Of a DNA stretch of 64,000 nucleotides, positions 1-64,000 are shown one piece after another (position 1 is the stretch's first letter; the number at the start of each line of letters is the position of its first letter). Position numbers and translations under genes: made by a program. The DNA is from Salinicola sp. (GTDB taxonomy: Bacteria; Pseudomonadota; Gammaproteobacteria; Pseudomonadales; Halomonadaceae): contig NZNW01000134.1 of the NCBI GenBank assembly GCA_002695065.1, positions 1 to 64,000 on the forward strand, given 5' to 3'. Below the pieces are notes generated by a model. That model was not told the origin of the DNA, made no database searches, and saw only the letters and a list, made by a program, of their open reading frames with translations.

Positions 1-530
1 CGCTGGAGATGGTGTTTCAGGGCGTGGTGGTGGAGCTATCGTGGGAGCCTGCCGCGCCTAATCCGACGAACTATATCGACTCTGATTCCTCTGGGGTCAT
101 GGCGTTTAGTATCGATTCAGATGCACAACAAAAAGAAGAGGAACGTGTTAAAGATTTTGTGCGGATCTACCTCAGGGTTAGGGTGCCGAAGTTGGAAGCT
201 ATTGCTCTTGTTCTGAGGCTTACGCCACATGATGTGCCCGGAACAATTTTTGACTGGTCCTATCAAAAGACTCGAGAAAGCAATCTGCTAGTGTCTACTG
301 CGGCCTCGGGAGAAGGATATGGTACGACTCAAGAGGTTGAAAACCAACCCAAGTTTTCGCTTAAAGATGAAGCATATGAGGCAGAGTGGTCCAATGTGTA
401 TGAAAAAGGGAGCCTGACTCATATGGCGGATCTTACGATAGACTTCAGGTCCGCTGATACGCAGTCTCTTAAAAGCGATACTTTGGCTTTGGTTATGGGG
501 GGGGTAGTGATTCCATGTTGGGTTTTATAA
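1..530 (+). CDS. C-terminal part of an unrecognised protein (possibly cut by window start)
   Basis: The first in-frame ATG is at position 9, but the frame is open to the window edge, so the true start may lie upstream. The visible 173 residues begin GC-rich and become AT-rich. They are hydrophilic with many acidic residues and show no signal peptide and no membrane segment apart from a weakly hydrophobic C-terminus. I do not recognise a family. The stop codon overlaps the start of the next gene (TAATG), so the two are probably co-translated. The low-GC downstream context and the Sel1 partner resemble effector/immunity loci of type VI secretion systems, but that is inference from neighbourhood only. 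Confidence 0.5.
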   Translation, partial: LEMVFQGVVVELSWEPAAPNPTNYIDSDSSGVMAFSIDSDAQQKEEERVKDFVRIYLRVRVPKLEAIALVLRLTPHDVPGTIFDWSYQKTRESNLLVSTAASGEGYGTTQEVENQPKFSLKDEAYEAEWSNVYEKGSLTHMADLTIDFRSADTQSLKSDTLALVMGGVVIPCWVL

Positions 531-1375
531 TGAAATATCTTGTTTTTTTTATATTGCTTTTTCCCGGCGTTGTCCACGCGGATATCCTTTTTCAGGATCC
601 GACAGGCAAGAGTTTAAATGTCGCGATAAAAAGTCTATCGAAAGAGGAGGTTAAGGGCTGGTCTTCACTAGCCTCCAGGCGCGAAGAGTTTTTTCTAGGC
701 CTTTTTTATATAAGAGGAGCGCCAGAGTTTTCGATCCAAAAAGATTGCAAGAAATCCATCGGTTTTTTGCAGTCTGCTTGGGACGGTGGCGTGGCTGATG
801 CCGGGTATACGTTGGCGACCATGTATTATAATGGTATTTGCACATCCAAAGATGTCAGCAAGGCTAGAGACTTAGCAACGCAAACGGCGCAGGAGGGATA
901 TATTCTTGCTCAGCGCATGTTAGGCATGGCTTATGTGGGTAAGAAGTGGCAGGGTTTATATCCTTACGATGTTGAGAAAGGCATCTGCTGGCTTGCTAAA
1001 GCAGGGAGCGCCGGAGATCGAGAGTCCGCTGCACAGCTCGCGCTCATGTATAATAGAGGTGTTGGGGTGGTTAAGGACGAAAAGAAATATTTTTCCTGGT
1101 TAAAGAGGGCTATCTTTAATAAGTTTGAGAAAGGCAACAGGCTTGGCTTTCCTGCATTAGCTGAAAGTTATGAGAGTGGGAAAGGTACTGAGAAAGATTT
1201 AGTCAAAGCATACAAGTATTTTGATCTGAGTGGTACCGCTGGTGTAAAAGGGAAAAAACGCATCGCCAAGGAAATGACTCAAGAGCAGATCGACGAAGCT
1301 CTCCGTCAGTCCAAGGAGTGGCAGAAAGAGCATAATGTTCAGGTGGGCGGTGGTTTTATTCGTCGCGCCAATTGA
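530..1375 (+). CDS. Secreted Sel1-repeat (TPR-like) protein
   Basis: The chosen start at 530 overlaps the previous stop and gives a clear signal peptide (MKYLVFFILLFPGVVHA, about 17 residues). An ATG 15 nt upstream would add five residues. The mature part contains several Sel1-type alpha/alpha repeats, recognisable from the spaced GYTLATMYYNG, AQRMLGMAYVG, AAQLALMYNRGVG and LAESYESGKGTEKD blocks, between about residues 60 and 250. Sel1 proteins are periplasmic or secreted protein-binding scaffolds, and they often accompany T6SS effectors as immunity or adaptor proteins. The partner here is unknown. Base composition is clearly AT-richer than the rest of the window, suggesting acquisition. A strong terminator follows. 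Confidence 0.8.
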   Translation: MKYLVFFILLFPGVVHADILFQDPTGKSLNVAIKSLSKEEVKGWSSLASRREEFFLGLFYIRGAPEFSIQKDCKKSIGFLQSAWDGGVADAGYTLATMYYNGICTSKDVSKARDLATQTAQEGYILAQRMLGMAYVGKKWQGLYPYDVEKGICWLAKAGSAGDRESAAQLALMYNRGVGVVKDEKKYFSWLKRAIFNKFEKGNRLGFPALAESYESGKGTEKDLVKAYKYFDLSGTAGVKGKKRIAKEMTQEQIDEALRQSKEWQKEHNVQVGGGFIRRAN

Positions 1376-1419
1376 GATTGTTATTTTTCCAAGGTTGTGG
1401 CGTGTGACTTTAGAGTTAA

Positions 1420-1447
1420 GACCCATGGCATTGGCCATGGGTTTTTT
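1420..1447 (+). terminator. Rho-independent terminator after the Sel1 gene
   Basis: A perfect 9-bp stem (ACCCATGGC / GCCATGGGT) with a 4-nt loop is followed directly by six T residues. It lies 45 nt downstream of the Sel1 stop codon and separates that operon from the remnant beyond. Confidence 0.9.
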
Positions 1448-1449
1448 AT

Positions 1450-1900
1450 TGGAATCTCTCCGCCCCGATGGCGGATAGTGGCCGAACGGTACGCATTGCC
1501 TTGCCGGTCTACGTGGATATCAAAGCGGTGACGGGGGAGAGTGGCGAACCTCCCGCGCTGCCAGGCAGCTATACGCCGGAGGATGAACAGCAGCGCTTGG
1601 GTGATCTGGCGCAGAACGCCCGCGATATCGGCAACACCCTGCTCAGCGCCCACAAGGGCAGTGGCCAAGTCGCCGGTGCGTGCCTGGTGCTATGGAGCCT
1701 GATCGTCTCCTGGCAAGAAGGCGCCTTCGTGGACGATGAGGAGGGCGCCGACTGGAGCAAGATCATCGGCTCTGGTGTCAGCGTGGCAAGTGGCGCGATG
1801 GCGGGTATCGAAGGTTACCACAAGATCCGCATGGCGAGCCTGGGCTTGCCTATCGCATCCTTGGCGGCTTCCAGCCAGTCGTCGATAAGCCTGGGCGCCC
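1450..1900 (+). pseudogene. Apparent gene remnant, possibly from a large secreted-effector gene
   Basis: Downstream of the terminator a + strand frame (first ATG 1468) reads as protein-like sequence through about position 1880: a hydrophilic part, then a hydrophobic/small-residue part with VLWSLIVSWQEG and GSGVSVASGAMAG. It then runs antisense into the 3' end of lysO, where the apparent homology must end (the frame closes at 2070). There is no convincing ribosome binding site, and the terminator sits immediately upstream, so I read it as a detached fragment of a larger gene. The small-residue helices recall colicin-like T6SS effectors of the VasX type, but I could not verify this. Confidence 0.35.
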
Positions 1901-1922
1901 GGCGAGGCCAGCGAGCCTTGGC

Positions 1923-2855
1923 TCAGGTAAACGATAGCAACAGCAGGATCAGCGGTGGGGAGAGCAGTGACAGCAGGAACCCGCTGACGATCGCCAGAGG
2001 CACGCAGGTGATGCCACCGTACTGCTGGATCACCGGCAGGCTCACATCCATCGATGTCGCGCCGGCATAGCCGATCGCCAGCGGCATGGCGCGACGGATG
2101 AACAGCGGTACCAGCAGGAAGGCCAGCAGTTCCCGGGCCAGGTCGTTGAAGAAGGCGGCGCCGCCGAGCACCGGGCCGAGCTGGTCGCCGATCAGGATGC
2201 CGGAGAGCGAGTACCAGCCAAACCCGGCGGCCATCGCCATCCCCTCGTTCCAGGGCAACTGGAGCAGCGGTGCCGCGATCAGCCCCGCCAGCATCGAACT
2301 CGCGGACACGGTCGCCGCGATCGCCAGCCCCAATCGGTTGAGCAGAATCTGGCGCAGTCCGAGCCCGGAGTTGCGAAGCTGGCAGCCGATCAGGAAGAGC
2401 AGGGCGTAGAGCGCCCAGGTCGCCAGTGTTTCCGCCAGCGAGGCCAGGTGCCATCCCAGCAGCTGGGCGCCCGCGCCGATGATGACGCCGAGCAGCACCA
2501 CACCCGCCAGTTGCAGCGAGCCCAGCATCGCCTGCAGCTTGCCGGCGGGCGCGGCGTTGTCCTTGCTGTCCACCAGCGATTGACGGCGAGCCAGCCGTTG
2601 ACGCGATAACCATGCCAGCGCCAGCAGATTGATCGGCGAGATCACCAGGAACAGGATCAGTGCCGTGGATCCGATGCGGGACAACTGCCCGAGCAGGTTC
2701 TCCATCCCGCCCAGACTGATGCCCATCAGCAGCAGGATCACGTAGACCGAGGCACTGACGCCGCGATCGATGGCCTGACGAATCCAAGCCTGGTGAACGG
2801 GGATCAGGTAGCCCACGATCAATGGCAGCAGTATCCACAACAACCCCAGCAGCAT
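1923..2855 (-). CDS. lysO: Lysine exporter LysO (YbjE family)
   Basis: The 310-residue product is an almost entirely hydrophobic inner-membrane protein with about eight predicted helices. It closely matches E. coli LysO as I recall it: N-terminal WILLPLIVGYLIP, LLFLIGCQLRN, MAAGFGWYSLSGIL, AAFFNDLAREL and GATSMDVSLPVIQ are all hallmark segments. LysO exports L-lysine and toxic lysine analogues. An upstream in-frame ATG at 2891 exists, but the start at 2855 aligns with the E. coli N-terminus and has a purine-rich GGGAGAGG just upstream. It is transcribed towards the Sel1 region and is probably monocistronic. Confidence 0.92.
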   Translation of the reverse strand: MLLGLLWILLPLIVGYLIPVHQAWIRQAIDRGVSASVYVILLLMGISLGGMENLLGQLSRIGSTALILFLVISPINLLALAWLSRQRLARRQSLVDSKDNAAPAGKLQAMLGSLQLAGVVLLGVIIGAGAQLLGWHLASLAETLATWALYALLFLIGCQLRNSGLGLRQILLNRLGLAIAATVSASSMLAGLIAAPLLQLPWNEGMAMAAGFGWYSLSGILIGDQLGPVLGGAAFFNDLARELLAFLLVPLFIRRAMPLAIGYAGATSMDVSLPVIQQYGGITCVPLAIVSGFLLSLLSPPLILLLLSFT

Positions 2856-2903
2856 GACCTCTCCCGAAGCGAACCCATGAGTCACCGACAACGATGCGGC
2901 ACG

Positions 2904-2934
2904 AAAAAAACGGACGCCGATGAATCGGCGCCCG
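2904..2934 (-). terminator. Rho-independent terminator downstream of the DUF3108 gene
   Basis: On the minus strand an 11-12 bp stem (CGGGCGCCGAT / ATCGGCGTCCG, one G-T pair) with a two-base loop is followed by a run of seven T. It separates the DUF3108 gene from lysO. Confidence 0.85.
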
Positions 2935-2990
2935 TGATTGGCAATGAACTCTAGAGGATACGCGCTGAAGAGGGAAGAACGGCTGGCCGG

Positions 2991-3713
2991 TTATCCGCCG
3001 TTGGTGCTTGCCGGGGCTGCGCTGGAGGGGGCGAGCGTCAGATCGGTGAGGGTCAGGTGGCTGCGTTCCTCGTCGTCGCGTACGTAGCGCATCTTGAGCA
3101 GCAGGCCGGGGATTTCGCGGTGAAAGGTGAAATAGAGATGTCGGCCCTGTTTGTCGGGGTCCCAGGTGTCCACGGTAACGCCCGGAAACGTGCCGGCGGG
3201 CGTCTCGATGTCGCTACGATCGACCACCCGGTAGTAGAGCATCTCCGTCTTGCCCTTGTGATTCTGATAGTCGAGCTGGCAGGGCGAGACCTGAGTGCTG
3301 GCGCAGCGGGCACCCGGCGCCTTGCGCGAGAGATCGAAAAGGGCGGTCTGGCGGTCCGGTAGCGCCTGCAACTGGGACCGGTCCAGATGATAGTCGTCGC
3401 CGATTCCCACCAGCGAGTAGGCACTGGTGTAGTCCAGCGCCTGCACGCGATCGCCATCGAGCTGAAATCGCCCGCGTTCCTCGCCGCTGGCGACCTTGAT
3501 GCTCGCTCGCATGTCGCTCTCCCAGACATCGCCGGTTTGCAAGTCATTACCCAGGTGCGAGAGCTTGTGGGTGATCGTCGCATCCGGCCAGCCGCTGATA
3601 TCGAGTCGATAGTGGGCGGTGAACGGCGTCGGTGCGGCCAGTGCCAGACTAGTCCAGCAGGCCAATGCCAGTGCGGCCGTTGCCTTGAACGCTTGGCGAT
3701 AGTTGAGTGACAT
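2991..3713 (-). CDS. Secreted DUF3108 family protein
   Basis: The chosen start at 3713 has an AAGGGA ribosome-binding sequence and opens with a classical signal peptide (about 26 residues, ending LALAAP). The frame extends 33 codons further upstream, but that part lacks secretion features. The mature 215 residues have the beta-rich pattern of DUF3108 proteins: an N-terminal FTAHYRLDISGWP and a central FDLSRKAPGARC...CQLDYQ pair of cysteines that could form a disulfide. The ending LLLKMRYVRDDEERSHLTL is also typical. These are periplasmic or outer-membrane-associated proteins of unknown function. The gene is monocistronic, with its own terminator. Confidence 0.8.
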   Translation of the reverse strand: MSLNYRQAFKATAALALACWTSLALAAPTPFTAHYRLDISGWPDATITHKLSHLGNDLQTGDVWESDMRASIKVASGEERGRFQLDGDRVQALDYTSAYSLVGIGDDYHLDRSQLQALPDRQTALFDLSRKAPGARCASTQVSPCQLDYQNHKGKTEMLYYRVVDRSDIETPAGTFPGVTVDTWDPDKQGRHLYFTFHREIPGLLLKMRYVRDDEERSHLTLTDLTLAPSSAAPASTNGG

Positions 3714-3915
3714 GGTTTCCCTTGCAACGTGTTTCAGTGGGGCGGTTCTCGCACGTTCAGTCGAGTGAGACATCAGACGCCGAATTGCTGACGGTGTTCC
3801 CAAAGGTGCCATTTGTGGACCTCATCTCGATATGCCGCCGGAGGCCGAGGGCCGGTCAGTGCTACTGGTATGGCGCCAGCGCGCTTACGGGGAGGGCGGC
3901 AGGCCGTGCCAACGA

Positions 3916-3939
3916 CAACGGGACCCGCAGGCCCCGTTG
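3916..3939. terminator. Possible terminator hairpin after gcd
   Basis: A perfect 7-bp inverted repeat (CAACGGG / CCCGTTG) with a GC-rich 10-nt loop lies about 26 nt beyond the gcd stop codon. No T-run follows, so termination would be weak or Rho-assisted. The rest of the 251-nt space up to the DUF3108 start shows nothing else I can name. Confidence 0.35.
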
Positions 3940-3964
3940 ATCGGTCATGGCAGACGCTTCGACG

Positions 3965-6397
3965 TCAGTCGTTATCCGGCAGAGCGTAGGCGATCACATA
4001 GTCGCCGCGATCCGCGGATTGGCGGGCACCGCCGGCGGAGATGAGGATGTACTGCTTGCCGGTCTCCGGCGAGACGTAGGAGATCGGCGTGCCCTGGCTG
4101 CCGACCGGCAGGCGAGCCTTCCAGACTTCTTTGCCAGTCGCCGAGTCGAAGGCGCGTAGCCAGTAGTCCTGGGTCGCGGCAAAGAATGTCAGGCCGCCCT
4201 GGGTCGTCAGCGAGCCGCCGATGGTCGGCATGCCGACCGGCATGGGCATGCGCAGCTTGGTGCCGAACATCACCGTGTCCTGGATCGTGCCCAGCGGGAC
4301 TTCCCAGTTGACCTTCTGGGTCTTCATGTCGATCGCGGTCAGGCTGCCGAACGGCGGCTCCTGGCAGGGAATACCGAGCGGAGACAGGAAGCGGTCCTTG
4401 ACCACCGAGTAGGGTGTGCCCTTGAGCGGCACCGCACCCATGGCAGCGTTGACCGCTTCGCCACCCTGGGAGGCGGCGGCATCCTTGTCCTGCGGTTCCA
4501 TGTGGACCCACAAGCCCAGGCGCATGTCATTGACGTAGAGTGTCTGGGAGGTCGGGTCGTAGGAGAATCCGCCCCAGTTCATACCGCCCAGCGAGCCCGG
4601 GTAGGAGAGCGAGTAGTCGGTATCCGGCGCGGTGAACAGCCCGTCGTAGCGATAGCCCTTGAAGATGTAGCGGCACATCAGCTGGTCGAACGGCGTGGCG
4701 CCCCACATGTCCGCTTCTGTCAGGTGCTCGGCACCGATCTGCGGCATGCCGACGGAGACCGGCTGGGTCGGCGAGTACTTTTCGTTGGGGATAGTCGCGG
4801 GCTCGACCCTCTTCTCGACAACGTCGGTCAGCGGCTCTCCGGTCAACCGGTCCAGCACGAAGATCTGGCCGACCTTGCTGCCGAAGGTGAGCGCCGGGGT
4901 TGTCGAGCCATCCGTTTCGGGAAAGTCGATCAGCGTCGGCTGCATCGGCACGTCGTAATCCCACAGATCGTGGTGGACCGTCTGGTAGTGCCACTTCTCC
5001 TCGCCAGTGGTGGCGTCGAGCGCCAGCATGGTCGCGCCGTACTCCTCGTCTTCCGGGGTGCGCTCCGGACCCCAGAGGTCGATGGCGGCGCCACCTACCG
5101 GCATGAAGAGGATATTGGAAGCCGGGTCGTAGGTCATCGGCGCCCAGACGTTCGGCGTCGAGCGCACGTAGTTGTCACCGGGGGCCGGCGCTTCCCGATC
5201 CTGCGGATTGCCGGGATCGAACGCCCAGCGCATCTCGCCGGTAATGACATCGAAACCCCGCATGACACCGCCGGGCATGTCGAGGGCGACGTTGTCGGCC
5301 ACGCGGCCGCCGACGGCGACGGTGGTGCCCGCTACCGTTGGCGGCGACGTCAGGGAGTAGAGCGGTGCCTTGGCGTCGCCCAACCCGGCCTTGAGATCGA
5401 CGCGGCCGTTGTCGCCGAAGCTCTGGCACAGCTCACCGGTTTCAGCATCCAGGGCGACCAGAACGGCGTCGATGGTATTCATGAAGATGCGGCGGCGGCA
5501 GGCCGTGGCATCGGCGGCGAGGGACGGCTGTGGAACCGGCGAGGCATCGCCCAACGTCGGCTGCTGGACCGGCTCGTCGGCATCGAAATAGGCCAGTCCA
5601 CGGCAGCGCACCCAAGTCTTGGTGTCGGTGGGGAACTCATGGCGCCATTTCTCTTCGCCGGTATCCGCATCGACCGAAATCACGGTGTTGGACGGCGTGC
5701 AGAGATAAACGGAATCGCCGACCTGCAGCGGCGTTTGCTGATCCTCGAAACCCGCCCCGGTGGGGCTAAGCGGTGTGTCGCCGGTATGGAAGGTCCAGGC
5801 GACCTCGAGGGAGTCGACGTTGTCTCGGTTGATCTGATCGAGCGCAGCGAAGCGATTGCCACTGCCGTCCGAGCTGTAGTGATCCCAGTCCACCTGACGG
5901 GTGGCATCGGTAACCGGGGTCTCGCCGGTGGCGGCGACGCTGTTGTGGATGCCATGGGGCTGGAACATGCCCCAGGTCATGCCGACGATAGCGATCAGTG
6001 CGACGGCGGCAGCGCCAAGGCTGATGCCTTTGTTGGCTTGAAGGCCGGCTCGCTTCAGGATCAGCGGTTGAATCAGCAGCAGCAGGAACAGTGCGCACAG
6101 GAAGGTGAAGATACGCGCGTGCAGCGCCCAGAAATCCAGCCCCGCTTCCCAGAACGCCCAGATGATGGTGGCAATGAAGGCAATCAAATAGATGGCCAGT
6201 GCCTTGGTGCCACCGCGAACGATTTCGATGCCCGTGGCAGCTAGCGCCAGACCCATCAGCAAGTAATACCAGCTGCCACCGCGACCGATCAGCATGGCGC
6301 CGCCGATCGCGAGCCCCAATCCCAATATGGCGAAGACGGCGCCGACCACGATCAGCAGGGCGCTGACCGGCCTGGATACCCGGTTTGTTTGTCTCAT
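3965..6397 (-). CDS. gcd: Membrane-bound PQQ-dependent glucose (quinate/shikimate family) dehydrogenase
   Basis: This 810-residue protein has the gcd architecture: about five transmembrane helices in residues 10-145, then a periplasmic eight-bladed beta-propeller that binds pyrroloquinoline quinone and calcium. Repeated propeller motifs such as DADTGEEKW, DATTGEEKW and DSATGKEVW are visible. HHDLWDYDVP at about residues 475-484 contains the conserved catalytic-region aspartate. It oxidises glucose to gluconolactone in the periplasm and passes electrons to ubiquinone. The C-terminus reads GGARQSADRGDYVIAYALP. From memory, E. coli Gcd has GGHGSFGTK at that point, so the His linked to substrate specificity is absent. 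Quinate or another polyol/sugar is therefore a possible substrate. Confidence 0.9.
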   Translation of the reverse strand: MRQTNRVSRPVSALLIVVGAVFAILGLGLAIGGAMLIGRGGSWYYLLMGLALAATGIEIVRGGTKALAIYLIAFIATIIWAFWEAGLDFWALHARIFTFLCALFLLLLIQPLILKRAGLQANKGISLGAAAVALIAIVGMTWGMFQPHGIHNSVAATGETPVTDATRQVDWDHYSSDGSGNRFAALDQINRDNVDSLEVAWTFHTGDTPLSPTGAGFEDQQTPLQVGDSVYLCTPSNTVISVDADTGEEKWRHEFPTDTKTWVRCRGLAYFDADEPVQQPTLGDASPVPQPSLAADATACRRRIFMNTIDAVLVALDAETGELCQSFGDNGRVDLKAGLGDAKAPLYSLTSPPTVAGTTVAVGGRVADNVALDMPGGVMRGFDVITGEMRWAFDPGNPQDREAPAPGDNYVRSTPNVWAPMTYDPASNILFMPVGGAAIDLWGPERTPEDEEYGATMLALDATTGEEKWHYQTVHHDLWDYDVPMQPTLIDFPETDGSTTPALTFGSKVGQIFVLDRLTGEPLTDVVEKRVEPATIPNEKYSPTQPVSVGMPQIGAEHLTEADMWGATPFDQLMCRYIFKGYRYDGLFTAPDTDYSLSYPGSLGGMNWGGFSYDPTSQTLYVNDMRLGLWVHMEPQDKDAAASQGGEAVNAAMGAVPLKGTPYSVVKDRFLSPLGIPCQEPPFGSLTAIDMKTQKVNWEVPLGTIQDTVMFGTKLRMPMPVGMPTIGGSLTTQGGLTFFAATQDYWLRAFDSATGKEVWKARLPVGSQGTPISYVSPETGKQYILISAGGARQSADRGDYVIAYALPDND

Positions 6398-6496
6398 CCC
6401 TCGAATCCCCTTTGATAAGCATCGGGGATTCTACTCAAGACGAAAGTCTTAAGCCATCTTGTTAGCATGCTACATGATTGGTTTCGTGCCTTGCAC

Positions 6497-7426
6497 TCAA
6501 TACCCCGCGTCGGGATCGACGGTCTCGACCGCCTTGCCTTTCGACATCGCGTCCAGTGCATCGGCGACCTGATCGGCGGCGGCGCCGATCGGCGTCGGCC
6601 CGGCCATGTGCGGGGTGATCAGGATGCGTGGGTGGCGCCATAGCGGGCTGTCCGCCGCCAGCGGTTCACTCGGGAAGGCGTCCAGCAGGGCGCCGCGCAG
6701 GCGACCTTCGGACTCTTCCTCGCCGAGTGCGTCGAGCAGGGCGGGCTCGTCGATCAGGGTGCCGCGACCGGGATTGATCAGGCTGGCGCCAGCGGGGAGC
6801 TTGGCCAGGTTATCGCGGTCGATGATGTGCCGCGTGGCCGGTGTGTCCGGTAGCAGCGTGATCAGCGTCTTGACCTGGCGCAGCAGCGTATCGAGACCGC
6901 GATCGCCGTGATGGCAGGCGATGCCCTCGATCTGCTTGGGCGAGCGGCTCCAGCCGTGGATGGGGTAACCATCGGCGGCAAGCATCTGGGCCACGCGGGT
7001 GCCGATCGCGCCTAGGCCGAGGACACCAACCGGCCAGTCGGGCTTGTCGACCACCGGCACCTCGCGCCATTCGCTGTTCGCCTGCTGGCGCCGATAGCGG
7101 TCGAAATCGCGCTGAAAATGCAGTACGCCGTAGCGGGCGTAGTCGCCGATCAGTTCGCCCATGCCGGCGTCGCGTAGTTTGACGATGGGGATCTCGCGGG
7201 GCCGCGATGGGTTCTGCAGCAGGGCATCCACCCCGGCACCCAGGTTGACGATGCCCTGGAGCGCCGTCTGCTCGTCGAACACCGACGCCGGCGGCTTCCA
7301 GGCGACCAGGTAGTCCACCTGCGGGTTGCCGCTGTCCGCCGCGACGTGGATCTCGGCGTCCGGCAGGCGCTCGAGCAGGATGTTGCGCCACTGCTCGGCG
7401 TCATCGTGGTAGATCAGGACTCGCAT
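6497..7426 (-). CDS. ghrA: Glyoxylate/hydroxypyruvate reductase A-type D-2-hydroxyacid dehydrogenase
   Basis: The 309-residue product matches the GhrA family along its length: NLGAGVDALL near residue 67, the NAD(P)-binding VGLGAIGTR motif (written GVLGLGAIGTRVAQ) around residue 137, INPGRGTLIDE with the substrate-binding Arg, and LITPHMAGPT with the catalytic His. It would reduce glyoxylate or hydroxypyruvate to glycolate or glycerate. It starts 82 nt after the stop of the MocR-type regulator gene on the same strand, so the two could be co-transcribed. A second, more divergent member of the same family lies at 19253. Confidence 0.88.
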   Translation of the reverse strand: MRVLIYHDDAEQWRNILLERLPDAEIHVAADSGNPQVDYLVAWKPPASVFDEQTALQGIVNLGAGVDALLQNPSRPREIPIVKLRDAGMGELIGDYARYGVLHFQRDFDRYRRQQANSEWREVPVVDKPDWPVGVLGLGAIGTRVAQMLAADGYPIHGWSRSPKQIEGIACHHGDRGLDTLLRQVKTLITLLPDTPATRHIIDRDNLAKLPAGASLINPGRGTLIDEPALLDALGEEESEGRLRGALLDAFPSEPLAADSPLWRHPRILITPHMAGPTPIGAAADQVADALDAMSKGKAVETVDPDAGY

Positions 7427-7508
7427 CTCGGCTCCGTCGTCGCTGTGTGGTCATGTCTCGTCATCATGGCAGGTTGTGCGTGGCGAAAGAAATTTCCGCT
7501 CGTCGCTC

Positions 7509-8915
7509 TCAATACGCGATCTCCAGCATCGGTGGCGGCGCTTCGCCCAGCAGTTGGCTCAGCACGTCCAGGCCGCTGGCCAGGCGTGCCAGATCCGGTT
7601 CGGCTCCCAGGCTGATGCGCACGCGCCGCGGCATGGCGGACTGCTCGACCAGGAACGGCTGGGCGGTGGTGATGGCGACACCTTCCTGGCGCGCCTGCTG
7701 CTGAAGCTCTTCCGCCCGCCACGGCTCCGGCAGCGCCAGCCAGATATGCAGGCTGCTGGGGCGCGATTCGATGGCATGCCCCGCCAGCTTGCGCGCCGCC
7801 AGTTGCTGCCGCTCTGCCAGCAACTGGCGCTGTTCGTGAGCCAGCGTATCGACCATGCCGCTGGCCAGCCAGTAATCCGCCAGTTCGAACACCAGCGGCG
7901 TGGCCATCCAACTGGTGGCGCGCAGCCTCGGCAAGGTGTGGTGCATCTGGCCGCGGGGCACGCTGAGATAGCCGGCTCGCAGTCCGGGAACGGTCGCCTT
8001 GGTCAGACTGGTGACGTGAAAGCTCTGCTGGGGCAGCCTGGCGGTCAGGGACCTGAGGCCCGCGGGCTCCAGCAGCGCATGCACGTCGTCCTCGATCAGC
8101 CAGACATCGTGACGCAGCAGGATCTCCGCCACGACGTCGCGGCGGGCGTTTTCCATGGTCGCACCGGTGGGGTTGAGCTGGGTCGGGGTCAGGCAGACGG
8201 CTCGCGGGCGGTATTTGACGATGGCCGCCTCCAGCGCCTCGGGAATGACACCCTGATCGTCGATCGCCACGCCGTGGAGCTGGAAACCGAGCGTGCGCGC
8301 CAGCGCGATCAGGCCGTGATCGGTCAGCATCTCCGTCAGCACGATATCGCCATGCTGGACCACCGTGGCGATGGCCAGCATCAGCCCATGGGCTGCGCCA
8401 TTACAGAGCAGCCGGTCATCGGCCTCGCCAGGGACGCCGAGACGTTCCTTCAGCCAGGCGTTGGCGCGCTCGCGCTGGTGCTGCAGGCCGGCGATCGGCC
8501 GGCAGGCGCCGATCACGTCGGCATGGGCGGTCCTGGCGAGTTCCGCCAACGCCTCGCGAAAGCGTCGATGGTGGGAAGGCGGACAGACCGGATGGGCGAT
8601 CGACAGGTCGATGGGGGCGGCGTCGGTGACGGCAGCCGGCGCGCGCAGGTACTCGTTCTCGGAATCGCCCTCGGCATCGCGAATCCAGGTGCCGCTGCCG
8701 ACCCGCGCCTGGACGAGGCCGCTCTTCTCGGCCTGCTCGTACGCGCGGGAAACGGTCTGCACGCTGACGCCCAGCGTCTCGGCGAGCTCGCGATGGGTCG
8801 GCAGGCGCATGCCGGGAGAGAGCACGCCGTGGCGAACCGCCTCGGCGAGGGCGCGAGCGATGGAAAGATATTTGGGGCCGTGCCCGCCGAGGAAGGGCGT
8901 CAGGTCGATTGTCAT
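7509..8915 (-). CDS. enuR: MocR-type GntR/aminotransferase regulator, EnuR-like
   Basis: The 468-residue product fuses an N-terminal GntR winged helix (residues 15-78, including LPTHRELAETLGVS and SRAYEQAEKSGLV) to a fold-type I aminotransferase domain. SLTKATVPGLRAGY places the pyridoxal phosphate lysine at about residue 306. This is the MocR layout of EnuR, the ectoine-utilisation repressor known from Ruegeria and relatives, whose inducers are N-alpha-acetyl-diaminobutyrate and diaminobutyrate. It is divergently placed next to doeA across a 196-nt region with two dyads. The family is clear; assignment to EnuR rests on position. It may also regulate the downstream reductase gene. Confidence 0.75.
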   Translation of the reverse strand: MTIDLTPFLGGHGPKYLSIARALAEAVRHGVLSPGMRLPTHRELAETLGVSVQTVSRAYEQAEKSGLVQARVGSGTWIRDAEGDSENEYLRAPAAVTDAAPIDLSIAHPVCPPSHHRRFREALAELARTAHADVIGACRPIAGLQHQRERANAWLKERLGVPGEADDRLLCNGAAHGLMLAIATVVQHGDIVLTEMLTDHGLIALARTLGFQLHGVAIDDQGVIPEALEAAIVKYRPRAVCLTPTQLNPTGATMENARRDVVAEILLRHDVWLIEDDVHALLEPAGLRSLTARLPQQSFHVTSLTKATVPGLRAGYLSVPRGQMHHTLPRLRATSWMATPLVFELADYWLASGMVDTLAHEQRQLLAERQQLAARKLAGHAIESRPSSLHIWLALPEPWRAEELQQQARQEGVAITTAQPFLVEQSAMPRRVRISLGAEPDLARLASGLDVLSQLLGEAPPPMLEIAY

Positions 8916-8946
8916 GATGCAATAAAGCCTTTGACGGCACGCTGAG

Positions 8947-8969
8947 CGACGATGCTACTATCATCGTCG
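8947..8969. promoter_or_regulatory. Inverted repeat in the regulator/doeA divergent region
   Basis: An 8-bp perfect inverted repeat, CGACGATG and CATCGTCG, is separated by seven bases. It lies about 30-55 nt upstream of the MocR-type gene start, where an autoregulatory operator would be expected. No binding data are implied. Confidence 0.4.
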
Positions 8970-8983
8970 ATGCATTGACCGAT

Positions 8984-9020
8984 AATTGTCATGAATGTTG
9001 CCAAGTAAATCATGACAATT
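8984..9020. promoter_or_regulatory. Long inverted repeat upstream of doeA, probable operator
   Basis: Perfect 11-bp arms AATTGTCATGA and TCATGACAATT are separated by 15 bases, with centres 26 bp apart (about two and a half helical turns). This is much longer than expected by chance in GC-rich DNA. It lies about 90 nt upstream of doeA in the only divergent space of the locus. It is a candidate site for the MocR-type regulator or for DoeX. Confidence 0.6.
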
Positions 9021-9111
9021 TCACACCCGGTCGGCAAGCGGCAGGACACTCGGCTCGATCCCCTCGACCGCCGATGTCCCAACAATTCGGTCCCGTTAGT
9101 CGAGTGGCTCC

Positions 9112-10311
9112 ATGTTTCAGGTTTCTTTACCTTTCTCGCGTGAAGAGTACGCCAATCGTTTGCACAAAGTGCGCGTTTCCATGGCGAGCCGCGGAATTGA
9201 TGTTCTCGTTGTCAGCGATCCTTCCAACATGGGCTGGCTGACGGGATACGACGGCTGGTCGTTCTACGTTCACCAGTGCGTGCTGGTGGGGCTGGAGGGT
9301 GAGCCGGTCTGGTACGGGCGGCGCCAGGACGCCAACGGGGCCTGGCGCACCTGCTGGATGGATTCCGAGCGTGTGCGCTACTACCCGGACTACTACGTCC
9401 AGAACCCGGACATGCACCCGATGGAGTACCTGGCCCAGTCGGTGCTGCCCGAGTACGGCTGGCACACCGGCAATGTCGGGCTGGAGATGGACAACTACTA
9501 CTTCTCGGGCAAGGCCTACGTCAGCCTGCTCAAGGAGCTGCCGCATGCCCAACTGATCGATGCCACGGCGCTGGTCAACTGGTGCCGGGCGATCAAGTCG
9601 CCGCAGGAGATCGCCTACATGCGCACGGCGGCGAGAATCGTCGAGTGCATGCACACCCGGATTCTCGAGATGATCGAGCCCGGCCTGGCCAAGAGCAAGC
9701 TGGTCTCCGAAATCTACCGGGTCGGCACCGAGGGCTGGACCGATGAGCACGGCACGGTCCATGGCGGCGACTATCCCGCCATCGTGCCGCTGTTGCCGAC
9801 CGGCAGCGACGCCGCCGCGCCCCACCTGACCTGGGACGACACCCCGTTTCGCAAGGGCGAGGGCACGTTCTTCGAGATCGCCGGCTGCTACAAGCGCTAT
9901 CATGCGCCGCTGTCGCGCACCGTCTTTCTGGGTAAACCGCCGCAGGACTTCATCCGTGGCGAATCGGCCCTGCTCGAAGGGATCGACAACGGGCTGGCGG
10001 TGGCCAAGCCCGGCAACCGCTGTGCCGACATCGCGCTGGCCCTGGGGGCGGCGATGGACAAGTACGGCTTCGACCGGGGCGGCGCGCGCTGCGGCTATCC
10101 GATCGGGATCAGCTATCCGCCGGACTGGGGCGAGCGCACCATGAGCCTGCGCCCCTCCGACGAGACGATCCTCGAGCCCGGCATGACTTTCCACTTCATG
10201 CCCGGCATGTGGATGGACGACTGGGGCCTCGAGATCACCGAAAGCATCCTGATCACCGAGAATGGTGCCGAGCCGCTGTGCGACTTTCCACGCCAGCTGT
10301 TCGTCAAGTAA
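9112..10311 (+). CDS. doeA: Ectoine hydrolase DoeA
   Basis: The 399-residue protein is an M24 (pita-bread) family enzyme with an N-terminal creatinase-type domain and a C-terminal hydrolase domain. It shows the sequence expected of DoeA, for example NMGWLTGYDGWSFYVHQ, the AIKSPQEIAYMR segment, HGGDYPAIVPLLP, YPIGISYPPDWGER and LEITESILI. DoeA opens the ectoine ring to N-acetyl-2,4-diaminobutyrate in the cytoplasm, the first step of ectoine catabolism. It is the first gene of doeA-doeB-doeX and is followed by a 155-nt spacer with repeats. The divergent neighbour is the MocR-type regulator. Confidence 0.95.
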   Translation: MFQVSLPFSREEYANRLHKVRVSMASRGIDVLVVSDPSNMGWLTGYDGWSFYVHQCVLVGLEGEPVWYGRRQDANGAWRTCWMDSERVRYYPDYYVQNPDMHPMEYLAQSVLPEYGWHTGNVGLEMDNYYFSGKAYVSLLKELPHAQLIDATALVNWCRAIKSPQEIAYMRTAARIVECMHTRILEMIEPGLAKSKLVSEIYRVGTEGWTDEHGTVHGGDYPAIVPLLPTGSDAAAPHLTWDDTPFRKGEGTFFEIAGCYKRYHAPLSRTVFLGKPPQDFIRGESALLEGIDNGLAVAKPGNRCADIALALGAAMDKYGFDRGGARCGYPIGISYPPDWGERTMSLRPSDETILEPGMTFHFMPGMWMDDWGLEITESILITENGAEPLCDFPRQLFVK

Positions 10312-10316
10312 GGCGT

Positions 10317-10368
10317 GTCAGCCGTTCATCGAATGAGACCGCGTCAGCCGTTCGTCAAACAATGCCGC
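10317..10368 (+). repeat. Imperfect 26-bp tandem duplication between doeA and doeB
   Basis: Two adjacent 26-bp units both begin GTCAGCCGTTC and agree at about 20 of 26 positions. They start just after the doeA stop. They could be a slippage duplication or tandem binding sites. Confidence 0.6.
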
Positions 10369-10405
10369 ATGACGGGTTCGCCCCGAGGTTCCTGTTACCT
10401 TATCA

Positions 10406-10443
10406 ATGACGCGTCAATCGGCTATGGGCCCCTGGCGCGTCAT
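10406..10443. promoter_or_regulatory. Dyad upstream of doeB
   Basis: ATGACGCG at 10406 is repeated inverted as CGCGTCAT at 10436, and the left arm lies within a 10-bp palindrome TGACGCGTCA. The pair sits 24-60 nt before doeB. Lrp/AsnC proteins such as DoeX often bind spaced dyads, so this is a candidate internal operator. Confidence 0.35.
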
Positions 10444-10466
10444 CCGCTTCATTGAGGAGAGTTCGC

Positions 10467-11501
10467 ATGTCCGCATCCCTGCGTCCCAGCCCGATCAGCG
10501 CCACCGTCGACTTCGATGCCCAGGGCGTTCAGCACGGTTTCCTGAAACTGCCGATCTCGATCGACGAGTCGGCCTGGGGCGCGGTGATGATCCCGATCAC
10601 CGTGATCGCCAATGGCGAAGGGCCGACAGCGCTGCTGACCGGCGGCAACCATGGTGACGAGTACGAAGGCATCACCTCGCTGCTCAAACTCGCCAGTACG
10701 CTCCAGGCCAAGGACGTGCGCGGCCGCGTGATCATCGTGCCGATGATGAACACGCCTGCGGCAGAAGCCGGCAAGCGGACCTCGCCGCTGGATGGCGGCA
10801 ACCTCAATCGCAGTTTCCCCGGCGACCCCAATGGCGGCGTGACGAGTCAGATCGCCGACTATTTCACTCGGGTGCTGGTACCGATGTGCGATGTGGCGTT
10901 GGACCTGCACTCCGGTGGCCGCACGCTGGACATCGTGCCGTTCGCCGCCGCCCACCGGCTCGACGATCTCGCCCAGGAGAGCGCCAGCCTCGCCGGCGCC
11001 GTCGCCTTCGGCGCGCCCTACGCGATGATGATGTTCGAGCTCGACGCCACCAAGCTCTACGACACCGCGGTGGAATCCCAGGGCAAGACCTTCGTCACCA
11101 CCGAGCTGGGCGGTGGCGGCACCTCGACGCCGCAGAGTCTGGCGCTGACCGAGCGCGGCGTGCGCAATTTCTTGATTCACTATGGGTTGATGGCTGGCGA
11201 GATCGAGAAGCCGACCAAACCCATGATCTACGTCGACATGCCGGACGCCAGCTGCTACGTGCAGAGCGAGCACTCCGGACTGCTGGAATTGATGGTCTCC
11301 CTGGGCGCGATGGTGAAGGAAGGCGAGGTGCTGGCGCGGGTCTATGACATGAGTCGCACCGGCGCGGCGCCGGTCGAGTACCGTGCCCAGCGCGACGGCG
11401 TGCTGATCGCCCGGCGTTTCCCGGCCAAGGTGGGCATGGGCGATACCATCGCCGTGGTCGCGGAAGTGGTCGAGTCGCTGGAACGTGATCAGGTCTCATG
11501 A
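10467..11501 (+). CDS. doeB: N-acetyl-L-2,4-diaminobutyrate deacetylase DoeB
   Basis: The start at 10467 follows a GAGGAG ribosome binding site. The 344-residue product belongs to the succinylglutamate desuccinylase/aspartoacylase zinc-hydrolase family. GGNHGDEYEG near residue 61 supplies the His and Glu zinc ligands, DLHSGG the third ligand His, and TELGGGGT the conserved catalytic region. It removes acetate from N-acetyl-diaminobutyrate made by DoeA. Its stop overlaps the start of doeX (ATGA). Confidence 0.94.
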   Translation: MSASLRPSPISATVDFDAQGVQHGFLKLPISIDESAWGAVMIPITVIANGEGPTALLTGGNHGDEYEGITSLLKLASTLQAKDVRGRVIIVPMMNTPAAEAGKRTSPLDGGNLNRSFPGDPNGGVTSQIADYFTRVLVPMCDVALDLHSGGRTLDIVPFAAAHRLDDLAQESASLAGAVAFGAPYAMMMFELDATKLYDTAVESQGKTFVTTELGGGGTSTPQSLALTERGVRNFLIHYGLMAGEIEKPTKPMIYVDMPDASCYVQSEHSGLLELMVSLGAMVKEGEVLARVYDMSRTGAAPVEYRAQRDGVLIARRFPAKVGMGDTIAVVAEVVESLERDQVS

Positions 11502-11971
11502 AGCTTGATCGCTACGACCTCAAGATCCTGGAGATCCTCAGTCGCGACGGCCGGATCACCAAGTCGCGGCTGGCGGAGGCGATCAGCCTCTCCGTCAGCC
11601 CCTGCTGGGAACGGGTCAAGCGGCTGGAGAAAGCCGGCGTCATCGAAGGCTACAGCGCCCGGATCAATCCCGACGCCATCGTCAAGCGCACCCCGGTGTG
11701 GGTGCAGATCGAACTCAAGCAGCACAACGCCGAGAGCTTTGCCCGCTTCGAGCGCATGGTGTCGGAAACCGATGCCGTGGCGGAATGCGTCGCGGTCGGC
11801 GGCGGCGTCGACTACCTGGTCAAGATCGCCGCCGACAGTATCGACGCCTATCAGCGCCTGATCGATGCCTGGCTGGTGTCCGACCTGGGCATCGAGCGCT
11901 ACTTCACCTATATCGTCACCAAGACGGTCAAGCGCGAGGGACCGCCGGTGTTCTCGGATATGGATGGCTAG
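11498..11971 (+). CDS. doeX: Lrp/AsnC-type regulator DoeX
   Basis: The 157-residue product has an N-terminal AsnC helix-turn-helix (LDRYDLKILEILSRDGRITKS, residues 3-50) and a C-terminal ligand-binding RAM domain (VWVQIELKQH to the end). It overlaps doeB by four bases, as in Halomonas elongata, where DoeX regulates ectoine degradation. It is the last gene before the inserted LysR/ABC block. Having both an AsnC-type and a MocR-type regulator in one ectoine locus suggests layered control. Confidence 0.92.
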   Translation: MKLDRYDLKILEILSRDGRITKSRLAEAISLSVSPCWERVKRLEKAGVIEGYSARINPDAIVKRTPVWVQIELKQHNAESFARFERMVSETDAVAECVAVGGGVDYLVKIAADSIDAYQRLIDAWLVSDLGIERYFTYIVTKTVKREGPPVFSDMDG

Positions 11972-12075
11972 CCACATAACTACGATTCGTGCGATGAACT
12001 TCGCTCCCGAAGAGCACAGATCTATTGCGGGGTAAACTCTGGTCCTCTCGATACGGGCTGTCTGGGCAACAGGCT

Positions 12076-13035
12076 TCAGAGACAGCCAACGAGATAGCGT
12101 TCCAGCGCAAGTTCCGGATAGCGCTGCATGACTTGACGGGTTTCGGTACGGATCTCCTCGATCAGCCAGTCGCGTACACGTAGCGTTGCATCGCTGGGTG
12201 GTTTTTTGCGTGAGTGTATAAAATGGCATTGCCTCTCGGTCATTATCGCGCAGGAGATGGCCGGAACCAGAGCTCCTTTAGTAAACCAATGTGTCGTGAC
12301 ATTGAACCAGCCAATTGCCACCCCCTGGCCTAGCATGGCTGCCTGGAGCACGACGGCATAATCCGAAAAGTTGAGCTCGTGAGGCGGGGCGGGACACAGC
12401 CTCACGAACTCGGGAAACAGATCGGACCAATTCGCGCGGCTGTCGCTCAGGCTGATTAGCGTAAGTTCTCCTGGCGTACTTGCCTCCGGGAAATGCTGGG
12501 CGCGGTATTCCGAGCTGCAAACGGGAATGAGGATTTCCGGCATGATCAGCGCGCTCTCATGTTCCTCATCATTCGAGGTCATGAAGCGAAGGCCAAGATC
12601 GACATCCTCGACCGATCCCTTGACCGAACCCGATATCAATTGAAAGCGCAGGTCAACGGTAGGAAATTCCTGCTGAAGGCGATGCATGCGTGGCATCAAC
12701 CAGTGGGTGGTGAACGCAGTTGAGACCGAGAGCGTGATCGTCTCCATTCCGGTGTGACGAGCGCGAATTTCCTGAATGGCTTCCTCGATATGTCGAAAAC
12801 CGTCCTCGATGCCTCGGTAGAGGATGTTGCCGTTATCGGTCAGCGAGATGCCGCCTGACGTCCTAACAAAAAGCTGAACTTCCAGGTGGGCTTCCAGCAG
12901 CGACAACATGCGGCTGACAGCCGGTTGCGTCACGCCCAATTGAGCGGCGGCACGAGTGAAGCTACCGCAACGCGCTGCCGCCTCGAAGACGAAGAGAGCG
13001 TTGGCGCTGGGCAGTTTTCGCCGAAGGTTTGACAT
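12076..13035 (-). CDS. LysR-family regulator of the adjacent ABC/oxidase block
   Basis: The 319-residue product is a GcvA-like LysR regulator. The winged helix covers residues 8-65 (FEAAARCGSFTRAAAQLGVTQPAVSRML), followed by a periplasmic-binding-like effector domain with STAFTTHWLMPRM. It diverges from the ABC ATPase gene across a 105-nt space, so it most likely controls that operon. Base composition is noticeably lower in GC than the doe genes, supporting separate acquisition. The effector is unknown. Confidence 0.88.
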   Translation of the reverse strand: MSNLRRKLPSANALFVFEAAARCGSFTRAAAQLGVTQPAVSRMLSLLEAHLEVQLFVRTSGGISLTDNGNILYRGIEDGFRHIEEAIQEIRARHTGMETITLSVSTAFTTHWLMPRMHRLQQEFPTVDLRFQLISGSVKGSVEDVDLGLRFMTSNDEEHESALIMPEILIPVCSSEYRAQHFPEASTPGELTLISLSDSRANWSDLFPEFVRLCPAPPHELNFSDYAVVLQAAMLGQGVAIGWFNVTTHWFTKGALVPAISCAIMTERQCHFIHSRKKPPSDATLRVRDWLIEEIRTETRQVMQRYPELALERYLVGCL

Positions 13036-13140
13036 AAGCCTAAGTTATACCGGATGCAAGTATTTCGCAATTGAGTCGTCTCCCGCCTTTTGCTCTACTG
13101 CTCTCAATAGCAAGAAGACAAGAACAAGGAGCTAAGCATC

Positions 13141-14253
13141 ATGAGCCAACATGATAGCGGTAGCGTCGGTGTGTCCATTCGCGCCGTCAGTAAGCGATAT
13201 GGACGTAATATCGCTCTCGATGATGTCAGTCTCGACATTCAACCGGGTGAGTTTGTCTCGCTCCTCGGCCCCTCCGGTTCGGGAAAAACCACGCTTCTCG
13301 GTGCGCTTGGCGGATTCGTGATGCCGAGTTCCGGCACGGTCCATATCGGCGATCGCGATGTCACCTGGATGCCACCTCACAAGCGTGATATCGGCGTGGT
13401 TTTTCAAAGCTATGCGCTTTTTCCCCATATGAGCGTGGGGGACAACGTCGCCTTTCCTCTGAGGGCTCGCCGCCAGCCGAAATCGGGTTGGGCGGACAAG
13501 GTCAAGCGGGCCCTGGCGATGGTCGAGCTGGACGGCTATCAGGATCGTAGCATCGCCCAGCTCTCCGGTGGCCAGCGCCAGCGAGTGGCGCTGGCCAGGG
13601 CAATAGTGTTCGAGCCGCGCCTCATTCTGATGGACGAACCTCTCTCTGCGCTCGACAAGCAGTTGCGGGAAACCATGCAGATCGAGCTGCGCCAGTTGCA
13701 CAAGAAACTGGGCGCGACCGTCATCTATGTGACCCACGACCAGCGTGAAGCGCTGACCATGAGTGATCGCATCGCGATCCTCAAAGATGGTCGCCTGGTC
13801 CAGGTCGACGCTCCGCAAACGCTCTACGACTCACCGCAGGACGCCTTCGTGGCGAGCTTTATCGGCGATTCGACGCTCCTGCCGGTCACACGCCTCGATG
13901 ACCATCACGTGCAGCTCGGAAGCCAACGGCTGGCCTGCGCGCGAGCCGTGCCGAAAGACGCTCGGCTCTATCTGGCTGTGCAGACCGAAAAGCTGCTCAT
14001 CGACACCGGCAACCAGCTCGACGAGGCGTACAACCGGCTCGAGGCCTGCGTGCGCGAGATCGTCTATCAGGGCGACAGCCTGAGGCTTTTCCTGGAGCTT
14101 GGGGATGGCTCTACCGTCAGCCTGCGCCAGCCCGGTCACCATTTCGGACAGCAACAGATTCCGCCAGTCGGCGCTTCGCTCACCGTGGTCCTGCACTCGG
14201 CCGACACCGTCGTCGTGTCCGATCTGCAGAAGCGGACCGCCAACGCCGCCTGA
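13141..14253 (+). CDS. PotA-type ABC transporter ATPase
   Basis: The 370-residue ATPase has Walker A GPSGSGKT at residues 43-50, a Q-loop at FQSY, the signature LSGGQRQ at 141-147, Walker B LILMDEP at 161-167, an H-loop THDQREA, and a C-terminal TOBE domain from about residue 250. This is the organisation of polyamine/iron/opine importers. An AAGGAG ribosome binding site precedes the ATG. It is the first gene of an operon encoding two permeases and a binding protein of the polyamine-importer type, interrupted by two enzymes. Confidence 0.9.
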   Translation: MSQHDSGSVGVSIRAVSKRYGRNIALDDVSLDIQPGEFVSLLGPSGSGKTTLLGALGGFVMPSSGTVHIGDRDVTWMPPHKRDIGVVFQSYALFPHMSVGDNVAFPLRARRQPKSGWADKVKRALAMVELDGYQDRSIAQLSGGQRQRVALARAIVFEPRLILMDEPLSALDKQLRETMQIELRQLHKKLGATVIYVTHDQREALTMSDRIAILKDGRLVQVDAPQTLYDSPQDAFVASFIGDSTLLPVTRLDDHHVQLGSQRLACARAVPKDARLYLAVQTEKLLIDTGNQLDEAYNRLEACVREIVYQGDSLRLFLELGDGSTVSLRQPGHHFGQQQIPPVGASLTVVLHSADTVVVSDLQKRTANAA

Positions 14254-14316
14254 AGCGCCCCCAGAAACGCTGTTATCACCCTCAATAACGTCATAACAAC
14301 GGGAGTCATTGACGAT

Positions 14317-15015
14317 ATGGAACTCAGCAACTTCAAGGTGCTCACTTTCGATGTTGTCGGCACGCTGATCGATTTCGAATCCGGTGTTCTCGCCGCCGTG
14401 CGGCGCATTGGCGGCAGTGCGACGGAGGCGATGAGCGACGACGATATCTTCGAGGTCTACAAGCGCGGTCGCGACAGGTATTACGGGCGCTCCAGCAGTG
14501 CGATGGCCGATGTCTATCGGTCATTGGCGGCCGAGTCTGGCCTGCCGGCTGACGACGCCTCGGCTGAGTCTTTTCAGCTGTCGGTGCTCAATTGGCCCGC
14601 CTTCTCTGATTCGGTCGCGGCACTCAAGCGCTTGCGCAAGCACTACCGTCTTGTCGCGATGACCAATGCTGATCGTACGGCCTTTTCCAATTATGCGATG
14701 ACGTTGGGTTGCCCTTTTGACGACAGCGTTACCTGCGACGATACCGGGGTGGCCAAGCCCGATCCGCTCTTCTTCGCGTACAACCGCGGGCGCCAGGCTG
14801 CCTACGGTTACAAGTTCGATGAGATTCTGCATGTGGCGCAGAGTCAGTATCACGATATCGGCGTGGCAAAGTCGCTAGGCTACACGACCTGCTGGATCGA
14901 GCGGCGCCAGGGGTTGCAGGGATTTGGTGGCACCCCGGATCCAGAGAGCGTCACTCGACCCGACTTCCATTTTTCCACGCTCAAGGCTCTTGCCGATGCA
15001 GTGGAAGGCGTCTGA
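14317..15015 (+). CDS. HAD-superfamily type II hydrolase, not a canonical dehalogenase
   Basis: The 232-residue protein has the HAD nucleophile motif FDVVGTL (Asp12), MTNAD as motif II and VAKPDP with the motif III Lys. It is in the haloacid dehalogenase type II group by overall pattern. However, the Arg, Tyr and Ser-Ser-Asn residues that define L-2-haloacid dehalogenases are absent: HVAQSQYHD replaces SSN...D. A phosphatase-like or unknown hydrolase activity is more likely. It lies between the ABC ATPase and the FAD oxidase genes, one base before the latter's start. Confidence 0.75.
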   Translation: MELSNFKVLTFDVVGTLIDFESGVLAAVRRIGGSATEAMSDDDIFEVYKRGRDRYYGRSSSAMADVYRSLAAESGLPADDASAESFQLSVLNWPAFSDSVAALKRLRKHYRLVAMTNADRTAFSNYAMTLGCPFDDSVTCDDTGVAKPDPLFFAYNRGRQAAYGYKFDEILHVAQSQYHDIGVAKSLGYTTCWIERRQGLQGFGGTPDPESVTRPDFHFSTLKALADAVEGV

Positions 15016-15016
15016 G

Positions 15017-16321
15017 ATGACTTCGTCGGCCATCGCCAATATCCCGTCGCTGTGGCGTGAAATGAGCGGGGCCCGGTCGGAGCTACCGTCGTTGCAGAAC
15101 GATCGCGATACCGATGTCGTCATCGTCGGTGGTGGCTATACCGGACTCGCGGCGGCGCACCGCCTGATCGAGAGAGGCGTGGCTCCGGTCGTGCTCGAAG
15201 CCAATCGGATCGGATGGGGCGCCAGTGGTCGCAACGGTGGGGTGGTTTCAGCGAAGGTGCGGCAGTCGTTCCCAGCGATCGCCGCCCAGCATGGACTGGA
15301 AACGGCACGCTCGGTCCACCGGCTCTGCCACACGGCGGTGGACGAGCTGGAGGCTCTGATCGATTCGCTGGGGCTGACCCAGGCGGGATTCCGACGCTGC
15401 GGTAATCTGCGCTGCGCTCATCATGAGCGAGCCTTCAAGAGTATTGCCGATGAGGCAGAGTGGCTTCAGCGCGCTCTGGGTGATGGCGACCAGCACGTGC
15501 TCAGTGCCGAGGCGGTGCGCGATGAGACGGGCTCTCGCGCCTTCTTTGGAGGGGTGCTCAGCGAAGGCGTGGGTACGCTGCTGCCGCTGGCCTATGTGGA
15601 AGGATTGGCCGAGGTGCTGGTCAAGCGTCACGGCCTTGCGCTGTTCGAACGGACGCCCGCTACGGGAATTCGACGTACCGACGGTGGTGTCAGCGTCATC
15701 ACCCCGGGTGGAGAAGTCCGCGCCAGGCAGGTGATTCTGGCCACCAATGCCTACAGCGGGCAGACCGAAGCCGGCGAAAGGATTCGTACCAGGATGGTGC
15801 CCTTTCGCAGCTCGATCATCGCCACGGAGCCGCTGCCCCCGGCGCTCCAGCAGCGACTCCTGGTCAACAATCGCAGTTATGGAGAAACGCGTCGGATGAT
15901 GCGTTGGTTCCGAAAGGTGGACGGGCGGTTTCTTTTCGGTGGGCGCGGCGCCTTTGGAAAACACGACTCGCGTGCCGCCTTCGATGCCCTCCAGCGCTCC
16001 ATGATCTCGCTCTTCCCTGATCTCGCTGACGTGAAGATCGCGTATCGCTGGTCGGGGCATGTCGGGATGACGCTGGACGCGATTCCCCACGTCGGACGCT
16101 TTGATGACCGTATGGTTTTTGCGGCTGGTTACAATGGTGCCGGCGTTTCTTTATCGAACTATCTGGGCCGACTGGCGGCGGATTTTTCCCTGGGAGAAAA
16201 CCCAGACGTCAGTCTTCTCGGGGCCACGAATTTCCGCCGTGTGCCGTGCTATCCGTTGCGGGAATTCGGTATCCGACTGACCGCGGGCTGGTATCAACTA
16301 TTGGACGCAATGGGGCGCTAA
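15017..16321 (+). CDS. FAD-dependent amine/D-amino-acid oxidase-type enzyme
   Basis: The start at 15017 lies immediately after the HAD stop, which fits a tightly packed operon. The 434-residue protein is a DAO-family flavoenzyme: dinucleotide-binding VVIVGGGYTGLAAAHRL at about residues 33-49, the GWGASGRNGGVVS FAD segment typical of gamma-glutamylputrescine oxidase and related amine oxidases, and a C-terminal YNGAGVSLSNYLG. With a polyamine-type importer encoded around it, it probably oxidises the imported amine or amino acid. The substrate cannot be read from sequence. Confidence 0.82.
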   Translation: MTSSAIANIPSLWREMSGARSELPSLQNDRDTDVVIVGGGYTGLAAAHRLIERGVAPVVLEANRIGWGASGRNGGVVSAKVRQSFPAIAAQHGLETARSVHRLCHTAVDELEALIDSLGLTQAGFRRCGNLRCAHHERAFKSIADEAEWLQRALGDGDQHVLSAEAVRDETGSRAFFGGVLSEGVGTLLPLAYVEGLAEVLVKRHGLALFERTPATGIRRTDGGVSVITPGGEVRARQVILATNAYSGQTEAGERIRTRMVPFRSSIIATEPLPPALQQRLLVNNRSYGETRRMMRWFRKVDGRFLFGGRGAFGKHDSRAAFDALQRSMISLFPDLADVKIAYRWSGHVGMTLDAIPHVGRFDDRMVFAAGYNGAGVSLSNYLGRLAADFSLGENPDVSLLGATNFRRVPCYPLREFGIRLTAGWYQLLDAMGR

Positions 16322-16365
16322 ACGCAGAAGATTCACAAATTGAAAATGGAAGCGGAGACAACAAC

Positions 16366-17436
16366 ATGAACCAGATCCAATGCTTCACGCGAAAAGTGAC
16401 TACTCAACTGGCAGCCTTCTCGATTTTGGCACTGCCATTGGCAACGACCGCTCAGGTCGCTCATGCCGACCAGATTACCTTCGTTTCGCAGGGAGGCGCC
16501 TATCAGGAAGCGCAAACGAAAGCGATTCTCGATCCGGTGGCCCAATCCCTCGGCATCACCATCAACCAGGAGAGTGCTCCCGACGCCTGGCCGATGATTC
16601 GTACCCAGGGAGCCACCGGACAGCCGATTTGGGACGTCGTTGATACGCCGACGTTCAACTGCATTCGTGGAGGTGAGCAAGGGCTAATCGAACCGCTGGA
16701 TTTCTCGCGTATCCCCAATGCGGAATCCATGCCGGATGGTTACAAGACACCCTATTCGGTCGCCTACGAATTCTATTCAAGCGTGCTGGCCTATAATCCG
16801 GAAACGTATGGCGATCATCCGCCCCAGACATGGAAGGACTTCTGGGATATCGATAACTTCCCAGGCCCTCGGGCGCTGCGCAACAATCCGCTGGGCACGC
16901 TCGAAGCCGCGTTGATGGCCGATGGCGTGGCGCCGGATGAGCTTTATCCTCTCGATGTCGATCGCGCCTACGAGAAGCTCGAAGAGATCAAGCCATACAT
17001 CGCGACGTGGTGGACTTCCGGTGGCCAGTCAGCCCAGCTTCTCCACGACGGAGAGGTCGACATGATCATGATGTGGAACGGTCGTGTCAGCTCGATCATC
17101 GATGCGGGAGCGCCGGCCGCGTTCACCTACAATCAGGGCGTTCTGCAAAGTACCCACCTCTGTGTGATCAAGGATGCCCCAAATCTCGATACGGCGATGA
17201 AGTTCGTCAATGCCGCAATCGCTCCCGACGTTCAGGCCGACTTACCGAAGTACATCGATTACGGCCCGGGCAATCCGGCCGCCTTCCAGACCGATCGCAT
17301 TTCGAAAGCGCGCGCCGCCGAATTGCCCAGCTCGCCCGAGAATGCCGCTAAACAGGCATTGATGGCGTACGAGTGGTGGTCGTCGCCGGAGGGCGTGGAG
17401 GCGGAACGACGCTGGCTGGAGTTCATGCAGCAGTGA
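16366..17436 (+). CDS. Polyamine-type ABC transporter substrate-binding protein
   Basis: The start at 16366 follows GCGGAG and opens with a long signal peptide ending AHA before DQITFVSQGG. The 356-residue protein has the PotD/PotF pattern: FVSQGGAYQEAQ, a central WKDFWDIDNFPGPRALRNNP and MIMMWNGRVSSI, and a C-terminal Trp-rich YEWWSSPEGVEAERRW. It would capture the substrate in the periplasm for the two permeases downstream. A 10-bp-stem hairpin follows, which usually boosts binding-protein expression relative to the permeases. Confidence 0.88.
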   Translation: MNQIQCFTRKVTTQLAAFSILALPLATTAQVAHADQITFVSQGGAYQEAQTKAILDPVAQSLGITINQESAPDAWPMIRTQGATGQPIWDVVDTPTFNCIRGGEQGLIEPLDFSRIPNAESMPDGYKTPYSVAYEFYSSVLAYNPETYGDHPPQTWKDFWDIDNFPGPRALRNNPLGTLEAALMADGVAPDELYPLDVDRAYEKLEEIKPYIATWWTSGGQSAQLLHDGEVDMIMMWNGRVSSIIDAGAPAAFTYNQGVLQSTHLCVIKDAPNLDTAMKFVNAAIAPDVQADLPKYIDYGPGNPAAFQTDRISKARAAELPSSPENAAKQALMAYEWWSSPEGVEAERRWLEFMQQ

Positions 17437-17441
17437 GGTCC

Positions 17442-17468
17442 TTGCCCGTGCGTTGCGCGCACGGGCAA
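17442..17468 (+). promoter_or_regulatory. Intercistronic hairpin between binding protein and permease genes
   Basis: A perfect 10-bp stem (TTGCCCGTGC / GCACGGGCAA) with a 7-nt loop starts six bases after the binding-protein stop. No T-run follows. This is typical of mRNA-stabilising or partially terminating structures that raise binding-protein levels. Confidence 0.6.
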
Positions 17469-17503
17469 CTCCAAGACCGTCTGACCTGCACGGAGGGAAT
17501 CCC

Positions 17504-18406
17504 TTGAAAGAGACGACGCTGCCCAATCCGGGTCTGCAAGCGATGCCGAAGGACAACTCGGCGAGGTTTCAGCGACGCGAGCACCACCTGATGCTGGCAC
17601 TGCTGATGCCGGCGCTGCTGATCGTTACGCTGCTACTGATCGTGCCGCTGGGCTGGATGATCGCGCAGTCGTTCCAAGTGAACGGCAGCTTCAGCCTGGA
17701 GCACTACGAGCGCGTGCTGACCGACGGGGTCTATTGGCGCACGTTCGGACTGACCTTCCGTATCAGCTTCATCGTGACGTTGGCGGCGTTGTTACTGGGA
17801 TACCCCCTCGCTTACGCCGCGACGGTGCTGCCGAGACGCTGGTCGCTGATGATTCTGGCGCTGGTCATCGTGCCGTTCTGGACCAGCGTGCTCGTGCGCG
17901 CCTACGCCTGGCTGATCCTTCTGCAGCGCTCAGGCGTCATCAACCAGACATTGATGGGGCTGGGGCTCACCGACGCGCCGCTGGCGCTGGTGCATAACGA
18001 GTTCGGTACGATCATCGCGACGGTCCACATTCTCCTGCCGTTCATGGTGCTACCCCTCTACGCCACCATGCAGAAAATTCCGCGGGACTTGATGCTGGCG
18101 GGGGCCAGCCTTGGCGGCTCACCGATGCACGTCTTCTGGCGTGTGTTCTTCCCGCTCTCGCTGAGCGGGGTCTTGGCCGGCATGACGCTGGTCTTCGTGC
18201 TCTGTCTCGGCTTCTACATCACGCCCGAACTGATGGGTGGTGGACGCACCGTGATGGCGTCGATGCTGGTGAGCCGCAACATCCAGCTCTATGTCGAGTG
18301 GGGCGCGGCGAGTGCGGTCAGCGTGGTCCTGCTGCTCATGGTGGTGTCGATATTCTATCTGGTCAGCAGGCTGGTCTCGATGGAACGCATCCTGGGGGTC
18401 AAATGA
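17504..18406 (+). CDS. ABC transporter permease (PotB-like)
   Basis: I place the start at a TTG codon (17504) because a perfect GGAGG lies seven bases upstream. An upstream in-frame GTG (17453) falls inside the hairpin. The 300-residue product has six membrane helices and the EAA loop LMLAGASLGGSPMHVFWRVFFPLSLSG near residue 200. It belongs to the inner-membrane permeases of the spermidine/putrescine type. It is translationally coupled to the second permease (ATGA overlap). Confidence 0.87.
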   Translation: MKETTLPNPGLQAMPKDNSARFQRREHHLMLALLMPALLIVTLLLIVPLGWMIAQSFQVNGSFSLEHYERVLTDGVYWRTFGLTFRISFIVTLAALLLGYPLAYAATVLPRRWSLMILALVIVPFWTSVLVRAYAWLILLQRSGVINQTLMGLGLTDAPLALVHNEFGTIIATVHILLPFMVLPLYATMQKIPRDLMLAGASLGGSPMHVFWRVFFPLSLSGVLAGMTLVFVLCLGFYITPELMGGGRTVMASMLVSRNIQLYVEWGAASAVSVVLLLMVVSIFYLVSRLVSMERILGVK

Positions 18407-19191
18407 ACCAAGTTCGCCTAAGCCGAGTGCTCTTCATCGGCTATGTCACCCTGGTACTTCTGTTCCTGGTGCTGCCAGTGCTGATCGTGATCCCGATGTC
18501 GTTCTCGGATAGCCGCTTTCTCTCGTTCCCGCCGCCGGGGTACTCGCTGCGTTGGTACGACGCCTTTTTCAGCAGTAACGGATGGATGTCGGCGGCCCAG
18601 ACCAGCCTTATCGCTGCCGTCTCGACCGCGTTGATCGCGACACCGGTCGGTGTGGCTGCCGCCTATGGGCTCAACGTCTCGACCCACTGGAGCGTGCGCT
18701 ATCTCAAGGTACTGCTGCTACTGCCACTGATCGTGCCGATCATCATCGTCGCTGCCGGTGTGTTTCTCAGTTATGCCATGACGGGGCTGCTGCATAGCTT
18801 GCCCGGACTGATCATGGCGGATGTCATGCTGGCGCTGCCTTACGTGATTACCGCTGTCGCCGCTGGATTGCAGGGTTTCGATAACAGTCAGGAGATGGTC
18901 GCCAGAAGCCTCGGCATGAATCGCTTCCGCGCATTCATGGCCGTCGTGTTACCGCAGATCAAGCCCAGTGTCATTACCGGTGCGATCTTCGCGTTCATTC
19001 AGGCACTCGACGAGACCATGGTGGCACTGTTCATTGCCGGAGGTCAGAACCAGACCCTGACGGTGCGCATGTTCACTGCGCTACGTGACGAGATCGATCC
19101 GACCATCGCGGCGATCAGCACGCTATTGACGGCGACCTCGTTCGCGATGGTGATGTTGGTGGCGATGGCGCGACAGCGGACGACGGCATGA
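18403..19191 (+). CDS. ABC transporter permease (PotC-like)
   Basis: The start at 18403 overlaps the stop of the first permease by four bases. The 262-residue protein has about six membrane helices and a typical EAA loop (MVARSLGMNRFRAFMAVVLPQIKPS). It completes the importer with the ATPase at 13141, the binding protein at 16366 and the permease at 17504. Confidence 0.88.
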   Translation: MNQVRLSRVLFIGYVTLVLLFLVLPVLIVIPMSFSDSRFLSFPPPGYSLRWYDAFFSSNGWMSAAQTSLIAAVSTALIATPVGVAAAYGLNVSTHWSVRYLKVLLLLPLIVPIIIVAAGVFLSYAMTGLLHSLPGLIMADVMLALPYVITAVAAGLQGFDNSQEMVARSLGMNRFRAFMAVVLPQIKPSVITGAIFAFIQALDETMVALFIAGGQNQTLTVRMFTALRDEIDPTIAAISTLLTATSFAMVMLVAMARQRTTA

Positions 19192-19252
19192 TCCTCCTTG
19201 CTAGCCCGGCGACTGGCTATCGACGATGTGGGCGAGAAGAGATGACGGGGTC

Positions 19253-20185
19253 ATGACGTCCTTCGCCTACCGTGGTGATCTCCAGCGCGGATGCCTCTGG
19301 GCGCGGCTATTCGCCGAGCGCATGCCGGCGATCGATTTCCGTGTTGTGTCAGAGCTCGAGGGCGACGTCGATGCTACCGTGCACTATCTGGGTACTTGGG
19401 CACCGTTGGCGGATTACTCGCGCTTCCCCTCCCTGAAGGTGATCTTTGCGCTTGGCGCTGGCGTGGATCAGTTCGATCTCAGTCTGGTGCCGCCCGGCGT
19501 TGCGCTGGTGAGGCTGGAAGAGCCCGGTATCGTCGGCATGATGCAGGATTACGCGACGCTGGCCGTCATGGCGCTACATCGAGACCTTCCAATCTATCTC
19601 GAACAGCAGCGTCGCGGTGCCTGGTCGCCAGAGGCGGTGCTGCCCGCGGCGCGGCGCAGAGTGGGGATTCTTGGGCTGGGACAGATGGGCGCGGCGGTAG
19701 CCGCACGTCTGACTGCCCTGGGATTTTCCTGCAGTGGCTGGAGCCGGACGCCGAAAGCGTTGCCGGACGTGCGCTGTCACGCCGGTAACAGCGCCTTGGG
19801 AACCTTCCTGGCCGAGAGCGAGATACTGGTCTGCCTGCTGCCACTGACGGCGGCAACGCGAGGCTTCCTCAACGCGGCGCTCTTCGCCGCACTGCCGACG
19901 GGGGCTTCGCTCGTCAACATGGGGCGGGGCGGGCATCTGCGGTTCGACGATCTGGTCGCCGCGCTCGACAGGGGGCAACTCGCGGGCGCGGTGCTGGATG
20001 TCTTTGAACCGGAACCGCCGCCGCCAGGTCACCCTGTCTGGTCGCACCAGCGCATCCTGCTGACACCGCATGTCGGCAGCGTGACGAATCCCGAAAGCGC
20101 CATAGAAGCCGTGATTGCCAATATCGCCCGGCATCGGGCCGGCGAGCCGATGCGCGGAGAGATCGATCGGCTCAAGGGCTACTGA
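19253..20185 (+). CDS. D-2-hydroxyacid dehydrogenase, GhrA-like
   Basis: The ATG at 19253 is preferred over an in-frame start at 19226. The 310-residue product has the GhrA pattern: FALGAGVDQFD, GILGLGQMGAAVA for NAD(P) binding, SLVNMGRGGHLRFDD and LLTPHVGSVT with the catalytic His. It would interconvert a 2-oxoacid and a D-2-hydroxyacid. It sits 62 nt after the permease gene and is probably the last gene of the ABC/oxidase block, where it could reduce an oxoacid released by the FAD oxidase. It is a clear paralogue of the reductase at 6497. Confidence 0.83.
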   Translation: MTSFAYRGDLQRGCLWARLFAERMPAIDFRVVSELEGDVDATVHYLGTWAPLADYSRFPSLKVIFALGAGVDQFDLSLVPPGVALVRLEEPGIVGMMQDYATLAVMALHRDLPIYLEQQRRGAWSPEAVLPAARRRVGILGLGQMGAAVAARLTALGFSCSGWSRTPKALPDVRCHAGNSALGTFLAESEILVCLLPLTAATRGFLNAALFAALPTGASLVNMGRGGHLRFDDLVAALDRGQLAGAVLDVFEPEPPPPGHPVWSHQRILLTPHVGSVTNPESAIEAVIANIARHRAGEPMRGEIDRLKGY

Positions 20186-20358
20186 GATAGCCACCTGGCA
20201 CCAAAAAAAAATCGTAACTCCCGCTAAACCTTTCGAAAGAAAACGGACCGTAAATCGACCGAGACAAAAAAATTCCTCGCTGCAGAATCGATAACATGGT
20301 CGCACTCGCAGGATAGGCAAGCCGTTCTGCTCACCGCCGACACCTTGCAGGAGGCGAC

Positions 20359-21822
20359 ATGAAACTCAACGATCCCCGGCTTTTCCGTCAGTACGCCTAT
20401 ATCGACGGCAAGTGGACCCACGGTAGCGAGGGCCGCGAGGAAGCGGTCGTCGATCCCGCCACGGGAGAGACCCTGGGCCACTGCGCGCTGCTGGAAGCGG
20501 CCCAGATCACCGAGACGGTGACCGCCGCCGAGGGCGCCTTCGCCGAGTGGCGGGCGATCAATGTCCACGAGCGGGCCGAGAAGCTCAACGCCTGGTACCG
20601 CCTGCTGCACGAACACAAGGAAGACCTGGCGCTGCTGATGACCTACGAGCAGGGCAAGCCGCTCGACGATTCCCGGGGCGAGGTCGATTACGGCGCCAGC
20701 TTCATTCAGTGGTTCGCCGAGGAGGCCAAGCGCGCCTATGGCGTGACCATCCCGAGCCATATCCCCAACGCCGCATTGGGCACGATCAAGGAGCCGGTGG
20801 GCGTCTCGGCAATGTTCACGCCCTGGAACTTCCCGCTGGCGATGATCACCCGCAAGGCCGGGGCGGCGCTGGCTGCCGGTTGCACGGTGATCGTCAAGCC
20901 GGCCAACGAGACGCCATACTCCGCGCTGGCACTGGCCGAGCTGGCCGAGCGGGCCGGTATTCCGGCGGGCGTGTTCAACGTCGTCACCGGCGATCCGGCG
21001 ACCGTCTCCGAGGTGCTGTGCAACGACAACCGCATTCGCAATATCTCGTTCACCGGCTCGACCCGCGTCGGCAAGCTGCTGATGCGGCAGAGTTCCTCCA
21101 GCGTCAAGCGCATGTCGCTGGAGCTTGGCGGCAATGCGCCGTTCATCGTCTGCGACGACATGGATCCGGATGCGGCGGCGAAAGAGGCGGTCGCCGCCAA
21201 GTTCCAGACCGCCGGCCAGGATTGTCTCGCCGCCAACCGGCTGTTCGTTCATCGCAGGATCTATGACGCCTTCGTCGAGCGCTTCCTGGTGCACATGCAG
21301 GCGCTGAAGGTCGGTAACGGTCTCGAGGGAAGCGATATCGGTCCGCTGATTCACCAGCGCGCGGTCGACATGGCCAAGGGTATCGTCGAGGACGGCATCC
21401 AGAAGGGCGCACGCAAGCTGGGTGGCGAGGGCCAGGCCCCCGGCGAGAACTTCTTCATGCCGACGCTGCTGGCGGACATCACCCCGGAGATGCGCGTGTT
21501 CCGCGAGGAGACCTTCTCGCCGGTCGCGGGGGTCTGTGCGTTCGATGACGACGACGAAGTCATCCGGCTCGCCAACGATACCGAGTACGGGCTCGCCGCC
21601 TACGTCTACACCCATGACGTGCGTCGTATCTGGAAGCTGATGCGCGGGCTGGAGTACGGCATGGTCAGCGTCAACAGCGTCAAGATGACCGGCGCGCCGA
21701 TCCCGTTCGGCGGCGTCAAGCAGTCCGGCCTCGGTCGCGAGGGCGGTGCCGCGGGGCTCGACGAGTATCTCGATACCAAGTACTACTGCCTCGGCAATAT
21801 GCCCTCGGCGAGTAATTCATAG
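20359..21822 (+). CDS. doeC: Aspartate-semialdehyde dehydrogenase DoeC (ALDH family)
   Basis: This 487-residue aldehyde dehydrogenase has FTPWNFPLAM for cofactor binding, general-base Glu255 in LELGGNAPF and catalytic Cys289 in GQDCLAANR. It resembles succinate-semialdehyde dehydrogenases. Placed directly before doeD, it fits DoeC, which oxidises aspartate semialdehyde to aspartate in ectoine degradation. A GGAGG ribosome binding site precedes the ATG. The 173-nt upstream space with an A-rich stretch probably holds its own promoter, since the ABC block separates it from doeABX. Confidence 0.9.
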   Translation: MKLNDPRLFRQYAYIDGKWTHGSEGREEAVVDPATGETLGHCALLEAAQITETVTAAEGAFAEWRAINVHERAEKLNAWYRLLHEHKEDLALLMTYEQGKPLDDSRGEVDYGASFIQWFAEEAKRAYGVTIPSHIPNAALGTIKEPVGVSAMFTPWNFPLAMITRKAGAALAAGCTVIVKPANETPYSALALAELAERAGIPAGVFNVVTGDPATVSEVLCNDNRIRNISFTGSTRVGKLLMRQSSSSVKRMSLELGGNAPFIVCDDMDPDAAAKEAVAAKFQTAGQDCLAANRLFVHRRIYDAFVERFLVHMQALKVGNGLEGSDIGPLIHQRAVDMAKGIVEDGIQKGARKLGGEGQAPGENFFMPTLLADITPEMRVFREETFSPVAGVCAFDDDDEVIRLANDTEYGLAAYVYTHDVRRIWKLMRGLEYGMVSVNSVKMTGAPIPFGGVKQSGLGREGGAAGLDEYLDTKYYCLGNMPSASNS

Positions 21823-21883
21823 GTTCCAGGACTTTCAACGCGGGTATGACACAAGGGTCACGATGACCGCTGCGCCCGCTCCT

Positions 21884-21918
21884 GAAACGCCGTCCGGACA
21901 AGCGATGGCGTTTCGTTT
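21884..21918 (+). terminator. Hairpin between doeC and doeD (weak terminator or attenuator)
   Basis: An 8-bp perfect stem (GAAACGCC / GGCGTTTC) with a 15-nt loop is followed by GTTTTGG. It lies 61 nt after doeC and just upstream of the doeD ribosome binding site (AAGGAAAGG). Partial termination is plausible. Confidence 0.45.
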
Positions 21919-21934
21919 TGGTTAAGGAAAGGTT

Positions 21935-23329
21935 ATGACCGATACCCGTACCCTGATCGACAACGATCGCCGCCATGTCTTCCACGCATCCACCCATCTG
22001 CGTGATCACGCCCACGGCGACGCGCCGGGACGCATCATCACCGGCGGCAAGGGGATCTCCATCGTCGATCGTGACGGCCGCGAGATGATCGACGCCTTCG
22101 CCGGGCTCTATTGCGTCAACATCGGCTACGGCCGCACCGAGATCGCCGACGCCATCTACGCCCAGGCCAAGGAGCTGGCCTACTACCACACCTATGTCGG
22201 CCACTCCAACGAGCCGCTGATCGCGCTCTCCGAACGGATCGCCAGGCTCGCCGGCAACGGCTTGAACAAGGTCTACTACGGGCTTTCCGGCAGCGACGCC
22301 AACGAGACCCAGATCAAGCTGGTGCGCTACTACCACAACGTCACCGGCCAGCCGAAGAAGAAAAAGATCATCGCGCGTCAGCGCGGTTACCACGGTTCCA
22401 GCATCGCCGCCGGTTCGCTGACCGGTTTGCCCGCGTTCCACCAGCATTTCGACCTGCCCATCGAGGGCATCCTGCACACCAAGGCGCCCTACTATTACCG
22501 GAGGGAGCGCGGCGACATGAGCGAGCGCGAGTTCTCGGTCTACTGCGCCGAGCAGCTCGAAGCGCTGATCCAGCGCGAAGGCCCGGAAACCATCGGTGCC
22601 TTCATCGGCGAGCCGGTACTCGGCACCGGTGGCATCATTCCGCCGTCGGCAGGCTACTGGGAGGCGATCCAGGCCGTGCTCAAGCGTCACGACATCCTGC
22701 TGATCGCCGACGAGGTCGTCAGCGGCTTCGGTCGTCTGGGCAGCGACTTCGGCTTCCAGCACTACGGTATCGAGCCGGACCTGGTCACCATCGCCAAGGG
22801 CCTGACCAGCGCCTATCAGCCGCTTTCCGGCGTGATCGTCGGCGAGCGCGTATGGAAGGCGCTGGAAGATGGCACCGGCGAATACGGCCCGATCGGCCAC
22901 GGCTGGACCTACTCCGGCCACCCGCTGGGCGCCGCCGCCGCGATGGCCAACCTGGACATCATCGAGCGCGAGAACCTGGTGGGCAATGCCGCCGAGACCG
23001 GCGCCTACTTCAACGCCCAGCTCAAGAAGACCTTCAGTGAGCATCCGCTGGTCGGCGATGTGCGTGGCGAGGGCCTGATGGCCGCGCTGGAATTCGCGCC
23101 GGAGAAGGGCGAGTACACGCCATTCGATCCCGCGCTCAAGGTTGGCGCCCGGGTCGCCGCCGCGGCGCTGGAAGAGAACCTGATCGCCCGGGCCATGCCC
23201 AACGGCGACATCCTCGGCTTCGCGCCGCCGCTGGTGATCGATCGTGGCCAGGTCGATGACGTGATCGCTCGCGCCAAGCGTGCCGTTGACCGCGTGACCG
23301 ACGAGCTGACCCGCGAGAAGGCGCTGTAG
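21935..23329 (+). CDS. doeD: Diaminobutyrate transaminase DoeD
   Basis: This 464-residue class III aminotransferase has GLSGSDANETQIKL for phosphate binding, the cofactor Asp259 in LLIADEVVSGFGR and pyridoxal phosphate Lys288 in DLVTIAKGLTSAYQP. It transfers the 4-amino group of L-2,4-diaminobutyrate to an oxoacid, yielding aspartate semialdehyde for DoeC. The doeC-doeD order and an AAGGAAAGG ribosome binding site support the call. A strong terminator lies downstream. Confidence 0.92.
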   Translation: MTDTRTLIDNDRRHVFHASTHLRDHAHGDAPGRIITGGKGISIVDRDGREMIDAFAGLYCVNIGYGRTEIADAIYAQAKELAYYHTYVGHSNEPLIALSERIARLAGNGLNKVYYGLSGSDANETQIKLVRYYHNVTGQPKKKKIIARQRGYHGSSIAAGSLTGLPAFHQHFDLPIEGILHTKAPYYYRRERGDMSEREFSVYCAEQLEALIQREGPETIGAFIGEPVLGTGGIIPPSAGYWEAIQAVLKRHDILLIADEVVSGFGRLGSDFGFQHYGIEPDLVTIAKGLTSAYQPLSGVIVGERVWKALEDGTGEYGPIGHGWTYSGHPLGAAAAMANLDIIERENLVGNAAETGAYFNAQLKKTFSEHPLVGDVRGEGLMAALEFAPEKGEYTPFDPALKVGARVAAAALEENLIARAMPNGDILGFAPPLVIDRGQVDDVIARAKRAVDRVTDELTREKAL

Positions 23330-23376
23330 ACCTGGACTGACGGCTGCCCGCATCGGCTTGATGCGATCGCGCCCCT

Positions 23377-23408
23377 GCGGCAGGGTGAAAGCTCTGCCGC
23401 TTTTTATT
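23377..23408 (+). terminator. Rho-independent terminator between doeD and eutB
   Basis: A perfect 7-bp GC-rich stem (GCGGCAG / CTGCCGC) with a 10-nt loop is followed by TTTTTATT. It ends just 19 nt before the eutB start, so eutBC expression depends on read-through or on a promoter overlapping this short space. Confidence 0.82.
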
Positions 23409-23426
23409 ATCGCTTCGGGAGCCCGC

Positions 23427-24413
23427 ATGTCCGACCCCGTCACGCTTCACGATATCTATCTGGCACGCCAACGACTCGCCGGGCAGGCGGCACGGACGCC
23501 GCTGATCCTCTCCCAGAGCCTGTCGGTGCGTTTCGAGGCCGAAGTCTATCTCAAGCTGGAAACCCTGCAGCCGAGCGGGGCGTTCAAGCTGCGGGGCGCG
23601 CTCAACAAGATCGCCTCGCTATCGCCGGAGCAGCTCGAGCGCGGTGTGACCACGGCCTCCACCGGCAATCACGGCCGTGCGGTGGCGTGGGCGGCCAGGC
23701 GACTCGGCGCGCGGGCCGTGATCTGCCTCTCCGAGCTGGTGCCGGCCAACAAGGTGGCGGCCATCGAAGCGTTGGGCGCGGAGGCGCGGGTGATCGGCCG
23801 CTCCCAGGACGACGCCTTCGTCGAGGCGCGGCGTCTGGTCGCCGAGGAGGGCATGGCGCTGATCGAACCCTTCGACGATTCGCTGATCGCGGCCGGCCAG
23901 GGCACCATCGGCCTGGAGCTGATGGAGGATCTGCCAAGCCTCGATCGCGTCTTCATCGGCCTTTCCGGTGGCGGGTTGCTGGGCGGTATCGGCCGCGCCG
24001 TCAAGGGCATCAACCCCCAGGTCCAGGTGACCGGGGTGAGCATGGAGAAGGGCGCGGCGATGATCGACAGCCTGACGGCGGGCGAGCCGGTGGAGGTCGA
24101 GGAACAAGCCTCGCTGGCGGACTCGCTGGGTGGCGGGATCGGGCTCGACAACCGCTGCACGTTCGCGCTGGTGCGCGAGGTGATGGACGATCACTACCGG
24201 GTCTCGGAGTCGGCCATCGCCCGCGCCATGCTGCACTTCTTCGAGCAGGAGAAGATGCTGGTCGAGGGCGCCGCGGCGGTCGGGCTCGCCGCCATCGAGG
24301 AGCACGATATCGATATCCGGGGCCAGAAAGTCGTACTGATCGTCTCGGGCAACGGCGTCGATGCGGAGACATTGATGCGGGCCAAGACGCTGATCGACTA
24401 TCCAGAGCGCTGA
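23427..24413 (+). CDS. eutB: Hydroxyectoine-utilisation threonine dehydratase-like EutB
   Basis: The start at 23427 follows a GGGAG site. The 328-residue product is a fold-type II pyridoxal phosphate enzyme of the threonine/serine dehydratase family: Lys54 in PSGAFKLRG, TASTGNHGRAVAWAA, the glycine-rich GLSGGGLLGGIG, and a C-terminal LIVSGNGVD. EutB is proposed to dehydrate the hydroxylated diaminobutyrate derived from hydroxyectoine. It is immediately followed by eutC, as in many ectoine-degrading bacteria. A generic threonine dehydratase role remains possible. Confidence 0.85.
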   Translation: MSDPVTLHDIYLARQRLAGQAARTPLILSQSLSVRFEAEVYLKLETLQPSGAFKLRGALNKIASLSPEQLERGVTTASTGNHGRAVAWAARRLGARAVICLSELVPANKVAAIEALGAEARVIGRSQDDAFVEARRLVAEEGMALIEPFDDSLIAAGQGTIGLELMEDLPSLDRVFIGLSGGGLLGGIGRAVKGINPQVQVTGVSMEKGAAMIDSLTAGEPVEVEEQASLADSLGGGIGLDNRCTFALVREVMDDHYRVSESAIARAMLHFFEQEKMLVEGAAAVGLAAIEEHDIDIRGQKVVLIVSGNGVDAETLMRAKTLIDYPER

Positions 24414-24479
24414 GCGCTCGAATAGTGCTGTGAATTCAACTGCTACGAATTCAACCGAATGGACTCAGGAGCTACCCCG

Positions 24480-25427
24480 ATGGAACTCTATAACCGCCAA
24501 CAGATTCAAGCCGTCGTCACTCTCGATCACGCCGCGCTGGACGCCGTCGAAGCCGGCTTTCGCGCGCTAGGCGAGGGCAACGTCGTCCAGCCGCCGATCC
24601 TGTCGATGGCGATCGAGGAGTCCAACGGCGAAGTCGACGTCAAGACCGCCCATATCAAGGGCAACGAACGCTTCGCGATCAAGGTCAGCCCCGGCTTCTT
24701 CGACAATCCCAAGCTCGGCCTGCCGAGCCTGAACGGACTGATGATCGTGTTCTCGGCCAGGACTGGGCTGGTCGAGGCGGTGCTGTTCGACGAAGGCTAT
24801 CTCACCGATATTCGAACCGCGCTGGCCGGCGCCATTGCGGCGAAGCATCTTTCCCGCGCCGACAGCAAGCGTGTCACCGTCCTCGGCGCCGGGCTGCAGG
24901 CCGAGCTGCAGGTCGCCGCGCTCAAGCTGGTGCGCGACATCGACACGCTGGACGTCTGGGCGCGGGACGTCGCCAAGGCCGAAGCCTACGCGGCACGGAT
25001 GCAGGAAAAACATGGGCTGACCGTGGCGGTGCACACCGAGATCGCCAACGCCTGCCGCGAGGCGGACATCATCGTCACCACCACGCCGTCGCGCGAGCCG
25101 CTGCTCTCCGGAGAGCATCTGCGCGAGGGCGTCCATGTCACCGCCATGGGTTCCGATAGCCCGGACAAGCGCGAACTCGATTCGTCGGTGATGGAGCGGG
25201 CCGATCATTTCGTGGCCGACACCCGCGCCCAGAGCGAGAACAACGGCGAGCTCAAGGCCTACGCCGGCCACGACGCGCCTTTCCGGATCAACGAGCTGGG
25301 CAGGGTGATCGCCGGTGGCAGCAGCCTGCGTACCGCGGATTCCCAGATCACCGTCTGCGATCTCACCGGGACCGGGGTGCAGGACACCGCCATCGCCGGC
25401 TTCGCGCTGGGCCGGCTGGCGGGGTGA
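24480..25427 (+). CDS. eutC: Ornithine cyclodeaminase-like EutC
   Basis: The start at 24480 has an AGGAG site. The 315-residue product belongs to the ornithine cyclodeaminase/mu-crystallin family: PPILSMAIEESNGEVDVKTA, an NAD-binding VTVLGAGLQAELQ at about residue 130, IIVTTTPSREPLL and VTAMGSDSPDKREL. EutC is thought to act with EutB in channelling the hydroxyectoine intermediate back into the ectoine route. It overlaps the next gene (GTGA). Confidence 0.87.
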   Translation: MELYNRQQIQAVVTLDHAALDAVEAGFRALGEGNVVQPPILSMAIEESNGEVDVKTAHIKGNERFAIKVSPGFFDNPKLGLPSLNGLMIVFSARTGLVEAVLFDEGYLTDIRTALAGAIAAKHLSRADSKRVTVLGAGLQAELQVAALKLVRDIDTLDVWARDVAKAEAYAARMQEKHGLTVAVHTEIANACREADIIVTTTPSREPLLSGEHLREGVHVTAMGSDSPDKRELDSSVMERADHFVADTRAQSENNGELKAYAGHDAPFRINELGRVIAGGSSLRTADSQITVCDLTGTGVQDTAIAGFALGRLAG

Positions 25428-25978
25428 ACGTGGCGAACGGCGTTAGCGTACGCCGGGCAACGCGGGACGATGCGGCGTCGATCGCGGGCATCCACGTCGA
25501 CGCCTGGCGCCACAATTACCGCGGTTTGATCGACGACGACACGCTGGTGTCGCTGGATGCCGCGTCGAAGGTCGAGACCTGGCGCGAGGCGCTGGCGGAT
25601 GACGCCAGCGTCTTCGTGGCATCACGTGGCAGCGACATGTTGGGATGGGTCCGAACCGGCCCCTTCCGTCAGACCGAAGAGGCGCGCCCCGAGGTGGGTG
25701 CGATGACCCCCGGCTGGGCCGAGTTGCACGGCTTCTACGTCTCGCCGCGGGCGCAGCGCCAGGGTGTGGGCAGTGCGCTGTGGCACCGGGCCCACCGCTG
25801 GTGCCTCGACCAGGGCTATCGCGATGTCGGGCTGTGGGTGCTGGCCGGCAACGTTGTCGCCATCCGCTTCTACGCGAGCTGCGGCTTCCGCGACCTCGAG
25901 CTCGATCAGAACTTCGAGATCGCGGGCCAGGCGCTGGTCGAGAAGCTGATGGCGCGGCGACTGGATCCCGTTTCCTGA
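25424..25978 (+). CDS. GNAT-family N-acetyltransferase
   Basis: A GTG start overlaps the eutC stop (GTGA), which makes translational coupling with eutBC likely; a second GTG lies two codons in. The 184-residue product has the GNAT fold, with an N-terminal VRRATRDDAASIAGIHVDAW and the acetyl-CoA loop VSPRAQRQGVGSALW near residue 105. The acceptor is unknown, but in this operon an acetylated diamine or amino acid intermediate would be a reasonable guess. Confidence 0.8.
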   Translation: MNVANGVSVRRATRDDAASIAGIHVDAWRHNYRGLIDDDTLVSLDAASKVETWREALADDASVFVASRGSDMLGWVRTGPFRQTEEARPEVGAMTPGWAELHGFYVSPRAQRQGVGSALWHRAHRWCLDQGYRDVGLWVLAGNVVAIRFYASCGFRDLELDQNFEIAGQALVEKLMARRLDPVS

Positions 25979-26179
25979 CGGCCCCGCTGGGAGCCACGAT
26001 CCTGCGCGGGTGCGCATCGCGCTCTCCGAAACCGGTCTCGGCGGCAGGGCTTTCGCTGGATCTTGCACTTTGGTGGCAGGCTCGCGTCCAGCGTCGCCAT
26101 GGCGTGGCATGCTGCCTGGGAAGGGCGGCAGCCGACGTGCCGTCGTAAAGGTCGCAAGGTCGGACGAGGAGGAGAGTCG

Positions 26180-27349
26180 ATGTCCAGCAACATCCTGATG
26201 CCGCGCATCATGGAGGTCGGTGGTGGTGCGCTCGAGCGGCTGGCAGAGGTACTCGCGGCGCTGGGCGTGCGGCGGCCGCTGATCGTGACCGACACCACGA
26301 TGGTGGAACTTGGCTATCTGGCGCGTGTCGAGGCGCTGCTCGACGCGGCGCATCTCGACTACCGGGTCTTCGCCGATACGGTGCCGGAGCCCACCGAGGC
26401 ATCGATTCGCGCAGGCGTCGAGTCGATGCGCGATGGCACCGACCAGGGTGCCTTCGATGGCCTGGTCGCGCTGGGTGGCGGCAGCCCTATCGACTCCGCC
26501 AAGGCGATCGGCGTACTGGGGCACTTCGGTGGCGCGATCCGTGACTATCAGTTTCCGCGTTCGGCCGCGCGGATCGGCCTGCCTCTGGTCGCCATACCCA
26601 CCACCGCCGGCACCGGCTCGGAGATGACGCGCTTCACCATCATCACCGACGATAGCGTCGGCGAGAAGATGCTCTGCCCCGGGATCGGCTTCATGCCGGC
26701 GGCGGCGATCGTCGACTACGAGCTGACCCTCTCGGTGCCGGCACGGGTCACCGCCGATACCGGCATCGATGCGCTGACCCATGCCATCGAGGCGTACGTG
26801 AGTCGCAAGGCCAACCCTTTCTCGGATCACAATGCGCTGGCCGCCATGCGCCTGATCGGCCCCCATCTACGCCGGGTCTACCACCAGCCCGACGACCGGC
26901 CGGCGCGGGAGGCGATGATGCTGGGATCGAGCCTGGCGGGACTGGCCTTTTCCAGCGCCTCGGTGGCGCTGGTGCACGGCATGAGTCGTCCGATCGGCGC
27001 GGCCTTTCACGTGCCCCACGGCATGTCCAACGCCATGCTGCTGCCGGCGGTCACCGCGTTCTCGCTGCCCGAGGCCCGCGAACGTTACGCCACCTGCGCC
27101 CGCGCCATCGGCGTTGCCGGCGTCGACGACGATGATGCTCGCGCCGGCCAGCGACTGCTGGACGAACTGGCCGCCCTCAACCGCGAGCTGGAGGTGCCGC
27201 GACCGCGCGACTACGGCATTGATGAGCAGCGCTACCTCGCGCTGATCGACGCCATGGCGGAGCAGGCGCTGGCCTCCGGCTCGCCGGGCAACAACCCACG
27301 GGTGCCGAGCCACCAGGAAGTGACCGAGCTGTATCGGGAGATCTGGTAG
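26180..27349 (+). CDS. Iron-containing alcohol dehydrogenase
   Basis: The start at 26180 follows GAGGAGGAG. The 389-residue protein has the Fe-ADH signature: GGGSPIDSAKAIG for NAD binding, IPTTAGTGSEMTRF, and the metal-ligand segments DALTHAIEAYVSRKANPFSD and HGMSRPIGAAFHVPHGMSNAMLLP. The family interconverts alcohols and aldehydes with NAD(H). The substrate is not evident; its position after the ectoine genes may be coincidental. Its last codons form the first unit of a short tandem repeat. Confidence 0.85.
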   Translation: MSSNILMPRIMEVGGGALERLAEVLAALGVRRPLIVTDTTMVELGYLARVEALLDAAHLDYRVFADTVPEPTEASIRAGVESMRDGTDQGAFDGLVALGGGSPIDSAKAIGVLGHFGGAIRDYQFPRSAARIGLPLVAIPTTAGTGSEMTRFTIITDDSVGEKMLCPGIGFMPAAAIVDYELTLSVPARVTADTGIDALTHAIEAYVSRKANPFSDHNALAAMRLIGPHLRRVYHQPDDRPAREAMMLGSSLAGLAFSSASVALVHGMSRPIGAAFHVPHGMSNAMLLPAVTAFSLPEARERYATCARAIGVAGVDDDDARAGQRLLDELAALNRELEVPRPRDYGIDEQRYLALIDAMAEQALASGSPGNNPRVPSHQEVTELYREIW

Positions 27350-27397
27350 CCATGGCGGGAGATCTGGTTGCCATGGCGGGCGACCTGATAGCGACCG
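27335..27397 (+). repeat. Three tandem 21-bp units at the 3' end of the alcohol dehydrogenase gene
   Basis: Units beginning at 27335, 27356 and 27377 share the core CGGGAGATCTGGTNGCCATGG. Units 1 and 2 differ at one base; unit 3 is decayed. The first unit contains the stop codon of the Fe-ADH gene. This looks like replication slippage between convergent genes. Confidence 0.7.
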
Positions 27398-27444
27398 CGC
27401 CTCTCCGTCGTTCGCGGCGGTCCGACTCGGCGCGTGCCATGGCC

Positions 27445-29040
27445 TCAGCGCTTGCCGGGCACCGGCGCCACGCCGGGGCCCGTCGCTTCCCCTACCTTGT
27501 GCCAAGTGCGGCCGTCACGCTGGATCAGTTCATGGGCGCCGGCGGGTCCATCGGTGCCGGCAGCATAGCCTTCGATACCGGACTCCCCGGCCTCGGGCTG
27601 TCGAGCCCAGGCATCCAGGAACGGCTGCACGGCACGCCAGCCATTCTCGATGGTATCGGCGCGCTGAAACAGCATCTGGTCACCGGTCAGGCAGTCGTAG
27701 ATCAACGTCTCGTAGCCGGTGACCGCGGGTAGATCGAAGAAGTCCTTGTAGGCGAAGCCCATCTTGACGGTATCCATTTCCAGCTCGGGGCCGGGGCGCT
27801 TGGCCTGGAAGTCGAACCACATGCCCTCGTTGGGCTGGATCTGGATGATCAGCCAGTTGGAGGCCATGCGTTCCACGTCGGTATTGCGGAACTGCGCGTA
27901 GGGCGCCGGCTTGAAGCAGATCGCGATTTCGGTATCCCGCGCGCTCATGCGCTTGCCGGTGCGCAGGTAAAACGGCACGCCGACCCAGCGCCAGTTGTCG
28001 ACCATCACCTTCATGGCGACGAAGGTTTCGGTCTGGCTGTCCGCGTCGACGCCGTTTTCGTCGAGATAACCGGGCACCTGGCGGTCGTCGAGGGTGCCTT
28101 TCTCGTAGCGTCCGCGGGCGGAGTGGTGGGCGGCTTCCTCGGTGGTCCACGGGCGGATGGCGCCCAGCACCTTCGATTTTTCGCTGCGCAGGGAGTCTGC
28201 GCCGAACGCGGCCGGCGGTTCGATCGCGACCATCGCCAGCAGTTGGAACAGGTGGTTGGGTACCATGTCGCGCATCGCACCGGCCTTGTCGTAGAAGGCG
28301 GCACGTTCCTCGACGCCGACCGTCTCCGCGGCGGTGATCTGGATGTGATCGATGTAATGATTGTTCCAGAACGGTTCGAACAGGACGTTGGCGAAGCGGG
28401 CGACGAGGATGTTCTGGACCGTCTCCTTGCCGAGGAAATGGTCGATTCGATAGATCTGCTCTTCCTTCATCACCTCGAGCAGGTCGGCGTTCAATGTCTG
28501 TGCGGATTCGAGGTCGTGACCGAACGGTTTCTCGACCACGAGCCGGCGATATTGCCCGTTTCGCTCCTCGAGCAGTCCGGCGCCGTCGAGTTTTCTGGCG
28601 ATGTCGCTGAAGAAGCGCGACGACGTGGCACAGTAGAAGAGCGCGTTGTCGCTGCCCGACGAGGCGATGACATCCTCGATCTGGCGATAGATGGCGTCAT
28701 CGGTGAAATCGCCCTGGCGATAGTGCAGTCGCTTCTCGAAATCCCGCCAGTGGGACTCGTCCAGGGAGCCGCCCCGGCTCTCCGAATGATTGTCGGCGGC
28801 CTTGTCGGCGATGAAGTCCTTGAGATGTCGACGAAAACTCTCGTCGTCGTGCTCGGCGAGATCGATGCCGACGATTCGCATTTCCGGGGCGATCAGGCGG
28901 TCCCGGTCCAGGTTGTAGAGTGAAGGGATCAGCAGCCGTTTCACCAGGTCGCCGCCGGCGCCGAAGATGAACATCGTGGTGTCGTCGGTGGCAGGCGTCT
29001 GCTCGTATTGCGCTTGCGTCGAATGGGGCACGGCTCTCAC
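27445..29040 (-). CDS. zwf: Glucose-6-phosphate 1-dehydrogenase
   Basis: The 531-residue product has the NADP-binding GAGGDLVKR at residues 27-35, KPFGHDL at about 171, and the active-site RIDHFLGKE at 198-206. Many enzymes have DHYLGKE there, so Tyr is replaced by Phe. FWNNHYIDHIQI and RTGKRM follow as expected. It commits glucose-6-phosphate to the pentose phosphate and Entner-Doudoroff routes and supplies NADPH. It is monocistronic here, with no pgl or edd gene beside it, and convergent with the Fe-ADH gene. Confidence 0.95.
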   Translation of the reverse strand: MRAVPHSTQAQYEQTPATDDTTMFIFGAGGDLVKRLLIPSLYNLDRDRLIAPEMRIVGIDLAEHDDESFRRHLKDFIADKAADNHSESRGGSLDESHWRDFEKRLHYRQGDFTDDAIYRQIEDVIASSGSDNALFYCATSSRFFSDIARKLDGAGLLEERNGQYRRLVVEKPFGHDLESAQTLNADLLEVMKEEQIYRIDHFLGKETVQNILVARFANVLFEPFWNNHYIDHIQITAAETVGVEERAAFYDKAGAMRDMVPNHLFQLLAMVAIEPPAAFGADSLRSEKSKVLGAIRPWTTEEAAHHSARGRYEKGTLDDRQVPGYLDENGVDADSQTETFVAMKVMVDNWRWVGVPFYLRTGKRMSARDTEIAICFKPAPYAQFRNTDVERMASNWLIIQIQPNEGMWFDFQAKRPGPELEMDTVKMGFAYKDFFDLPAVTGYETLIYDCLTGDQMLFQRADTIENGWRAVQPFLDAWARQPEAGESGIEGYAAGTDGPAGAHELIQRDGRTWHKVGEATGPGVAPVPGKR

Positions 29041-29221
29041 CTCGTCATGTGGTTTGCCGGAAACCGGTCACTTGGTCCGGCTTCATCATGGAAGACAATG
29101 AGACCGGGGGCCAGTGAATGAGAGATTCGGCAGTTCCGGCGACTGCCGGCTTTGCGGGCCCCGCTGGCCTGATCCAGACTGAATCGGCCGGAACACTAGC
29201 CAGAAAAGGAGGAATCTCATC

Positions 29222-29587
29222 ATGAGCGATGCCCGTTCGGAGGTAGACGATGCCAACGCCAAGAGGCGGGGGCCCGACGCGAGGCGGGCCAACCGGTCCG
29301 CTGAGGGCAACCAGCGGTTGACGCTGCATTTCGGCCGCGACGAACTCGTCATCCGTCAGCGTTACGAAGTGCTGAGCATCGTCAACGATATTCTCATCGG
29401 GATCTGGTTCGTCATCGGCAGCTTCTTCTTTTTCTATGAATCACTCACCTACTACGGCACCTGGCTGTTCCTGATCGGCAGTATCGAGATGCTGATTCGG
29501 CCGGTCATTCGCCTGGCTCGCCGCTTGCATCTCCAGCGCATCAACGCCCATGCGACGTCACCGGCCGAGGCGGAACACGACTTTTGA
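29222..29587 (+). CDS. YrhK-domain small membrane protein
   Basis: The 121-residue product has a charged N-terminal 35 residues followed by a YrhK domain. That domain contains RQRYEVLSIVNDILIGIWF, a membrane helix, SLTYYGTWLFLIGSIEMLIRP forming a second helix, and a basic C-terminus. An AAGGAGG ribosome binding site precedes the ATG. Function is unknown for this family. It diverges from zwf across 181 nt in which I see no further gene. Confidence 0.8.
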   Translation: MSDARSEVDDANAKRRGPDARRANRSAEGNQRLTLHFGRDELVIRQRYEVLSIVNDILIGIWFVIGSFFFFYESLTYYGTWLFLIGSIEMLIRPVIRLARRLHLQRINAHATSPAEAEHDF

Positions 29588-29697
29588 CCGAGCGACGGAT
29601 CCCGACGGTGCGCTGCCCAGCGACATTGCGCTCCGCCGCAATCGCCGACTAGCCTTGAACAAGGCACATTTCATACACCACAGGACGTGGAGCGATT

Positions 29698-31125
29698 GTG
29701 AACGGGACAGAGCCAGGGACAGATCTCGGCACCATGGACGCCGGAAAGCTCGAGCGGTTGTACCGGTCCGGCGAGGCCTCGCCGCTGGAGGCCACCCGGG
29801 CCTCGCTCGATCGGATCGAGCGGTTCAACGACGCGGTGAACGCTTATGTCCATGTCGATCACGAGGGTGCGGAGAAGGCCGCCAAGGCATCGGCCAGACG
29901 CTGGGGGCAGGGCAAGCCGCTGAGTGCCATCGACGGCATTCCGGTATCGATGAAGGATCTGGCGGAAGTGGCCGGCATGCCGGCCCGCGGCGGTTCGTTG
30001 ACCTCGTCGGCGGCGTCGTGCGAGGAGGATTGTCCGCCGGCGCGCATGCTCCGGGAAGCGGGCGCCGTGATTCTCGGCAAGACCAATACGCCGGAATTCG
30101 GCTGGAAGGCGGTCACCGACAACCGGGTTTTCGGTGCCACCTGCAATCCCTGGGACACGCGCCTGACCCCGGGCGGTTCCTCGGGTGGGGCGGCGGCCGC
30201 GGCCGCGCTCAACATGGGAGTGCTGCACCAGGGCGGAGACTCCGGCGGCTCGATACGGATCCCCGCCGCCTTCACCGGTGTGTTCGGGTTCAAGCCAACC
30301 TACGGGTGGACGCCGCAGTGGCCGCCAGCCACCGAACCCTCGCTGTCTCATATCGGTCCGCTGACGCGTAGCGTCGAAGACGCCGTGCGCATGCTCAACG
30401 TCATCGGTCGCTATGACTATCGCGACCCCTACGCCACCCGTGGCCAGCCGAACGACTGGGGCGCGGACATGGACCAGGATTTGCGCGGGCTGCGTATCGC
30501 CTATTCGCCGACGCTGGGCTACGCCGAGGTCGATGAGCAGATCGCGGCCCGCGTTCGCGAGGCGGCCCGCAATCTGGAGCAGCTGGGGGCGGAAGTCGAG
30601 GAGGTGCATCCTGGCTTCGAGTCGCCGATCGATATCTTCCAGAAGCTCTGGTTCACCGCCTCGCTGGATTTCTGGTCGCAGTGCAGCGAGCGGGAGCGTG
30701 AGCAGCTGGACCCCGGACTGGTCGACAATGCCCGGACCGCCCAGCAGTGGAGCGCGCTCGACCTGTTCCAGGCGCTGGGTCGCCGGGCCAATTTCACCGA
30801 GGGCCTGGAGCGCTTCAACCAGCGATACCATCTATTGATGACGCCGACGGTACCCATCGAGCCGTTTGCAGTGGGGCATGAAGTGCCGCCGGGCAGCGGC
30901 ATGCGCGATTGGGAGGAGTGGGCGCCGTTCTCCTACCCGTTCAACCTGAGCCAGCAGCCGGCGGCCTCAGTGCCCTGCGGTTTCACCGAATCCGGCCTGC
31001 CGGTCGGCTTTCAGCTCGCCGGTGGCAAGCACGACGACGTGCGCGTGCTGCGCGCCTGCCACGCCTACATGCAGGCGCATCCGCCGCGGTTCCCCCGCGT
31101 ACCCGATCCGGCGGAGATGGCTTAG
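29698..31125 (+). CDS. Amidase-signature hydrolase
   Basis: The start is a GTG with a GGAG site. The 475-residue enzyme carries the amidase signature: catalytic Lys86 in SMKDL, the cis-Ser in GGSSGGAAAA (about 159-168) and the nucleophile Ser in GGDSGGSIRIPA (about residue 185). It hydrolyses an amide bond in the cytoplasm; the substrate is not deducible. The gene converges with the YbaA-like gene, overlapping it by four bases. Confidence 0.88.
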   Translation: MNGTEPGTDLGTMDAGKLERLYRSGEASPLEATRASLDRIERFNDAVNAYVHVDHEGAEKAAKASARRWGQGKPLSAIDGIPVSMKDLAEVAGMPARGGSLTSSAASCEEDCPPARMLREAGAVILGKTNTPEFGWKAVTDNRVFGATCNPWDTRLTPGGSSGGAAAAAALNMGVLHQGGDSGGSIRIPAAFTGVFGFKPTYGWTPQWPPATEPSLSHIGPLTRSVEDAVRMLNVIGRYDYRDPYATRGQPNDWGADMDQDLRGLRIAYSPTLGYAEVDEQIAARVREAARNLEQLGAEVEEVHPGFESPIDIFQKLWFTASLDFWSQCSEREREQLDPGLVDNARTAQQWSALDLFQALGRRANFTEGLERFNQRYHLLMTPTVPIEPFAVGHEVPPGSGMRDWEEWAPFSYPFNLSQQPAASVPCGFTESGLPVGFQLAGGKHDDVRVLRACHAYMQAHPPRFPRVPDPAEMA

Positions 31126-31493
31126 GTCGCGCTATCGTCCCGATACCGATCGAGAAATGGCGTGAACCCGGCCCAGATCATGCGTTTGCCGTCGAAGGGC
31201 AAGTCGTCGGGCATCTTGAAACGCTCGTCGCCCTGCATGCGTTGCGCGGCGGTCTCGCAGGTGGATTTATCGGGCCACTCGATCCATGAAAAAACGATCT
31301 GCTCATCCGCCTGGGCGGCAACGGAGCGCTTGAAATCGGTGACCTTGCCGTCCGGCACGTCCTCGCCCCAGGCCTCGACGATGCGTATGGCGCCCTGCTC
31401 GAGAAAGAAGGTCGCGGCTTTCTCGGCCAGTGCGTGATACGCATCGCGTTTGTCACGGTCCATGGGTACCACGAACCCCTGTACATAGTGCAT
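31122..31493 (-). CDS. YbaA-like DUF1428 protein
   Basis: The start at 31493 has a GGAGGG site; the open frame upstream of it lacks coding features. The 123-residue product matches E. coli YbaA by eye along its length: YVQGFVVPMD, RIVEAWGEDVPDGKVTDF, IVFSWIEWP and PFDGKRMIWAGF. DUF1428 proteins have an alpha+beta dimeric-barrel-like fold and no established function. Confidence 0.88.
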   Translation of the reverse strand: MHYVQGFVVPMDRDKRDAYHALAEKAATFFLEQGAIRIVEAWGEDVPDGKVTDFKRSVAAQADEQIVFSWIEWPDKSTCETAAQRMQGDERFKMPDDLPFDGKRMIWAGFTPFLDRYRDDSAT

Positions 31494-31603
31494 CTCTTTT
31501 CCCTCCACATGTCCTTTGGCCGGCCATCGCTCGCCTCGCCGCCTGGCCCGCCCCGTCGTGAGCGCTCGGCCGTAGCGCCCGATCTCTCGGCATCCTGGTG
31601 TCG

Positions 31604-32269
31604 TCAGCCGGAAACGGGCGCATTCTCGTCGAATACGCGCAGTTGAGCCTGCAGGGCGCGACCGAAGGCCGGTCGTTCGCTGCATCGCCTCACGTAGGCG
31701 TCGAGAGCAGGGCGCTCCACGAGCAGTTCGGTATGATCGAGAATGCGCAGCACAGTGGTCATCATCAGGTCGGCGACGCTGAATTCTTCGACCAGATAGG
31801 TCCGTTCGCCCAGGACGCGCGCCAGGTCGTCGAGTCGATCGACGACATTGCCCAGCACGAACTCACGATGACGTGCCCTGACCGTCTCGTCCTCGACAAA
31901 AAAATCCAGTTCGGCCAGCGCCATGATCGGGGGTTCGACGCTGTTCAGGCCGGCGAATAACCAGCTGAGGGTCTGATCCCGCCGGCGCGGAACTCGAGAG
32001 AGTAACGGTTCGTACTGTTCCGCGATCTTGAGCACGATGGCGCCGGACTCGAACATGGCTTCGCCATCCACTTCGATCACAGGCACCTGCCCGAAGGGTT
32101 GCCGACACAGATAGGTCGCGCTCCGTTTCTCGACGAAGTCGATGGCCTCGGTCTCGTAGGGCAGGCCGGCTTCCTCCAGGGCCCAGCGGACCCGCAGGTC
32201 GCGAACCTTGCCGCGGGCGAAATCGGGCACCCAGCGAAACGCGCTGACTCGAATACGGCTTCCCAGCAT
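31604..32269 (-). CDS. Glutathione S-transferase family protein
   Basis: The preferred start (32269) gives 221 residues; the frame extends 21 codons upstream. The N-terminal thioredoxin-like domain includes RKV-like KVRDLRVRWALEEAGLPYE, FGQVPVIEVDG and FESGAIVLKIAEQY, the classical glutathione-binding elements. An all-helical C-terminal domain begins at about residue 85 with FSVADLMM near its end. The specific substrate is unknown. Confidence 0.85.
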   Translation of the reverse strand: MLGSRIRVSAFRWVPDFARGKVRDLRVRWALEEAGLPYETEAIDFVEKRSATYLCRQPFGQVPVIEVDGEAMFESGAIVLKIAEQYEPLLSRVPRRRDQTLSWLFAGLNSVEPPIMALAELDFFVEDETVRARHREFVLGNVVDRLDDLARVLGERTYLVEEFSVADLMMTTVLRILDHTELLVERPALDAYVRRCSERPAFGRALQAQLRVFDENAPVSG

Positions 32270-32420
32270 GACCTTCACCCCCCCGAGGATTCCGCCCTTC
32301 GTCCGGTTGTTCAGTAATAGGTCATGTTCCAAAAGAAGACTGCTACGACTTTGGTCATCCGAACGATGCCTGTTCTATGCGTCGGACGAATCGGCGATGG
32401 CGGACTACGCTTGAACAGGG

Positions 32421-32435
32421 GGCGCAAGATGCGCC
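32421..32435. promoter_or_regulatory. Small dyad upstream of the PoxB-type gene
   Basis: A perfect 6-bp dyad (GGCGCA-N3-TGCGCC) lies between a TTGAAC hexamer at 32411 and a TACTAA hexamer at 32438. The spacing of 21 bp is long for a standard promoter, so this may be an activator-dependent promoter or chance. Confidence 0.25.
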
Positions 32436-32551
32436 ACTACTAATCCGTTTGTCTTTTCACCGCCCAGTCCATCGGGCCTTGTCCCGGCGGCGTCGCCGAG
32501 GCCCTCTATCGGGCCTCGAGGCGATCCCCCGCCCGCGAAAGGAGTCGCTCC

Positions 32552-34261
32552 ATGAGCCAGAACGTCGCCGAAATCATCGTCGAAACCCTCTCCAGTGCCG
32601 GCGCGAAACGTTGCTACGGCGTGGTGGGGGACACCATCAACCACTTCACCGACGCCATCCGCCGCAGCGATCTCGAATGGGTTCATGTCCGCCACGAGGA
32701 AGTCGGCGGTTTCGCCGCGGGCGGCGAGGCCTACATGACTAGGGAGCTGGCGCTGTGCGCCGGTACCTGCGGGCCGGGCACGCTGCACTTCGTCAACGGT
32801 CTGTTCGAGGCGCATCGCAGCGGTTCCCCGGTGGTGCTGATCGCTTCCCAGGTCGGCACCGCCGATACCGGCATCGGCTTCCCCCAGGATGTCGACCCCA
32901 AGCCGATCTACGCACAGTACAGCGTCTTCTGCGAGACGATCATCAACCCCGATCAGGCGCGCAGGATGACGGCGCTGGCGGCCCAGGCGGCGTTGGCCGA
33001 AAACGGCGTCGCGGTGCTGATCGTGCACGGCGATCTGTTCACCCAGGAGCCGAGCCAGGACCTGCCCTACCGGGCGCACCGTTTCGACCCGATCACCCGG
33101 CCCAACGCCGAGGAACTGGTGCCGGCGATCAAGGCGCTCAACGCCGGCGGCAAGATATCCATCTTCGCGGGGGCCGGCTGCGAGCACGCCCGCAACGAGG
33201 TGATGGTGCTGGCGGCCAAGCTCAATGCGCCGGTGGCGTGGACCTCGCGGGCCAAGGACTTCATCGAACCCGACAATCCCTTCGAAGTCGGCATGACCGG
33301 GGTGTTCGGCCTGGCCGGCGGCTACCATGCCGTCGCCGACTGCGACACCTTGCTGCTGCTCGGCTGCAACTTCGCCTGGACGCAGTTCTATCCCGACAAG
33401 GCGACGATCATCCAGGTGGATATCGACCCGCAGCAGATCGGCAAGCGTCATCCGGTCGATATCGGGCTGCTCGGTAGCGTGCGCGACACCTGTGCCGCAC
33501 TGGCCCAGATCGTCGACGAGCAGCACGACACGGCGTGGCTGGACCGGTGCCGCAAGAGCTATCTCAAGGCGCTGGAGCACGACGCCCACGAGTCCGGGGA
33601 CGACGCGCTGATTCACCCGCAGGAGCTGACGCTGGCGCTGAACGAAGCCGCCCGAGACGATGCGTTCTTCACCGCCGATGGCGGCAGCCCGATGGTGTGG
33701 ATGCTGCGTCATATCCGTACCAACGGAAAACGGCGCACGCTGTCGAGTCTCGTCCACGGCACCATGGCCAATGCCTATCCCCAGGCGATCGGCATACAGA
33801 AGGCGTTCCCCGGGCGTCAGGTCATCGCCATGTGCGGTGACGGCGGCATGACCATGCTGATGGGCGATCTGCTGACGCTGAAACAGGAGCAGATCCCGCT
33901 CAAGATCGTCGTCTTCAACAACAGTTCACTGGGCTTCGTCGAACTGGAGCAGAAGGTCGACGGCCTGCTGGACAGCTACACCGATCTCGACAATCCGGAT
34001 TTCGGACTGCTGGCGCAGTCGATCGGCCTGTGGGGACGACGTGTCGAGCGCGAGCACGAACTCAAGCACGCCATTGCCGAGTGGCTGTCCCACCCGGGGC
34101 CGGCGATTCTCGACGTCAAGGTCAATCGCATGGAGCTGGTGATGCCGCCCAAGGTCGAGCCGGGGCAGGTCACCTCCACCGCACTCTACTCGGGCAAGGC
34201 CGTGCTCGATGGCCGCATGAGCGATGTCGTCGATCTGGTGAAGAGCAACTTCTGGAAGTGA
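32552..34261 (+). CDS. poxB: PoxB-type thiamine-diphosphate pyruvate dehydrogenase (quinone)/oxidase
   Basis: This 569-residue enzyme aligns by eye with E. coli PoxB over its whole length. RHEEVGGFAAGGEA carries the catalytic Glu, followed by AGTCGPGTLH, the thiamine-diphosphate-binding GDGGMTMLMGDLLTLKQ...VVFNNSSLGFVELE, and a C-terminal tail (MPPKVEPGQ to SNFWK) equivalent to the membrane-binding region of PoxB. PoxB converts pyruvate to acetate and CO2, reducing ubiquinone, mainly in stationary phase. A GGAG-type site (AAGGAGTC) precedes the ATG. It is monocistronic. Confidence 0.87.
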   Translation: MSQNVAEIIVETLSSAGAKRCYGVVGDTINHFTDAIRRSDLEWVHVRHEEVGGFAAGGEAYMTRELALCAGTCGPGTLHFVNGLFEAHRSGSPVVLIASQVGTADTGIGFPQDVDPKPIYAQYSVFCETIINPDQARRMTALAAQAALAENGVAVLIVHGDLFTQEPSQDLPYRAHRFDPITRPNAEELVPAIKALNAGGKISIFAGAGCEHARNEVMVLAAKLNAPVAWTSRAKDFIEPDNPFEVGMTGVFGLAGGYHAVADCDTLLLLGCNFAWTQFYPDKATIIQVDIDPQQIGKRHPVDIGLLGSVRDTCAALAQIVDEQHDTAWLDRCRKSYLKALEHDAHESGDDALIHPQELTLALNEAARDDAFFTADGGSPMVWMLRHIRTNGKRRTLSSLVHGTMANAYPQAIGIQKAFPGRQVIAMCGDGGMTMLMGDLLTLKQEQIPLKIVVFNNSSLGFVELEQKVDGLLDSYTDLDNPDFGLLAQSIGLWGRRVEREHELKHAIAEWLSHPGPAILDVKVNRMELVMPPKVEPGQVTSTALYSGKAVLDGRMSDVVDLVKSNFWK

Positions 34262-34339
34262 GTCGTCGGCCTGTCAGGCGCTCGTGACGTTTGGCAGGCT
34301 GACGGTCGCCCACCATAGAACCCTGGAGATCGAAGTCCC

Positions 34340-35269
34340 ATGCCTCACAAGGAATTTCGCCGTCCCGGCCTGCGCGACCTGCGTCGCCTCGCTGCCCCTG
34401 GCACCGACAGATCGACGCTGGCGGCGCCGTCGGTGAGCGCCGTCGCTACCGAGTCGCTGAGCGACCGACAAGGATACGACACGGCGTTTCTGGGCGACCT
34501 CTCGGTGTTACTGCCGGAGCCCGTCGGGGCGCGTGCGGAGGACGTGACGCCGGTGCCCGGACGTGACGACGGCCGGCTCGACTACACGCACTTCTCGGTG
34601 GTGATGTCGCGCTCCCGCAGGTTGGCGATCTTCACCGCCCTCAATCTCGATGGCAGCCGGCTCGAAAGTGTACCCAGACACAACGACAACTGGCGTTTCG
34701 ATCCCCGAATCGACGAATCGCTTCAGGTCGGCGAATCGCTCTACGCGCGCAACCCGCTGGACCGGGGGCATCTGGTTCGCCGCACTTCGGCCAATTGGGG
34801 GCCGGAGGCCGAGCAGGCCAACGCCGACACCTTCCACTTCACCAACTGCACGCCGCAGATGGCGGGTTTCAACCAGCAGACCTGGCTGGGGCTGGAAGAT
34901 TATCTGCTGGAGAACGCCCGCGCCGACGAGCAGCGAATCACGGTCTTCACCGGCCCCGTGTTTCGGGACGACGACCGCCGCTACCGGGGCGTGAGAATCC
35001 CCGAGGCGTACTGGAAGGTGGTGGCCTTCATGGCGGATGGTCAACCCTCTGCCACGGCTTACATGATCGAGCAGGCCGAGGAGCTCGAAGGGCTCGGCTT
35101 CATGTTCGGGCAGTACAGGACCTACCAGCGCAGCGTGGCCCGGATCGGGGAGCTGGCCGGGCTCGACTTCGGCAACCTGGTCGAATTCGACGGGTTCTCC
35201 AACGAGGAGCGCGAGACAGGCACACGGATCGAGACGGAGATTCGCGGGCCCTCGGACATTCTCGTCTAG
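34340..35269 (+). CDS. DNA/RNA non-specific endonuclease (NUC1 family)
   Basis: The 309-residue protein contains the NUC1-type DRGH motif (NPLDRGHLVRR, about residues 139-149), the downstream NCTPQMAGFNQQTW with the metal-binding Asn, and ITVFTGPVF. These proteins cut single- and double-stranded nucleic acid with Mg. No signal peptide is visible in the first 60 residues, which is unusual for a family of mainly secreted enzymes. It may be cytoplasmic, exported by a dedicated system, or mis-started. Confidence 0.83.
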   Translation: MPHKEFRRPGLRDLRRLAAPGTDRSTLAAPSVSAVATESLSDRQGYDTAFLGDLSVLLPEPVGARAEDVTPVPGRDDGRLDYTHFSVVMSRSRRLAIFTALNLDGSRLESVPRHNDNWRFDPRIDESLQVGESLYARNPLDRGHLVRRTSANWGPEAEQANADTFHFTNCTPQMAGFNQQTWLGLEDYLLENARADEQRITVFTGPVFRDDDRRYRGVRIPEAYWKVVAFMADGQPSATAYMIEQAEELEGLGFMFGQYRTYQRSVARIGELAGLDFGNLVEFDGFSNEERETGTRIETEIRGPSDILV

Positions 35270-35369
35270 GGGGCTGCGGCAAACCGCCGCTTGCGCTTGC
35301 CGACGTACCCCTTACCATGCTCATTATATCGGCGCTGGACGCCACTGGCTCGATGGGTATGGCGTTCTC

Positions 35370-36575
35370 ATGAATGTATCGCACTTCGCAAGTTTCAACG
35401 TGGCGGGGGGCATCGGCATGCTCTGCGCCACGCTGATTCAGGAGCTGTCTCGACGCCACCACGCCAACGTGGTGATCAACAAGGGCGATCGGGTCGCCGC
35501 GGCGATGAGTTCCCGGATGCCGACGGGCACACCGGTGATTCGCTACAAGTCGCCACAGGGTGTCAAGCTACCGGCCTGGGTGCCGGGTTTGCGGCAGTGG
35601 GGCGTATCCCGAGCGCTGTCTGGTCTGCCGCGTCCCGACGTGCTGCTGAGCTGGTCCCAACTCAACGCCGGTCCGCTGATCGCGGCCCATCGCAAGTTCG
35701 GCGCGCGAGCGATCCACTACGATCACGGCTCCGCCTGGCGCGCCACGCCGAGCCGTTCGAGACTGGCTCACATCGCTGCCTGCGATGGCGTGATCTGTGT
35801 CTCCCACGCGGCTCGCCGCATGTTGCAACTGCGCTGGGGGGGTACCGATCGCCCGATGGTGGTGCAGCACAACCCCCTGATTCATCCCGTGCGGGACAGC
35901 GTTGTCATCGAAGCGCCTGGACCGGCCGTGAATCGGCGTTGGCGGCTGGGTGTCGCCGGACGGCTGGTGCCGGTCAAGGGGTTCCCCATCGCCATTCGTG
36001 CGCTACGACGGTTAGTGGATGGTGGCCTGGACGCCGAATTGCACGTTCTCGGCAGCGGTATGATGCAGCAGGATCTGGAGAAGCTGGTCGAGGATATGCG
36101 ACTGAAGGATCGGGTCGTCTTTCACGGTTTCGTCGACGACATGCCCACCGCGCTGGCGCAACTCGACCTGCTGCTCTGCCCTTCGTTTCGCGAGACCTTC
36201 GGGATGGTCAGTATCGAGGCCGCCGCCGTTGGCTGCCCGGTCATCGGCAGTCGGGTCGACGGTCTGCCGGAGACCCTGGAAGAGGGTGTCACGGGGCTCA
36301 CCCTGCCCTGTACGGAAGCGGTCGGATCGCTCACGCCGCATGCCGGTCACAGCAGCATCTCGGCCCAGGTCTACGATCCCGATACCGACCAACTGCGTGT
36401 GCCGCTCGGTGTTTCGCCAGCGCTGCTGGCCGAGAGCGTTGCCGCAGTACTGGGCGACCCGGAGCGCCATCACCGCATGCGCGTGGCGGGTCGCCAATTC
36501 GTCAGCGAGCGTTTTACGCTGGCGCGATACGTCGACAGCATGACCCGACATCTGCAATCGATGGGAGCGGCATGA
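35370..36575 (+). CDS. Group 4 glycosyltransferase
   Basis: The 401-residue product has the GT-B/GT4 pattern: N-terminal FNVAGGIGMLCATLIQEL, and C-terminal GVAGRLVPVKGFPIAIRAL at about residue 195 followed by PSFRETFGMVSIEAAAVGCPVIGS, which carries the EX7E motif. It transfers a sugar from an activated nucleotide donor to a glycan or lipid acceptor, probably for an envelope polysaccharide or LPS decoration. It overlaps the following deacetylase gene by four bases (ATGA). Confidence 0.87.
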   Translation: MNVSHFASFNVAGGIGMLCATLIQELSRRHHANVVINKGDRVAAAMSSRMPTGTPVIRYKSPQGVKLPAWVPGLRQWGVSRALSGLPRPDVLLSWSQLNAGPLIAAHRKFGARAIHYDHGSAWRATPSRSRLAHIAACDGVICVSHAARRMLQLRWGGTDRPMVVQHNPLIHPVRDSVVIEAPGPAVNRRWRLGVAGRLVPVKGFPIAIRALRRLVDGGLDAELHVLGSGMMQQDLEKLVEDMRLKDRVVFHGFVDDMPTALAQLDLLLCPSFRETFGMVSIEAAAVGCPVIGSRVDGLPETLEEGVTGLTLPCTEAVGSLTPHAGHSSISAQVYDPDTDQLRVPLGVSPALLAESVAAVLGDPERHHRMRVAGRQFVSERFTLARYVDSMTRHLQSMGAA

Positions 36576-37825
36576 ACGGACGGCACGAAGCAGAGCCCGT
36601 GGCCGGCGGTGGCTACCGCTTTGGCCTGCCGGACGACATGGCCGGAGTGGCCGGCATGGTGGAGATCGAACTGACGCTGGAGACCGGCGGCTGGCGCTTG
36701 TGGCGTCGCGGCCTGCCCACCGTCACGGTCGGTCATGGTGGTGGCGAGGTGGCGTCCTTTACCCTGGAGCCGATGCGCGGCAGCCAGAGGATCGCCTATC
36801 CGTTGACCTCCGACCTCCCCGCGCAGAGCGAGCTGCGTCTCGCCATCGACGGTGCCCGGCTTGCCGGGGCGCCGCGTCTTCACTGGCATCCGCGTCCCCG
36901 ATTGAACGGCCCGTTTCTGATCCTGGCGCCGCATCCGGACGATGCCGAATTGGCCGCCGGCGGCTTCTACAGCGACCAGGCCGAGACCATGCACATCGTT
37001 ACCCTCTCCTGTGGCGAGAAGCTCAAGGGGGTGGATCGCCAGTATCTCGATGGACTGGATCGAACGCTGGCGGACGCCACCCGGCGCAAGGCCGAATGGC
37101 GGCGCTGGAACGTCTACGCCACGCCGTTGTTGGCCGGTCTGCCGCCGGAGCGATCGACGCTGATCGGGGTGCCGGATGGGCAGGGGTGGCCGTTGATTCA
37201 CGACGGCGTTCCCCAGACGCCCATCTGGCCTCTCCGCGAGGCTCGTGCTTTCAACCGTGTCGAGTTGCCGTTTTCGGATACCGATCTACTCGAACGCGAG
37301 CATGTACTGGCGGCTCTGCGCCAGATGATCGACAGCATACGCCCGAGGACGATACTGGTGACCGACCCGGAGTTCGATCCGCATGCCGACCACCGCGCGA
37401 CCTCGCTGGCGCTGGCCATGGCACTGTCGAAAAGCGAGCATCGGCCGACCAGCGTCATGCTCTACGCCAACCACTATCGCCGCGCCTATCCGCCCGGCCC
37501 GGCCTTCCAGCCCGCCTGGATGCCACCGCGTTCCATCGCCATCGACTCCTTGTTCGACGACACACCGGTGCCGATGCTGTGGTCGCTCGACGCGGAAGGC
37601 CAGAAACACAAGGCGCTGCTGCTGGACAGCATGAGCGACCTCTCGCCGCGCGCCAATCGTCGCCAGCGGCGTCGTCGGGCGAGGCGGGCCGGGTTCGTCC
37701 CGACGTTCGCCGCGGACAGGGATCCCTATTTTCAAGCGGCCGTGCGTTCGACGGAATTCTTCCGAGTGCTGCCGGGCGAGGCGTTCGTGGACGGCTGGCT
37801 TCGACGACTCGAACCTTCGGACTGA
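36572..37825 (+). CDS. PIG-L family N-acetylsugar deacetylase
   Basis: The start overlaps the glycosyltransferase stop. The 417-residue product has a roughly 110-residue beta-rich N-terminal extension and then a PIG-L/LmbE zinc deacetylase domain. That domain has APHPDDAELAAGG (His, Asp, Asp zinc and catalytic motif) at about residue 115 and the third ligand in DPHADHRAT at about 270. Such enzymes deacetylate GlcNAc-containing glycans. With the glycosyltransferase it forms a two-gene glycan-modifying unit with no other polysaccharide genes nearby. Confidence 0.86.
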   Translation: MNGRHEAEPVAGGGYRFGLPDDMAGVAGMVEIELTLETGGWRLWRRGLPTVTVGHGGGEVASFTLEPMRGSQRIAYPLTSDLPAQSELRLAIDGARLAGAPRLHWHPRPRLNGPFLILAPHPDDAELAAGGFYSDQAETMHIVTLSCGEKLKGVDRQYLDGLDRTLADATRRKAEWRRWNVYATPLLAGLPPERSTLIGVPDGQGWPLIHDGVPQTPIWPLREARAFNRVELPFSDTDLLEREHVLAALRQMIDSIRPRTILVTDPEFDPHADHRATSLALAMALSKSEHRPTSVMLYANHYRRAYPPGPAFQPAWMPPRSIAIDSLFDDTPVPMLWSLDAEGQKHKALLLDSMSDLSPRANRRQRRRRARRAGFVPTFAADRDPYFQAAVRSTEFFRVLPGEAFVDGWLRRLEPSD

Positions 37826-37903
37826 AGGCCGCGATCGCTCTCGGACTGGCGGAGGACTAGCAGGTCCATACGGAAGTCGGGAATCGCGGCGCGGGATGCC
37901 CTG

Positions 37904-38818
37904 CTATGGCGGCGTGCCCTCCAGCGCTTCCTGCAACCAGTCGAGCAGTGCCCGGGTGGCGTGGCGTTCCGGTGAGCCCCGTCTGGTGTGGATGGCGATC
38001 GCTTGCGGTTGATGCAGGCTCTCGCGCACGGGACGAACCAGTTCGCCCGAGGCGATCAGCCGCTCGGTCGTGCGACGCCAGCCCAGCGCCACGCCGTGGC
38101 CCTCCAATGTCGCCTGAAGCATCAGCGGATAGCTGTCGAAGGTCTTTCCGGGGTTAGGGAGATCCGGCGAATGTCCCATCGCCCGGAGCCAGTCGGGCCA
38201 CTCCATCCAGTCCGGCGGCGTTGCGTGGTGATGGAGCAGATCGAACGCCGTCAGCGACGCCAGCGAACGCGGATGACCGCGAGCGGCGGGATGATCCGGG
38301 CTGCAGATGGGGTAGATCTCGTCGCTGGCCGTAAAGGCCAGGGGGTGATTGCCGCTGGGCCTGCCGCCCGTCTGCAGGGCGATATCGAACGGGTCGTGAT
38401 GTTCCTCGATGGGGCGCGTGGAGGTGGCCAGTTTCAGATCGATATCGGGATGTCGACGATTGAAGGCGGCCAGGCGTGGCATCAACCAGTAGAACGCCTC
38501 GCAGAGTTGGCAGAACAGGATGACCTGGGCGCCGCGACCTGGGCCGCGCATGTCGTTGGCTTGGTCCGCCATGGTGCGCAGGGAACGGGAGACAGTGGCA
38601 GCCAGTTCGCGACCGGCCGGGGTGAGGAAGACCCCGCGATTGCGACGCTCGAACAGCGCCACGCCGAGATCCTCCTCCAGCGCGCGAACCTGGCGGCTGA
38701 CGGCGGCCTGGGTGAGATGCAGCTCCTCGGCCGCGCGCGAGATGCTCTCGAGGCGTGCCGCCGCCTCGAAGGGCAGCAGCGTCGACAGGGGCGGCAGCGA
38801 TTTACCTAGCCAATTCAT
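37904..38818 (-). CDS. LysR-family regulator (GcvA-like)
   Basis: The 304-residue product has the winged helix at residues 9-66 (FEAAARLESISRAAEELHLTQAAVSRQVRALEEDLGVALFERR) and a LysR effector domain. It diverges from the EamA transporter gene across a 93-nt space, the usual regulator/target arrangement, so it probably controls that exporter. The effector is unknown. Confidence 0.88.
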   Translation of the reverse strand: MNWLGKSLPPLSTLLPFEAAARLESISRAAEELHLTQAAVSRQVRALEEDLGVALFERRNRGVFLTPAGRELAATVSRSLRTMADQANDMRGPGRGAQVILFCQLCEAFYWLMPRLAAFNRRHPDIDLKLATSTRPIEEHHDPFDIALQTGGRPSGNHPLAFTASDEIYPICSPDHPAARGHPRSLASLTAFDLLHHHATPPDWMEWPDWLRAMGHSPDLPNPGKTFDSYPLMLQATLEGHGVALGWRRTTERLIASGELVRPVRESLHQPQAIAIHTRRGSPERHATRALLDWLQEALEGTPP

Positions 38819-38911
38819 AACCTGAGCTCATGGATAGCGACGCAGAAGTCGTTGGTCGGATGACGGTCTCCGCGGGCATGGTGATACCCGTCGTGAACCA
38901 CGGAGATCATC

Positions 38912-39847
38912 ATGCAGCATGAGCGCCATGACAATCATTCCCAGGGCGTGGCGCTGATCGTCGGGTCGGTCTGCCTGCTGGCGTTGTCCGACGCGCTGGT
39001 CAAGTATATCGGCGCCGGGCCGTCGCTCTGGCAGTTGCTGGTGTCGGCATCGTCGATATCGATTCCCCTCCTCGCGGGATGCCTGCTCCTGCGCGGCGGC
39101 TGGATGGCGCTGGTACCCGATCGGCCGGGGTGGGTGATCCTGCGCAGTCTGCTGTTGCTGGCGATGTGGCTGCTGTTCTATGCCTCGCTACCCTTGATCC
39201 CGCTCGCCACCGCGGCCGTGGGCATCTACACCACGCCGTTGTTCATCGCGGTTCTCGCTTCCGCCATCGGCGACGAGCGGCTCACGCGCCAGAGCTGGGC
39301 GGCGGTCGCACTCGGCTTCGGCGGCGTGCTGCTGGTGCTGCGCCCGGGCCTGGGCGTGTTCTCCCTCGCCATGACCTTGCCGGTGGCAGCGGCGTGCTGC
39401 TACGCCGGCGCCATGGTGCTGACGCGTCGCCACTGCGCGAGCGAGCGCCCTCTGGTGCTGGCGCTGGGGCTGAATCTCTGCTTCGCGCTGGCCGGTATCG
39501 TGGGGAGCGGTCTGGTGGCGATGCTGTCCGATGACTCGGCACTGCCCCGGGGTTTCCTGACTCGCCCGTGGCAGCCGCTCGACCTCGCCGAGGCCGCCCT
39601 GATCCTGCTCCATGCGCTACTGATGGTGAGCGTCAACACGGGCGTGGCGCGAGCCTATCAGGTCGCTCCCGCTTCGCTGGTGGGAACGTTCGATTACGCC
39701 TATCTCCCCTTTGCCGCCGTCTGGGGCGTCCTGTGGTTCGACGAGGTTCCCGACCCGGCGGCCTGGTTCGGCATGGCGGTGATCCTGATCTCGGGGTGGC
39801 TGGTCCTGCGGCGTCCGGGACGTCGATCACGCCTGGCAAAGCCTTGA
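38912..39847 (+). CDS. EamA/DMT-family transporter
   Basis: The 311-residue protein has about ten membrane helices forming the two EamA repeats, with an internal basic hinge and a basic C-terminus (RRPGRRSRLAKP). Related proteins export amino acids or metabolites. It diverges from a LysR regulator gene. Its stop codon is embedded in the -35 element of the SoxR-type promoter of the next gene. Confidence 0.85.
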   Translation: MQHERHDNHSQGVALIVGSVCLLALSDALVKYIGAGPSLWQLLVSASSISIPLLAGCLLLRGGWMALVPDRPGWVILRSLLLLAMWLLFYASLPLIPLATAAVGIYTTPLFIAVLASAIGDERLTRQSWAAVALGFGGVLLVLRPGLGVFSLAMTLPVAAACCYAGAMVLTRRHCASERPLVLALGLNLCFALAGIVGSGLVAMLSDDSALPRGFLTRPWQPLDLAEAALILLHALLMVSVNTGVARAYQVAPASLVGTFDYAYLPFAAVWGVLWFDEVPDPAAWFGMAVILISGWLVLRRPGRRSRLAKP

Positions 39848-39874
39848 CCTCAAGCTAACTTGAGGAGAGAGGAT
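39844..39874 (+). promoter_or_regulatory. SoxR box with SoxR-type promoter
   Basis: CCTCAAGCTAACTTGAGG at 39848-39865 matches the SoxR consensus CCTCAAGTTAACTTGAGG with one mismatch. It sits exactly between a TTGACC -35 (39844) and a GAGGAT -10 (39869) separated by 19 bp, the over-long spacer that MerR-family activators such as SoxR require. Transcription would begin about 25 nt before the metallo-hydrolase start. Confidence 0.85.
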
Positions 39875-39904
39875 GAGATCTCGTTCCTGATCGGGGAGGT
39901 AGAC

Positions 39905-40738
39905 ATGCGTAACACCGGTTTCATCTGCGCCACGTGTGGCTTGCAGTATCCGGAGAGCGATACGCCACCGGAACATTGCGATATCTGTGAAGACGAGCGG
40001 CAGTTCGTGCCGGTGGAGGGGCAGCGCTGGACGACACCGAGCGAATTGGCGGCCAATCACACCAACACCTTCCGCCATATGGCGCCGGGGCTGATGGCGA
40101 TAGGCACCACGCCCAGCTTCGCCATTGGCCAGCGCGCCTTCCTGCTGCGGACCCCGGCCGGCAATGTGCTGTGGGACTGCCTGACGCTGCTCGACGAGGC
40201 GACCATCGAGATCATCGAAGGGCTTGGCGGGCTGGATGCCATCGTGCTGTCGCATCCGCACTATTTCAGCACCATGGCGGAGTGGGCACAGGCGTTTAAC
40301 TGTCCGGTCTACGTTCACGCCGAGGACCGTGACTGGGTCAGCGTGCCGGATGCGCGAATCCGGTCCTGGGAAGGCGCCTCGCGGGAGATACTGTCCGGCG
40401 TCACCGCGCATTGCCTGGGCGGTCATTTCCCAGGCGCCAGCGTGCTGCACTGGACCGAACACGGGATACTGCTGACCGGGGACACGCTGCTGGTCACGCC
40501 GGACCGCATGGCATCGTTCATGTGGTCCTATCCCAACAACATTCCGCTGGACGCGGGGACGGTCGCGGGCATCGCCCGACGCCTGGAACCGCTTGCGTTC
40601 GATAGCGCCTACTCCGCCTTCTGGGGTCGCGAGATACTGGTCGACGCCAAACGCGTCATCGAGGAGTCGGCACAGCGTCACTGCCGGGCGCTGGGAGGGC
40701 GAATAGCGAGCCGGGAGACAGCCGGGTTCGGGCGTTAG
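39905..40738 (+). CDS. Metallo-beta-lactamase-fold protein with N-terminal zinc ribbon, SoxR-controlled
   Basis: The start at 39905 has a GGGAGGT site. The 277-residue product begins with a rubredoxin-like four-cysteine ribbon (CATCGLQYP, CDICEDER; residues 8-37) and continues as a metallo-beta-lactamase-fold domain. The usual HxHxDH metal motif reads SHPHYFSTM, so the Asp-His pair is missing, while later LGGHFPG and LLTGDTLL elements persist. The fold is clear, but metal occupancy and reaction are uncertain. A SoxR box upstream predicts induction by redox-cycling compounds. Confidence 0.82.
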   Translation: MRNTGFICATCGLQYPESDTPPEHCDICEDERQFVPVEGQRWTTPSELAANHTNTFRHMAPGLMAIGTTPSFAIGQRAFLLRTPAGNVLWDCLTLLDEATIEIIEGLGGLDAIVLSHPHYFSTMAEWAQAFNCPVYVHAEDRDWVSVPDARIRSWEGASREILSGVTAHCLGGHFPGASVLHWTEHGILLTGDTLLVTPDRMASFMWSYPNNIPLDAGTVAGIARRLEPLAFDSAYSAFWGREILVDAKRVIEESAQRHCRALGGRIASRETAGFGR

Positions 40739-40974
40739 GGAACCACGGCATGAATGCCTGCACGAGCGAATGGCTGCGTTGCGCGGTACTGGTGCGCCAG
40801 CCCGGTCGAAGGCTCGCCTGACGCCACGTTATGTCTCGCTTCTGCATTCCGTGCGCCTTGCCCTTCACCTCGTTCGGCGATCTATTCAGCGCTTCTCGAG
40901 CGCTGGCATACTGGGAAGACCGGGCCGCATCGCGGCCCGAAACCTGTCCACATCGAGGCACCGGCGATCAGCTC

Positions 40975-41841
40975 ATGAAGGGATACTCACGCCAACGTGG
41001 CGAGATGCGCTTCTGGCGCAGCGGCGAATTGCCGTTCGTGGAAGCGAGGCTGACCCGGGATGGTCGGGGCGTGGGTTATGCGCGGCACAGTCACGAGGCG
41101 TTCTCGATCGGCGCGGTGCTGGCCGGACGCAGTCTCTACGAGTATCAGATGCCCGGCGAGCCGTGGCGGGCCGTACCGGTATCCGAGGGTGCGGTAGTGG
41201 TCATGAATCCGTTCGAGATACACGCCTGCAACCCGATCGACGACACGCCCTGGTCCTACGTCATGCTCTATGTCGATGCCCGCTGGCTTTCGGACCTGCA
41301 GCGAGAGGCCGGCATCGGCGACGGTGGCTTTCGGCCGTTGGCGATGCACATGACGCGCACGCCGGCGCTGTACCGCGATCTGCTGGGACTGTGCGGCACG
41401 CTGTTCGAAGACGACTGCCCGCCGGTCGTCAAGGCTGCGGCAAGCGAGGCATTCTTCCGGCGGTTGTCGACGCATCCAGGAGCCTATCGAGCCGAGCCGT
41501 GGCGCGACGACTCGGCGCTGCAGCCGGTGGTCGACTTCATTCGCGGCCACTGCACCGAGTGCTTGCCACTCGAGCGCATTGCCGCCGAGGCAGGATTGTC
41601 GCCAGCCCATCTGGTGCGAAGTTTCAAGCGCCAGTACGGCATCACGCCCCATGCCTTTGTGACCGACTGTCGCGTTCGCCATGGCCAGGCCGCCCTGAAA
41701 GCGGGTGGTGCCATCGCCGATGTGGCGCTCGAGTGCCGGTTCGCCGACCAGTCGCATTTTCAGCGGACCTTCAAACGCTTCACCGCAGCGACGCCTGACC
41801 AGTATCGCCGAGTGGGACGACCGCAAGACTCGAGGCGCTGA
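40975..41841 (+). CDS. AraC-family regulator
   Basis: The start at 40975 gives 288 residues with an AraC-type cupin sensing domain (YARHSHEAFSIGAVLAGRSLYEY, VVMNPFEIHACNP) and a C-terminal double helix-turn-helix (LPLERIAAEAGLSPAHLVRSFKRQYGITPHAF; VALECRFADQSHFQRTFKRF). The frame stays open 48 codons upstream but without coding character. It overlaps the convergent LysE-type gene by 62 bp. AraC genes of this type commonly regulate an adjacent LysE exporter. Confidence 0.87.
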   Translation: MKGYSRQRGEMRFWRSGELPFVEARLTRDGRGVGYARHSHEAFSIGAVLAGRSLYEYQMPGEPWRAVPVSEGAVVVMNPFEIHACNPIDDTPWSYVMLYVDARWLSDLQREAGIGDGGFRPLAMHMTRTPALYRDLLGLCGTLFEDDCPPVVKAAASEAFFRRLSTHPGAYRAEPWRDDSALQPVVDFIRGHCTECLPLERIAAEAGLSPAHLVRSFKRQYGITPHAFVTDCRVRHGQAALKAGGAIADVALECRFADQSHFQRTFKRFTAATPDQYRRVGRPQDSRR

Positions 41842-42400
41842 GCAACAGCATCAGTGCCAATCCGCGATTGATCCAGCGCACCTGGCGTGGCGTCGGCAGG
41901 CGGCTTCCCAGCCAGGCGCCCAACGCGGCCCAGCTCGCCAGGCTCAGATAACAGATGACGAAGAAGATCAGCGCGAACAGCGCGACGGAACCGGCGCTGC
42001 CGGCAGCCGTGTAGGCGCCGGTGCCCGCCGCGGAGGCCATCCAGGCCTTGGGATTCAGCCACTGCATGAGTGCCCCACGGCGAAACGAAGCGCGGTGAGT
42101 GTCGCGGGCGCGGAGATGGCCGTCGTCGAGTGCCAGTCCGACGCTCATGTAGAGCAGAAAAAGCACGCCGGCCCAGCGAATCGCGATCATGGCGGGCGGC
42201 CAATTCAGGATCGGCTGCAGTGCCCAGCCGATCGACAGCAACAGCAAGGTAAAACCGCAGGTGGCACCGCTCACGTGGCGAAGGCTATGCCGAAAGCCGT
42301 AGCTCAGCCCGGTACTCAACGCGACCAGGTTGACCGGGCCGGGAGATAGCGAGGCGGCCAGGGCGAAAGCGGCCATGGAGACGACGATAGCGGATGACAT
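41780..42400 (-). CDS. LysE/RhtB-family amino-acid exporter
   Basis: The 206-residue membrane protein shows the LysE pattern: LSPGPVNLVALSTGLSYGFRHSLRHVSGATCGF at the N-terminus, a central QWLNPKAWMASA and about six helices. It exports an amino acid or related metabolite. An AGGAG site precedes the ATG. Its last 62 bases overlap the 3' end of the AraC-type gene on the other strand. Confidence 0.88.
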   Translation of the reverse strand: MSSAIVVSMAAFALAASLSPGPVNLVALSTGLSYGFRHSLRHVSGATCGFTLLLLSIGWALQPILNWPPAMIAIRWAGVLFLLYMSVGLALDDGHLRARDTHRASFRRGALMQWLNPKAWMASAAGTGAYTAAGSAGSVALFALIFFVICYLSLASWAALGAWLGSRLPTPRQVRWINRGLALMLLLSASSLAVVPLGDTGQASLR

Positions 42401-42472
42401 GGATGGCTCCTCTTGTCCGGGGGAAGAGGAGCGTAGATGGCGGGGAGCGGGGAATCTTGAAGAATATTGCGC

Positions 42473-43693
42473 TCAGCCGTCGACGGTCGTCACGGGTCGT
42501 CGTTCCTCGGCGCCGCTCACATCGATATCCACCTCGACCATCATGCCGGGGCCGATCAGTTCGGTGGGACCGTTGTCGAAGCGGATGCGCACCGGGATTC
42601 GCTGGGTGATCTTGGTGAAGTTGCCGGAGGGGTTGGGATCCGGCAGCAGCGCGAACTGGCTGGTCGCGGCGCGGCCGATGACGGCGACATGGCCGCTGAA
42701 GGTCTGGTCGGGAAAGGCGTCGACGGTAATGGCGACGGACTGGCCGGTGCGCAGTGCACCCACATCGGTCTCCTTGATGTTGGCCTCCACCCACAGCTTC
42801 GAGGGATCGTGCATCATCACGATGGGCTGGCCGGCGCTGACGTATTCGCCCTGGTCGATGAGCGTCTTGTCGATCACGCCGTCGACGGGGCTGTCGATCT
42901 CGAGGTCGGCGATGCGCAACTGCTCCTCCTCCAGCGTTTCCTGGGTTTCGGCCAGTTGCTGGCGGGCGATCCGCACCTGCTGTCTCAGCACCTCGGGATT
43001 GGGGAGCGGCATCTGCGAACCGTTGATGAAGCCGACCTCGGCGTTGTCGGCCAGCGCCTGGCTGACCCGGACCTCCTGCTGCGCCTGGGCGTGTTCCGCG
43101 AGTGCGGCCTGATAGGCGTAGTAGTCCTGATCGCGGCGCTGTTCCGAGACCGAGCGCTTCTGGTAGAGCGTGTCGGAGCGCTGGAAATCGCGCTCGGCTT
43201 CGGTCAGCCGGGCCTGGGAGGCCTTCTCGGCTGCCTTGCTCGCCTCCAGCTGACGCTGCATCAGGCTGATGCCGCCTTTCAACTGCTTCTCGGCCGTCGC
43301 CAGTCGCGCCTGCTCGTACTCCAGGCGCGCCTGCTGGGTCGCGACCTTGGCCGTCAGCGCTTCGCGCTTGCGCTGGTCCGGCTTGCTGTAGAGCGCGGCG
43401 ACCGCATCGCCGCGTTGCAGGGTGTCGCCCTCGATCAGGTCGAACGTCGCCACCCAACCCTCGAGACGACTGCTGACGGTCACCTCGTCGGTCATGACGC
43501 GAGCGTCCTGGGCGCTGACATGGGTCAGGCGATGGGCGACGGCCAGGCCGATCCAGATCAGACACAGCACCACGACGATGGCGAGTATCAGTAGCTTGGC
43601 GCTGCGCGGCAGGCGGCGTTTGCGGGGCTGGGAAGCGTCGGCGGTCATGGTGCGAGTGCATCCTTCGTCGATCGGGTGAGCGGAGTCAGACAT
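42473..43693 (-). CDS. HlyD/EmrA-type membrane fusion protein
   Basis: The 406-residue product has a cytoplasmic N-terminus, one membrane helix (LLILAIVVVLCLIWIGLAV, about residues 34-52), a lipoyl half-motif (VSSRLEGWVATFDLIEGDTLQRGD), a long coiled-coil hairpin (about 110-260) and a beta-barrel region (LWVEANIKETDVGALRTGQ). The start overlaps the DHA2 pump stop by eight bases; an internal ATG at 43648 is an alternative. It would link the DHA2 pump to an outer-membrane channel encoded elsewhere. Confidence 0.9.
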   Translation of the reverse strand: MSDSAHPIDEGCTRTMTADASQPRKRRLPRSAKLLILAIVVVLCLIWIGLAVAHRLTHVSAQDARVMTDEVTVSSRLEGWVATFDLIEGDTLQRGDAVAALYSKPDQRKREALTAKVATQQARLEYEQARLATAEKQLKGGISLMQRQLEASKAAEKASQARLTEAERDFQRSDTLYQKRSVSEQRRDQDYYAYQAALAEHAQAQQEVRVSQALADNAEVGFINGSQMPLPNPEVLRQQVRIARQQLAETQETLEEEQLRIADLEIDSPVDGVIDKTLIDQGEYVSAGQPIVMMHDPSKLWVEANIKETDVGALRTGQSVAITVDAFPDQTFSGHVAVIGRAATSQFALLPDPNPSGNFTKITQRIPVRIRFDNGPTELIGPGMMVEVDIDVSGAEERRPVTTVDG

Positions 43694-45239
43694 GGGGCGA
43701 ACGGCGCCAGCGACTGAGTAGCAGCGAGGGGATCACCACCAGCAGCAGGCTGCCGATCAGAATCCAGAAGCCGTCCTGATAGGCGAGAATCGACGCCCAG
43801 ATCGCCTCGATGCGGCCCAGCAGATAGCCGGCCATGGCCGGCTGGTGAATTTCCGGCACGCCGAGGCGGCCCACCAGGTCGGTCAGTTGTCCCAGGGCCT
43901 GGCGGGCGGTGGTGTTGCCGGCGTTGACGCCGGCATTCAGGATCTGGCCGTGATAGGCGGTCTGGCGGTCCAGCAGGATGACCAGTCCCGCCGTGCCCAG
44001 CGCGCCACCCAGTTGCAGGGCGAAGTTGATCGCGCCGGAGCCGTGGCCGGTGAGATGGCTGGGCAGGCCGGCAATGGCGTTGGAGAGCGTCGGTGGCGGG
44101 AACGAGGCCATGCCGATGGAGAGAATGCCCATCGCCATGGCGAGGTAGAAAAACGAGGTGTCCCAGTCCATCTGCGCCATCAGCCATACCGAGAACAGGG
44201 TGCAGGCCAGCCCCGGCAGGGTGATCCAGTGGGGTGGATAACGATCGCTGAGCCAGCCCACCAGCGGCACCAGGATGCCGAGTACGGCAGTGGAGGGCAG
44301 GAATATCTGGCCGGCGGTGATCGGACTGTAGTGCAGCACCGCCTGCACGAATTGCGGCAGCAGGTACATGATGCCGTAGAAGGTGCCGCCGAACAGGCAC
44401 ATCGCCAGCGTACCGGCGACGAACAGCCGGTTGCGGAAGATCGCCAGATCGAGCAGCGGGTGGGCGATACGTCTCTGCCAGGCGATGAAGGCGGTACCGC
44501 AGAGCACCGAGGTCAGGATCAGCTCGGGCACTCGCGGGTCGTACCAGCCCCAGCGCTGGCCGTTGGAGAGCGCCGCCAGCAGCGAGAAGACGCCGACGAA
44601 CAGCAGCACGACACCGGCCCAGTCGAACGGTGGACGAGGCCCCTTCTGTTCCCGGGTCGGCAGGAAGAATAGCCCCATGACGATGGCCGCGAAGCAGATC
44701 GGCAGGGTCACGAAGAAGACGTAGCGCCAGGTGAAGTGCTCCACCAGCCAGCCGCCGACCACAGTCGCCAGGGTCAACGGCAGCCCCAGGCACATGCCGT
44801 ACATGGCGGTCGCCATGCCGCGTCCTTCCGGTGGATAGGCGGCAAACAGCGCCTGCATGGCGACCGGGCGGATCAACCCGGTCATGCCGCCCTGGACGAT
44901 CCTGGCGGCAACCAGCGCCGCCATGCCCTGGCCCAGGCCACCGAGGATCGAAGCCGCGATGAATGCCAGCAGCAGCCCCACGAAGGTGGCACGCTGGCCG
45001 ACCGCCGCCACCAGCCAGGGAGCGATCAGCAGCGATACCGTGGTCGAGGCCAGGAATCCGGTGGAGAGCCACTGGACCTGGGAGTCGCTCATGCCGAAGG
45101 CACCCTTGATGTAGGGGATGGCCACGTTGACGATGGTGATCGACATGCCCAGCGCCACCAGCCCCAGCATCACCGTCAGCGTGACCCAGAGCTTATAGCG
45201 GGGGCCGTAGCGCTCGAACAGCTGCTCGACCTGGGTCAT
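43686..45239 (-). CDS. DHA2-family (EmrB-type) drug:H+ antiporter
   Basis: The 517-residue protein has fourteen predicted membrane helices and EmrB-type motifs: DxxIVNVAIP-like ITIVNVAIPYIKGAF near helix 1, WLSTGFLASTTVS, and RIVQGGMTGLIRP in motif C/A context. It pumps hydrophobic toxins in exchange for protons and pairs with the overlapping EmrA-type gene. No regulator gene is adjacent. A good promoter lies over 200 nt upstream. Confidence 0.9.
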   Translation of the reverse strand: MTQVEQLFERYGPRYKLWVTLTVMLGLVALGMSITIVNVAIPYIKGAFGMSDSQVQWLSTGFLASTTVSLLIAPWLVAAVGQRATFVGLLLAFIAASILGGLGQGMAALVAARIVQGGMTGLIRPVAMQALFAAYPPEGRGMATAMYGMCLGLPLTLATVVGGWLVEHFTWRYVFFVTLPICFAAIVMGLFFLPTREQKGPRPPFDWAGVVLLFVGVFSLLAALSNGQRWGWYDPRVPELILTSVLCGTAFIAWQRRIAHPLLDLAIFRNRLFVAGTLAMCLFGGTFYGIMYLLPQFVQAVLHYSPITAGQIFLPSTAVLGILVPLVGWLSDRYPPHWITLPGLACTLFSVWLMAQMDWDTSFFYLAMAMGILSIGMASFPPPTLSNAIAGLPSHLTGHGSGAINFALQLGGALGTAGLVILLDRQTAYHGQILNAGVNAGNTTARQALGQLTDLVGRLGVPEIHQPAMAGYLLGRIEAIWASILAYQDGFWILIGSLLLVVIPSLLLSRWRRSPHV

Positions 45240-45640
45240 GCGTCGTTGCCCTGGCTGGCGATCGTCCGGGTCATGAGAGGCAATGGAAGTCCTTGTCGGT
45301 TCATGGGCACGCTATCGAGCCGACTTCGCCTGCCGCGACGGGGCGGCAGGTTGCTGGCTCGCGAAGGAGACGACGTCGGGGCTCTCGTGGCTGGGACGAG
45401 GGGATGGCGATGAAGGAAGCAGGCGAATCGATAACGCGTCTATGTTTTGCTCGCTAAGCGATTATCCCGATTTGATTGTATGACTTTCAAGGGGATCGCG
45501 ACTAAGGTCGCGCTCGTCAGACGTTTGGGCGTCTGGCGTTTGGTCGAGTGGTGCGCGGTCGGCGGAGCCACCGGCCAGCCGGGTGACGGATCGAAGCCGG
45601 GAACCGATGCCCGGCCTCGACGAGTCGAGGGCCCCATCGA
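45240..45640. other. Gene-free stretch upstream of the efflux operon
   Basis: No convincing coding sequence is present on either strand. It holds the predicted efflux promoter (45461-45490, minus strand), an inverted repeat CGCGAC-N4-GTCGCG at 45497, and a second one, CAGACG-N6-CGTCTG, at about 45518, on the upstream side of that promoter. About 215 nt of untranslated leader would separate the start site from the DHA2 ATG. Confidence 0.5.
45461..45490 (-). promoter_or_regulatory. Sigma-70 promoter for the efflux operon
   Basis: On the minus strand TTGAAA and GATAAT are separated by 18 bp, each matching five of six consensus bases. They stand out in an AT-rich patch. The inverted repeats just upstream could bind a regulator. 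Confidence 0.6.
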
Positions 45641-45666
45641 AAACGCCCCTCGCGGGAGGGGCGTTT
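45641..45666 (-). terminator. Terminator after the FucP-like gene
   Basis: A strong stem of about 11 bp (AAACGCCCCTC / GAGGGGCGTTT) with a 4-nt loop and a TTTT tail on the minus strand lies about 20 nt beyond the symporter stop. Confidence 0.75.
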
Positions 45667-45685
45667 CAGGTGGTGGCCGGGGCGT

Positions 45686-46984
45686 TCAGGACGAGGCGGC
45701 GTGGGCGTCCCGCACCGACGGATGCGGATCGATGACCCGCGAGCCGCGGAAACCGTAGAAGGCGATGAACAGGTAGCAGATCAGCGGCAGTACGAAGGCG
45801 TGGTGAATGCCCACGGTGTCGGCGATCGCGCCCTGGGCGACCGGTAGAATGGCGCCGCCGACGATGGCCATGATCAGCAGGCTCGACGCCTTGCTGGTCA
45901 ACGGGCCGAGCTTGGCGATGCCCAGCGTGAAAATGGTCGGGAACATGATCGAGTTGAACAGACCGATGGCGACGATGCTCCACATGGCGGTATGACCGGA
46001 GGCCAGCATGGTGGTCACCGTGAGCAGCGCCGCCACGATGGCGAACAGGCCCAGCAGCAGGCTGGGACGTACCTTCTGCATCAAGGCCGACCCGATGAAG
46101 CGGCCTATCATCGCGCCGCCCCAGTAGTAGGCGACGTAGCTGGCGGCATCGCTCTCGCTCATGTTGCCGATGTCCGGCAGCGAAATGTAGTTGATCAGGA
46201 AGCTGCCGATGGATACTTCGGCGCCGACGTAGGCGAAGATGCCGATCACGCCGAACAGCACGTGGGGATGGCGCAGCGCCTGGGCGGCGGTGACGTTCTC
46301 GGTGGGGCTGTCGTCGCGGGCCTGGTCCTTGAAGTTGGGCAGCTTCCAGAGGTAGATCACCACCGCGAGAATGGCGAGCACCGCCGCCAGCAGCAGGTAG
46401 GGGAGCTGCACGCTCTGGGCCTGCTGGACCTTGTAGGCCATCCGGTCGGCGCTGGACATCTGGGCCAGCTCGCTGGCGCCCAGCACCGCGGCGCCCAGGA
46501 TCAGCATCCCGCCGAAGTACGGCGCCAGGGTGGTGCCGAGTGAGTTGAACGCCTGGGCCAGATTGAGCCGGCTGGAAGCGGAGCCTTCCGGCCCCAGCAG
46601 GCTGACATAGGGATTGGCCGCGACCTGCAGCATCGTCACGCCGCTGGCGAGCACGAACAGGGCGGTCAGAAACAGCGGGTAGGAGGGTGCCCGGGCGGCG
46701 GGATAGAACATCACCGCGCCCACGGCGGCGATCAGCAGGCCCAGGCTGATGGCGTTCTTGTAGCCGATCCTGGCCAGCACCTTGCCCATCGGCAACGACA
46801 TTATGAAATAGGCGCCGAAGAAGGTGAACTGGATCAGCATGGTCTGGGTGTAGTTGAGCGAGAAGACCGCCTTCAGGTGGGGGATCAGAATGTCGTTGAG
46901 ACAGGTGATGAATCCCCACATGAAGAAGATCGTCGTGACGACGACCAGCGCGCTGCGATAGTTCGGTCGTTGCATGTCGGGCAT
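45686..46984 (-). CDS. FucP/GluP-type sugar:H+ symporter
   Basis: The 432-residue protein has twelve membrane helices with FucP-family signatures: FFMWGFITCLNDILIPHLK at the N-terminus, FFGAYFIMSLPMGK, and VAANPYVSLLGPEGSASSRLNLAQAFNSLGTTLAPYFGG at about residues 120-158. The family imports L-fucose, glucose, galactose or N-acetylglucosamine with protons. No sugar-catabolic genes adjoin, so the substrate is open. The ATG at 46984 is preferred because of an AGAGGA site eight bases upstream. Confidence 0.88.
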   Translation of the reverse strand: MPDMQRPNYRSALVVVTTIFFMWGFITCLNDILIPHLKAVFSLNYTQTMLIQFTFFGAYFIMSLPMGKVLARIGYKNAISLGLLIAAVGAVMFYPAARAPSYPLFLTALFVLASGVTMLQVAANPYVSLLGPEGSASSRLNLAQAFNSLGTTLAPYFGGMLILGAAVLGASELAQMSSADRMAYKVQQAQSVQLPYLLLAAVLAILAVVIYLWKLPNFKDQARDDSPTENVTAAQALRHPHVLFGVIGIFAYVGAEVSIGSFLINYISLPDIGNMSESDAASYVAYYWGGAMIGRFIGSALMQKVRPSLLLGLFAIVAALLTVTTMLASGHTAMWSIVAIGLFNSIMFPTIFTLGIAKLGPLTSKASSLLIMAIVGGAILPVAQGAIADTVGIHHAFVLPLICYLFIAFYGFRGSRVIDPHPSVRDAHAASS

Positions 46985-47253
46985 GAGCGAAATCCTCTTG
47001 ATGACAAGTTCTGAAATGAGCGTTACCGACCCGACCCCGTCGTGTCAGCGCGTTTGCTGGCGCGAGATGATGCATTAAGCGAGGTGGCTTATAAAGTAGT
47101 CGTTCATCATTAGAACGTTAAGGGAATTGTTGGCGCCTACGGCCGGACCATGGTGGTATTGACGCCTGTCGAAGCGCGTGCTCGATAGTTTCGTAATCTT
47201 TATTCAATATCGGCGTCTATTACGTCGATTTGGGCGAATTTGCTTCTTTAATT

Positions 47254-47267
47254 GCGTTAGTTAACGC
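47254..47267. promoter_or_regulatory. Dyad in the symporter/DUF4396 divergent space
   Basis: GCGTTA and TAACGC are separated by two bases, giving a 14-bp near-palindrome in AT-rich DNA. It may be a LacI- or GntR-type operator, but no regulator gene is adjacent. Confidence 0.3.
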
Positions 47268-47357
47268 CCTCTTTTCGGATGAGGTCTCGAAGGGCTCGTG
47301 AGGAGAGCCGTCAAGGCATGGCAAGCGCAGCCTTCCAACCTGCGTGCAGGACGTCGC

Positions 47358-47404
47358 TTGTGGACGACGCCGGGCGTTTCTATACCTAGGACACACCCTG
47401 TGTC
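47358..47404 (+). promoter_or_regulatory. Putative promoter and overlapping operator for the DUF4396 gene
   Basis: TTGTGG and TATACC are separated by 17 bp. A perfect dyad GACACA-N3-TGTGTC at 47390-47404 covers the expected start site, where a repressor would block transcription. Confidence 0.45.
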
Positions 47405-47457
47405 ATCAGCCGGAACCGGAGATCCGGCGTCAACTAACCGTAAAGGAGGACAATGCC

Positions 47458-48150
47458 ATGCTGACCGTCTGGTCCTGGGGCTTTCTGCTGCTGGGCATCG
47501 CCACGGCGCTCACGATCGCCGTCGATGTCTCGAGGCGCCCCCAGCCGATGTCCATCATGAACGTGACCTGGCCGATCACGGGGCTCTACATGCCGCTGAT
47601 CGGATGGTGGGCGTATCGACGGATGGGACGCGCGCCAACCCGGTCGCAGCAGGTCCGGCAGGATCATGGCCACGACCATGGCCACCATGGGCATCATCAC
47701 GGCGACAAGCCGAAGTGGCAGAGCGTCTTCGTCTCCGCCACGCACTGCGGCGGCGGCTGCACGCTGGGCGATGTGGTGACGGCGCCCATCGCGACGGTGA
47801 CCGGATTCGCCCTGCTGGGCTCGACGGTGCTGGGTCACTTCGCGCTGGCGTTCATCGGTGCCTATCTGTTTGGCGTGCTGTTCCAGTACCTGCCGATTCG
47901 GGCGATGAGCGACGCCGGCCCGGGAGCGGCGCTGCGAAATGCGATCAAGGCCGACACGCTGTCGCTGATCGCATTCCAGATCGGCATGTACCTGTGGATG
48001 CTGATCGCGCTCCACGCCTGGCTGGGGGAGATGGATGCGTTCACCGCGCCGTTCTGGTTCATGATGCAGATCGCGATGCTGGTCGGTTTCATGACCTCCT
48101 ACCCCGCCAACTGGCTACTGATCGAACGGGGCATCAAGCACGGCATGTAG
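47458..48150 (+). CDS. DUF4396 membrane protein with a histidine-rich loop
   Basis: The start at 47458 has a near-perfect AAAGGAGG site. The 230-residue product has about six membrane helices. Between helices 2 and 3 lies a His-rich loop (GHDHGHHGHHHGD, about residues 70-82), followed by SATHCGGGCTLGD with two cysteines close to a helix. These features suggest metal sensing or transport, but the family has no established function. The promoter and operator are described separately. Confidence 0.82.
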   Translation: MLTVWSWGFLLLGIATALTIAVDVSRRPQPMSIMNVTWPITGLYMPLIGWWAYRRMGRAPTRSQQVRQDHGHDHGHHGHHHGDKPKWQSVFVSATHCGGGCTLGDVVTAPIATVTGFALLGSTVLGHFALAFIGAYLFGVLFQYLPIRAMSDAGPGAALRNAIKADTLSLIAFQIGMYLWMLIALHAWLGEMDAFTAPFWFMMQIAMLVGFMTSYPANWLLIERGIKHGM

Positions 48151-48357
48151 TCGCGCCGGGTGAACGCGCTGGGTGTGCGGTCCCGCGGAGTGCCGTGCAC
48201 GCTCGATAGTCACGCCGCGGCGTTCTGCCAGGGCGGTCGGGCACACGCCTTTTGTCCAGTGAGTGCTCGCGTCGACCTGAAGGTGCCGCCCAGGTTCCTT
48301 TCGCGTCGCTTTTCCTGGTTTTCATCTGCTCCCGGTCCGTATGAAAAAGGTGGCGTC

Positions 48358-49635
48358 ATGGCTCTGCGCGCACAGGTGCGATCTCCCGTCTCGTCGTTGA
48401 AGGCGAACTCGGCCCTGCCGTGGGGCGCGCTGGCACTACTCTGGCTGGCCGGCCTGTACATGCGTCTGCCGATCCTGATCGCGCCGCCGCTGGCTGGGGA
48501 GATCGCCGAGTCGCTGTCGTTGGGCAGCGCAGCCGTGGGTGCGCTGACCACGGTGCCTTACGTGGTGCTGGCACTGAGCATGATGCTTGCGGTGCGGTTT
48601 GCCCGCAGGATCGGCATGCTGCGAGCGCTGGTGCTGGCGCTGATCATCGTGGCGATCGGCTCCGGCGCGCGCGGATTGACGCTCTCCGCCCCCGTGCTGT
48701 TCACCGCGTCGGTGGTGATGGGGCTGGGCTTGGCGGTCATGCAGGTCACGATCCCGGCGCTGCTGCGTGACTGGACACCGAGCCATCTGGCGCTGGGCAG
48801 TGCGGTCTACATCAATGGCATCACGGTGGGTGAGCTATTGGGCGCCGGTGGCACGCGGCCCGTGGTGCTGACGCTGGCTGGCGGTAGCTGGCAGTTGGCG
48901 TTGCTGTTGTGGTCGTTGCCGGCATTGGCGATCGCCTTGCTGCTGGTGAGGCGTCTGCGGGCGAGGGCCGGGCCTCCTGACGCAGGGCAGGCACCCGACG
49001 AGGCGGCGCGGCGTCCGGTCTCGCTGCGTTCCAGTCGGGTCTGGCTCATGGGGATACCGCTGGCCGCCTCGGTGGGACTGTTCATGGCCGCCAATGCCTA
49101 CATGAGCAGCATACTCGATGCCCGCGGCGAGACCGAGCTGCTGACCCTGGCGCTGCTTTTCTACAATGCCAGTCCGCTGGCGGCCTCGCTCGTCATGCTG
49201 TGGCGGGGGCGACGCTGGATCACCCGACGCTGGCCGCTGGGAATCTTCGCCGCGCTCGGCGTGCTGGGGCTGGTCGGCTTCCTGGCGATGGAGGGGTGGC
49301 CCGCCCTGATCGCGCTGGTGATTTCCGGTTTCGGCATCACCCTCGAACTCACCCTGATCATGGCCCTGCCGCCTTGCCTGGAACGCGGCGAGGCGGTGGC
49401 CTCGCTGACCGCCGGCATGTCTTTCGTCGGCTACTCCCTGGCCTTCGTCATGCCGATGGTCGGCGGCTGGATGGCGGAAGCCTTCGACCGTGCGAGCCTG
49501 TCGCTATGGCCGATGCTGGTCTTCGCGGCATTGAGTCTGGTCGCCGTCTACCGGATGCCGATGACGGCACGCGGGGATGACGAAACGGCAGTGAAACGGC
49601 CCTCTGCGCTTGAACAACGGCGGTGTCGTCTATAG
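48358..49635 (+). CDS. CynX/NimT-type MFS transporter
   Basis: The ATG at 48358 is chosen; the frame continues upstream without coding character. The 425-residue protein has about twelve helices, with GLYMRLPILIAPPLAGEIAESLSL at the N-terminus as in CynX/YeaN-type transporters and LPPCLERGEAVASLTAGMSFVGYSLAF near helix 10. The family moves small organic anions or drugs; the substrate is unknown. The product ends just before the next gene's promoter region, so the two may be linked. Confidence 0.82.
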   Translation: MALRAQVRSPVSSLKANSALPWGALALLWLAGLYMRLPILIAPPLAGEIAESLSLGSAAVGALTTVPYVVLALSMMLAVRFARRIGMLRALVLALIIVAIGSGARGLTLSAPVLFTASVVMGLGLAVMQVTIPALLRDWTPSHLALGSAVYINGITVGELLGAGGTRPVVLTLAGGSWQLALLLWSLPALAIALLLVRRLRARAGPPDAGQAPDEAARRPVSLRSSRVWLMGIPLAASVGLFMAANAYMSSILDARGETELLTLALLFYNASPLAASLVMLWRGRRWITRRWPLGIFAALGVLGLVGFLAMEGWPALIALVISGFGITLELTLIMALPPCLERGEAVASLTAGMSFVGYSLAFVMPMVGGWMAEAFDRASLSLWPMLVFAALSLVAVYRMPMTARGDDETAVKRPSALEQRRCRL

Positions 49636-49668
49636 TTAGGAGCCTACACTTTATCGAGGATGCTGCTG

Positions 49669-50556
49669 ATGTCCGATTCCCGCTCCGTCGCCGTGCTGGG
49701 CCTGGGCGCCATGGGCCACGCTTTCGCCGTTAACCTGCTGGAGGCCGGCTTCGATGTCAGCGTCTGGAACCGCTCGCCCGGCAAGGCGGATGACCTGGTC
49801 GCCGGTGGCGCCAGACTCGCCGACTCCGCCGCCGATGCCGTCGTCGATGCCCAGGCGGTCATCGTCATGCTGCCGGACCTGGCAGTAACCCGTGATGTGC
49901 TGCTGGGCGATCGCGGGGCGCTGGCGACGATGGCGAGAGACGCCCTGCTGGTTCAGATGGGCACGCTGGGCGTGGCCGAAACCGATCGACTGATCGCCGA
50001 AGTCGGTGAATCACGGGACGATATCGTCTTCATCGATGCCCCGGTTTCCGGCACCAAGGCCCCGGCCGAGCAGGGCGCGGTGGTCGTACTGGCCAGCGGC
50101 GACAGGGATCGCGCGGCAGGCGTCGTCGAGCCGATCTTCGACGTGCTGGGCAAACAGACCCACTGGCTGGGGCAGGCCGGACGGGGCGCGCGGATGAAGG
50201 TCGTCATCAACGCCTGGCTGATCTCGATGATGCAGGGGATTGCAGAGACCGCCCATCTCGCCGACGCGCTCGGCGTCGCGGGCGACGAGCTGTGGCAGAT
50301 ACTCGAGGGTGGCCCGCTGGCCACGCCCTACATGAAGCTCAAGCTGGACACGATCGCCGGCGGCGATTTCGATCCGCAGATGGCGCTGCAGTGGGGGCTG
50401 AAGGACGCGGGGCTCGCGCTGGAGGCGGGGGACGAAGAGGCGCTGCCGTCACTGTCCCAGATCCGCAACCTCTGGTTCGATGCGGTCGACGCCGGCCATG
50501 GCGAGCAGGATATCGCGGCGATCCACGCCTATCTGGATCGCTATCGTCGCCGATAG
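49669..50556 (+). CDS. Beta-hydroxyacid (3-hydroxyisobutyrate-type) dehydrogenase
   Basis: The ATG at 49669 sits at the right distance from GAGG; an ATG nine bases upstream is too close. The 295-residue product has the N-terminal VAVLGLGAMGHAFAVNL nucleotide-binding motif, DAPVSGTKAPAEQG as substrate motif and the catalytic Lys in ARMKVVINAW. It oxidises a 3-hydroxyacid or reduces a semialdehyde with NAD(P). It is convergent with argC. Confidence 0.87.
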   Translation: MSDSRSVAVLGLGAMGHAFAVNLLEAGFDVSVWNRSPGKADDLVAGGARLADSAADAVVDAQAVIVMLPDLAVTRDVLLGDRGALATMARDALLVQMGTLGVAETDRLIAEVGESRDDIVFIDAPVSGTKAPAEQGAVVVLASGDRDRAAGVVEPIFDVLGKQTHWLGQAGRGARMKVVINAWLISMMQGIAETAHLADALGVAGDELWQILEGGPLATPYMKLKLDTIAGGDFDPQMALQWGLKDAGLALEAGDEEALPSLSQIRNLWFDAVDAGHGEQDIAAIHAYLDRYRRR

Positions 50557-50567
50557 CGGCTGCCGAA

Positions 50568-50608
50568 CCTGCCGGGTCGGGCTTGGCGGCGGCCCCGACC
50601 TCGGCAGG
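50568..50608. terminator. Bidirectional hairpin between convergent genes
   Basis: A long stem (CCTGCCG plus GGTCGGG pairing with CCCGACC plus CGGCAGG, one bulged base) with a 12-nt loop occupies the 59-nt space between the dehydrogenase and argC stops. There is no T-run, so efficiency is uncertain. Confidence 0.5.
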
Positions 50609-50615
50609 CGAGGCG

Positions 50616-51623
50616 TCAGACGCCGAGGCCCGTCATCTCGTCCACCCCCAGATGCACGTTCATGTTCTGCACGGCGGAGCCCGCGGCACCCTTGCCGAGG
50701 TTGTCGAGTCGCGATACCAGGCAGACGCGCTCGTCGTTGCCGAACACGAACAGGTCGACGCGGTTGGTCTCGTTGGCGCCCTGGACGTCGAAGAAGCCGT
50801 TGTCCAGATTGTCGAGTGCCTCGACCGGCCGCACCCGGACGAACGGCTCGTCGGCGTAGTGCGCGCGATAGGCGCCGAGCAACTTCTCCGCGCCCACGCC
50901 CTCCGCCAGGTGCGAGAGCTGCAGCGGTACGCTGACCATCAACCCCTTCAGGAACGGGCCGACGATCGGTGAGAACACCGGCGGCTGCGCCAAGCGGCCA
51001 TGCTGCTGCATCTCCGGCAGATGCTTGTGGCCGAGCGCCATGGCGTAGGGGCGTGGCGCAGCCAGGCGGTCGTCACTGTCGTTCTGGTACTCGGCGATCA
51101 TCGCCTTGCCGCCACCGCTGTAGCCGGTCAGCGAGAACGCGGAGAGCGGATAGTCTGCCGGCAGCAGTCCAGCGTCCACCAGCGGTCGAACCAGCAGGAT
51201 GAAGGCGCTGGCGTGACAGCCGACGTTGGCGATGCGCTTGCTGGCGCGAATCCGGTCGCGCTGGCCCTCGTCGAGCTCCGGCAGCCCGTAGACCCAGCTC
51301 GGATCGGTGCGAAACGCCGTGCTGGCATCGATCAGGCAGGTATTCGGGTTCTCGACCATCGCCGCGGCTTCGCGGGAGGCCGCATCCGGCAGGCACAGAA
51401 AGGCGACATCGGCGGCGTTGAGCAGGCGCGCTCGCTCGGCCGGATCCTTGCGCTTGTCGCTGTCGATGCGCAGCAGCTCGATATCGTCGCGAGCCTGGAG
51501 ATAGTCGAACAGTCGCAAGCCGGTGGTGCCTTCCTGGCCGTCGACATAGACCTTGAAAGAGCCCTTGAAAGAGTCCCTCGAAGAGTCCTCGAAAGCGCGT
51601 TGGGATGAGTCCGGAGATGCCAT
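50616..51623 (-). CDS. argC: N-acetyl-gamma-glutamyl-phosphate reductase, type 2
   Basis: The ATG at 51623 follows AGGA. The 335-residue product matches type 2 Arg[19 protein letters not shown] near the N-terminus, [12 protein letters not shown], the active-site Cys in [12 protein letters not shown], and [14 protein letters not shown]. It reduces N-acetylglutamyl-5-phosphate in arginine synthesis. The first 24 residues are an extra polar extension ([12 protein letters not shown]) encoded by a 12-bp tandem repeat. The much longer open frame upstream is a shadow of the aminotransferase gene. Confidence 0.9.
51551..51598. repeat. Four imperfect 12-bp tandem units in the 5' end of argC
   Basis: Units beginning at 51551, 51563, 51575 and 51587 follow the pattern CCTTGAAAGAGT. 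They encode the four-residue periodicity in the N-terminal extension of ArgC. Confidence 0.75.
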
Positions 51624-51685
51624 GGGTGTTGTCCTGCCGTTGATCTTTGACGACGTCGTGATCGCGGTATTGTGCGGATTCGGGG

Positions 51686-52936
51686 TCAGCTTGTCATGCC
51701 GTCGAGCGGCCGGGCCGCCAGTCGGGACTCGCCCTGGCACTCCTGGGCGCAACGCTCGATTCGCCGGCACGCTTCGCGCAGGCGCTCGGCATCCACGGTC
51801 AGGCTCAGTCGCACGAACCCCGCGGCAGAGGCGCCGAAGGCCTCGCCTGCGAGTACCGATACGCCATGCTCGTCGAGCAGACGATCGGCGAAGGCGTGGG
51901 TACTGAGTCCTGTCGCGCGAATGTCGATCATCATGAACATCCCGGCGGCTGGCGGCAGCGTGGCGACGGTCTCGCTTTCGCGCAGGGTCTCGACCACCGC
52001 ATCGCGGCGCTGGCGGTAGGTCTCGCGCATCGTGTCCAGTGCTGCCGGCGGTGCGTCGAAAGCCGCGATGGCCGCGTCCTGGATGAACGGCTGGCAGCCG
52101 TAGAGCATGCACAGGGCGAGGTTGACCAGATGGGTCATCAGCGGCCGCGGGCCCACCACCCAGCCCAGCCGCCAGCCGGTCATGGCGTGGGATTTCGACA
52201 GGCTGCTGATCACCACGGTGCGCTCGCGCATGCCGGGCAGGCTGTCGGGGCTGAGGTGCTCGCCGTCGAAGATCAGGTCGGCGTAGACGGCATCGACGAT
52301 CAGCCACAGATCGTGATCGCGGCAGAGCGTGGCGATCGATTCCCACATCGCCGGCGTCAGGCACTGGCCGGTGGGGTTGTGGGGGCTGTTGATCAGGATC
52401 GCCTTGGTACGCGAGGTGATCGCCGCCTCGATGTCGGCCGGGCGGGGCTGGAAGCCTTCGTCGGCCGGCAGCGGCACCCATACCGGCACCGCGCCGGTGG
52501 ACTGCACCACCGCTTCGTAGGTGACGTAGGCCGGTTCGGGAATGATCACCTCGTCGCCGGGATCGAGCAGGCACTGTGCCGTGGCGTAGAGACCGCACTG
52601 CGCGCCAGCGAGCACGGCGACGTGTTCCGCGCTCGTCTCGGGCTGGCCGCCATGGGCGCGATGAAAGGCCGCGATGCGTTCGCGCAAGGCCTGCTTGCCC
52701 TGCACGTCGGCGTAGTGGGTCACGCCGCGACGCAGACTGTCGACGGCGGCGTCGACGATGGAGGGCGGGGTGTCGAAATCGGGATCGCCCACCGAGAGGA
52801 TGATGACATCCTCGCCACGGGCCTGGCGCGCCTTGGCGCGAAAGTGAATGTTCCAGGCGCTGGCGCCTTCGCCGGCGATGCGCCGGGTCAGTTGGGCATA
52901 GCGGGGAGACGAGTGGTGTGGGTCGGCTGAACGCAT
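51686..52936 (-). CDS. Class I pyridoxal-phosphate aminotransferase
   Basis: The 416-residue enzyme has the aspartate/aromatic aminotransferase pattern: [36 protein letters not shown] with cofactor Asp and Tyr, and the Schiff-base Lys in [15 protein letters not shown]. Its C-terminus ends 62 nt upstream of argC on the same strand, so co-transcription is likely. Donor and acceptor are unknown; a link to arginine or carnitine metabolism is not shown by sequence. Confidence 0.87.
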
Positions 52937-53009
52937 GACAGTCCCGTGGTGGCGAGTCGCGGAGTGGAAGCAAGCTGATAGTGACAGACTAACGATTCCG
53001 CGTTCCCAC

Positions 53010-53050
53010 GAACAGCCGCCGGGCGGGGAGTACCTGCTCGGCGGCTGTTC
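53010..53050. terminator. Hairpin between the binding-protein gene and the aminotransferase gene
   Basis: A perfect 11-bp stem (GAACAGCCGCC / GGCGGCTGTTC) with a 19-nt loop lies about 46 nt beyond the minus-strand binding-protein stop. No T-run follows. It most likely ends the tmpA-tmpB-binding-protein transcript. Confidence 0.6.
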
Positions 53051-53096
53051 TCCATTCCGGTCAGGTCCGACGGCTGGAAGCGGGCTGGCGGAAAGG

Positions 53097-54053
53097 TTAC
53101 TGCAGACTTGCCTTCACGGCGTCGAGCGCCGGTCGGCCATCGCGGGTGGTAATGCCGTCGAGGAACTCGGCGACGCGGTCGGGATGATCCTGCAACCATT
53201 GCCGGGCGACGTCTTTGGCCGAGCGCTCCTGGCGGCCGTAGCCGTCGATGAATTCGCTCTGCTCGTTGGCGGTCAGCGTGAACTGCTCGAGCAGTGCGAG
53301 CAGGTTGGGGTTGGCCTCGGCGAATGCCTTGTTGACGATGGTGCGCACGTCGCTCTTGCCGTTGTCCGGGCCGTAGACCGACGCCGGGTCGTCGAGAATG
53401 TGCATGTCATAGGCCGGTGCCATCCAGTGCGGTGTCCAGCCGTACCAGACGATCCAGCGCTTGTCGTTGAAGGCGGCGTCGACCTCCGACAGCATGCCCG
53501 GCGTCGAGGAGTCGAGAATCTGCCAGTCGCCCAGGCCGTAGACATCCTGGTCCTGCGCGTCATGGATGAACGTGCTGACCGTCGAGCCGGATTCGATCGA
53601 GTAGAAACGGCCATCGAACCGGTCGCGATACGCATCCAGGTCCTCGGCGCTGTGGACGCCGGCATCGTAGACGTAACCCGGCACCGCGAAGCCCATCCGT
53701 GCACCGGTGACGTTGTTGCCGAGATCCTCGATCTTGCCGCTGGCCATCGCCTCGTCGTGGCTCTCCTGCTGGGCCGGGAGCCAGCCGGCCAGGAACACAT
53801 CGCTGTCGCCGGTCTGAAGCGTTCGATAGCCGACCGTGCTGCTGACCTCCTGGCTCTCGCTGTCATAGCCGAGCGGTGCGATCAACTGGCTGAAGACTTC
53901 GGTCTTGACGGTGACGCCGGGCCAGGGCGGAACGACGAAATTGACGCTGTCGGCCCGATCCTGCGGTGGGCTCTGGGCGAGAGCCGACATCGATACGGTC
54001 ATCAGCGATAGCGGCAGCAGCGTGGCGGCCACGAGTGCGGTGCGCGGTGTCAT
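53097..54053 (-). CDS. Quaternary-amine ABC substrate-binding protein (OpuAC type)
   Basis: The start has an AGGAG site. The 318-residue protein has a signal peptide ending SALAQ and a betaine-type binding fold. The aromatic residues expected for a cation-pi box are visible in VPPWPG (residue 44 region), FLAGWLP and WIVWYGWTPHWM. It lies 56 nt downstream of the tmpB-like gene on the same strand, so it probably binds the substrate of that pathway. Carnitine or glycine betaine (CaiX-like) are alternatives. No ATPase or permease genes accompany it, so it must use a core transporter encoded elsewhere. Confidence 0.85.
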   Translation of the reverse strand: MTPRTALVAATLLPLSLMTVSMSALAQSPPQDRADSVNFVVPPWPGVTVKTEVFSQLIAPLGYDSESQEVSSTVGYRTLQTGDSDVFLAGWLPAQQESHDEAMASGKIEDLGNNVTGARMGFAVPGYVYDAGVHSAEDLDAYRDRFDGRFYSIESGSTVSTFIHDAQDQDVYGLGDWQILDSSTPGMLSEVDAAFNDKRWIVWYGWTPHWMAPAYDMHILDDPASVYGPDNGKSDVRTIVNKAFAEANPNLLALLEQFTLTANEQSEFIDGYGRQERSAKDVARQWLQDHPDRVAEFLDGITTRDGRPALDAVKASLQ

Positions 54054-54109
54054 GGTGACTCCTGGTTATTGTGGGAGTGATGGGCGTTACGGTCGGCGAG
54101 CGCGCGGGC

Positions 54110-54688
54110 TCAGCCGCTCGCAACGCTGGGCAGGCCCTCGCCTTCGAACGGCGGACGTGCCAGAACGCGCTCGAGTAGTGGACGGAAATGCTCGAGGGGA
54201 AGCGTGTCGTAGTCGGGGTCGAACGAGGTCTGATCCCATTCGTCGCAGAAACGAACCGTACGTTCGTAGCCGGGATGGCCGTGATAGTCGTCGCGAACGT
54301 GACGATCCAGACCGTAGAAGTGGCGGTAATGATAGCCCTGGAACAGCTCATGGTGGCGAATCATCCACACATTCAACGGATCGACGAACGGTTCGAGAAT
54401 GGCGGCGGCGATCTCGGCGTGATTGTCCGGCGCCAGATCGTCGCCGATATCGTGAAGCAGGGCGCAGACGATGGTTTCGTCATCGGCCCCGGCGCGCTCG
54501 GCGCGAGTCGCCGTCTGCAGGCAGTGGGTGTAGCGATCGACCGGATAGCCGTGCGTGTCACCTTCGAGGCGCAACAGATGCGTGATGACGCGCTCGACGA
54601 CGCCTTTGCGATAGTCGCGAAAGTGGGCGTCGATCTCGCGCCAGTCATTTGCCTGGCTATGGTCGAACCGGGTAAAAGTGGCGCTCAT
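54110..54688 (-). CDS. tmpB: TmpB-type HD-domain mixed-valent diiron oxygenase
   Basis: The 192-residue protein has an HD-domain ligand series His55, His79-Asp80 (LLHDIGDD), His90, His112-His113 (IRHHELFQGYH) and Asp149 (FCDEWDQ). Its size and pattern fit PhnZ/TmpB oxygenases, which cleave the C-P bond of a 1-hydroxyphosphonate, rather than ordinary HD phosphohydrolases. In the known pathway TmpB converts 1-hydroxy-2-(trimethylamino)ethylphosphonate to glycine betaine and phosphate. It overlaps the tmpA-like stop by four bases. The assignment depends mainly on this pairing. Confidence 0.78.
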   Translation of the reverse strand: MSATFTRFDHSQANDWREIDAHFRDYRKGVVERVITHLLRLEGDTHGYPVDRYTHCLQTATRAERAGADDETIVCALLHDIGDDLAPDNHAEIAAAILEPFVDPLNVWMIRHHELFQGYHYRHFYGLDRHVRDDYHGHPGYERTVRFCDEWDQTSFDPDYDTLPLEHFRPLLERVLARPPFEGEGLPSVASG

Positions 54689-55815
54689 GCGGACTCCTGG
54701 CGCGAGTGGGGGGAGACACCGGTCCGGCGACGTAACGTCAGGCGCCGGCTTGCGGTGGTGTCGCGATCGACGTAACCCTGGCGCAGATGGCGAATGCCCC
54801 GGTCGAGGCGGAAGGCGGTGCGCCCGTGGAGCAGACGGTAGTTGTCCATGATCAGCATCTCGCCCGGTGCCAGCTTGGGTGTCAGCGTCAGTTCCGGCGC
54901 GGTGATCAGCGCGAAGAACGCGCGCCGGGCAGCGTAGTAGCGCTCCAGTTGCTCTGGCGGCAGCGGCGGGATGCGCTCGGTGCGATTGTTGTAGCGCACC
55001 CGGACCACCTCGCCACGGGCGTCGAGCTCGATCAGCGGGCCCTCGCTTTCCAGGTGGGCGTCATCATCGACGTAGCGAAATCGGCTCGGCGTACGCGTCA
55101 GGCAGTCGAAAGCGTCGGGGGCGTCCCGGCGCAGGCGCTCCGCGGCCATGAAGCCGTCCGTCAGCGTGCTGTCACCGCCGCTGTCGGCGTTGCTCAGGCA
55201 GTGCAGCCAGATATAGCCGGGTATCGGGTCGCGGTAGGGGTTGTCGGTGTGCGGTTCGAGTCCGCGCTGCGTCATGGTCAGATCAAAGGCATCGTTGATC
55301 GACTTGACGTCGGCGATGGCGCCCCAGTTGGTCCGGCGCAGCGGCCCCAGGCGTTCCACCAGCGGCAGCATGCCATCGAGCGTCAGCGGCACGCCGCTGA
55401 CCTTGACGAAGCCGTAGCGCTCAAGCGCCTCGAGCATCTCCGACAGGGCGTCGTCGCATTCCAGCGCAGGGGTGAAATCGGCGCTCGGTAGCTCCGGCAG
55501 TGACGCATCCCAGTGCTCATGGCCGGCGCCGGCATGCGCCTCCGGATGCAAGTCACGCAAGGCGAAACGGGCGCGATGCCCGTCGCTGAACGTCAAGTCG
55601 ACCGTCTCGCCGTCGCAGTCTGCGCCGGCCAGCGCCAGCTCCAGCGGCAGGGCGGCAGCCTCGATCAGCCGCTGGCCGGTGCGGGGATCGAGAGTTTGCG
55701 CATCGGGGGAGCGCTCGCGTAGCCACAGCGCATGGAAGCGCGTTTCCCGATTGCCCTCGACCACTCTCAGTTGACGGGCGTCGGTACCGGGAATGATCTC
55801 GACGAAAACGTCCAT
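54685..55815 (-). CDS. tmpA: TmpA-type 2-(trimethylamino)ethylphosphonate dioxygenase
   Basis: The 376-residue protein is a TauD/TfdA Fe(II)/2-oxoglutarate oxygenase with an N-terminal GBBH-like domain (FHALWLRERSPD) and facial triad His189, Asp191 (EPHTDNPY) and His330 (LLHGRTAF). It lacks zinc-binding cysteines in the N-terminal domain. Such proteins are usually labelled gamma-butyrobetaine hydroxylase, but overlap with an HD-domain oxygenase gene is diagnostic of TmpA, which hydroxylates the phosphonate at C1. VRYNNRTERIP at 272-282 differs from true GBBHs. A butyrobetaine activity is the main alternative. Confidence 0.77.
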   Translation of the reverse strand: MDVFVEIIPGTDARQLRVVEGNRETRFHALWLRERSPDAQTLDPRTGQRLIEAAALPLELALAGADCDGETVDLTFSDGHRARFALRDLHPEAHAGAGHEHWDASLPELPSADFTPALECDDALSEMLEALERYGFVKVSGVPLTLDGMLPLVERLGPLRRTNWGAIADVKSINDAFDLTMTQRGLEPHTDNPYRDPIPGYIWLHCLSNADSGGDSTLTDGFMAAERLRRDAPDAFDCLTRTPSRFRYVDDDAHLESEGPLIELDARGEVVRVRYNNRTERIPPLPPEQLERYYAARRAFFALITAPELTLTPKLAPGEMLIMDNYRLLHGRTAFRLDRGIRHLRQGYVDRDTTASRRLTLRRRTGVSPHSRQESA

Positions 55816-55910
55816 GGCGACATCTCTCGGTGGGTCAGTGTCCTGATACCCTAGGAGGTGTCGCGTCGAGACAATTGATATTTTTGGCCGTATCAGAGAT
55901 TCTTTTCGCC

Positions 55911-56921
55911 ATGTCCGATCGTCCGACGCCGGAATGGCTCTATCCCCGCCCCGACCTGCCGCCCGTTCTGTCGCCTGAAGAGGCGGATGTCACGGTCAAT
56001 CTCTGGTTGCTGCCAAAGTTCTCGATGCTGACGCTCTACTGTCTGCTCGAGCCGCTGCGCGTCGCCAATCGATTCGGGCGCTCGCTGTTCGCGTGGCGGC
56101 TGTTTTCCAACGATGGCCGGCCGGTGACCGCCAGTAACGGCGTGACCGTCGATGTCGATGCGGCGCTGGGGCGAACGCCGATCTTCGACAACCTGTTCGT
56201 GGTGGCGTCTTACGAGGCCGAGGCGACGGTGGCCTCGTCGCATTGGGCGGCGTTGCGACAGGTGGCGGCCCATGGCGGTTTGCTCGCGGCGCTGGAGACG
56301 GGGGCGTTCATTCTGGCTCGGGCCGGGTTGCTGGACGGCTTCGAAGTGGCCCTTCACTGGGAGAGCGCACCGGCCTTCGCGGAAGAGTTCCCCGAGCTCG
56401 CCCTGAGCGACGCCCGCTACCGGTTCGATCGCCAGCGTCTGACGGGCGGTGGCGGCGCGGCCAGTCTCGATCTGATGATGGCTTTCATCGAGCGGGAGCA
56501 CGGGACCAATCTGGTCGCGGCACTAAGCCGTCAACTGGTGCACTCGCGTCTGGATCCTCGCATCCAGAGTGATATCGAGGGGCGGGCCGGCTCGGAGTAT
56601 CTCCCCCGGAGCGTTCGTCGGGCGGAGGCGATCATGGAGGCCCATCTGGCGCAGCCGCTGACGATCCCGGATATCTGTCGCCGTGTCGGCCAGTCCCAGC
56701 GCCAGCTCAACCGGCTCTTCCAGCGTTATCGTGGCGAAACGGCGAAAGGCCGCTATCTGTCGCTGCGACTCGATCGGGCCCGGCAGATTCTCGCCGATAG
56801 TCGAACCAGCGTGACCCAGGCAGCACTGGCGGCAGGATTCGCTCAGCCAGCGCATTTTTCCCGGGTCTATCGGGCACGGTTCGGCGAGTCACCGCGAACC
56901 ACGGCACAGCGGGGCAGATGA
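55911..56921 (+). CDS. GlxA/AraC-type regulator (GbdR/CdhR-like) between tmpA and cdhC
   Basis: The ATG at 55911 gives 336 residues: an N-terminal DJ-1/PfpI-like amidotransferase-type sensing domain (LWLLPKFSMLTLYCLLEPLRVANRF) and a C-terminal AraC double helix-turn-helix from about residue 240 (IPDICRRVGQSQRQLNRLFQRYRG). GbdR and CdhR of Pseudomonas have this layout and sense glycine betaine or carnitine. It diverges from tmpA (95-nt space) and lies upstream of cdhCAB on the same strand, so it could govern both. Confidence 0.85.
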   Translation: MSDRPTPEWLYPRPDLPPVLSPEEADVTVNLWLLPKFSMLTLYCLLEPLRVANRFGRSLFAWRLFSNDGRPVTASNGVTVDVDAALGRTPIFDNLFVVASYEAEATVASSHWAALRQVAAHGGLLAALETGAFILARAGLLDGFEVALHWESAPAFAEEFPELALSDARYRFDRQRLTGGGGAASLDLMMAFIEREHGTNLVAALSRQLVHSRLDPRIQSDIEGRAGSEYLPRSVRRAEAIMEAHLAQPLTIPDICRRVGQSQRQLNRLFQRYRGETAKGRYLSLRLDRARQILADSRTSVTQAALAAGFAQPAHFSRVYRARFGESPRTTAQRGR

Positions 56922-57072
56922 GTGTCGTGAAGCGTCAATTTCATGGCGCCTTATAACAATCTGAGGGGGCTTGCGGCGCCCACAATGGATGACATCGATA
57001 GGCACCCACCGGGTGCACTCATGCACCGCCGCGAGCGGCCAACGAATCGCGGCCGGACCAAGAGAGGATCCC

Positions 57073-57954
57073 ATGAATCGCGACGTCATCCTGACCTGTG
57101 CCGTGACCGGCGCCGGCGATACCGCCGGCAAACATCCGGACCTGCCGATTACCCCGCGCCAGATCGCCGATAGCGCGCTGGACGCCGCCCGCGCCGGTGC
57201 CAGCATCGTCCATCTCCACGTGCGCGATCCGGAAACCGGCGGCGTCAGCCACTCCACCGATCACTTCCGCGAGGTGGTCGAGCGCATCCGCGAGTCCGAC
57301 GTCGACGCGGTGATCAATATCACCGCCGGTGGCGGCGGCGACCTGTTTCCCGAGATTCGCGACGGGATGATCCACGGGCTCGACGGCACCGACCTGCAGA
57401 CCGCGGCGGAGCGTCATCACCCGGTGGGCGAGCTGCTGCCGGAACTCTGCACGCTGGACTGCGGCAGCCTCAACTTCGGCGACATGGTCTATCTCAACAC
57501 CGCCGACTGGCTGCGCGAGCATGCGCGTCTGATCCAGCAGGCCGGGGTCAAGCCGGAGCTGGAGTGCTTCGATCTCGGCCATGTCTGGTTCGCACGTCAA
57601 CTGGTAGAAGAGGGGCTGATCGACGGCGACCCGCTGTTCCAGCTCTGCCTGGGGATTCCCTGGGGCGCCGAGGCCGACACCGAGACCATGCTGGCGATGC
57701 GCAACAAGCTGCCGGAAAACGCGATCTGGTCGGCGTTCGGCATCGGTCGCCAGCAGTTCCCGATGGCGGCGCAGTCGATGATCATGGGCGGGCACATGCG
57801 GGTTGGCCTGGAAGACAACCTCTACCTGAGCAAGGGCGTCTTCGCCACCAACGCCCAACTGGTCGAGCGTGCCGCCACCATCGTCGAAAACCTGGGTGGC
57901 AAGGTGCAGACGCCGGCACAGACGCGGGAGTCGCTGGCGCTGCGCAAGCCCTGA
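57073..57954 (+). CDS. cdhC: Dehydrocarnitine cleavage enzyme (BKACE family)
   Basis: The ATG at 57073 has an AGAGGA site. The 293-residue product has the beta-keto acid cleavage enzyme pattern: zinc ligands His47 and His49 in VHLHVRDPETG, NITAGGGGDLFPE, LDCGSLNF, and GGHMRVGLEDNLYLSKG with the conserved Glu. With acetyl-CoA it splits 3-dehydrocarnitine into betainyl-CoA and acetoacetate. Its position before the carnitine dehydrogenase and thioesterase genes makes the substrate assignment firm. Confidence 0.9.
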   Translation: MNRDVILTCAVTGAGDTAGKHPDLPITPRQIADSALDAARAGASIVHLHVRDPETGGVSHSTDHFREVVERIRESDVDAVINITAGGGGDLFPEIRDGMIHGLDGTDLQTAAERHHPVGELLPELCTLDCGSLNFGDMVYLNTADWLREHARLIQQAGVKPELECFDLGHVWFARQLVEEGLIDGDPLFQLCLGIPWGAEADTETMLAMRNKLPENAIWSAFGIGRQQFPMAAQSMIMGGHMRVGLEDNLYLSKGVFATNAQLVERAATIVENLGGKVQTPAQTRESLALRKP

Positions 57955-58054
57955 TTCCGCCCGAACTCTCCCCGTTTTCCGTGAACGCGCCCGGGATATC
58001 CCCCGAGTGCGCGTTCGCCGATTCTCTTTCCTCGCACCGTCATGGAGTGTCTTG

Positions 58055-59026
58055 ATGACTGCTTCCGAACTTCCCCGCAACGTCGCCGTGATCGGTACCG
58101 GCGTGATCGGCAATGGCTGGATCGCCCGCGCCCTGGCGGCCGGCTGCCGGGTGACCGCTTTCGACCCAGATGCCACGGCCCCCGAGCGCACCCGCGCCTT
58201 CGTCGAGCGTGCCTGGCCGGCGTTGGAGCGGCTGGGGCTCGCCGAGAACGCCGATCCCGAGGCGCTGACTTTCGTCGATTCACTGGAGGCCGCCGTCGAA
58301 GGCGCCGAACTGATCCAGGAGAACGTGCCCGAGCGGCTGGCGCTCAAGCACGACGTTCTGAGCCAGCTAGATGCGCTGGCCGCGCCGGGCGTGGTGATCG
58401 GCTCGTCGACCTCCGGGATCAAGCCGAGCGATCTGCAGTCGGCCTGCACCCGAGAGCCCGGCCGCGTGATCGTGGCGCACCCGTTCAATCCAGTCTATCT
58501 GCTGCCGCTGGTGGAGCTGGTCGGTGGCGAGCACACCGCGCCGGTGGTGATGGAACGCGCCCAAGTCCAGTACGCTGCGCTGGGCATGCGTCCGCTGGTG
58601 GTGCGTCGCGAGATCGAGGGGCACGTCGCCGACCGGTTGATGGAGGCGCTGTGGCGCGAGGCGCTGCACCTGGTCAACGACGGCGTCGCCACCACCGAGG
58701 AGATCGACGCGGCGGTGATCTACGGCTGCGGTCTGCGCTGGTCGCTGATGGGCACCTTCCTGACGTTCCATCTGGCCGGCGGCGACGGCGGCATGCGCCA
58801 TATGCTGCACCAGTTCGGCCCGGCGTTGAAACTGCCGTGGACCAAGCTGGAAGCGCCGGAACTGACCGACGAGCTGATCGACAAGGTGGCCGACGGTTGC
58901 GAGCATCAGGCTGCCGGGCGCAGCGTTGCCGAGCTCGAGACACGCCGCGATGCGTTTCTCACCGAGCTGCTCGAGCTGACCCAGAAGTACTGGCCGGAGG
59001 CCGAAGGGCTCCAGGGCCGGATTTGA
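58055..59026 (+). CDS. cdhA: L-carnitine 3-dehydrogenase
   Basis: The ATG at 58055 follows GGAG. The 323-residue product belongs to the 3-hydroxyacyl-CoA dehydrogenase superfamily and has the carnitine dehydrogenase pattern: VAVIGTGVIGNGW for NAD binding, ELIQENVPERLALK, SSTSGIKPSDLQ and HPFNPVYLLPLVE with the catalytic His. It oxidises carnitine to 3-dehydrocarnitine, the substrate of CdhC. It lies 100 nt after cdhC and is followed closely by the thioesterase gene. Confidence 0.93.
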   Translation: MTASELPRNVAVIGTGVIGNGWIARALAAGCRVTAFDPDATAPERTRAFVERAWPALERLGLAENADPEALTFVDSLEAAVEGAELIQENVPERLALKHDVLSQLDALAAPGVVIGSSTSGIKPSDLQSACTREPGRVIVAHPFNPVYLLPLVELVGGEHTAPVVMERAQVQYAALGMRPLVVRREIEGHVADRLMEALWREALHLVNDGVATTEEIDAAVIYGCGLRWSLMGTFLTFHLAGGDGGMRHMLHQFGPALKLPWTKLEAPELTDELIDKVADGCEHQAAGRSVAELETRRDAFLTELLELTQKYWPEAEGLQGRI

Positions 59027-59043
59027 TCGACGAGGCGCAACTG

Positions 59044-59517
59044 ATGACCCGGAACACAAGTGATCCGCTTTTTCAGACCCGAGTATTGGATGCCTGGGTC
59101 GACTACAACGGGCATATGAACGATGCCGAGTATGCGCGGGTGTTCTCGCTGGCGGTGGAGGCGCTGATGGATCGGATCGGCCTCGACGAAGCCGGTCGCG
59201 CCGAGCTTGGCTACACGATCTACACCCTCGAGACCCATCTCTGCTATCGCCAGCAGGCCCATCGCGGTGAAGGGCTGAGCGTGGCGCTGACGCTGCTCGA
59301 CAGCGATGCCAAGCGTCTGCACGTGCTGTTCACGCTCAACAACATGGATGGCGACGTACTCGCGACCAGCGAGCAGATGCTGATGGGGATCGATGTGGAA
59401 AGCGGCCGCCCGGCACCGTTCCCCACGCCGGTGGCCACGGCGGTTGCCGCGCTGCCGGCCGCGGGTGATGAATGGCCCAGCGCCGCCGGGCGGCGCATCG
59501 GTATCAGACGGGACTAG
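59044..59517 (+). CDS. cdhB: Betainyl-CoA thioesterase (hotdog fold)
   Basis: The 157-residue product is a 4-hydroxybenzoyl-CoA-type thioesterase, with the signature WVDYNGHMNDAEYARVFSLA at residues 18-37. It hydrolyses betainyl-CoA from CdhC, releasing glycine betaine and CoA. I use the ATG at 59044; an in-frame TTG at 59023 that overlaps the cdhA stop is possible. The gene order cdhC-cdhA-cdhB matches Pseudomonas aeruginosa. Confidence 0.9.
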   Translation: MTRNTSDPLFQTRVLDAWVDYNGHMNDAEYARVFSLAVEALMDRIGLDEAGRAELGYTIYTLETHLCYRQQAHRGEGLSVALTLLDSDAKRLHVLFTLNNMDGDVLATSEQMLMGIDVESGRPAPFPTPVATAVAALPAAGDEWPSAAGRRIGIRRD

Positions 59518-59534
59518 CCATCGGCGAACCGGCG

Positions 59535-60794
59535 TCAGTTCCCTGGCACCACTGACGAGGCGACCCGCTCCCGGCGTCGGGCGCGATGCAGCATGCGCAG
59601 GCGGGAGCGGGCTTCGTCGCGCTCCAGATAGCAGCCCTGCAGCCAGCGACGGCCGCCCTGGCTGATATCGAAGGCGTCGCGAGCGTGGAGCAGGCGCCGG
59701 TTGTCGAAGATCACCAGGTCGCCGGGCGCGTAGCCGAAGCGCAGCGCGAATTCAGGCTCGCGCAACAACCGTTGCAGCGTCATCAGCGCCGCGTAGGCGG
59801 GCTCGACGTCGTCGAACGGCGCCATCAGTGGGCCGCGCAGGAAATCCGCGATGCGGACTTCATCAAACTCTCCCCGGGCGTCGAGCTTGATCATCGGGTC
59901 GAACCAGACGTAGTCACTGGTCCTGGCGGTATTGGCGTAGCACCAGCGCACGCGGGTGAGCGTCGCGAAATGCTCGGGATGGCGCTCGCGCAGGGCCTCG
60001 GCCACGGCGAAGCCGTCCATCATCACCGCCTCGCCGCCGACGGTATCGTTCTCCAGACAGTGCAACAGCTGCAGGCCTGGCTGGTACTCTCGAGTCGGCA
60101 GATCGACGTGGGGCGGCAGGGCGATCGAAGTATAGGCATTGGAGTCCGGATCCGGCTTGGCGCGGACGTCGAACAGGTGGCCGAAGTTGGTCGGTCGCGG
60201 TGGGCCGATGCGCCGTGCGATGAGATCCAGGCTGCCCGGCTCGACGGGCAGGTTGCGTAGCCTGACCAACCCTTCACCGATGACCGCCTCCAGCGCCTGT
60301 TCCAGCAGCGGGTCGATGCTGGTGGCGTCGTGTTCGGCGTCCATCCAGCCGCTGGCGTCGAGCGTGGTCGGCTCGCTGCGTTCGGCGCCACGCCAGTGTG
60401 TCGTGGCCACCAGCGGGTCTTCGGCGGCCGTCTCGTTGTCGTAGTCGTGGGCGCGCAGCCAGCCGGGGTGAAACGACAGGCGGCGTCGCTCGGGCAGAAA
60501 CTCGAGCGTGACCGCGCCGCTGGTCTCCAAATGGGCTTCGCCGATGGTCGGCCATGCCCCTAATCGGGAAAGATCGAGGATGCGTTCCCGTGTCGTCGGG
60601 TTGATCGTGCTGTCGTCGGCGGCATTCTCGCGTAACCAGATGCTGTGGTAGCGACTCCTGCGACCGTCCTGCCAGTCGATCGTCAGTTGCCTGTCGTCGT
60701 GGGTGATACCGGTGATGGAGTGATCGACCGGCCAGGCGTCGAAGTCCGGCGTGGCAGGGAGGGCGTGTGACCGGGGATTCGAGACGGCTGACAT
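59535..60794 (-). CDS. Gamma-butyrobetaine dioxygenase-like enzyme
   Basis: The ATG at 60794 (GGAG site) gives 419 residues, similar by eye to bacterial GBBH: HPGWLRAHDYD, RPTNFGHLFDVRAKPDPDSNAYT and PGLQLLHCLEND, with the triad His229, Asp231 (PPHVDLPT) and His370 (LLHARDAF). It would hydroxylate gamma-butyrobetaine to L-carnitine. The N-terminal domain retains IWLREN, but the CPCxDC zinc cysteines of classical GBBH are replaced by NAADDSTI. It converges with cdhB, 17 nt away, so product and degradation genes are adjacent. Confidence 0.82.
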   Translation of the reverse strand: MSAVSNPRSHALPATPDFDAWPVDHSITGITHDDRQLTIDWQDGRRSRYHSIWLRENAADDSTINPTTRERILDLSRLGAWPTIGEAHLETSGAVTLEFLPERRRLSFHPGWLRAHDYDNETAAEDPLVATTHWRGAERSEPTTLDASGWMDAEHDATSIDPLLEQALEAVIGEGLVRLRNLPVEPGSLDLIARRIGPPRPTNFGHLFDVRAKPDPDSNAYTSIALPPHVDLPTREYQPGLQLLHCLENDTVGGEAVMMDGFAVAEALRERHPEHFATLTRVRWCYANTARTSDYVWFDPMIKLDARGEFDEVRIADFLRGPLMAPFDDVEPAYAALMTLQRLLREPEFALRFGYAPGDLVIFDNRRLLHARDAFDISQGGRRWLQGCYLERDEARSRLRMLHRARRRERVASSVVPGN

Positions 60795-60876
60795 GAGGGG
60801 CTCCGAAGGCATCGCTGCTGGGGGTCGAGTCAGCGTGGCGGATGACCCGGTACCGGGATTGCGCTTAAACGCCATT

Positions 60877-61884
60877 TTATTGAGGTTTTTGGCCGTGATT
60901 GGGAGGTGGCGCTGAATGCCCGTCGGGACGCCGCGAAGCGCTGGGAGGCGCCCCGAAGCGTTGGCGATAGGCACGGGAAAAGCTCGAGGCCGAACTGAAA
61001 CCACAGGCCAGGCCGATGCTCAGAATGTCGCGATCGGTCTCCTCGAGCAGATGTCGGGCTCGATCCAGCCGCAGTTCGAGGTAGTAGTCCCGGGGGCGCT
61101 TGCCCAGTTCATCGAGAAACAGCCGCTGGAGCTGGCGCATGGAGAGGCCGATCCGATCGCTCACCGCGGTCATCGAGAGCGGCTGTTCGAGGTGGCGTTC
61201 CATCAACGCGACGGCGTCCACCAGCGGTCGGCGGTGCGTGCCCAGGCGTTTCGCCAGCGGCAGGCGCTGATGCTCCTGGCGCGGGCGCAGGCGGGCGTGG
61301 ATCAACTGCTCGGAAATGTCGTCGGCCAGTCCCTGGCCGTGGCGACCGGCGATCATGCTCAGGGTCATGTCCATGGCGGCGGCACCGCCGGCGCAGGTGA
61401 AACGGCGGGCGTCGATCTCGAACAGCGACTCGACCGCTTCCAGCGTCGGGAACCGCTCGCGAAACGCCGGCAGGCTCTCCCAGTGCAGCGTCAGGCGATG
61501 GCCGTCGAGCAACCCCATTTCCGCCAGCAGCAGCGGGCCGGTATCGATGCCGCCCAGCAGACAGCCTTCACTGGCCTGGCGGTGCAGCCACTGGGAGAGC
61601 CTGCGCGGCAGGCCGCGCTCCGGTTCGAAGCCCGCGCACACCGCCAGCGTCGGCAGCGAGGGGGCATCGACCAGGCCGCAATCCATGAGCAGGGTCATGT
61701 CGTTGCTGGCGGTCACGGGCTGACCATCTTCGCTGATCAGCGTCCAGCGATAGAGCTCACGACCGGACAGTCGGTTGGCGATTCGCAGCGGCTCCACGGC
61801 GGCGAAGAACGCCATCATCGAGAAGCGCGGAATCAACAGGAAACCCACGGGTTCGGGGAGCGGTCCCCCATAGTCCGGGCGCAT
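60877..61884 (-). CDS. GlxA/AraC-type regulator, second copy
   Basis: The 335-residue product has the same plan as the regulator at 55911: a DJ-1/PfpI-like domain (GFLLIPRFSMMAFFAAVEPLRIANRL) and a C-terminal AraC domain (MTAVSDRIGLSMRQLQRLFLDELGKRPRDYYLELRLDRAR). It lies 82 nt upstream of the butyrobetaine dioxygenase-like gene on the same strand and diverges from the haloacid dehalogenase gene. GbdR or CdhR identity cannot be separated by eye. Confidence 0.85.
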   Translation of the reverse strand: MRPDYGGPLPEPVGFLLIPRFSMMAFFAAVEPLRIANRLSGRELYRWTLISEDGQPVTASNDMTLLMDCGLVDAPSLPTLAVCAGFEPERGLPRRLSQWLHRQASEGCLLGGIDTGPLLLAEMGLLDGHRLTLHWESLPAFRERFPTLEAVESLFEIDARRFTCAGGAAAMDMTLSMIAGRHGQGLADDISEQLIHARLRPRQEHQRLPLAKRLGTHRRPLVDAVALMERHLEQPLSMTAVSDRIGLSMRQLQRLFLDELGKRPRDYYLELRLDRARHLLEETDRDILSIGLACGFSSASSFSRAYRQRFGAPPSASRRPDGHSAPPPNHGQKPQ

Positions 61885-61903
61885 GGCGCGTCACTCCGTG
61901 ATT

Positions 61904-61928
61904 ACAAAATAGAACAATGATTTTGTTC
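61904..61928. promoter_or_regulatory. Overlapping dyads in the regulator/dehalogenase divergent space
   Basis: ACAAAAT-N9-ATTTTGT and GAACAA-N5-TTGTTC overlap within 25 bp about 20 nt upstream of the regulator start, a likely autoregulatory site shared with the dehalogenase gene. Confidence 0.4.
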
Positions 61929-62001
61929 GGGTTTTTTCAGTTTCATGAGCTCATGGTGACAAAAAACGCGGGACGAGACATTTTGACCAAGGATCCAAGA
62001 C

Positions 62002-62706
62002 ATGCAAACACCGGTACTGGCTTTCGATGTGTACGGGACGCTGGTGGATACACAAGGCGTCGTCTCCACGCTCCGCTCGCGGCTCGGCGAGGAGGCATCC
62101 CTGTTCGCCGGCCGCTGGCGCGACAAGCAGCTCGAGTTCGCTTTCCGACGGGGGCTGATGGGCGCCTACGCCGATTTTTCCCAGTGTAAACGGGAAGCGC
62201 TGGATCTGGTCGACCAGGAGTGGGGCACTCGCTTCGGTGAGGAGTTCAAGCAGAACCTGATGATGGCCTATCGCCGCCTGCCGGCTTTCGGCGAGGTGCC
62301 CGCCGCGCTCGAGCGGATTCGCGGACTGGGCGTGCGCTGCGTGGCGTTCTCCAATGGTAGCCGCCAGAGCGTCGAGCTGCTGTTCGACAATGCCGGATTG
62401 CTGGCGATGTTCGACGATATCGTCAGCGTCGAGGAAGTGCGGCGGTTCAAGCCCGACGCCGTCGTCTACGCGCACCTGCGTCGACGCACGCACAGCCGCC
62501 CCGACAACACCTGGCTGGTCTCCAGCAATCCTTTCGACATCATCGGTGCGCGCTACGCCGGGCTGCGCGCAGCGTGGATCCAGCGCAATCCCAAAGTGCC
62601 GTTCGAGCCCTGGGGGGATCCTCCCGACATGATGGCGCCCGACATGGAGGCGCTGGCGGACCAGTTCGAGGTGATGCTCAAGCGTGAGGGAAAGCTGCAA
62701 TCCTGA
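62002..62706 (+). CDS. (S)-2-haloacid dehalogenase, HAD type II
   Basis: The 234-residue product keeps every catalytic residue that I recall from Pseudomonas L-DEX, each shifted by one: nucleophile Asp9, Thr13, Arg40, Ser117, Lys150, Tyr156, Ser174, Asn176 and Asp179 (motifs FDVYGTL, FSNGS, RRFKPD, SSNPFD). It would convert L-2-haloacids to D-2-hydroxyacids. It is divergent from the second GlxA/AraC gene, which may regulate it. This differs sharply from the HAD protein at 14317. Confidence 0.87.
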   Translation: MQTPVLAFDVYGTLVDTQGVVSTLRSRLGEEASLFAGRWRDKQLEFAFRRGLMGAYADFSQCKREALDLVDQEWGTRFGEEFKQNLMMAYRRLPAFGEVPAALERIRGLGVRCVAFSNGSRQSVELLFDNAGLLAMFDDIVSVEEVRRFKPDAVVYAHLRRRTHSRPDNTWLVSSNPFDIIGARYAGLRAAWIQRNPKVPFEPWGDPPDMMAPDMEALADQFEVMLKREGKLQS

Positions 62707-62761
62707 GCCTCGCGACTACTGATTAACGGCATCGACGCGAGAAACTGACTACGCTGCGAGT

Positions 62762-64000
62762 ATGGTTCACTCGACGGGCAATACTCGCGAATTCCCGACA
62801 CGGCGCCAGCGCTGCATGGGCTGGCTCGCCTGCCTGCTGGTGGGCGGGCTGGTGGCCATGGCGGCTTTGGCGCAGTCGTCCTCCGCCCCGCGGACGCTGG
62901 TGCTCACCCTCGATGACGGCATCAACCCGGCAACGCGGGACTACGTCGAGCGCGGTATTCGGCAGGCCGAGTCGATGGGGGTGCAACTCCTGGTCGTCGA
63001 GCTCGATACCCCCGGCGGCCAGGTCGAGTCGATGCGTCAACTAGCGCAGTCCATACTCGCCGCCGAAGTGCCGGTGGCGATCTACGTCACGCCGAGCGGG
63101 GCCCGTGCGGCCAGTGCGGGAACCTATCTTCTCTACGCGAGCCCGATAGCGGCGATGGCGCCGGGCACCCATCTCGGTTCTGCCACCCCGGTGACCTTGG
63201 GCGGCGACACCCGCGACGATGCCGACGGCGAGGCGATGCGCCGCAAGGTGGTCGAGGATGCCGTGGCCACGATACGCGGATACGCTCAACGCCATGGACG
63301 CAACGCGGACTGGGCCGAACAGGCGGTGCGTGAGGCGGCCAATCTCGGCGCGCAGGAAGCACTCGAACGCAACGTCATCGATCTGGTGGCCACCGATCTC
63401 GACGACCTGCTGGCGCAGCTGGACGGCCGCCAGGTGACACTGGAGACCGGCACGCGCACGCTCTCTACCGAAAATATCGAGATCGTTCGGGAACTGCCGG
63501 ACTGGCGTACCTCGCTGCTTTCGTTCATCGCCAACCCCACCATCGCCTACGGCCTGCTGCTGATCGGCTTCTACGGGCTGGTGTTCGAACTCGCCAGTCC
63601 CGGCACGATCATTCCGGGCGTGGTCGGTGGTATCAGCCTGTTGCTGGGGTTGTTCGCCTTTCAGGTGCTGTCGATCGATCTGGCGGGGCTGGGACTGGTT
63701 CTGCTCGGCCTGGTCATGATCGTCGGCGAAGCCTTCCTGCCCAGTTTCGGTGCGCTTGGGGTGGGCGGTATCGTCGCCTTCGTGATCGGTTCCATCCTGT
63801 TGATGGACGAGGCCAACAGTGCAGTGGCGTGGCCGCTGATCGGTGGCACGGCGCTGGTGGCGGCCGGTTTTCTGCTATGGGGCGTGATGCGCCTGATGGG
63901 GGTGCGTCGACGCATCCCGTTGACCGGTCGCGAGGAGCTGATCGGTGCCGATGCGGTGGCGCTGGGGGATTTTTCCGCCGGGCGCGGCAAGGTGCTGCTG
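62762..64000 (+). CDS. NfeD-family membrane serine protease (cut by window end)
   Basis: The first 413 residues are visible. A signal anchor (about 15-37) precedes a ClpP-like serine protease domain (ELDTPGGQVESM, PSGARAASAGTYLLYAS with the nucleophile Ser, and HLGSATPV). A cluster of membrane helices follows (ANPTIAYGLLLIGFYGLVFELASPG onward) and the start of a soluble NfeD domain (LIGADAVALG). Full-length NfeD proteins usually act with a stomatin/SlipB partner, which may lie just beyond the window. No stop codon occurs before the edge. Confidence 0.9.
   Translation, partial: MVHSTGNTREFPTRRQRCMGWLACLLVGGLVAMAALAQSSSAPRTLVLTLDDGINPATRDYVERGIRQAESMGVQLLVVELDTPGGQVESMRQLAQSILAAEVPVAIYVTPSGARAASAGTYLLYASPIAAMAPGTHLGSATPVTLGGDTRDDADGEAMRRKVVEDAVATIRGYAQRHGRNADWAEQAVREAANLGAQEALERNVIDLVATDLDDLLAQLDGRQVTLETGTRTLSTENIEIVRELPDWRTSLLSFIANPTIAYGLLLIGFYGLVFELASPGTIIPGVVGGISLLLGLFAFQVLSIDLAGLGLVLLGLVMIVGEAFLPSFGALGVGGIVAFVIGSILLMDEANSAVAWPLIGGTALVAAGFLLWGVMRLMGVRRRIPLTGREELIGADAVALGDFSAGRGKVLL

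Follow-up and report, generated by a model that had tools for sequence, protein, structure and literature searches.

A TauD-HD gene pair of Salinicola sp. as a possible oxidative cassette for shortening betaine-like acids by one carbon

We consider it quite possible, if short of likely, that two overlapping genes for a TauD-type oxygenase (TauD1) and an HD-domain protein (HD), found in the 64,000-nucleotide stretch of Salinicola sp. DNA analysed here (the window), form a two-step oxidative cassette that takes one carbon off an omega-cationic carboxylic acid. In the first step TauD1 would hydroxylate the carbon adjacent to the carboxylate, as TmpA does adjacent to a phosphonate, and in the second HD, acting as a diiron oxygenase with O2, would split the resulting 2-hydroxy acid at its C-C bond into CO2 and an acid shorter by one carbon, which would be PhnZ/TmpB chemistry transferred to a carboxylate. 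The likeliest substrate, which we name only tentatively, would be 5-trimethylaminovalerate (delta-valerobetaine), whose product, gamma-butyrobetaine, could then be converted through carnitine to glycine betaine by the adjoining carnitine dehydrogenase and BKACE. According to an excerpt of PMC8976029, 5-trimethylaminovalerate is a gut metabolite that microbes make from trimethyllysine and a reported inhibitor of mammalian carnitine synthesis, and its consumption by bacteria, if true, matters given that inhibition. Among the matches listed from the open-licence literature, there was no bacterial enzyme shortening this compound.

The original prediction described a TauD gene overlapping a 192-residue HD gene by four bases, followed by a betaine-type binding protein, and the coordinates, the ATGA overlap and the Pfam matches confirm these three minus-strand genes. 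The genes around the pair concern carnitine, betaine and cationic amino acids, and the features of the locus are as follows.

51686..52936, minus strand: class I/II aminotransferase (AT), with a homologue in 24 of 28 TauD1-HD loci
53097..54053, minus strand: OpuAC/ChoX-type substrate-binding protein, 318 aa (OpuAC 187 bits)
54110..54688, minus strand: HD, 192 aa, putative diiron oxygenase whose family is not that of TmpB/PhnZ (Pfam HD 35.7 bits)
54685..55815, minus strand: TauD1, 376 aa, GBBH/TmpA-family Fe(II)/2-oxoglutarate oxygenase and putative alpha-hydroxylase (Pfam TauD 157.9 bits)
55911..56921, plus strand: AraC1, divergent GbdR-like AraC regulator (234.7 bits, under the GbdR cut-off of 480), found in 28 of 28 TauD1-HD loci
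57073..57954, plus strand: BKACE, beta-keto acid cleavage enzyme, to which the step from dehydrocarnitine to glycine betaine is assigned by context
58055..59026, plus strand: L-carnitine dehydrogenase (CDH; 414.6 bits, cut-off 414)
59535..60866, minus strand: TauD2, second GBBH/TmpA-family oxygenase, start not fixed (the ORF extends to 61004)
60877..61884, minus strand: AraC2, second GbdR-like AraC regulator (323.3 bits, cut-off 480)

The pairing of TauD1 with HD is more than chance, because it is found in 28 loci in which AraC1, the binding protein (27 of 28) and the overlap (a gap of -3 in 27 of 28 with the ORF calls used) recur. These loci were defined by holding the pair; they number at most 27 if L050 and L072 are, as is probable, one genome, further overlaps may exist, and one genome (G027) contributes both L048 and L054. 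Neighbours were counted by comparing all ORFs with chosen reference proteins, the genes of related loci having been called by a custom ORF chooser that missed some of them. By this count, homologues of TauD2 were present in 23 of the 28 loci, CDH and BKACE in 17 each, an AruI-like decarboxylase and parts of a cationic amino-acid ABC transporter in 14 each, and ALDH in eight; we are unsure of the tie of the aminotransferase to the pathway in the window's genus. In the binding protein, the three tryptophans aligned with the ChoX cage are kept, and the position of the ChoX tyrosine is methionine in all 28 rows.

The aromatic cage for trimethylammonium in TmpA, which we take to be formed by positions 173, 177 and 190 as fixed by alignment, reads Y, F and Y/F in 13 of 13 TmpA rows and W, A and M in all 29 TauD1 rows, leaving one aromatic residue (Trp) and losing two (A177, M190). 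For the anion site, an excerpt of PMC9296572 gives Asn187, Asn287 and Arg288 as the phosphonate-binding residues of TmpA; these were found in 13, 11 (with Ala in the other two) and 13 of the 13 TmpA rows, respectively, while all 29 TauD1 rows keep Asn287 and Arg288 and have Asp at position 187. Because of Asp187 near the TmpA anion site and the loss of two of the three cage aromatics, a trimethylammonium substrate is not obvious for TauD1, for which structure prediction was poor (pLDDT 55 from a ten-row alignment). In TauD2, the aromatic cage positions are kept and the anion positions are S, D and F.

TauD1 is of the same fold family as GBBH/BBOX (gamma-butyrobetaine dioxygenase) and carnitine genes adjoin it, but we rejected this identity on its score with the GBBH model TIGR02409 (261.9 bits against a cut-off of 414.75), on its residues (N187D and Arg288 in place of the two-Asn site of GBBH) and on its position in the TauD tree, apart from human GBBH and from L068. 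The model is not exclusive, as one TmpB-paired TmpA reaches 513.4 bits; TauD2 scores 303.6 bits, and the L068 protein, encoded on another contig and having both Asn187 and Asn287, scores 334.9 bits, also below the cut-off. Contrary to the expectation that routine annotation would call TauD1 a gamma-butyrobetaine hydroxylase, NCBIfam would name it TmpA (422.6 bits, cut-off 400).

In a sister TauD clade (L055, L060, L061 and L062), Asp187 and Arg288 accompany F/F/Y as cage residues, a combination that would fit a short betaine, and the same HD family also has PhyH partners, PhnY itself being a PhyH-family enzyme. The pair might act on another phosphonate, another betaine or another position of a betaine (beta-alanine betaine or a trimethyllysine derivative, for example). 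We regard this as unlikely, though worth keeping in view, because the short-spacing cage is lost in TauD1 itself and no phosphonate gene was found among the cluster genes typed.

The loss of the cage aromatics would also agree with a guanidino acid as substrate, namely 4-guanidinobutanoate from the arginine transaminase route, which alpha-hydroxylation and cleavage would turn into 3-guanidinopropanoate. Of the 28 related clusters, 14 contain an AruI-like decarboxylase (791 bits, cut-off 500), a class I/II aminotransferase and a cationic amino-acid transporter, the binding protein of which has its matches among those for cationic amino acids, histidine and lysine/arginine/ornithine. However, the 13 cluster rows in the AruI-like tree form a clade (100/98) apart from seven paralogues, and five of the seven share an agmatinase-family neighbour cluster (one member typed), the expected arginine context, so that arginine probably goes there. 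In addition, TauD1-HD is accompanied by genes for carnitine metabolism and by a binding protein of the betaine type, and the guanidino-acid route seems to us quite unlikely. In the window's genome, amino-acid entry by an AruI-like route would fail, because no AruI-like gene exceeded the cut-off (best 284.9 bits, cut-off 500).

The label of HD as an oxygenase is probably right, since its fold best matches TmpB and PhnZ and its six ligands are invariant. When the predicted model of HD (pLDDT 91.2) was compared with PDB chains by Foldseek, the top ten matches were all chains of TmpB or PhnZ, with E values from 7.6e-7 to 7.3e-6; the match after them had 0.038, and hydrolases ranked far lower. The "oxygenase-like ligand set" of the original prediction held up, as H55, H79-D80, H90, H113 and D152 did not vary among 39 aligned relatives or in any of 24 family rows. 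HD thus combines the H...HD...H...H...D set, which by itself is also present in some hydrolases, with the predicted PhnZ-like fold of mixed-valent diiron oxygenases.

The same gene pair had been read as the signature of TmpA/TmpB, in which 2-(trimethylamino)ethylphosphonate is hydroxylated and its C-P bond cleaved to give glycine betaine and phosphate. What survives of this claim is a TmpA-like Fe/2OG oxygenase together with an HD protein of TmpB/PhnZ-like predicted fold, in the gene order seen in Leisingera caerulea (6npb, 6npa), where the gene of an HD protein with the oxygenase fold comes after that of a 2OG oxygenase. TauD1 scores just above the cut-off of the equivalog model for TmpA, NF049936 (422.6 bits), it is 37.5% identical to TmpA over 336 columns, its best PDB match is TmpA 6npb (8.2e-64), Asn287 and Arg288 are kept, the binding protein has its three cage tryptophans and TmpB is the best match to the fold of HD. 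In the TauD tree, TauD1 and its sister clade join TmpA weakly (89/65); the joining of TauD1 with a LysR-type TauD clade was flagged as long branches meeting.

In contrast, the identity of HD with TmpB was not supported by the curated models, that is, NCBIfam and Pfam profile scores with their cut-offs. HD reached 41.0 bits on the TmpB model NF049941 (cut-off 300), it fell far short on the models for Phn-HD and PhnZ1 too, only the general Pfam HD model passed its cut-off, and a search of the organism's own genome with the TmpB model gave no match over the cut-off. HD shares 26.1 and 29.6% identity with the two TmpB relatives to which it was compared. The substrate loop YxxE, located at Y24/E27 and Y30/E33 of TmpB/PhnZ in an excerpt of PMC8177086, is replaced by THGY in the window; its Tyr and Glu are present in eight of eight TmpB and two of two Phn-HD rows, while all 24 rows of the HD family have Y or F in place of the Glu and one of them (L082) has the Tyr. 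The other motifs looked for as common to TmpB and PhnZ, HDxGH, AKRYL and the QGG stretch, are absent from HD as well. In the HD tree, the HD family and the TmpB/PhnZ families are split with 100/100 support, although TmpB is not a clade with respect to two Phn-HD rows, which are long branches. Furthermore, both HD families occur together in nine of the 13 sampled genomes that have a true TmpB, two TmpA proteins adjoining true TmpB score higher on the TmpA model (537.9 and 545.1 bits), N187D and the loss of two cage aromatics hold in every TauD1 row, the genomic context is unlike and Pho-box-like matches are at chance level. Therefore, we consider the TmpA/TmpB function quite unlikely.

The organism, probably a halophile judging from its Halomonadaceae kinship, probably uses phosphonates by the C-P lyase route, as a gene for PhnJ (493.2 bits) is found elsewhere in its genome, on contig C135. 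This is in itself not an argument against TmpA/TmpB, being neutral or at most weakly against the need for it. Of 13 matches to PF12974 in this genome, three exceed 200 bits and one strong match lies about 5 kb from PhnJ on C135, but PF12974 was rejected as a specific phosphonate marker because 12 of 14 control genomes have matches too.

It is highly improbable that HD overlaps TauD1 only by coincidence and is a housekeeping enzyme or an ordinary phosphohydrolase of the HD-domain type: many HD homologues do lie without a TauD neighbour and only the general Pfam model passes, but Foldseek E values under 0.001 were obtained only for TmpB and PhnZ, a ranking that disfavours a nucleotide hydrolase, the overlap is kept and the six-ligand set is invariant.

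HD belongs to a family separate from TmpB that is widespread and apparently uncharacterised; among the open-licence literature matches listed, there was no description of this family or of TauD1-HD in Halomonas. At E 1e-20 or better, the family was found in 59 of the 398 genomes sampled from the phylum, the organism's own included, so that its function bears on many genomes. Within the window's family-level group it is common without being universal (20 of 37 genomes). Within 3 kb of the HD gene in 109 loci picked by similarity (L065-L070 left out), the neighbours were TauD1 in 28, an Mpo1-like gene in 28 (one typed as PF06127), another TauD clade in four, aldolase II without TauD1 in 22 (two also with PhyH, one of these also with a TauD), Crp-type only in two and none of the sought proteins in 25. 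Yeast Mpo1 is said to carry out alpha-oxidation of a 2-hydroxy fatty acid. Since the HD family is distinct and adjoins carnitine and alpha-oxidation genes, taking one carbon off a betaine-like acid is a likelier function of the pair than releasing phosphate. More broadly, and with less conviction than for the cassette itself, it is possible that the family comprises diiron oxygenases acting on a C-C bond, not a C-P bond, of 2-hydroxy carboxylic acids, with TauD/PhyH hydroxylases or beside Mpo1-like proteins, in the alpha-oxidation of betaine acids and fatty acids, and that in Halomonadaceae they convert 5-trimethylaminovalerate to gamma-butyrobetaine. If so, PhnZ-type diiron chemistry would reach from phosphonates to carboxylates, the annotated "TmpA" equivalog would be mis-assigned in a group of Halomonadaceae, and phosphonate-degradation surveys that use TmpA-model or PhnZ-like matches alone would be inflated.

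Some observations speak against the cassette: several neighbour associations may each go back to one event and have been inherited since, the reading does not account for the aldolase II gene that recurs, 25 of the 109 loci lack the sought partners, and the binding protein lacks the ChoX tyrosine. The known systems also offer partial parallels. Mpo1 and the phytanoyl-CoA alpha-oxidation enzymes, which act on fatty acids or acyl-CoAs, belong to different protein families, but like them the proposed cassette would attack the alpha carbon and shorten its substrate by one carbon, and Mpo1-like or PhyH genes adjoin the HD family. PhnY/PhnZ, which act on 2-aminoethylphosphonate, share the tandem logic described in the excerpt of PMC8177086, the fold and, for the HD family, PhyH-family partners (L116, L083; L216, L218, L221, L232), but the motifs given for PhnZ are absent from HD, and the partner in the window is of the TauD type. 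Among 20 further HD loci, 10 or more showed none of the sought partners, PhyH adjoins HD in four and a TauD in one. In three loci of one genus (L215, L219 and L220), HD lies between BKACE and carnitine dehydrogenase; no hydroxylase was among the genes typed in L219, whose enzyme scores 596.1 bits (cut-off 592).

The claimed overlap by four bases of a TauD/TfdA oxygenase gene with a gene for a 192-residue HD-domain protein, followed by a gene for a betaine-type binding protein, was found in the window, which belongs to a draft assembly (4.68 Mb, 153 contigs). The genes of this region are as follows.

54685-55815, minus strand: TauD1, TauD/GBBH-like_N protein, 376 aa
54110-54688, minus strand: HD protein, 192 aa, with its start overlapping the stop of TauD1 (ATGA)
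53097-54053, minus strand: SBP, OpuAC binding protein, 318 aa
51686-52936: AT, aminotransferase, next after the OpuAC gene
from 55911, divergent to TauD1-HD: AraC1, GbdR-like AraC regulator
divergent set, after AraC1: BKACE enzyme
divergent set, after BKACE: CDH, L-carnitine dehydrogenase (414.6 bits, cut-off 414)
59535-60866, minus strand: TauD2, second TauD/GBBH-like protein
after TauD2, minus strand: AraC2, second GbdR-like regulator

TauD1-HD is alike in architecture to the known phosphonate-degrading tandem pairs TmpA/TmpB and PhnY/PhnZ, but the HD protein, judged by the sequence features tested, is outside TmpB. A search of open-licence literature found no description of the pair or of the family of the HD protein (the HD family). 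Among named organisms, the HD protein is matched best in Chromohalobacter, Halomonas, Onishia, and Vreelandella (69-75% identity), which suggests that the window comes from a member of the Halomonadaceae. It is a putative HD diiron oxygenase: the oxygenase-like ligand set that had been claimed for it (H55, H79, D80, H90, H113, and D152) is invariant among the aligned relatives, and TmpB and PhnZ chains fill the first ten places (E 7.6e-7 to 7.3e-6) among the PDB matches of its predicted structure (pLDDT 91.2, from 39 rows), followed by a tRNA-processing enzyme complex in eleventh place (E 0.038) and, at a much lower rank, myo-inositol oxygenase (E 0.62).

The HD protein scored 41.0 bits on the TmpB model (cut-off 300), 43.6 on the Phn-HD model (cut-off 214.6), and 23.7 on the PhnZ1 model (cut-off 300), and the model search found no TmpB over the cut-off in its own genome. 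Among 398 genomes sampled from the phylum, 13 contain TmpB over the cut-off and 59 contain the HD family at E 1e-20 or better; nine genomes (G105, G109, G121, G124, G136, G174, G277, G325, and G389) have both at separate places, and therefore neither family substitutes for the other. The YxxE loop is described as substrate-binding in PhnZ and TmpB in a review (PMC8177086). When 24 HD-family rows were aligned with eight TmpB and two Phn-HD rows, the Glu of this loop was present in 10/10 TmpB/Phn-HD rows and replaced by Tyr or Phe in 24/24 HD-family rows, while its Tyr was found in 10/10 and 1/24 (L082), respectively. The position following HDxG (His in 10/10, Asp in 24/24) and the AKRYL lysine (Lys in 10/10, Gln in 24/24) divide the two sets in the same manner, as do the QGG stretch (10/10 versus 0/24) and Arg52 (0/10 versus 24/24). 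YIGE, HDLGH, AKRYL, and QGG also occur in PhnZ, as seen in its printed match. In the HD tree, a check suggested with the original prediction, the 24 rows were separated from TmpB and Phn-HD with support of 100/100. The low score, the absence of the TmpB motifs in all 24 rows, this split, and the coexistence in nine genomes argue against the HD protein being TmpB, as had been proposed.

The assignment of the oxygenase to TmpA was upheld in part. The best solved relative of TauD1 is TmpA (6npb, E 8.2e-64; human GBBH, E 4.6e-45), and its score on the TmpA equivalog model, 422.6, is 22.6 bits over the cut-off of 400; two TmpA proteins adjoining true TmpB reach 537.9 and 545.1. In the TauD tree, also among the suggested checks, the TauD1 rows form their own clade (100/100), which is sister to four TauD proteins also paired with the HD family (98/91, a join flagged as long branches meeting); together they join TmpA (89/65), and TauD2 branches further out. 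In TmpA the phosphonate is bound by Asn187, Asn287, and Arg288 (PMC9296572). Our numbering (6npb chain minus 6) agrees with the published TmpA residues. Aligned TmpA rows have Asn187 in 13/13, Asn287 in 11/13 (Ala in 2/13), and Arg288 in 13/13, versus Asp187, Asn287, and Arg288 in all 29 TauD1 rows. At positions 173, 177, and 190, which we take, partly by analogy with GBBH, to be the aromatic cage, the 13 TmpA rows have Y, F, and Y/F, and 29/29 TauD1 rows have W, A, and M. Because of this residue comparison, TauD1 is best described, at the sequence level, as a curated-model TmpA match with an altered substrate site, partnered by a non-TmpB protein.

The 28 Halomonadaceae loci holding TauD1-HD contain, within the fetched stretches, AraC1 (28), SBP (27), AT (24), TauD2 (23), AraC2 (22), CDH (17), BKACE (17), an AruI-like decarboxylase (14), a cationic amino-acid ABC ATPase, binding protein, and permease (14 each), aldolase II (8), and an aldehyde dehydrogenase (ALDH, 8). 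In L051, for instance, the AruI-like gene reached 791 bits on the model named '5-guanidino-2-oxopentanoate decarboxylase' (cut-off 500), and the ABC binding protein has its matches among those for cationic amino acids, histidine, and lysine/arginine/ornithine. The L078 ALDH comes closest to betaine- and aminobutyraldehyde dehydrogenases but stays under their cut-offs. AruI-like genes over the cut-off were found in 7 of 14 genomes searched, four of which have two or three copies, and a 100/98 branch splits 13 cluster rows (two identical) from seven paralogues. The paralogue loci, with ALDH in 6/7 and a common neighbor cluster in 5/7, including an agmatinase-family member in L176 (201.1 bits, cut-off 174.3) with a sigma54-type regulator, represent the expected arginine context. 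Within the window's genus, an AruI-like gene occurs in one of six other genomes searched and belongs to the paralogue type. The window itself encodes a thiamine-pyrophosphate enzyme at 32558-34132 (plus strand), with 172.9 bits on the AruI model, under its cut-off. In all cluster rows covering the places, SBP retains the three Trp that correspond to ChoX W16, W63, and W178 (chain numbers), presumably the ChoX cage, and has Gly at ChoX Asp18 and Met at ChoX Tyr92, which would fit a betaine rather than choline as ligand. TauD2 lies beside the carnitine dehydrogenase yet is under the GBBH cut-off, and all three of its cage positions are aromatic (25/25 rows).

In related genera, a cationic amino acid may be imported, transaminated, decarboxylated, and oxidized to an omega-cationic acid, of which TauD1 would hydroxylate the alpha carbon, and HD would cleave the resulting 2-hydroxy acid into CO2 and an acid one carbon shorter. 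With its carboxylate bound by the retained Asn287 and Arg288 of TauD1, the acid could present its alpha carbon to the iron, much as in TmpA, and a longer chain could pass because residues 177 and 190 are smaller. From trimethyllysine, the acid would be 5-trimethylaminovalerate, which is made from trimethyllysine by microbes (PMC8976029), and the product would be gamma-butyrobetaine, a possible feed for the adjacent carnitine genes, which would yield glycine betaine. Against this mechanism stand Asp187 of TauD1, the lack of AruI in the window genome, where no AruI-like gene scored over the cut-off, the changes at the anion site of TauD2 (Ser, Asp, and Phe at TmpA Asn187, Asn287, and Arg288 in 25/25 rows, one a copy of the window), and the recurring aldolase II, which it does not explain. 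The chemistry claim is firmer than the substrate claim.

Among 109 loci picked by similarity to the window HD protein (L036-L150 minus L065-L070), the neighbors within 3 kb were TauD1 in 28, an Mpo1-like protein in 28, a LysR-type TauD in four, aldolase II without TauD1 in 22 (PhyH is also present in two of these, and one of the two, L083, has a TauD as well), and only a Crp-type regulator in two; none of the sought partner proteins lay within 3 kb in 25. Typing assigned one Mpo1-like protein to PF06127 and one PhyH protein to PF05721. Mpo1 reportedly catalyzes alpha-oxidation of a 2-hydroxy fatty acid, and the HD/Mpo1-like pair suggests a bacterial 2-hydroxy-fatty-acid alpha-oxidation module; these loci may be one event, because all are from Pseudomonas and relatives. 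In this group, the Mpo1-like gene is directly followed by the HD gene, as at L086 (9590-9976 and neighbors), whose Mpo1-like member is the one typed as PF06127. The aldolase II gene recurs near the HD family in several lineages (L073:13338-14081, L056:8716-9498, and L116:9203-9964), and those of L073 and L056 are of the PRK07044 type. A second TauD-HD pair (L055, L060, L061, and L062, with a relative in L226) has Asp187, Pro287, and Arg288 together with an F/F/Y cage in the four loci aligned; its substrate might be a short betaine, for example beta-alanine betaine. Twenty further HD loci, not independent of one another, were picked from the 59-genome set, seven because TmpB is present too. In L215, L219 (2058-8141), and L220 (one genus), HD lies directly between BKACE and a carnitine dehydrogenase homolog, PhyH adjoins HD in L216, L218, L221, and L232, a LysR-type-clade TauD lies beside HD in L226, and the remainder showed none of the partners of interest. 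The L219 homolog scored 596.1 on carnitine 3-dehydrogenase (cut-off 592) and is followed by an acyl-CoA dehydrogenase, a CoA-ligase-type protein, and an enoyl-CoA hydratase. The genomes of L219, L215, and L220 encode true TmpB elsewhere.

Pho-box-like matches in the window numbered four, versus 3.66 expected by chance, with none in the AraC1-TauD1 gap; a diverged site may have been missed. The own genome encodes C-P lyase PhnJ elsewhere (493.2 bits); on contig C135 (49915-55678; L182 and L235), PhnJ is ~5 kb away from a strong phosphonate-binding-protein match, probably a separate phosphonate route. A third GBBH/TmpA-family oxygenase of this genome (contig C86; L068:2396-4836) keeps Asn187 and Asn287 and is encoded beside a choline-type binding protein; although under the GBBH cut-off (334.9 bits, cut-off 414.75), it may be the actual GBBH here.
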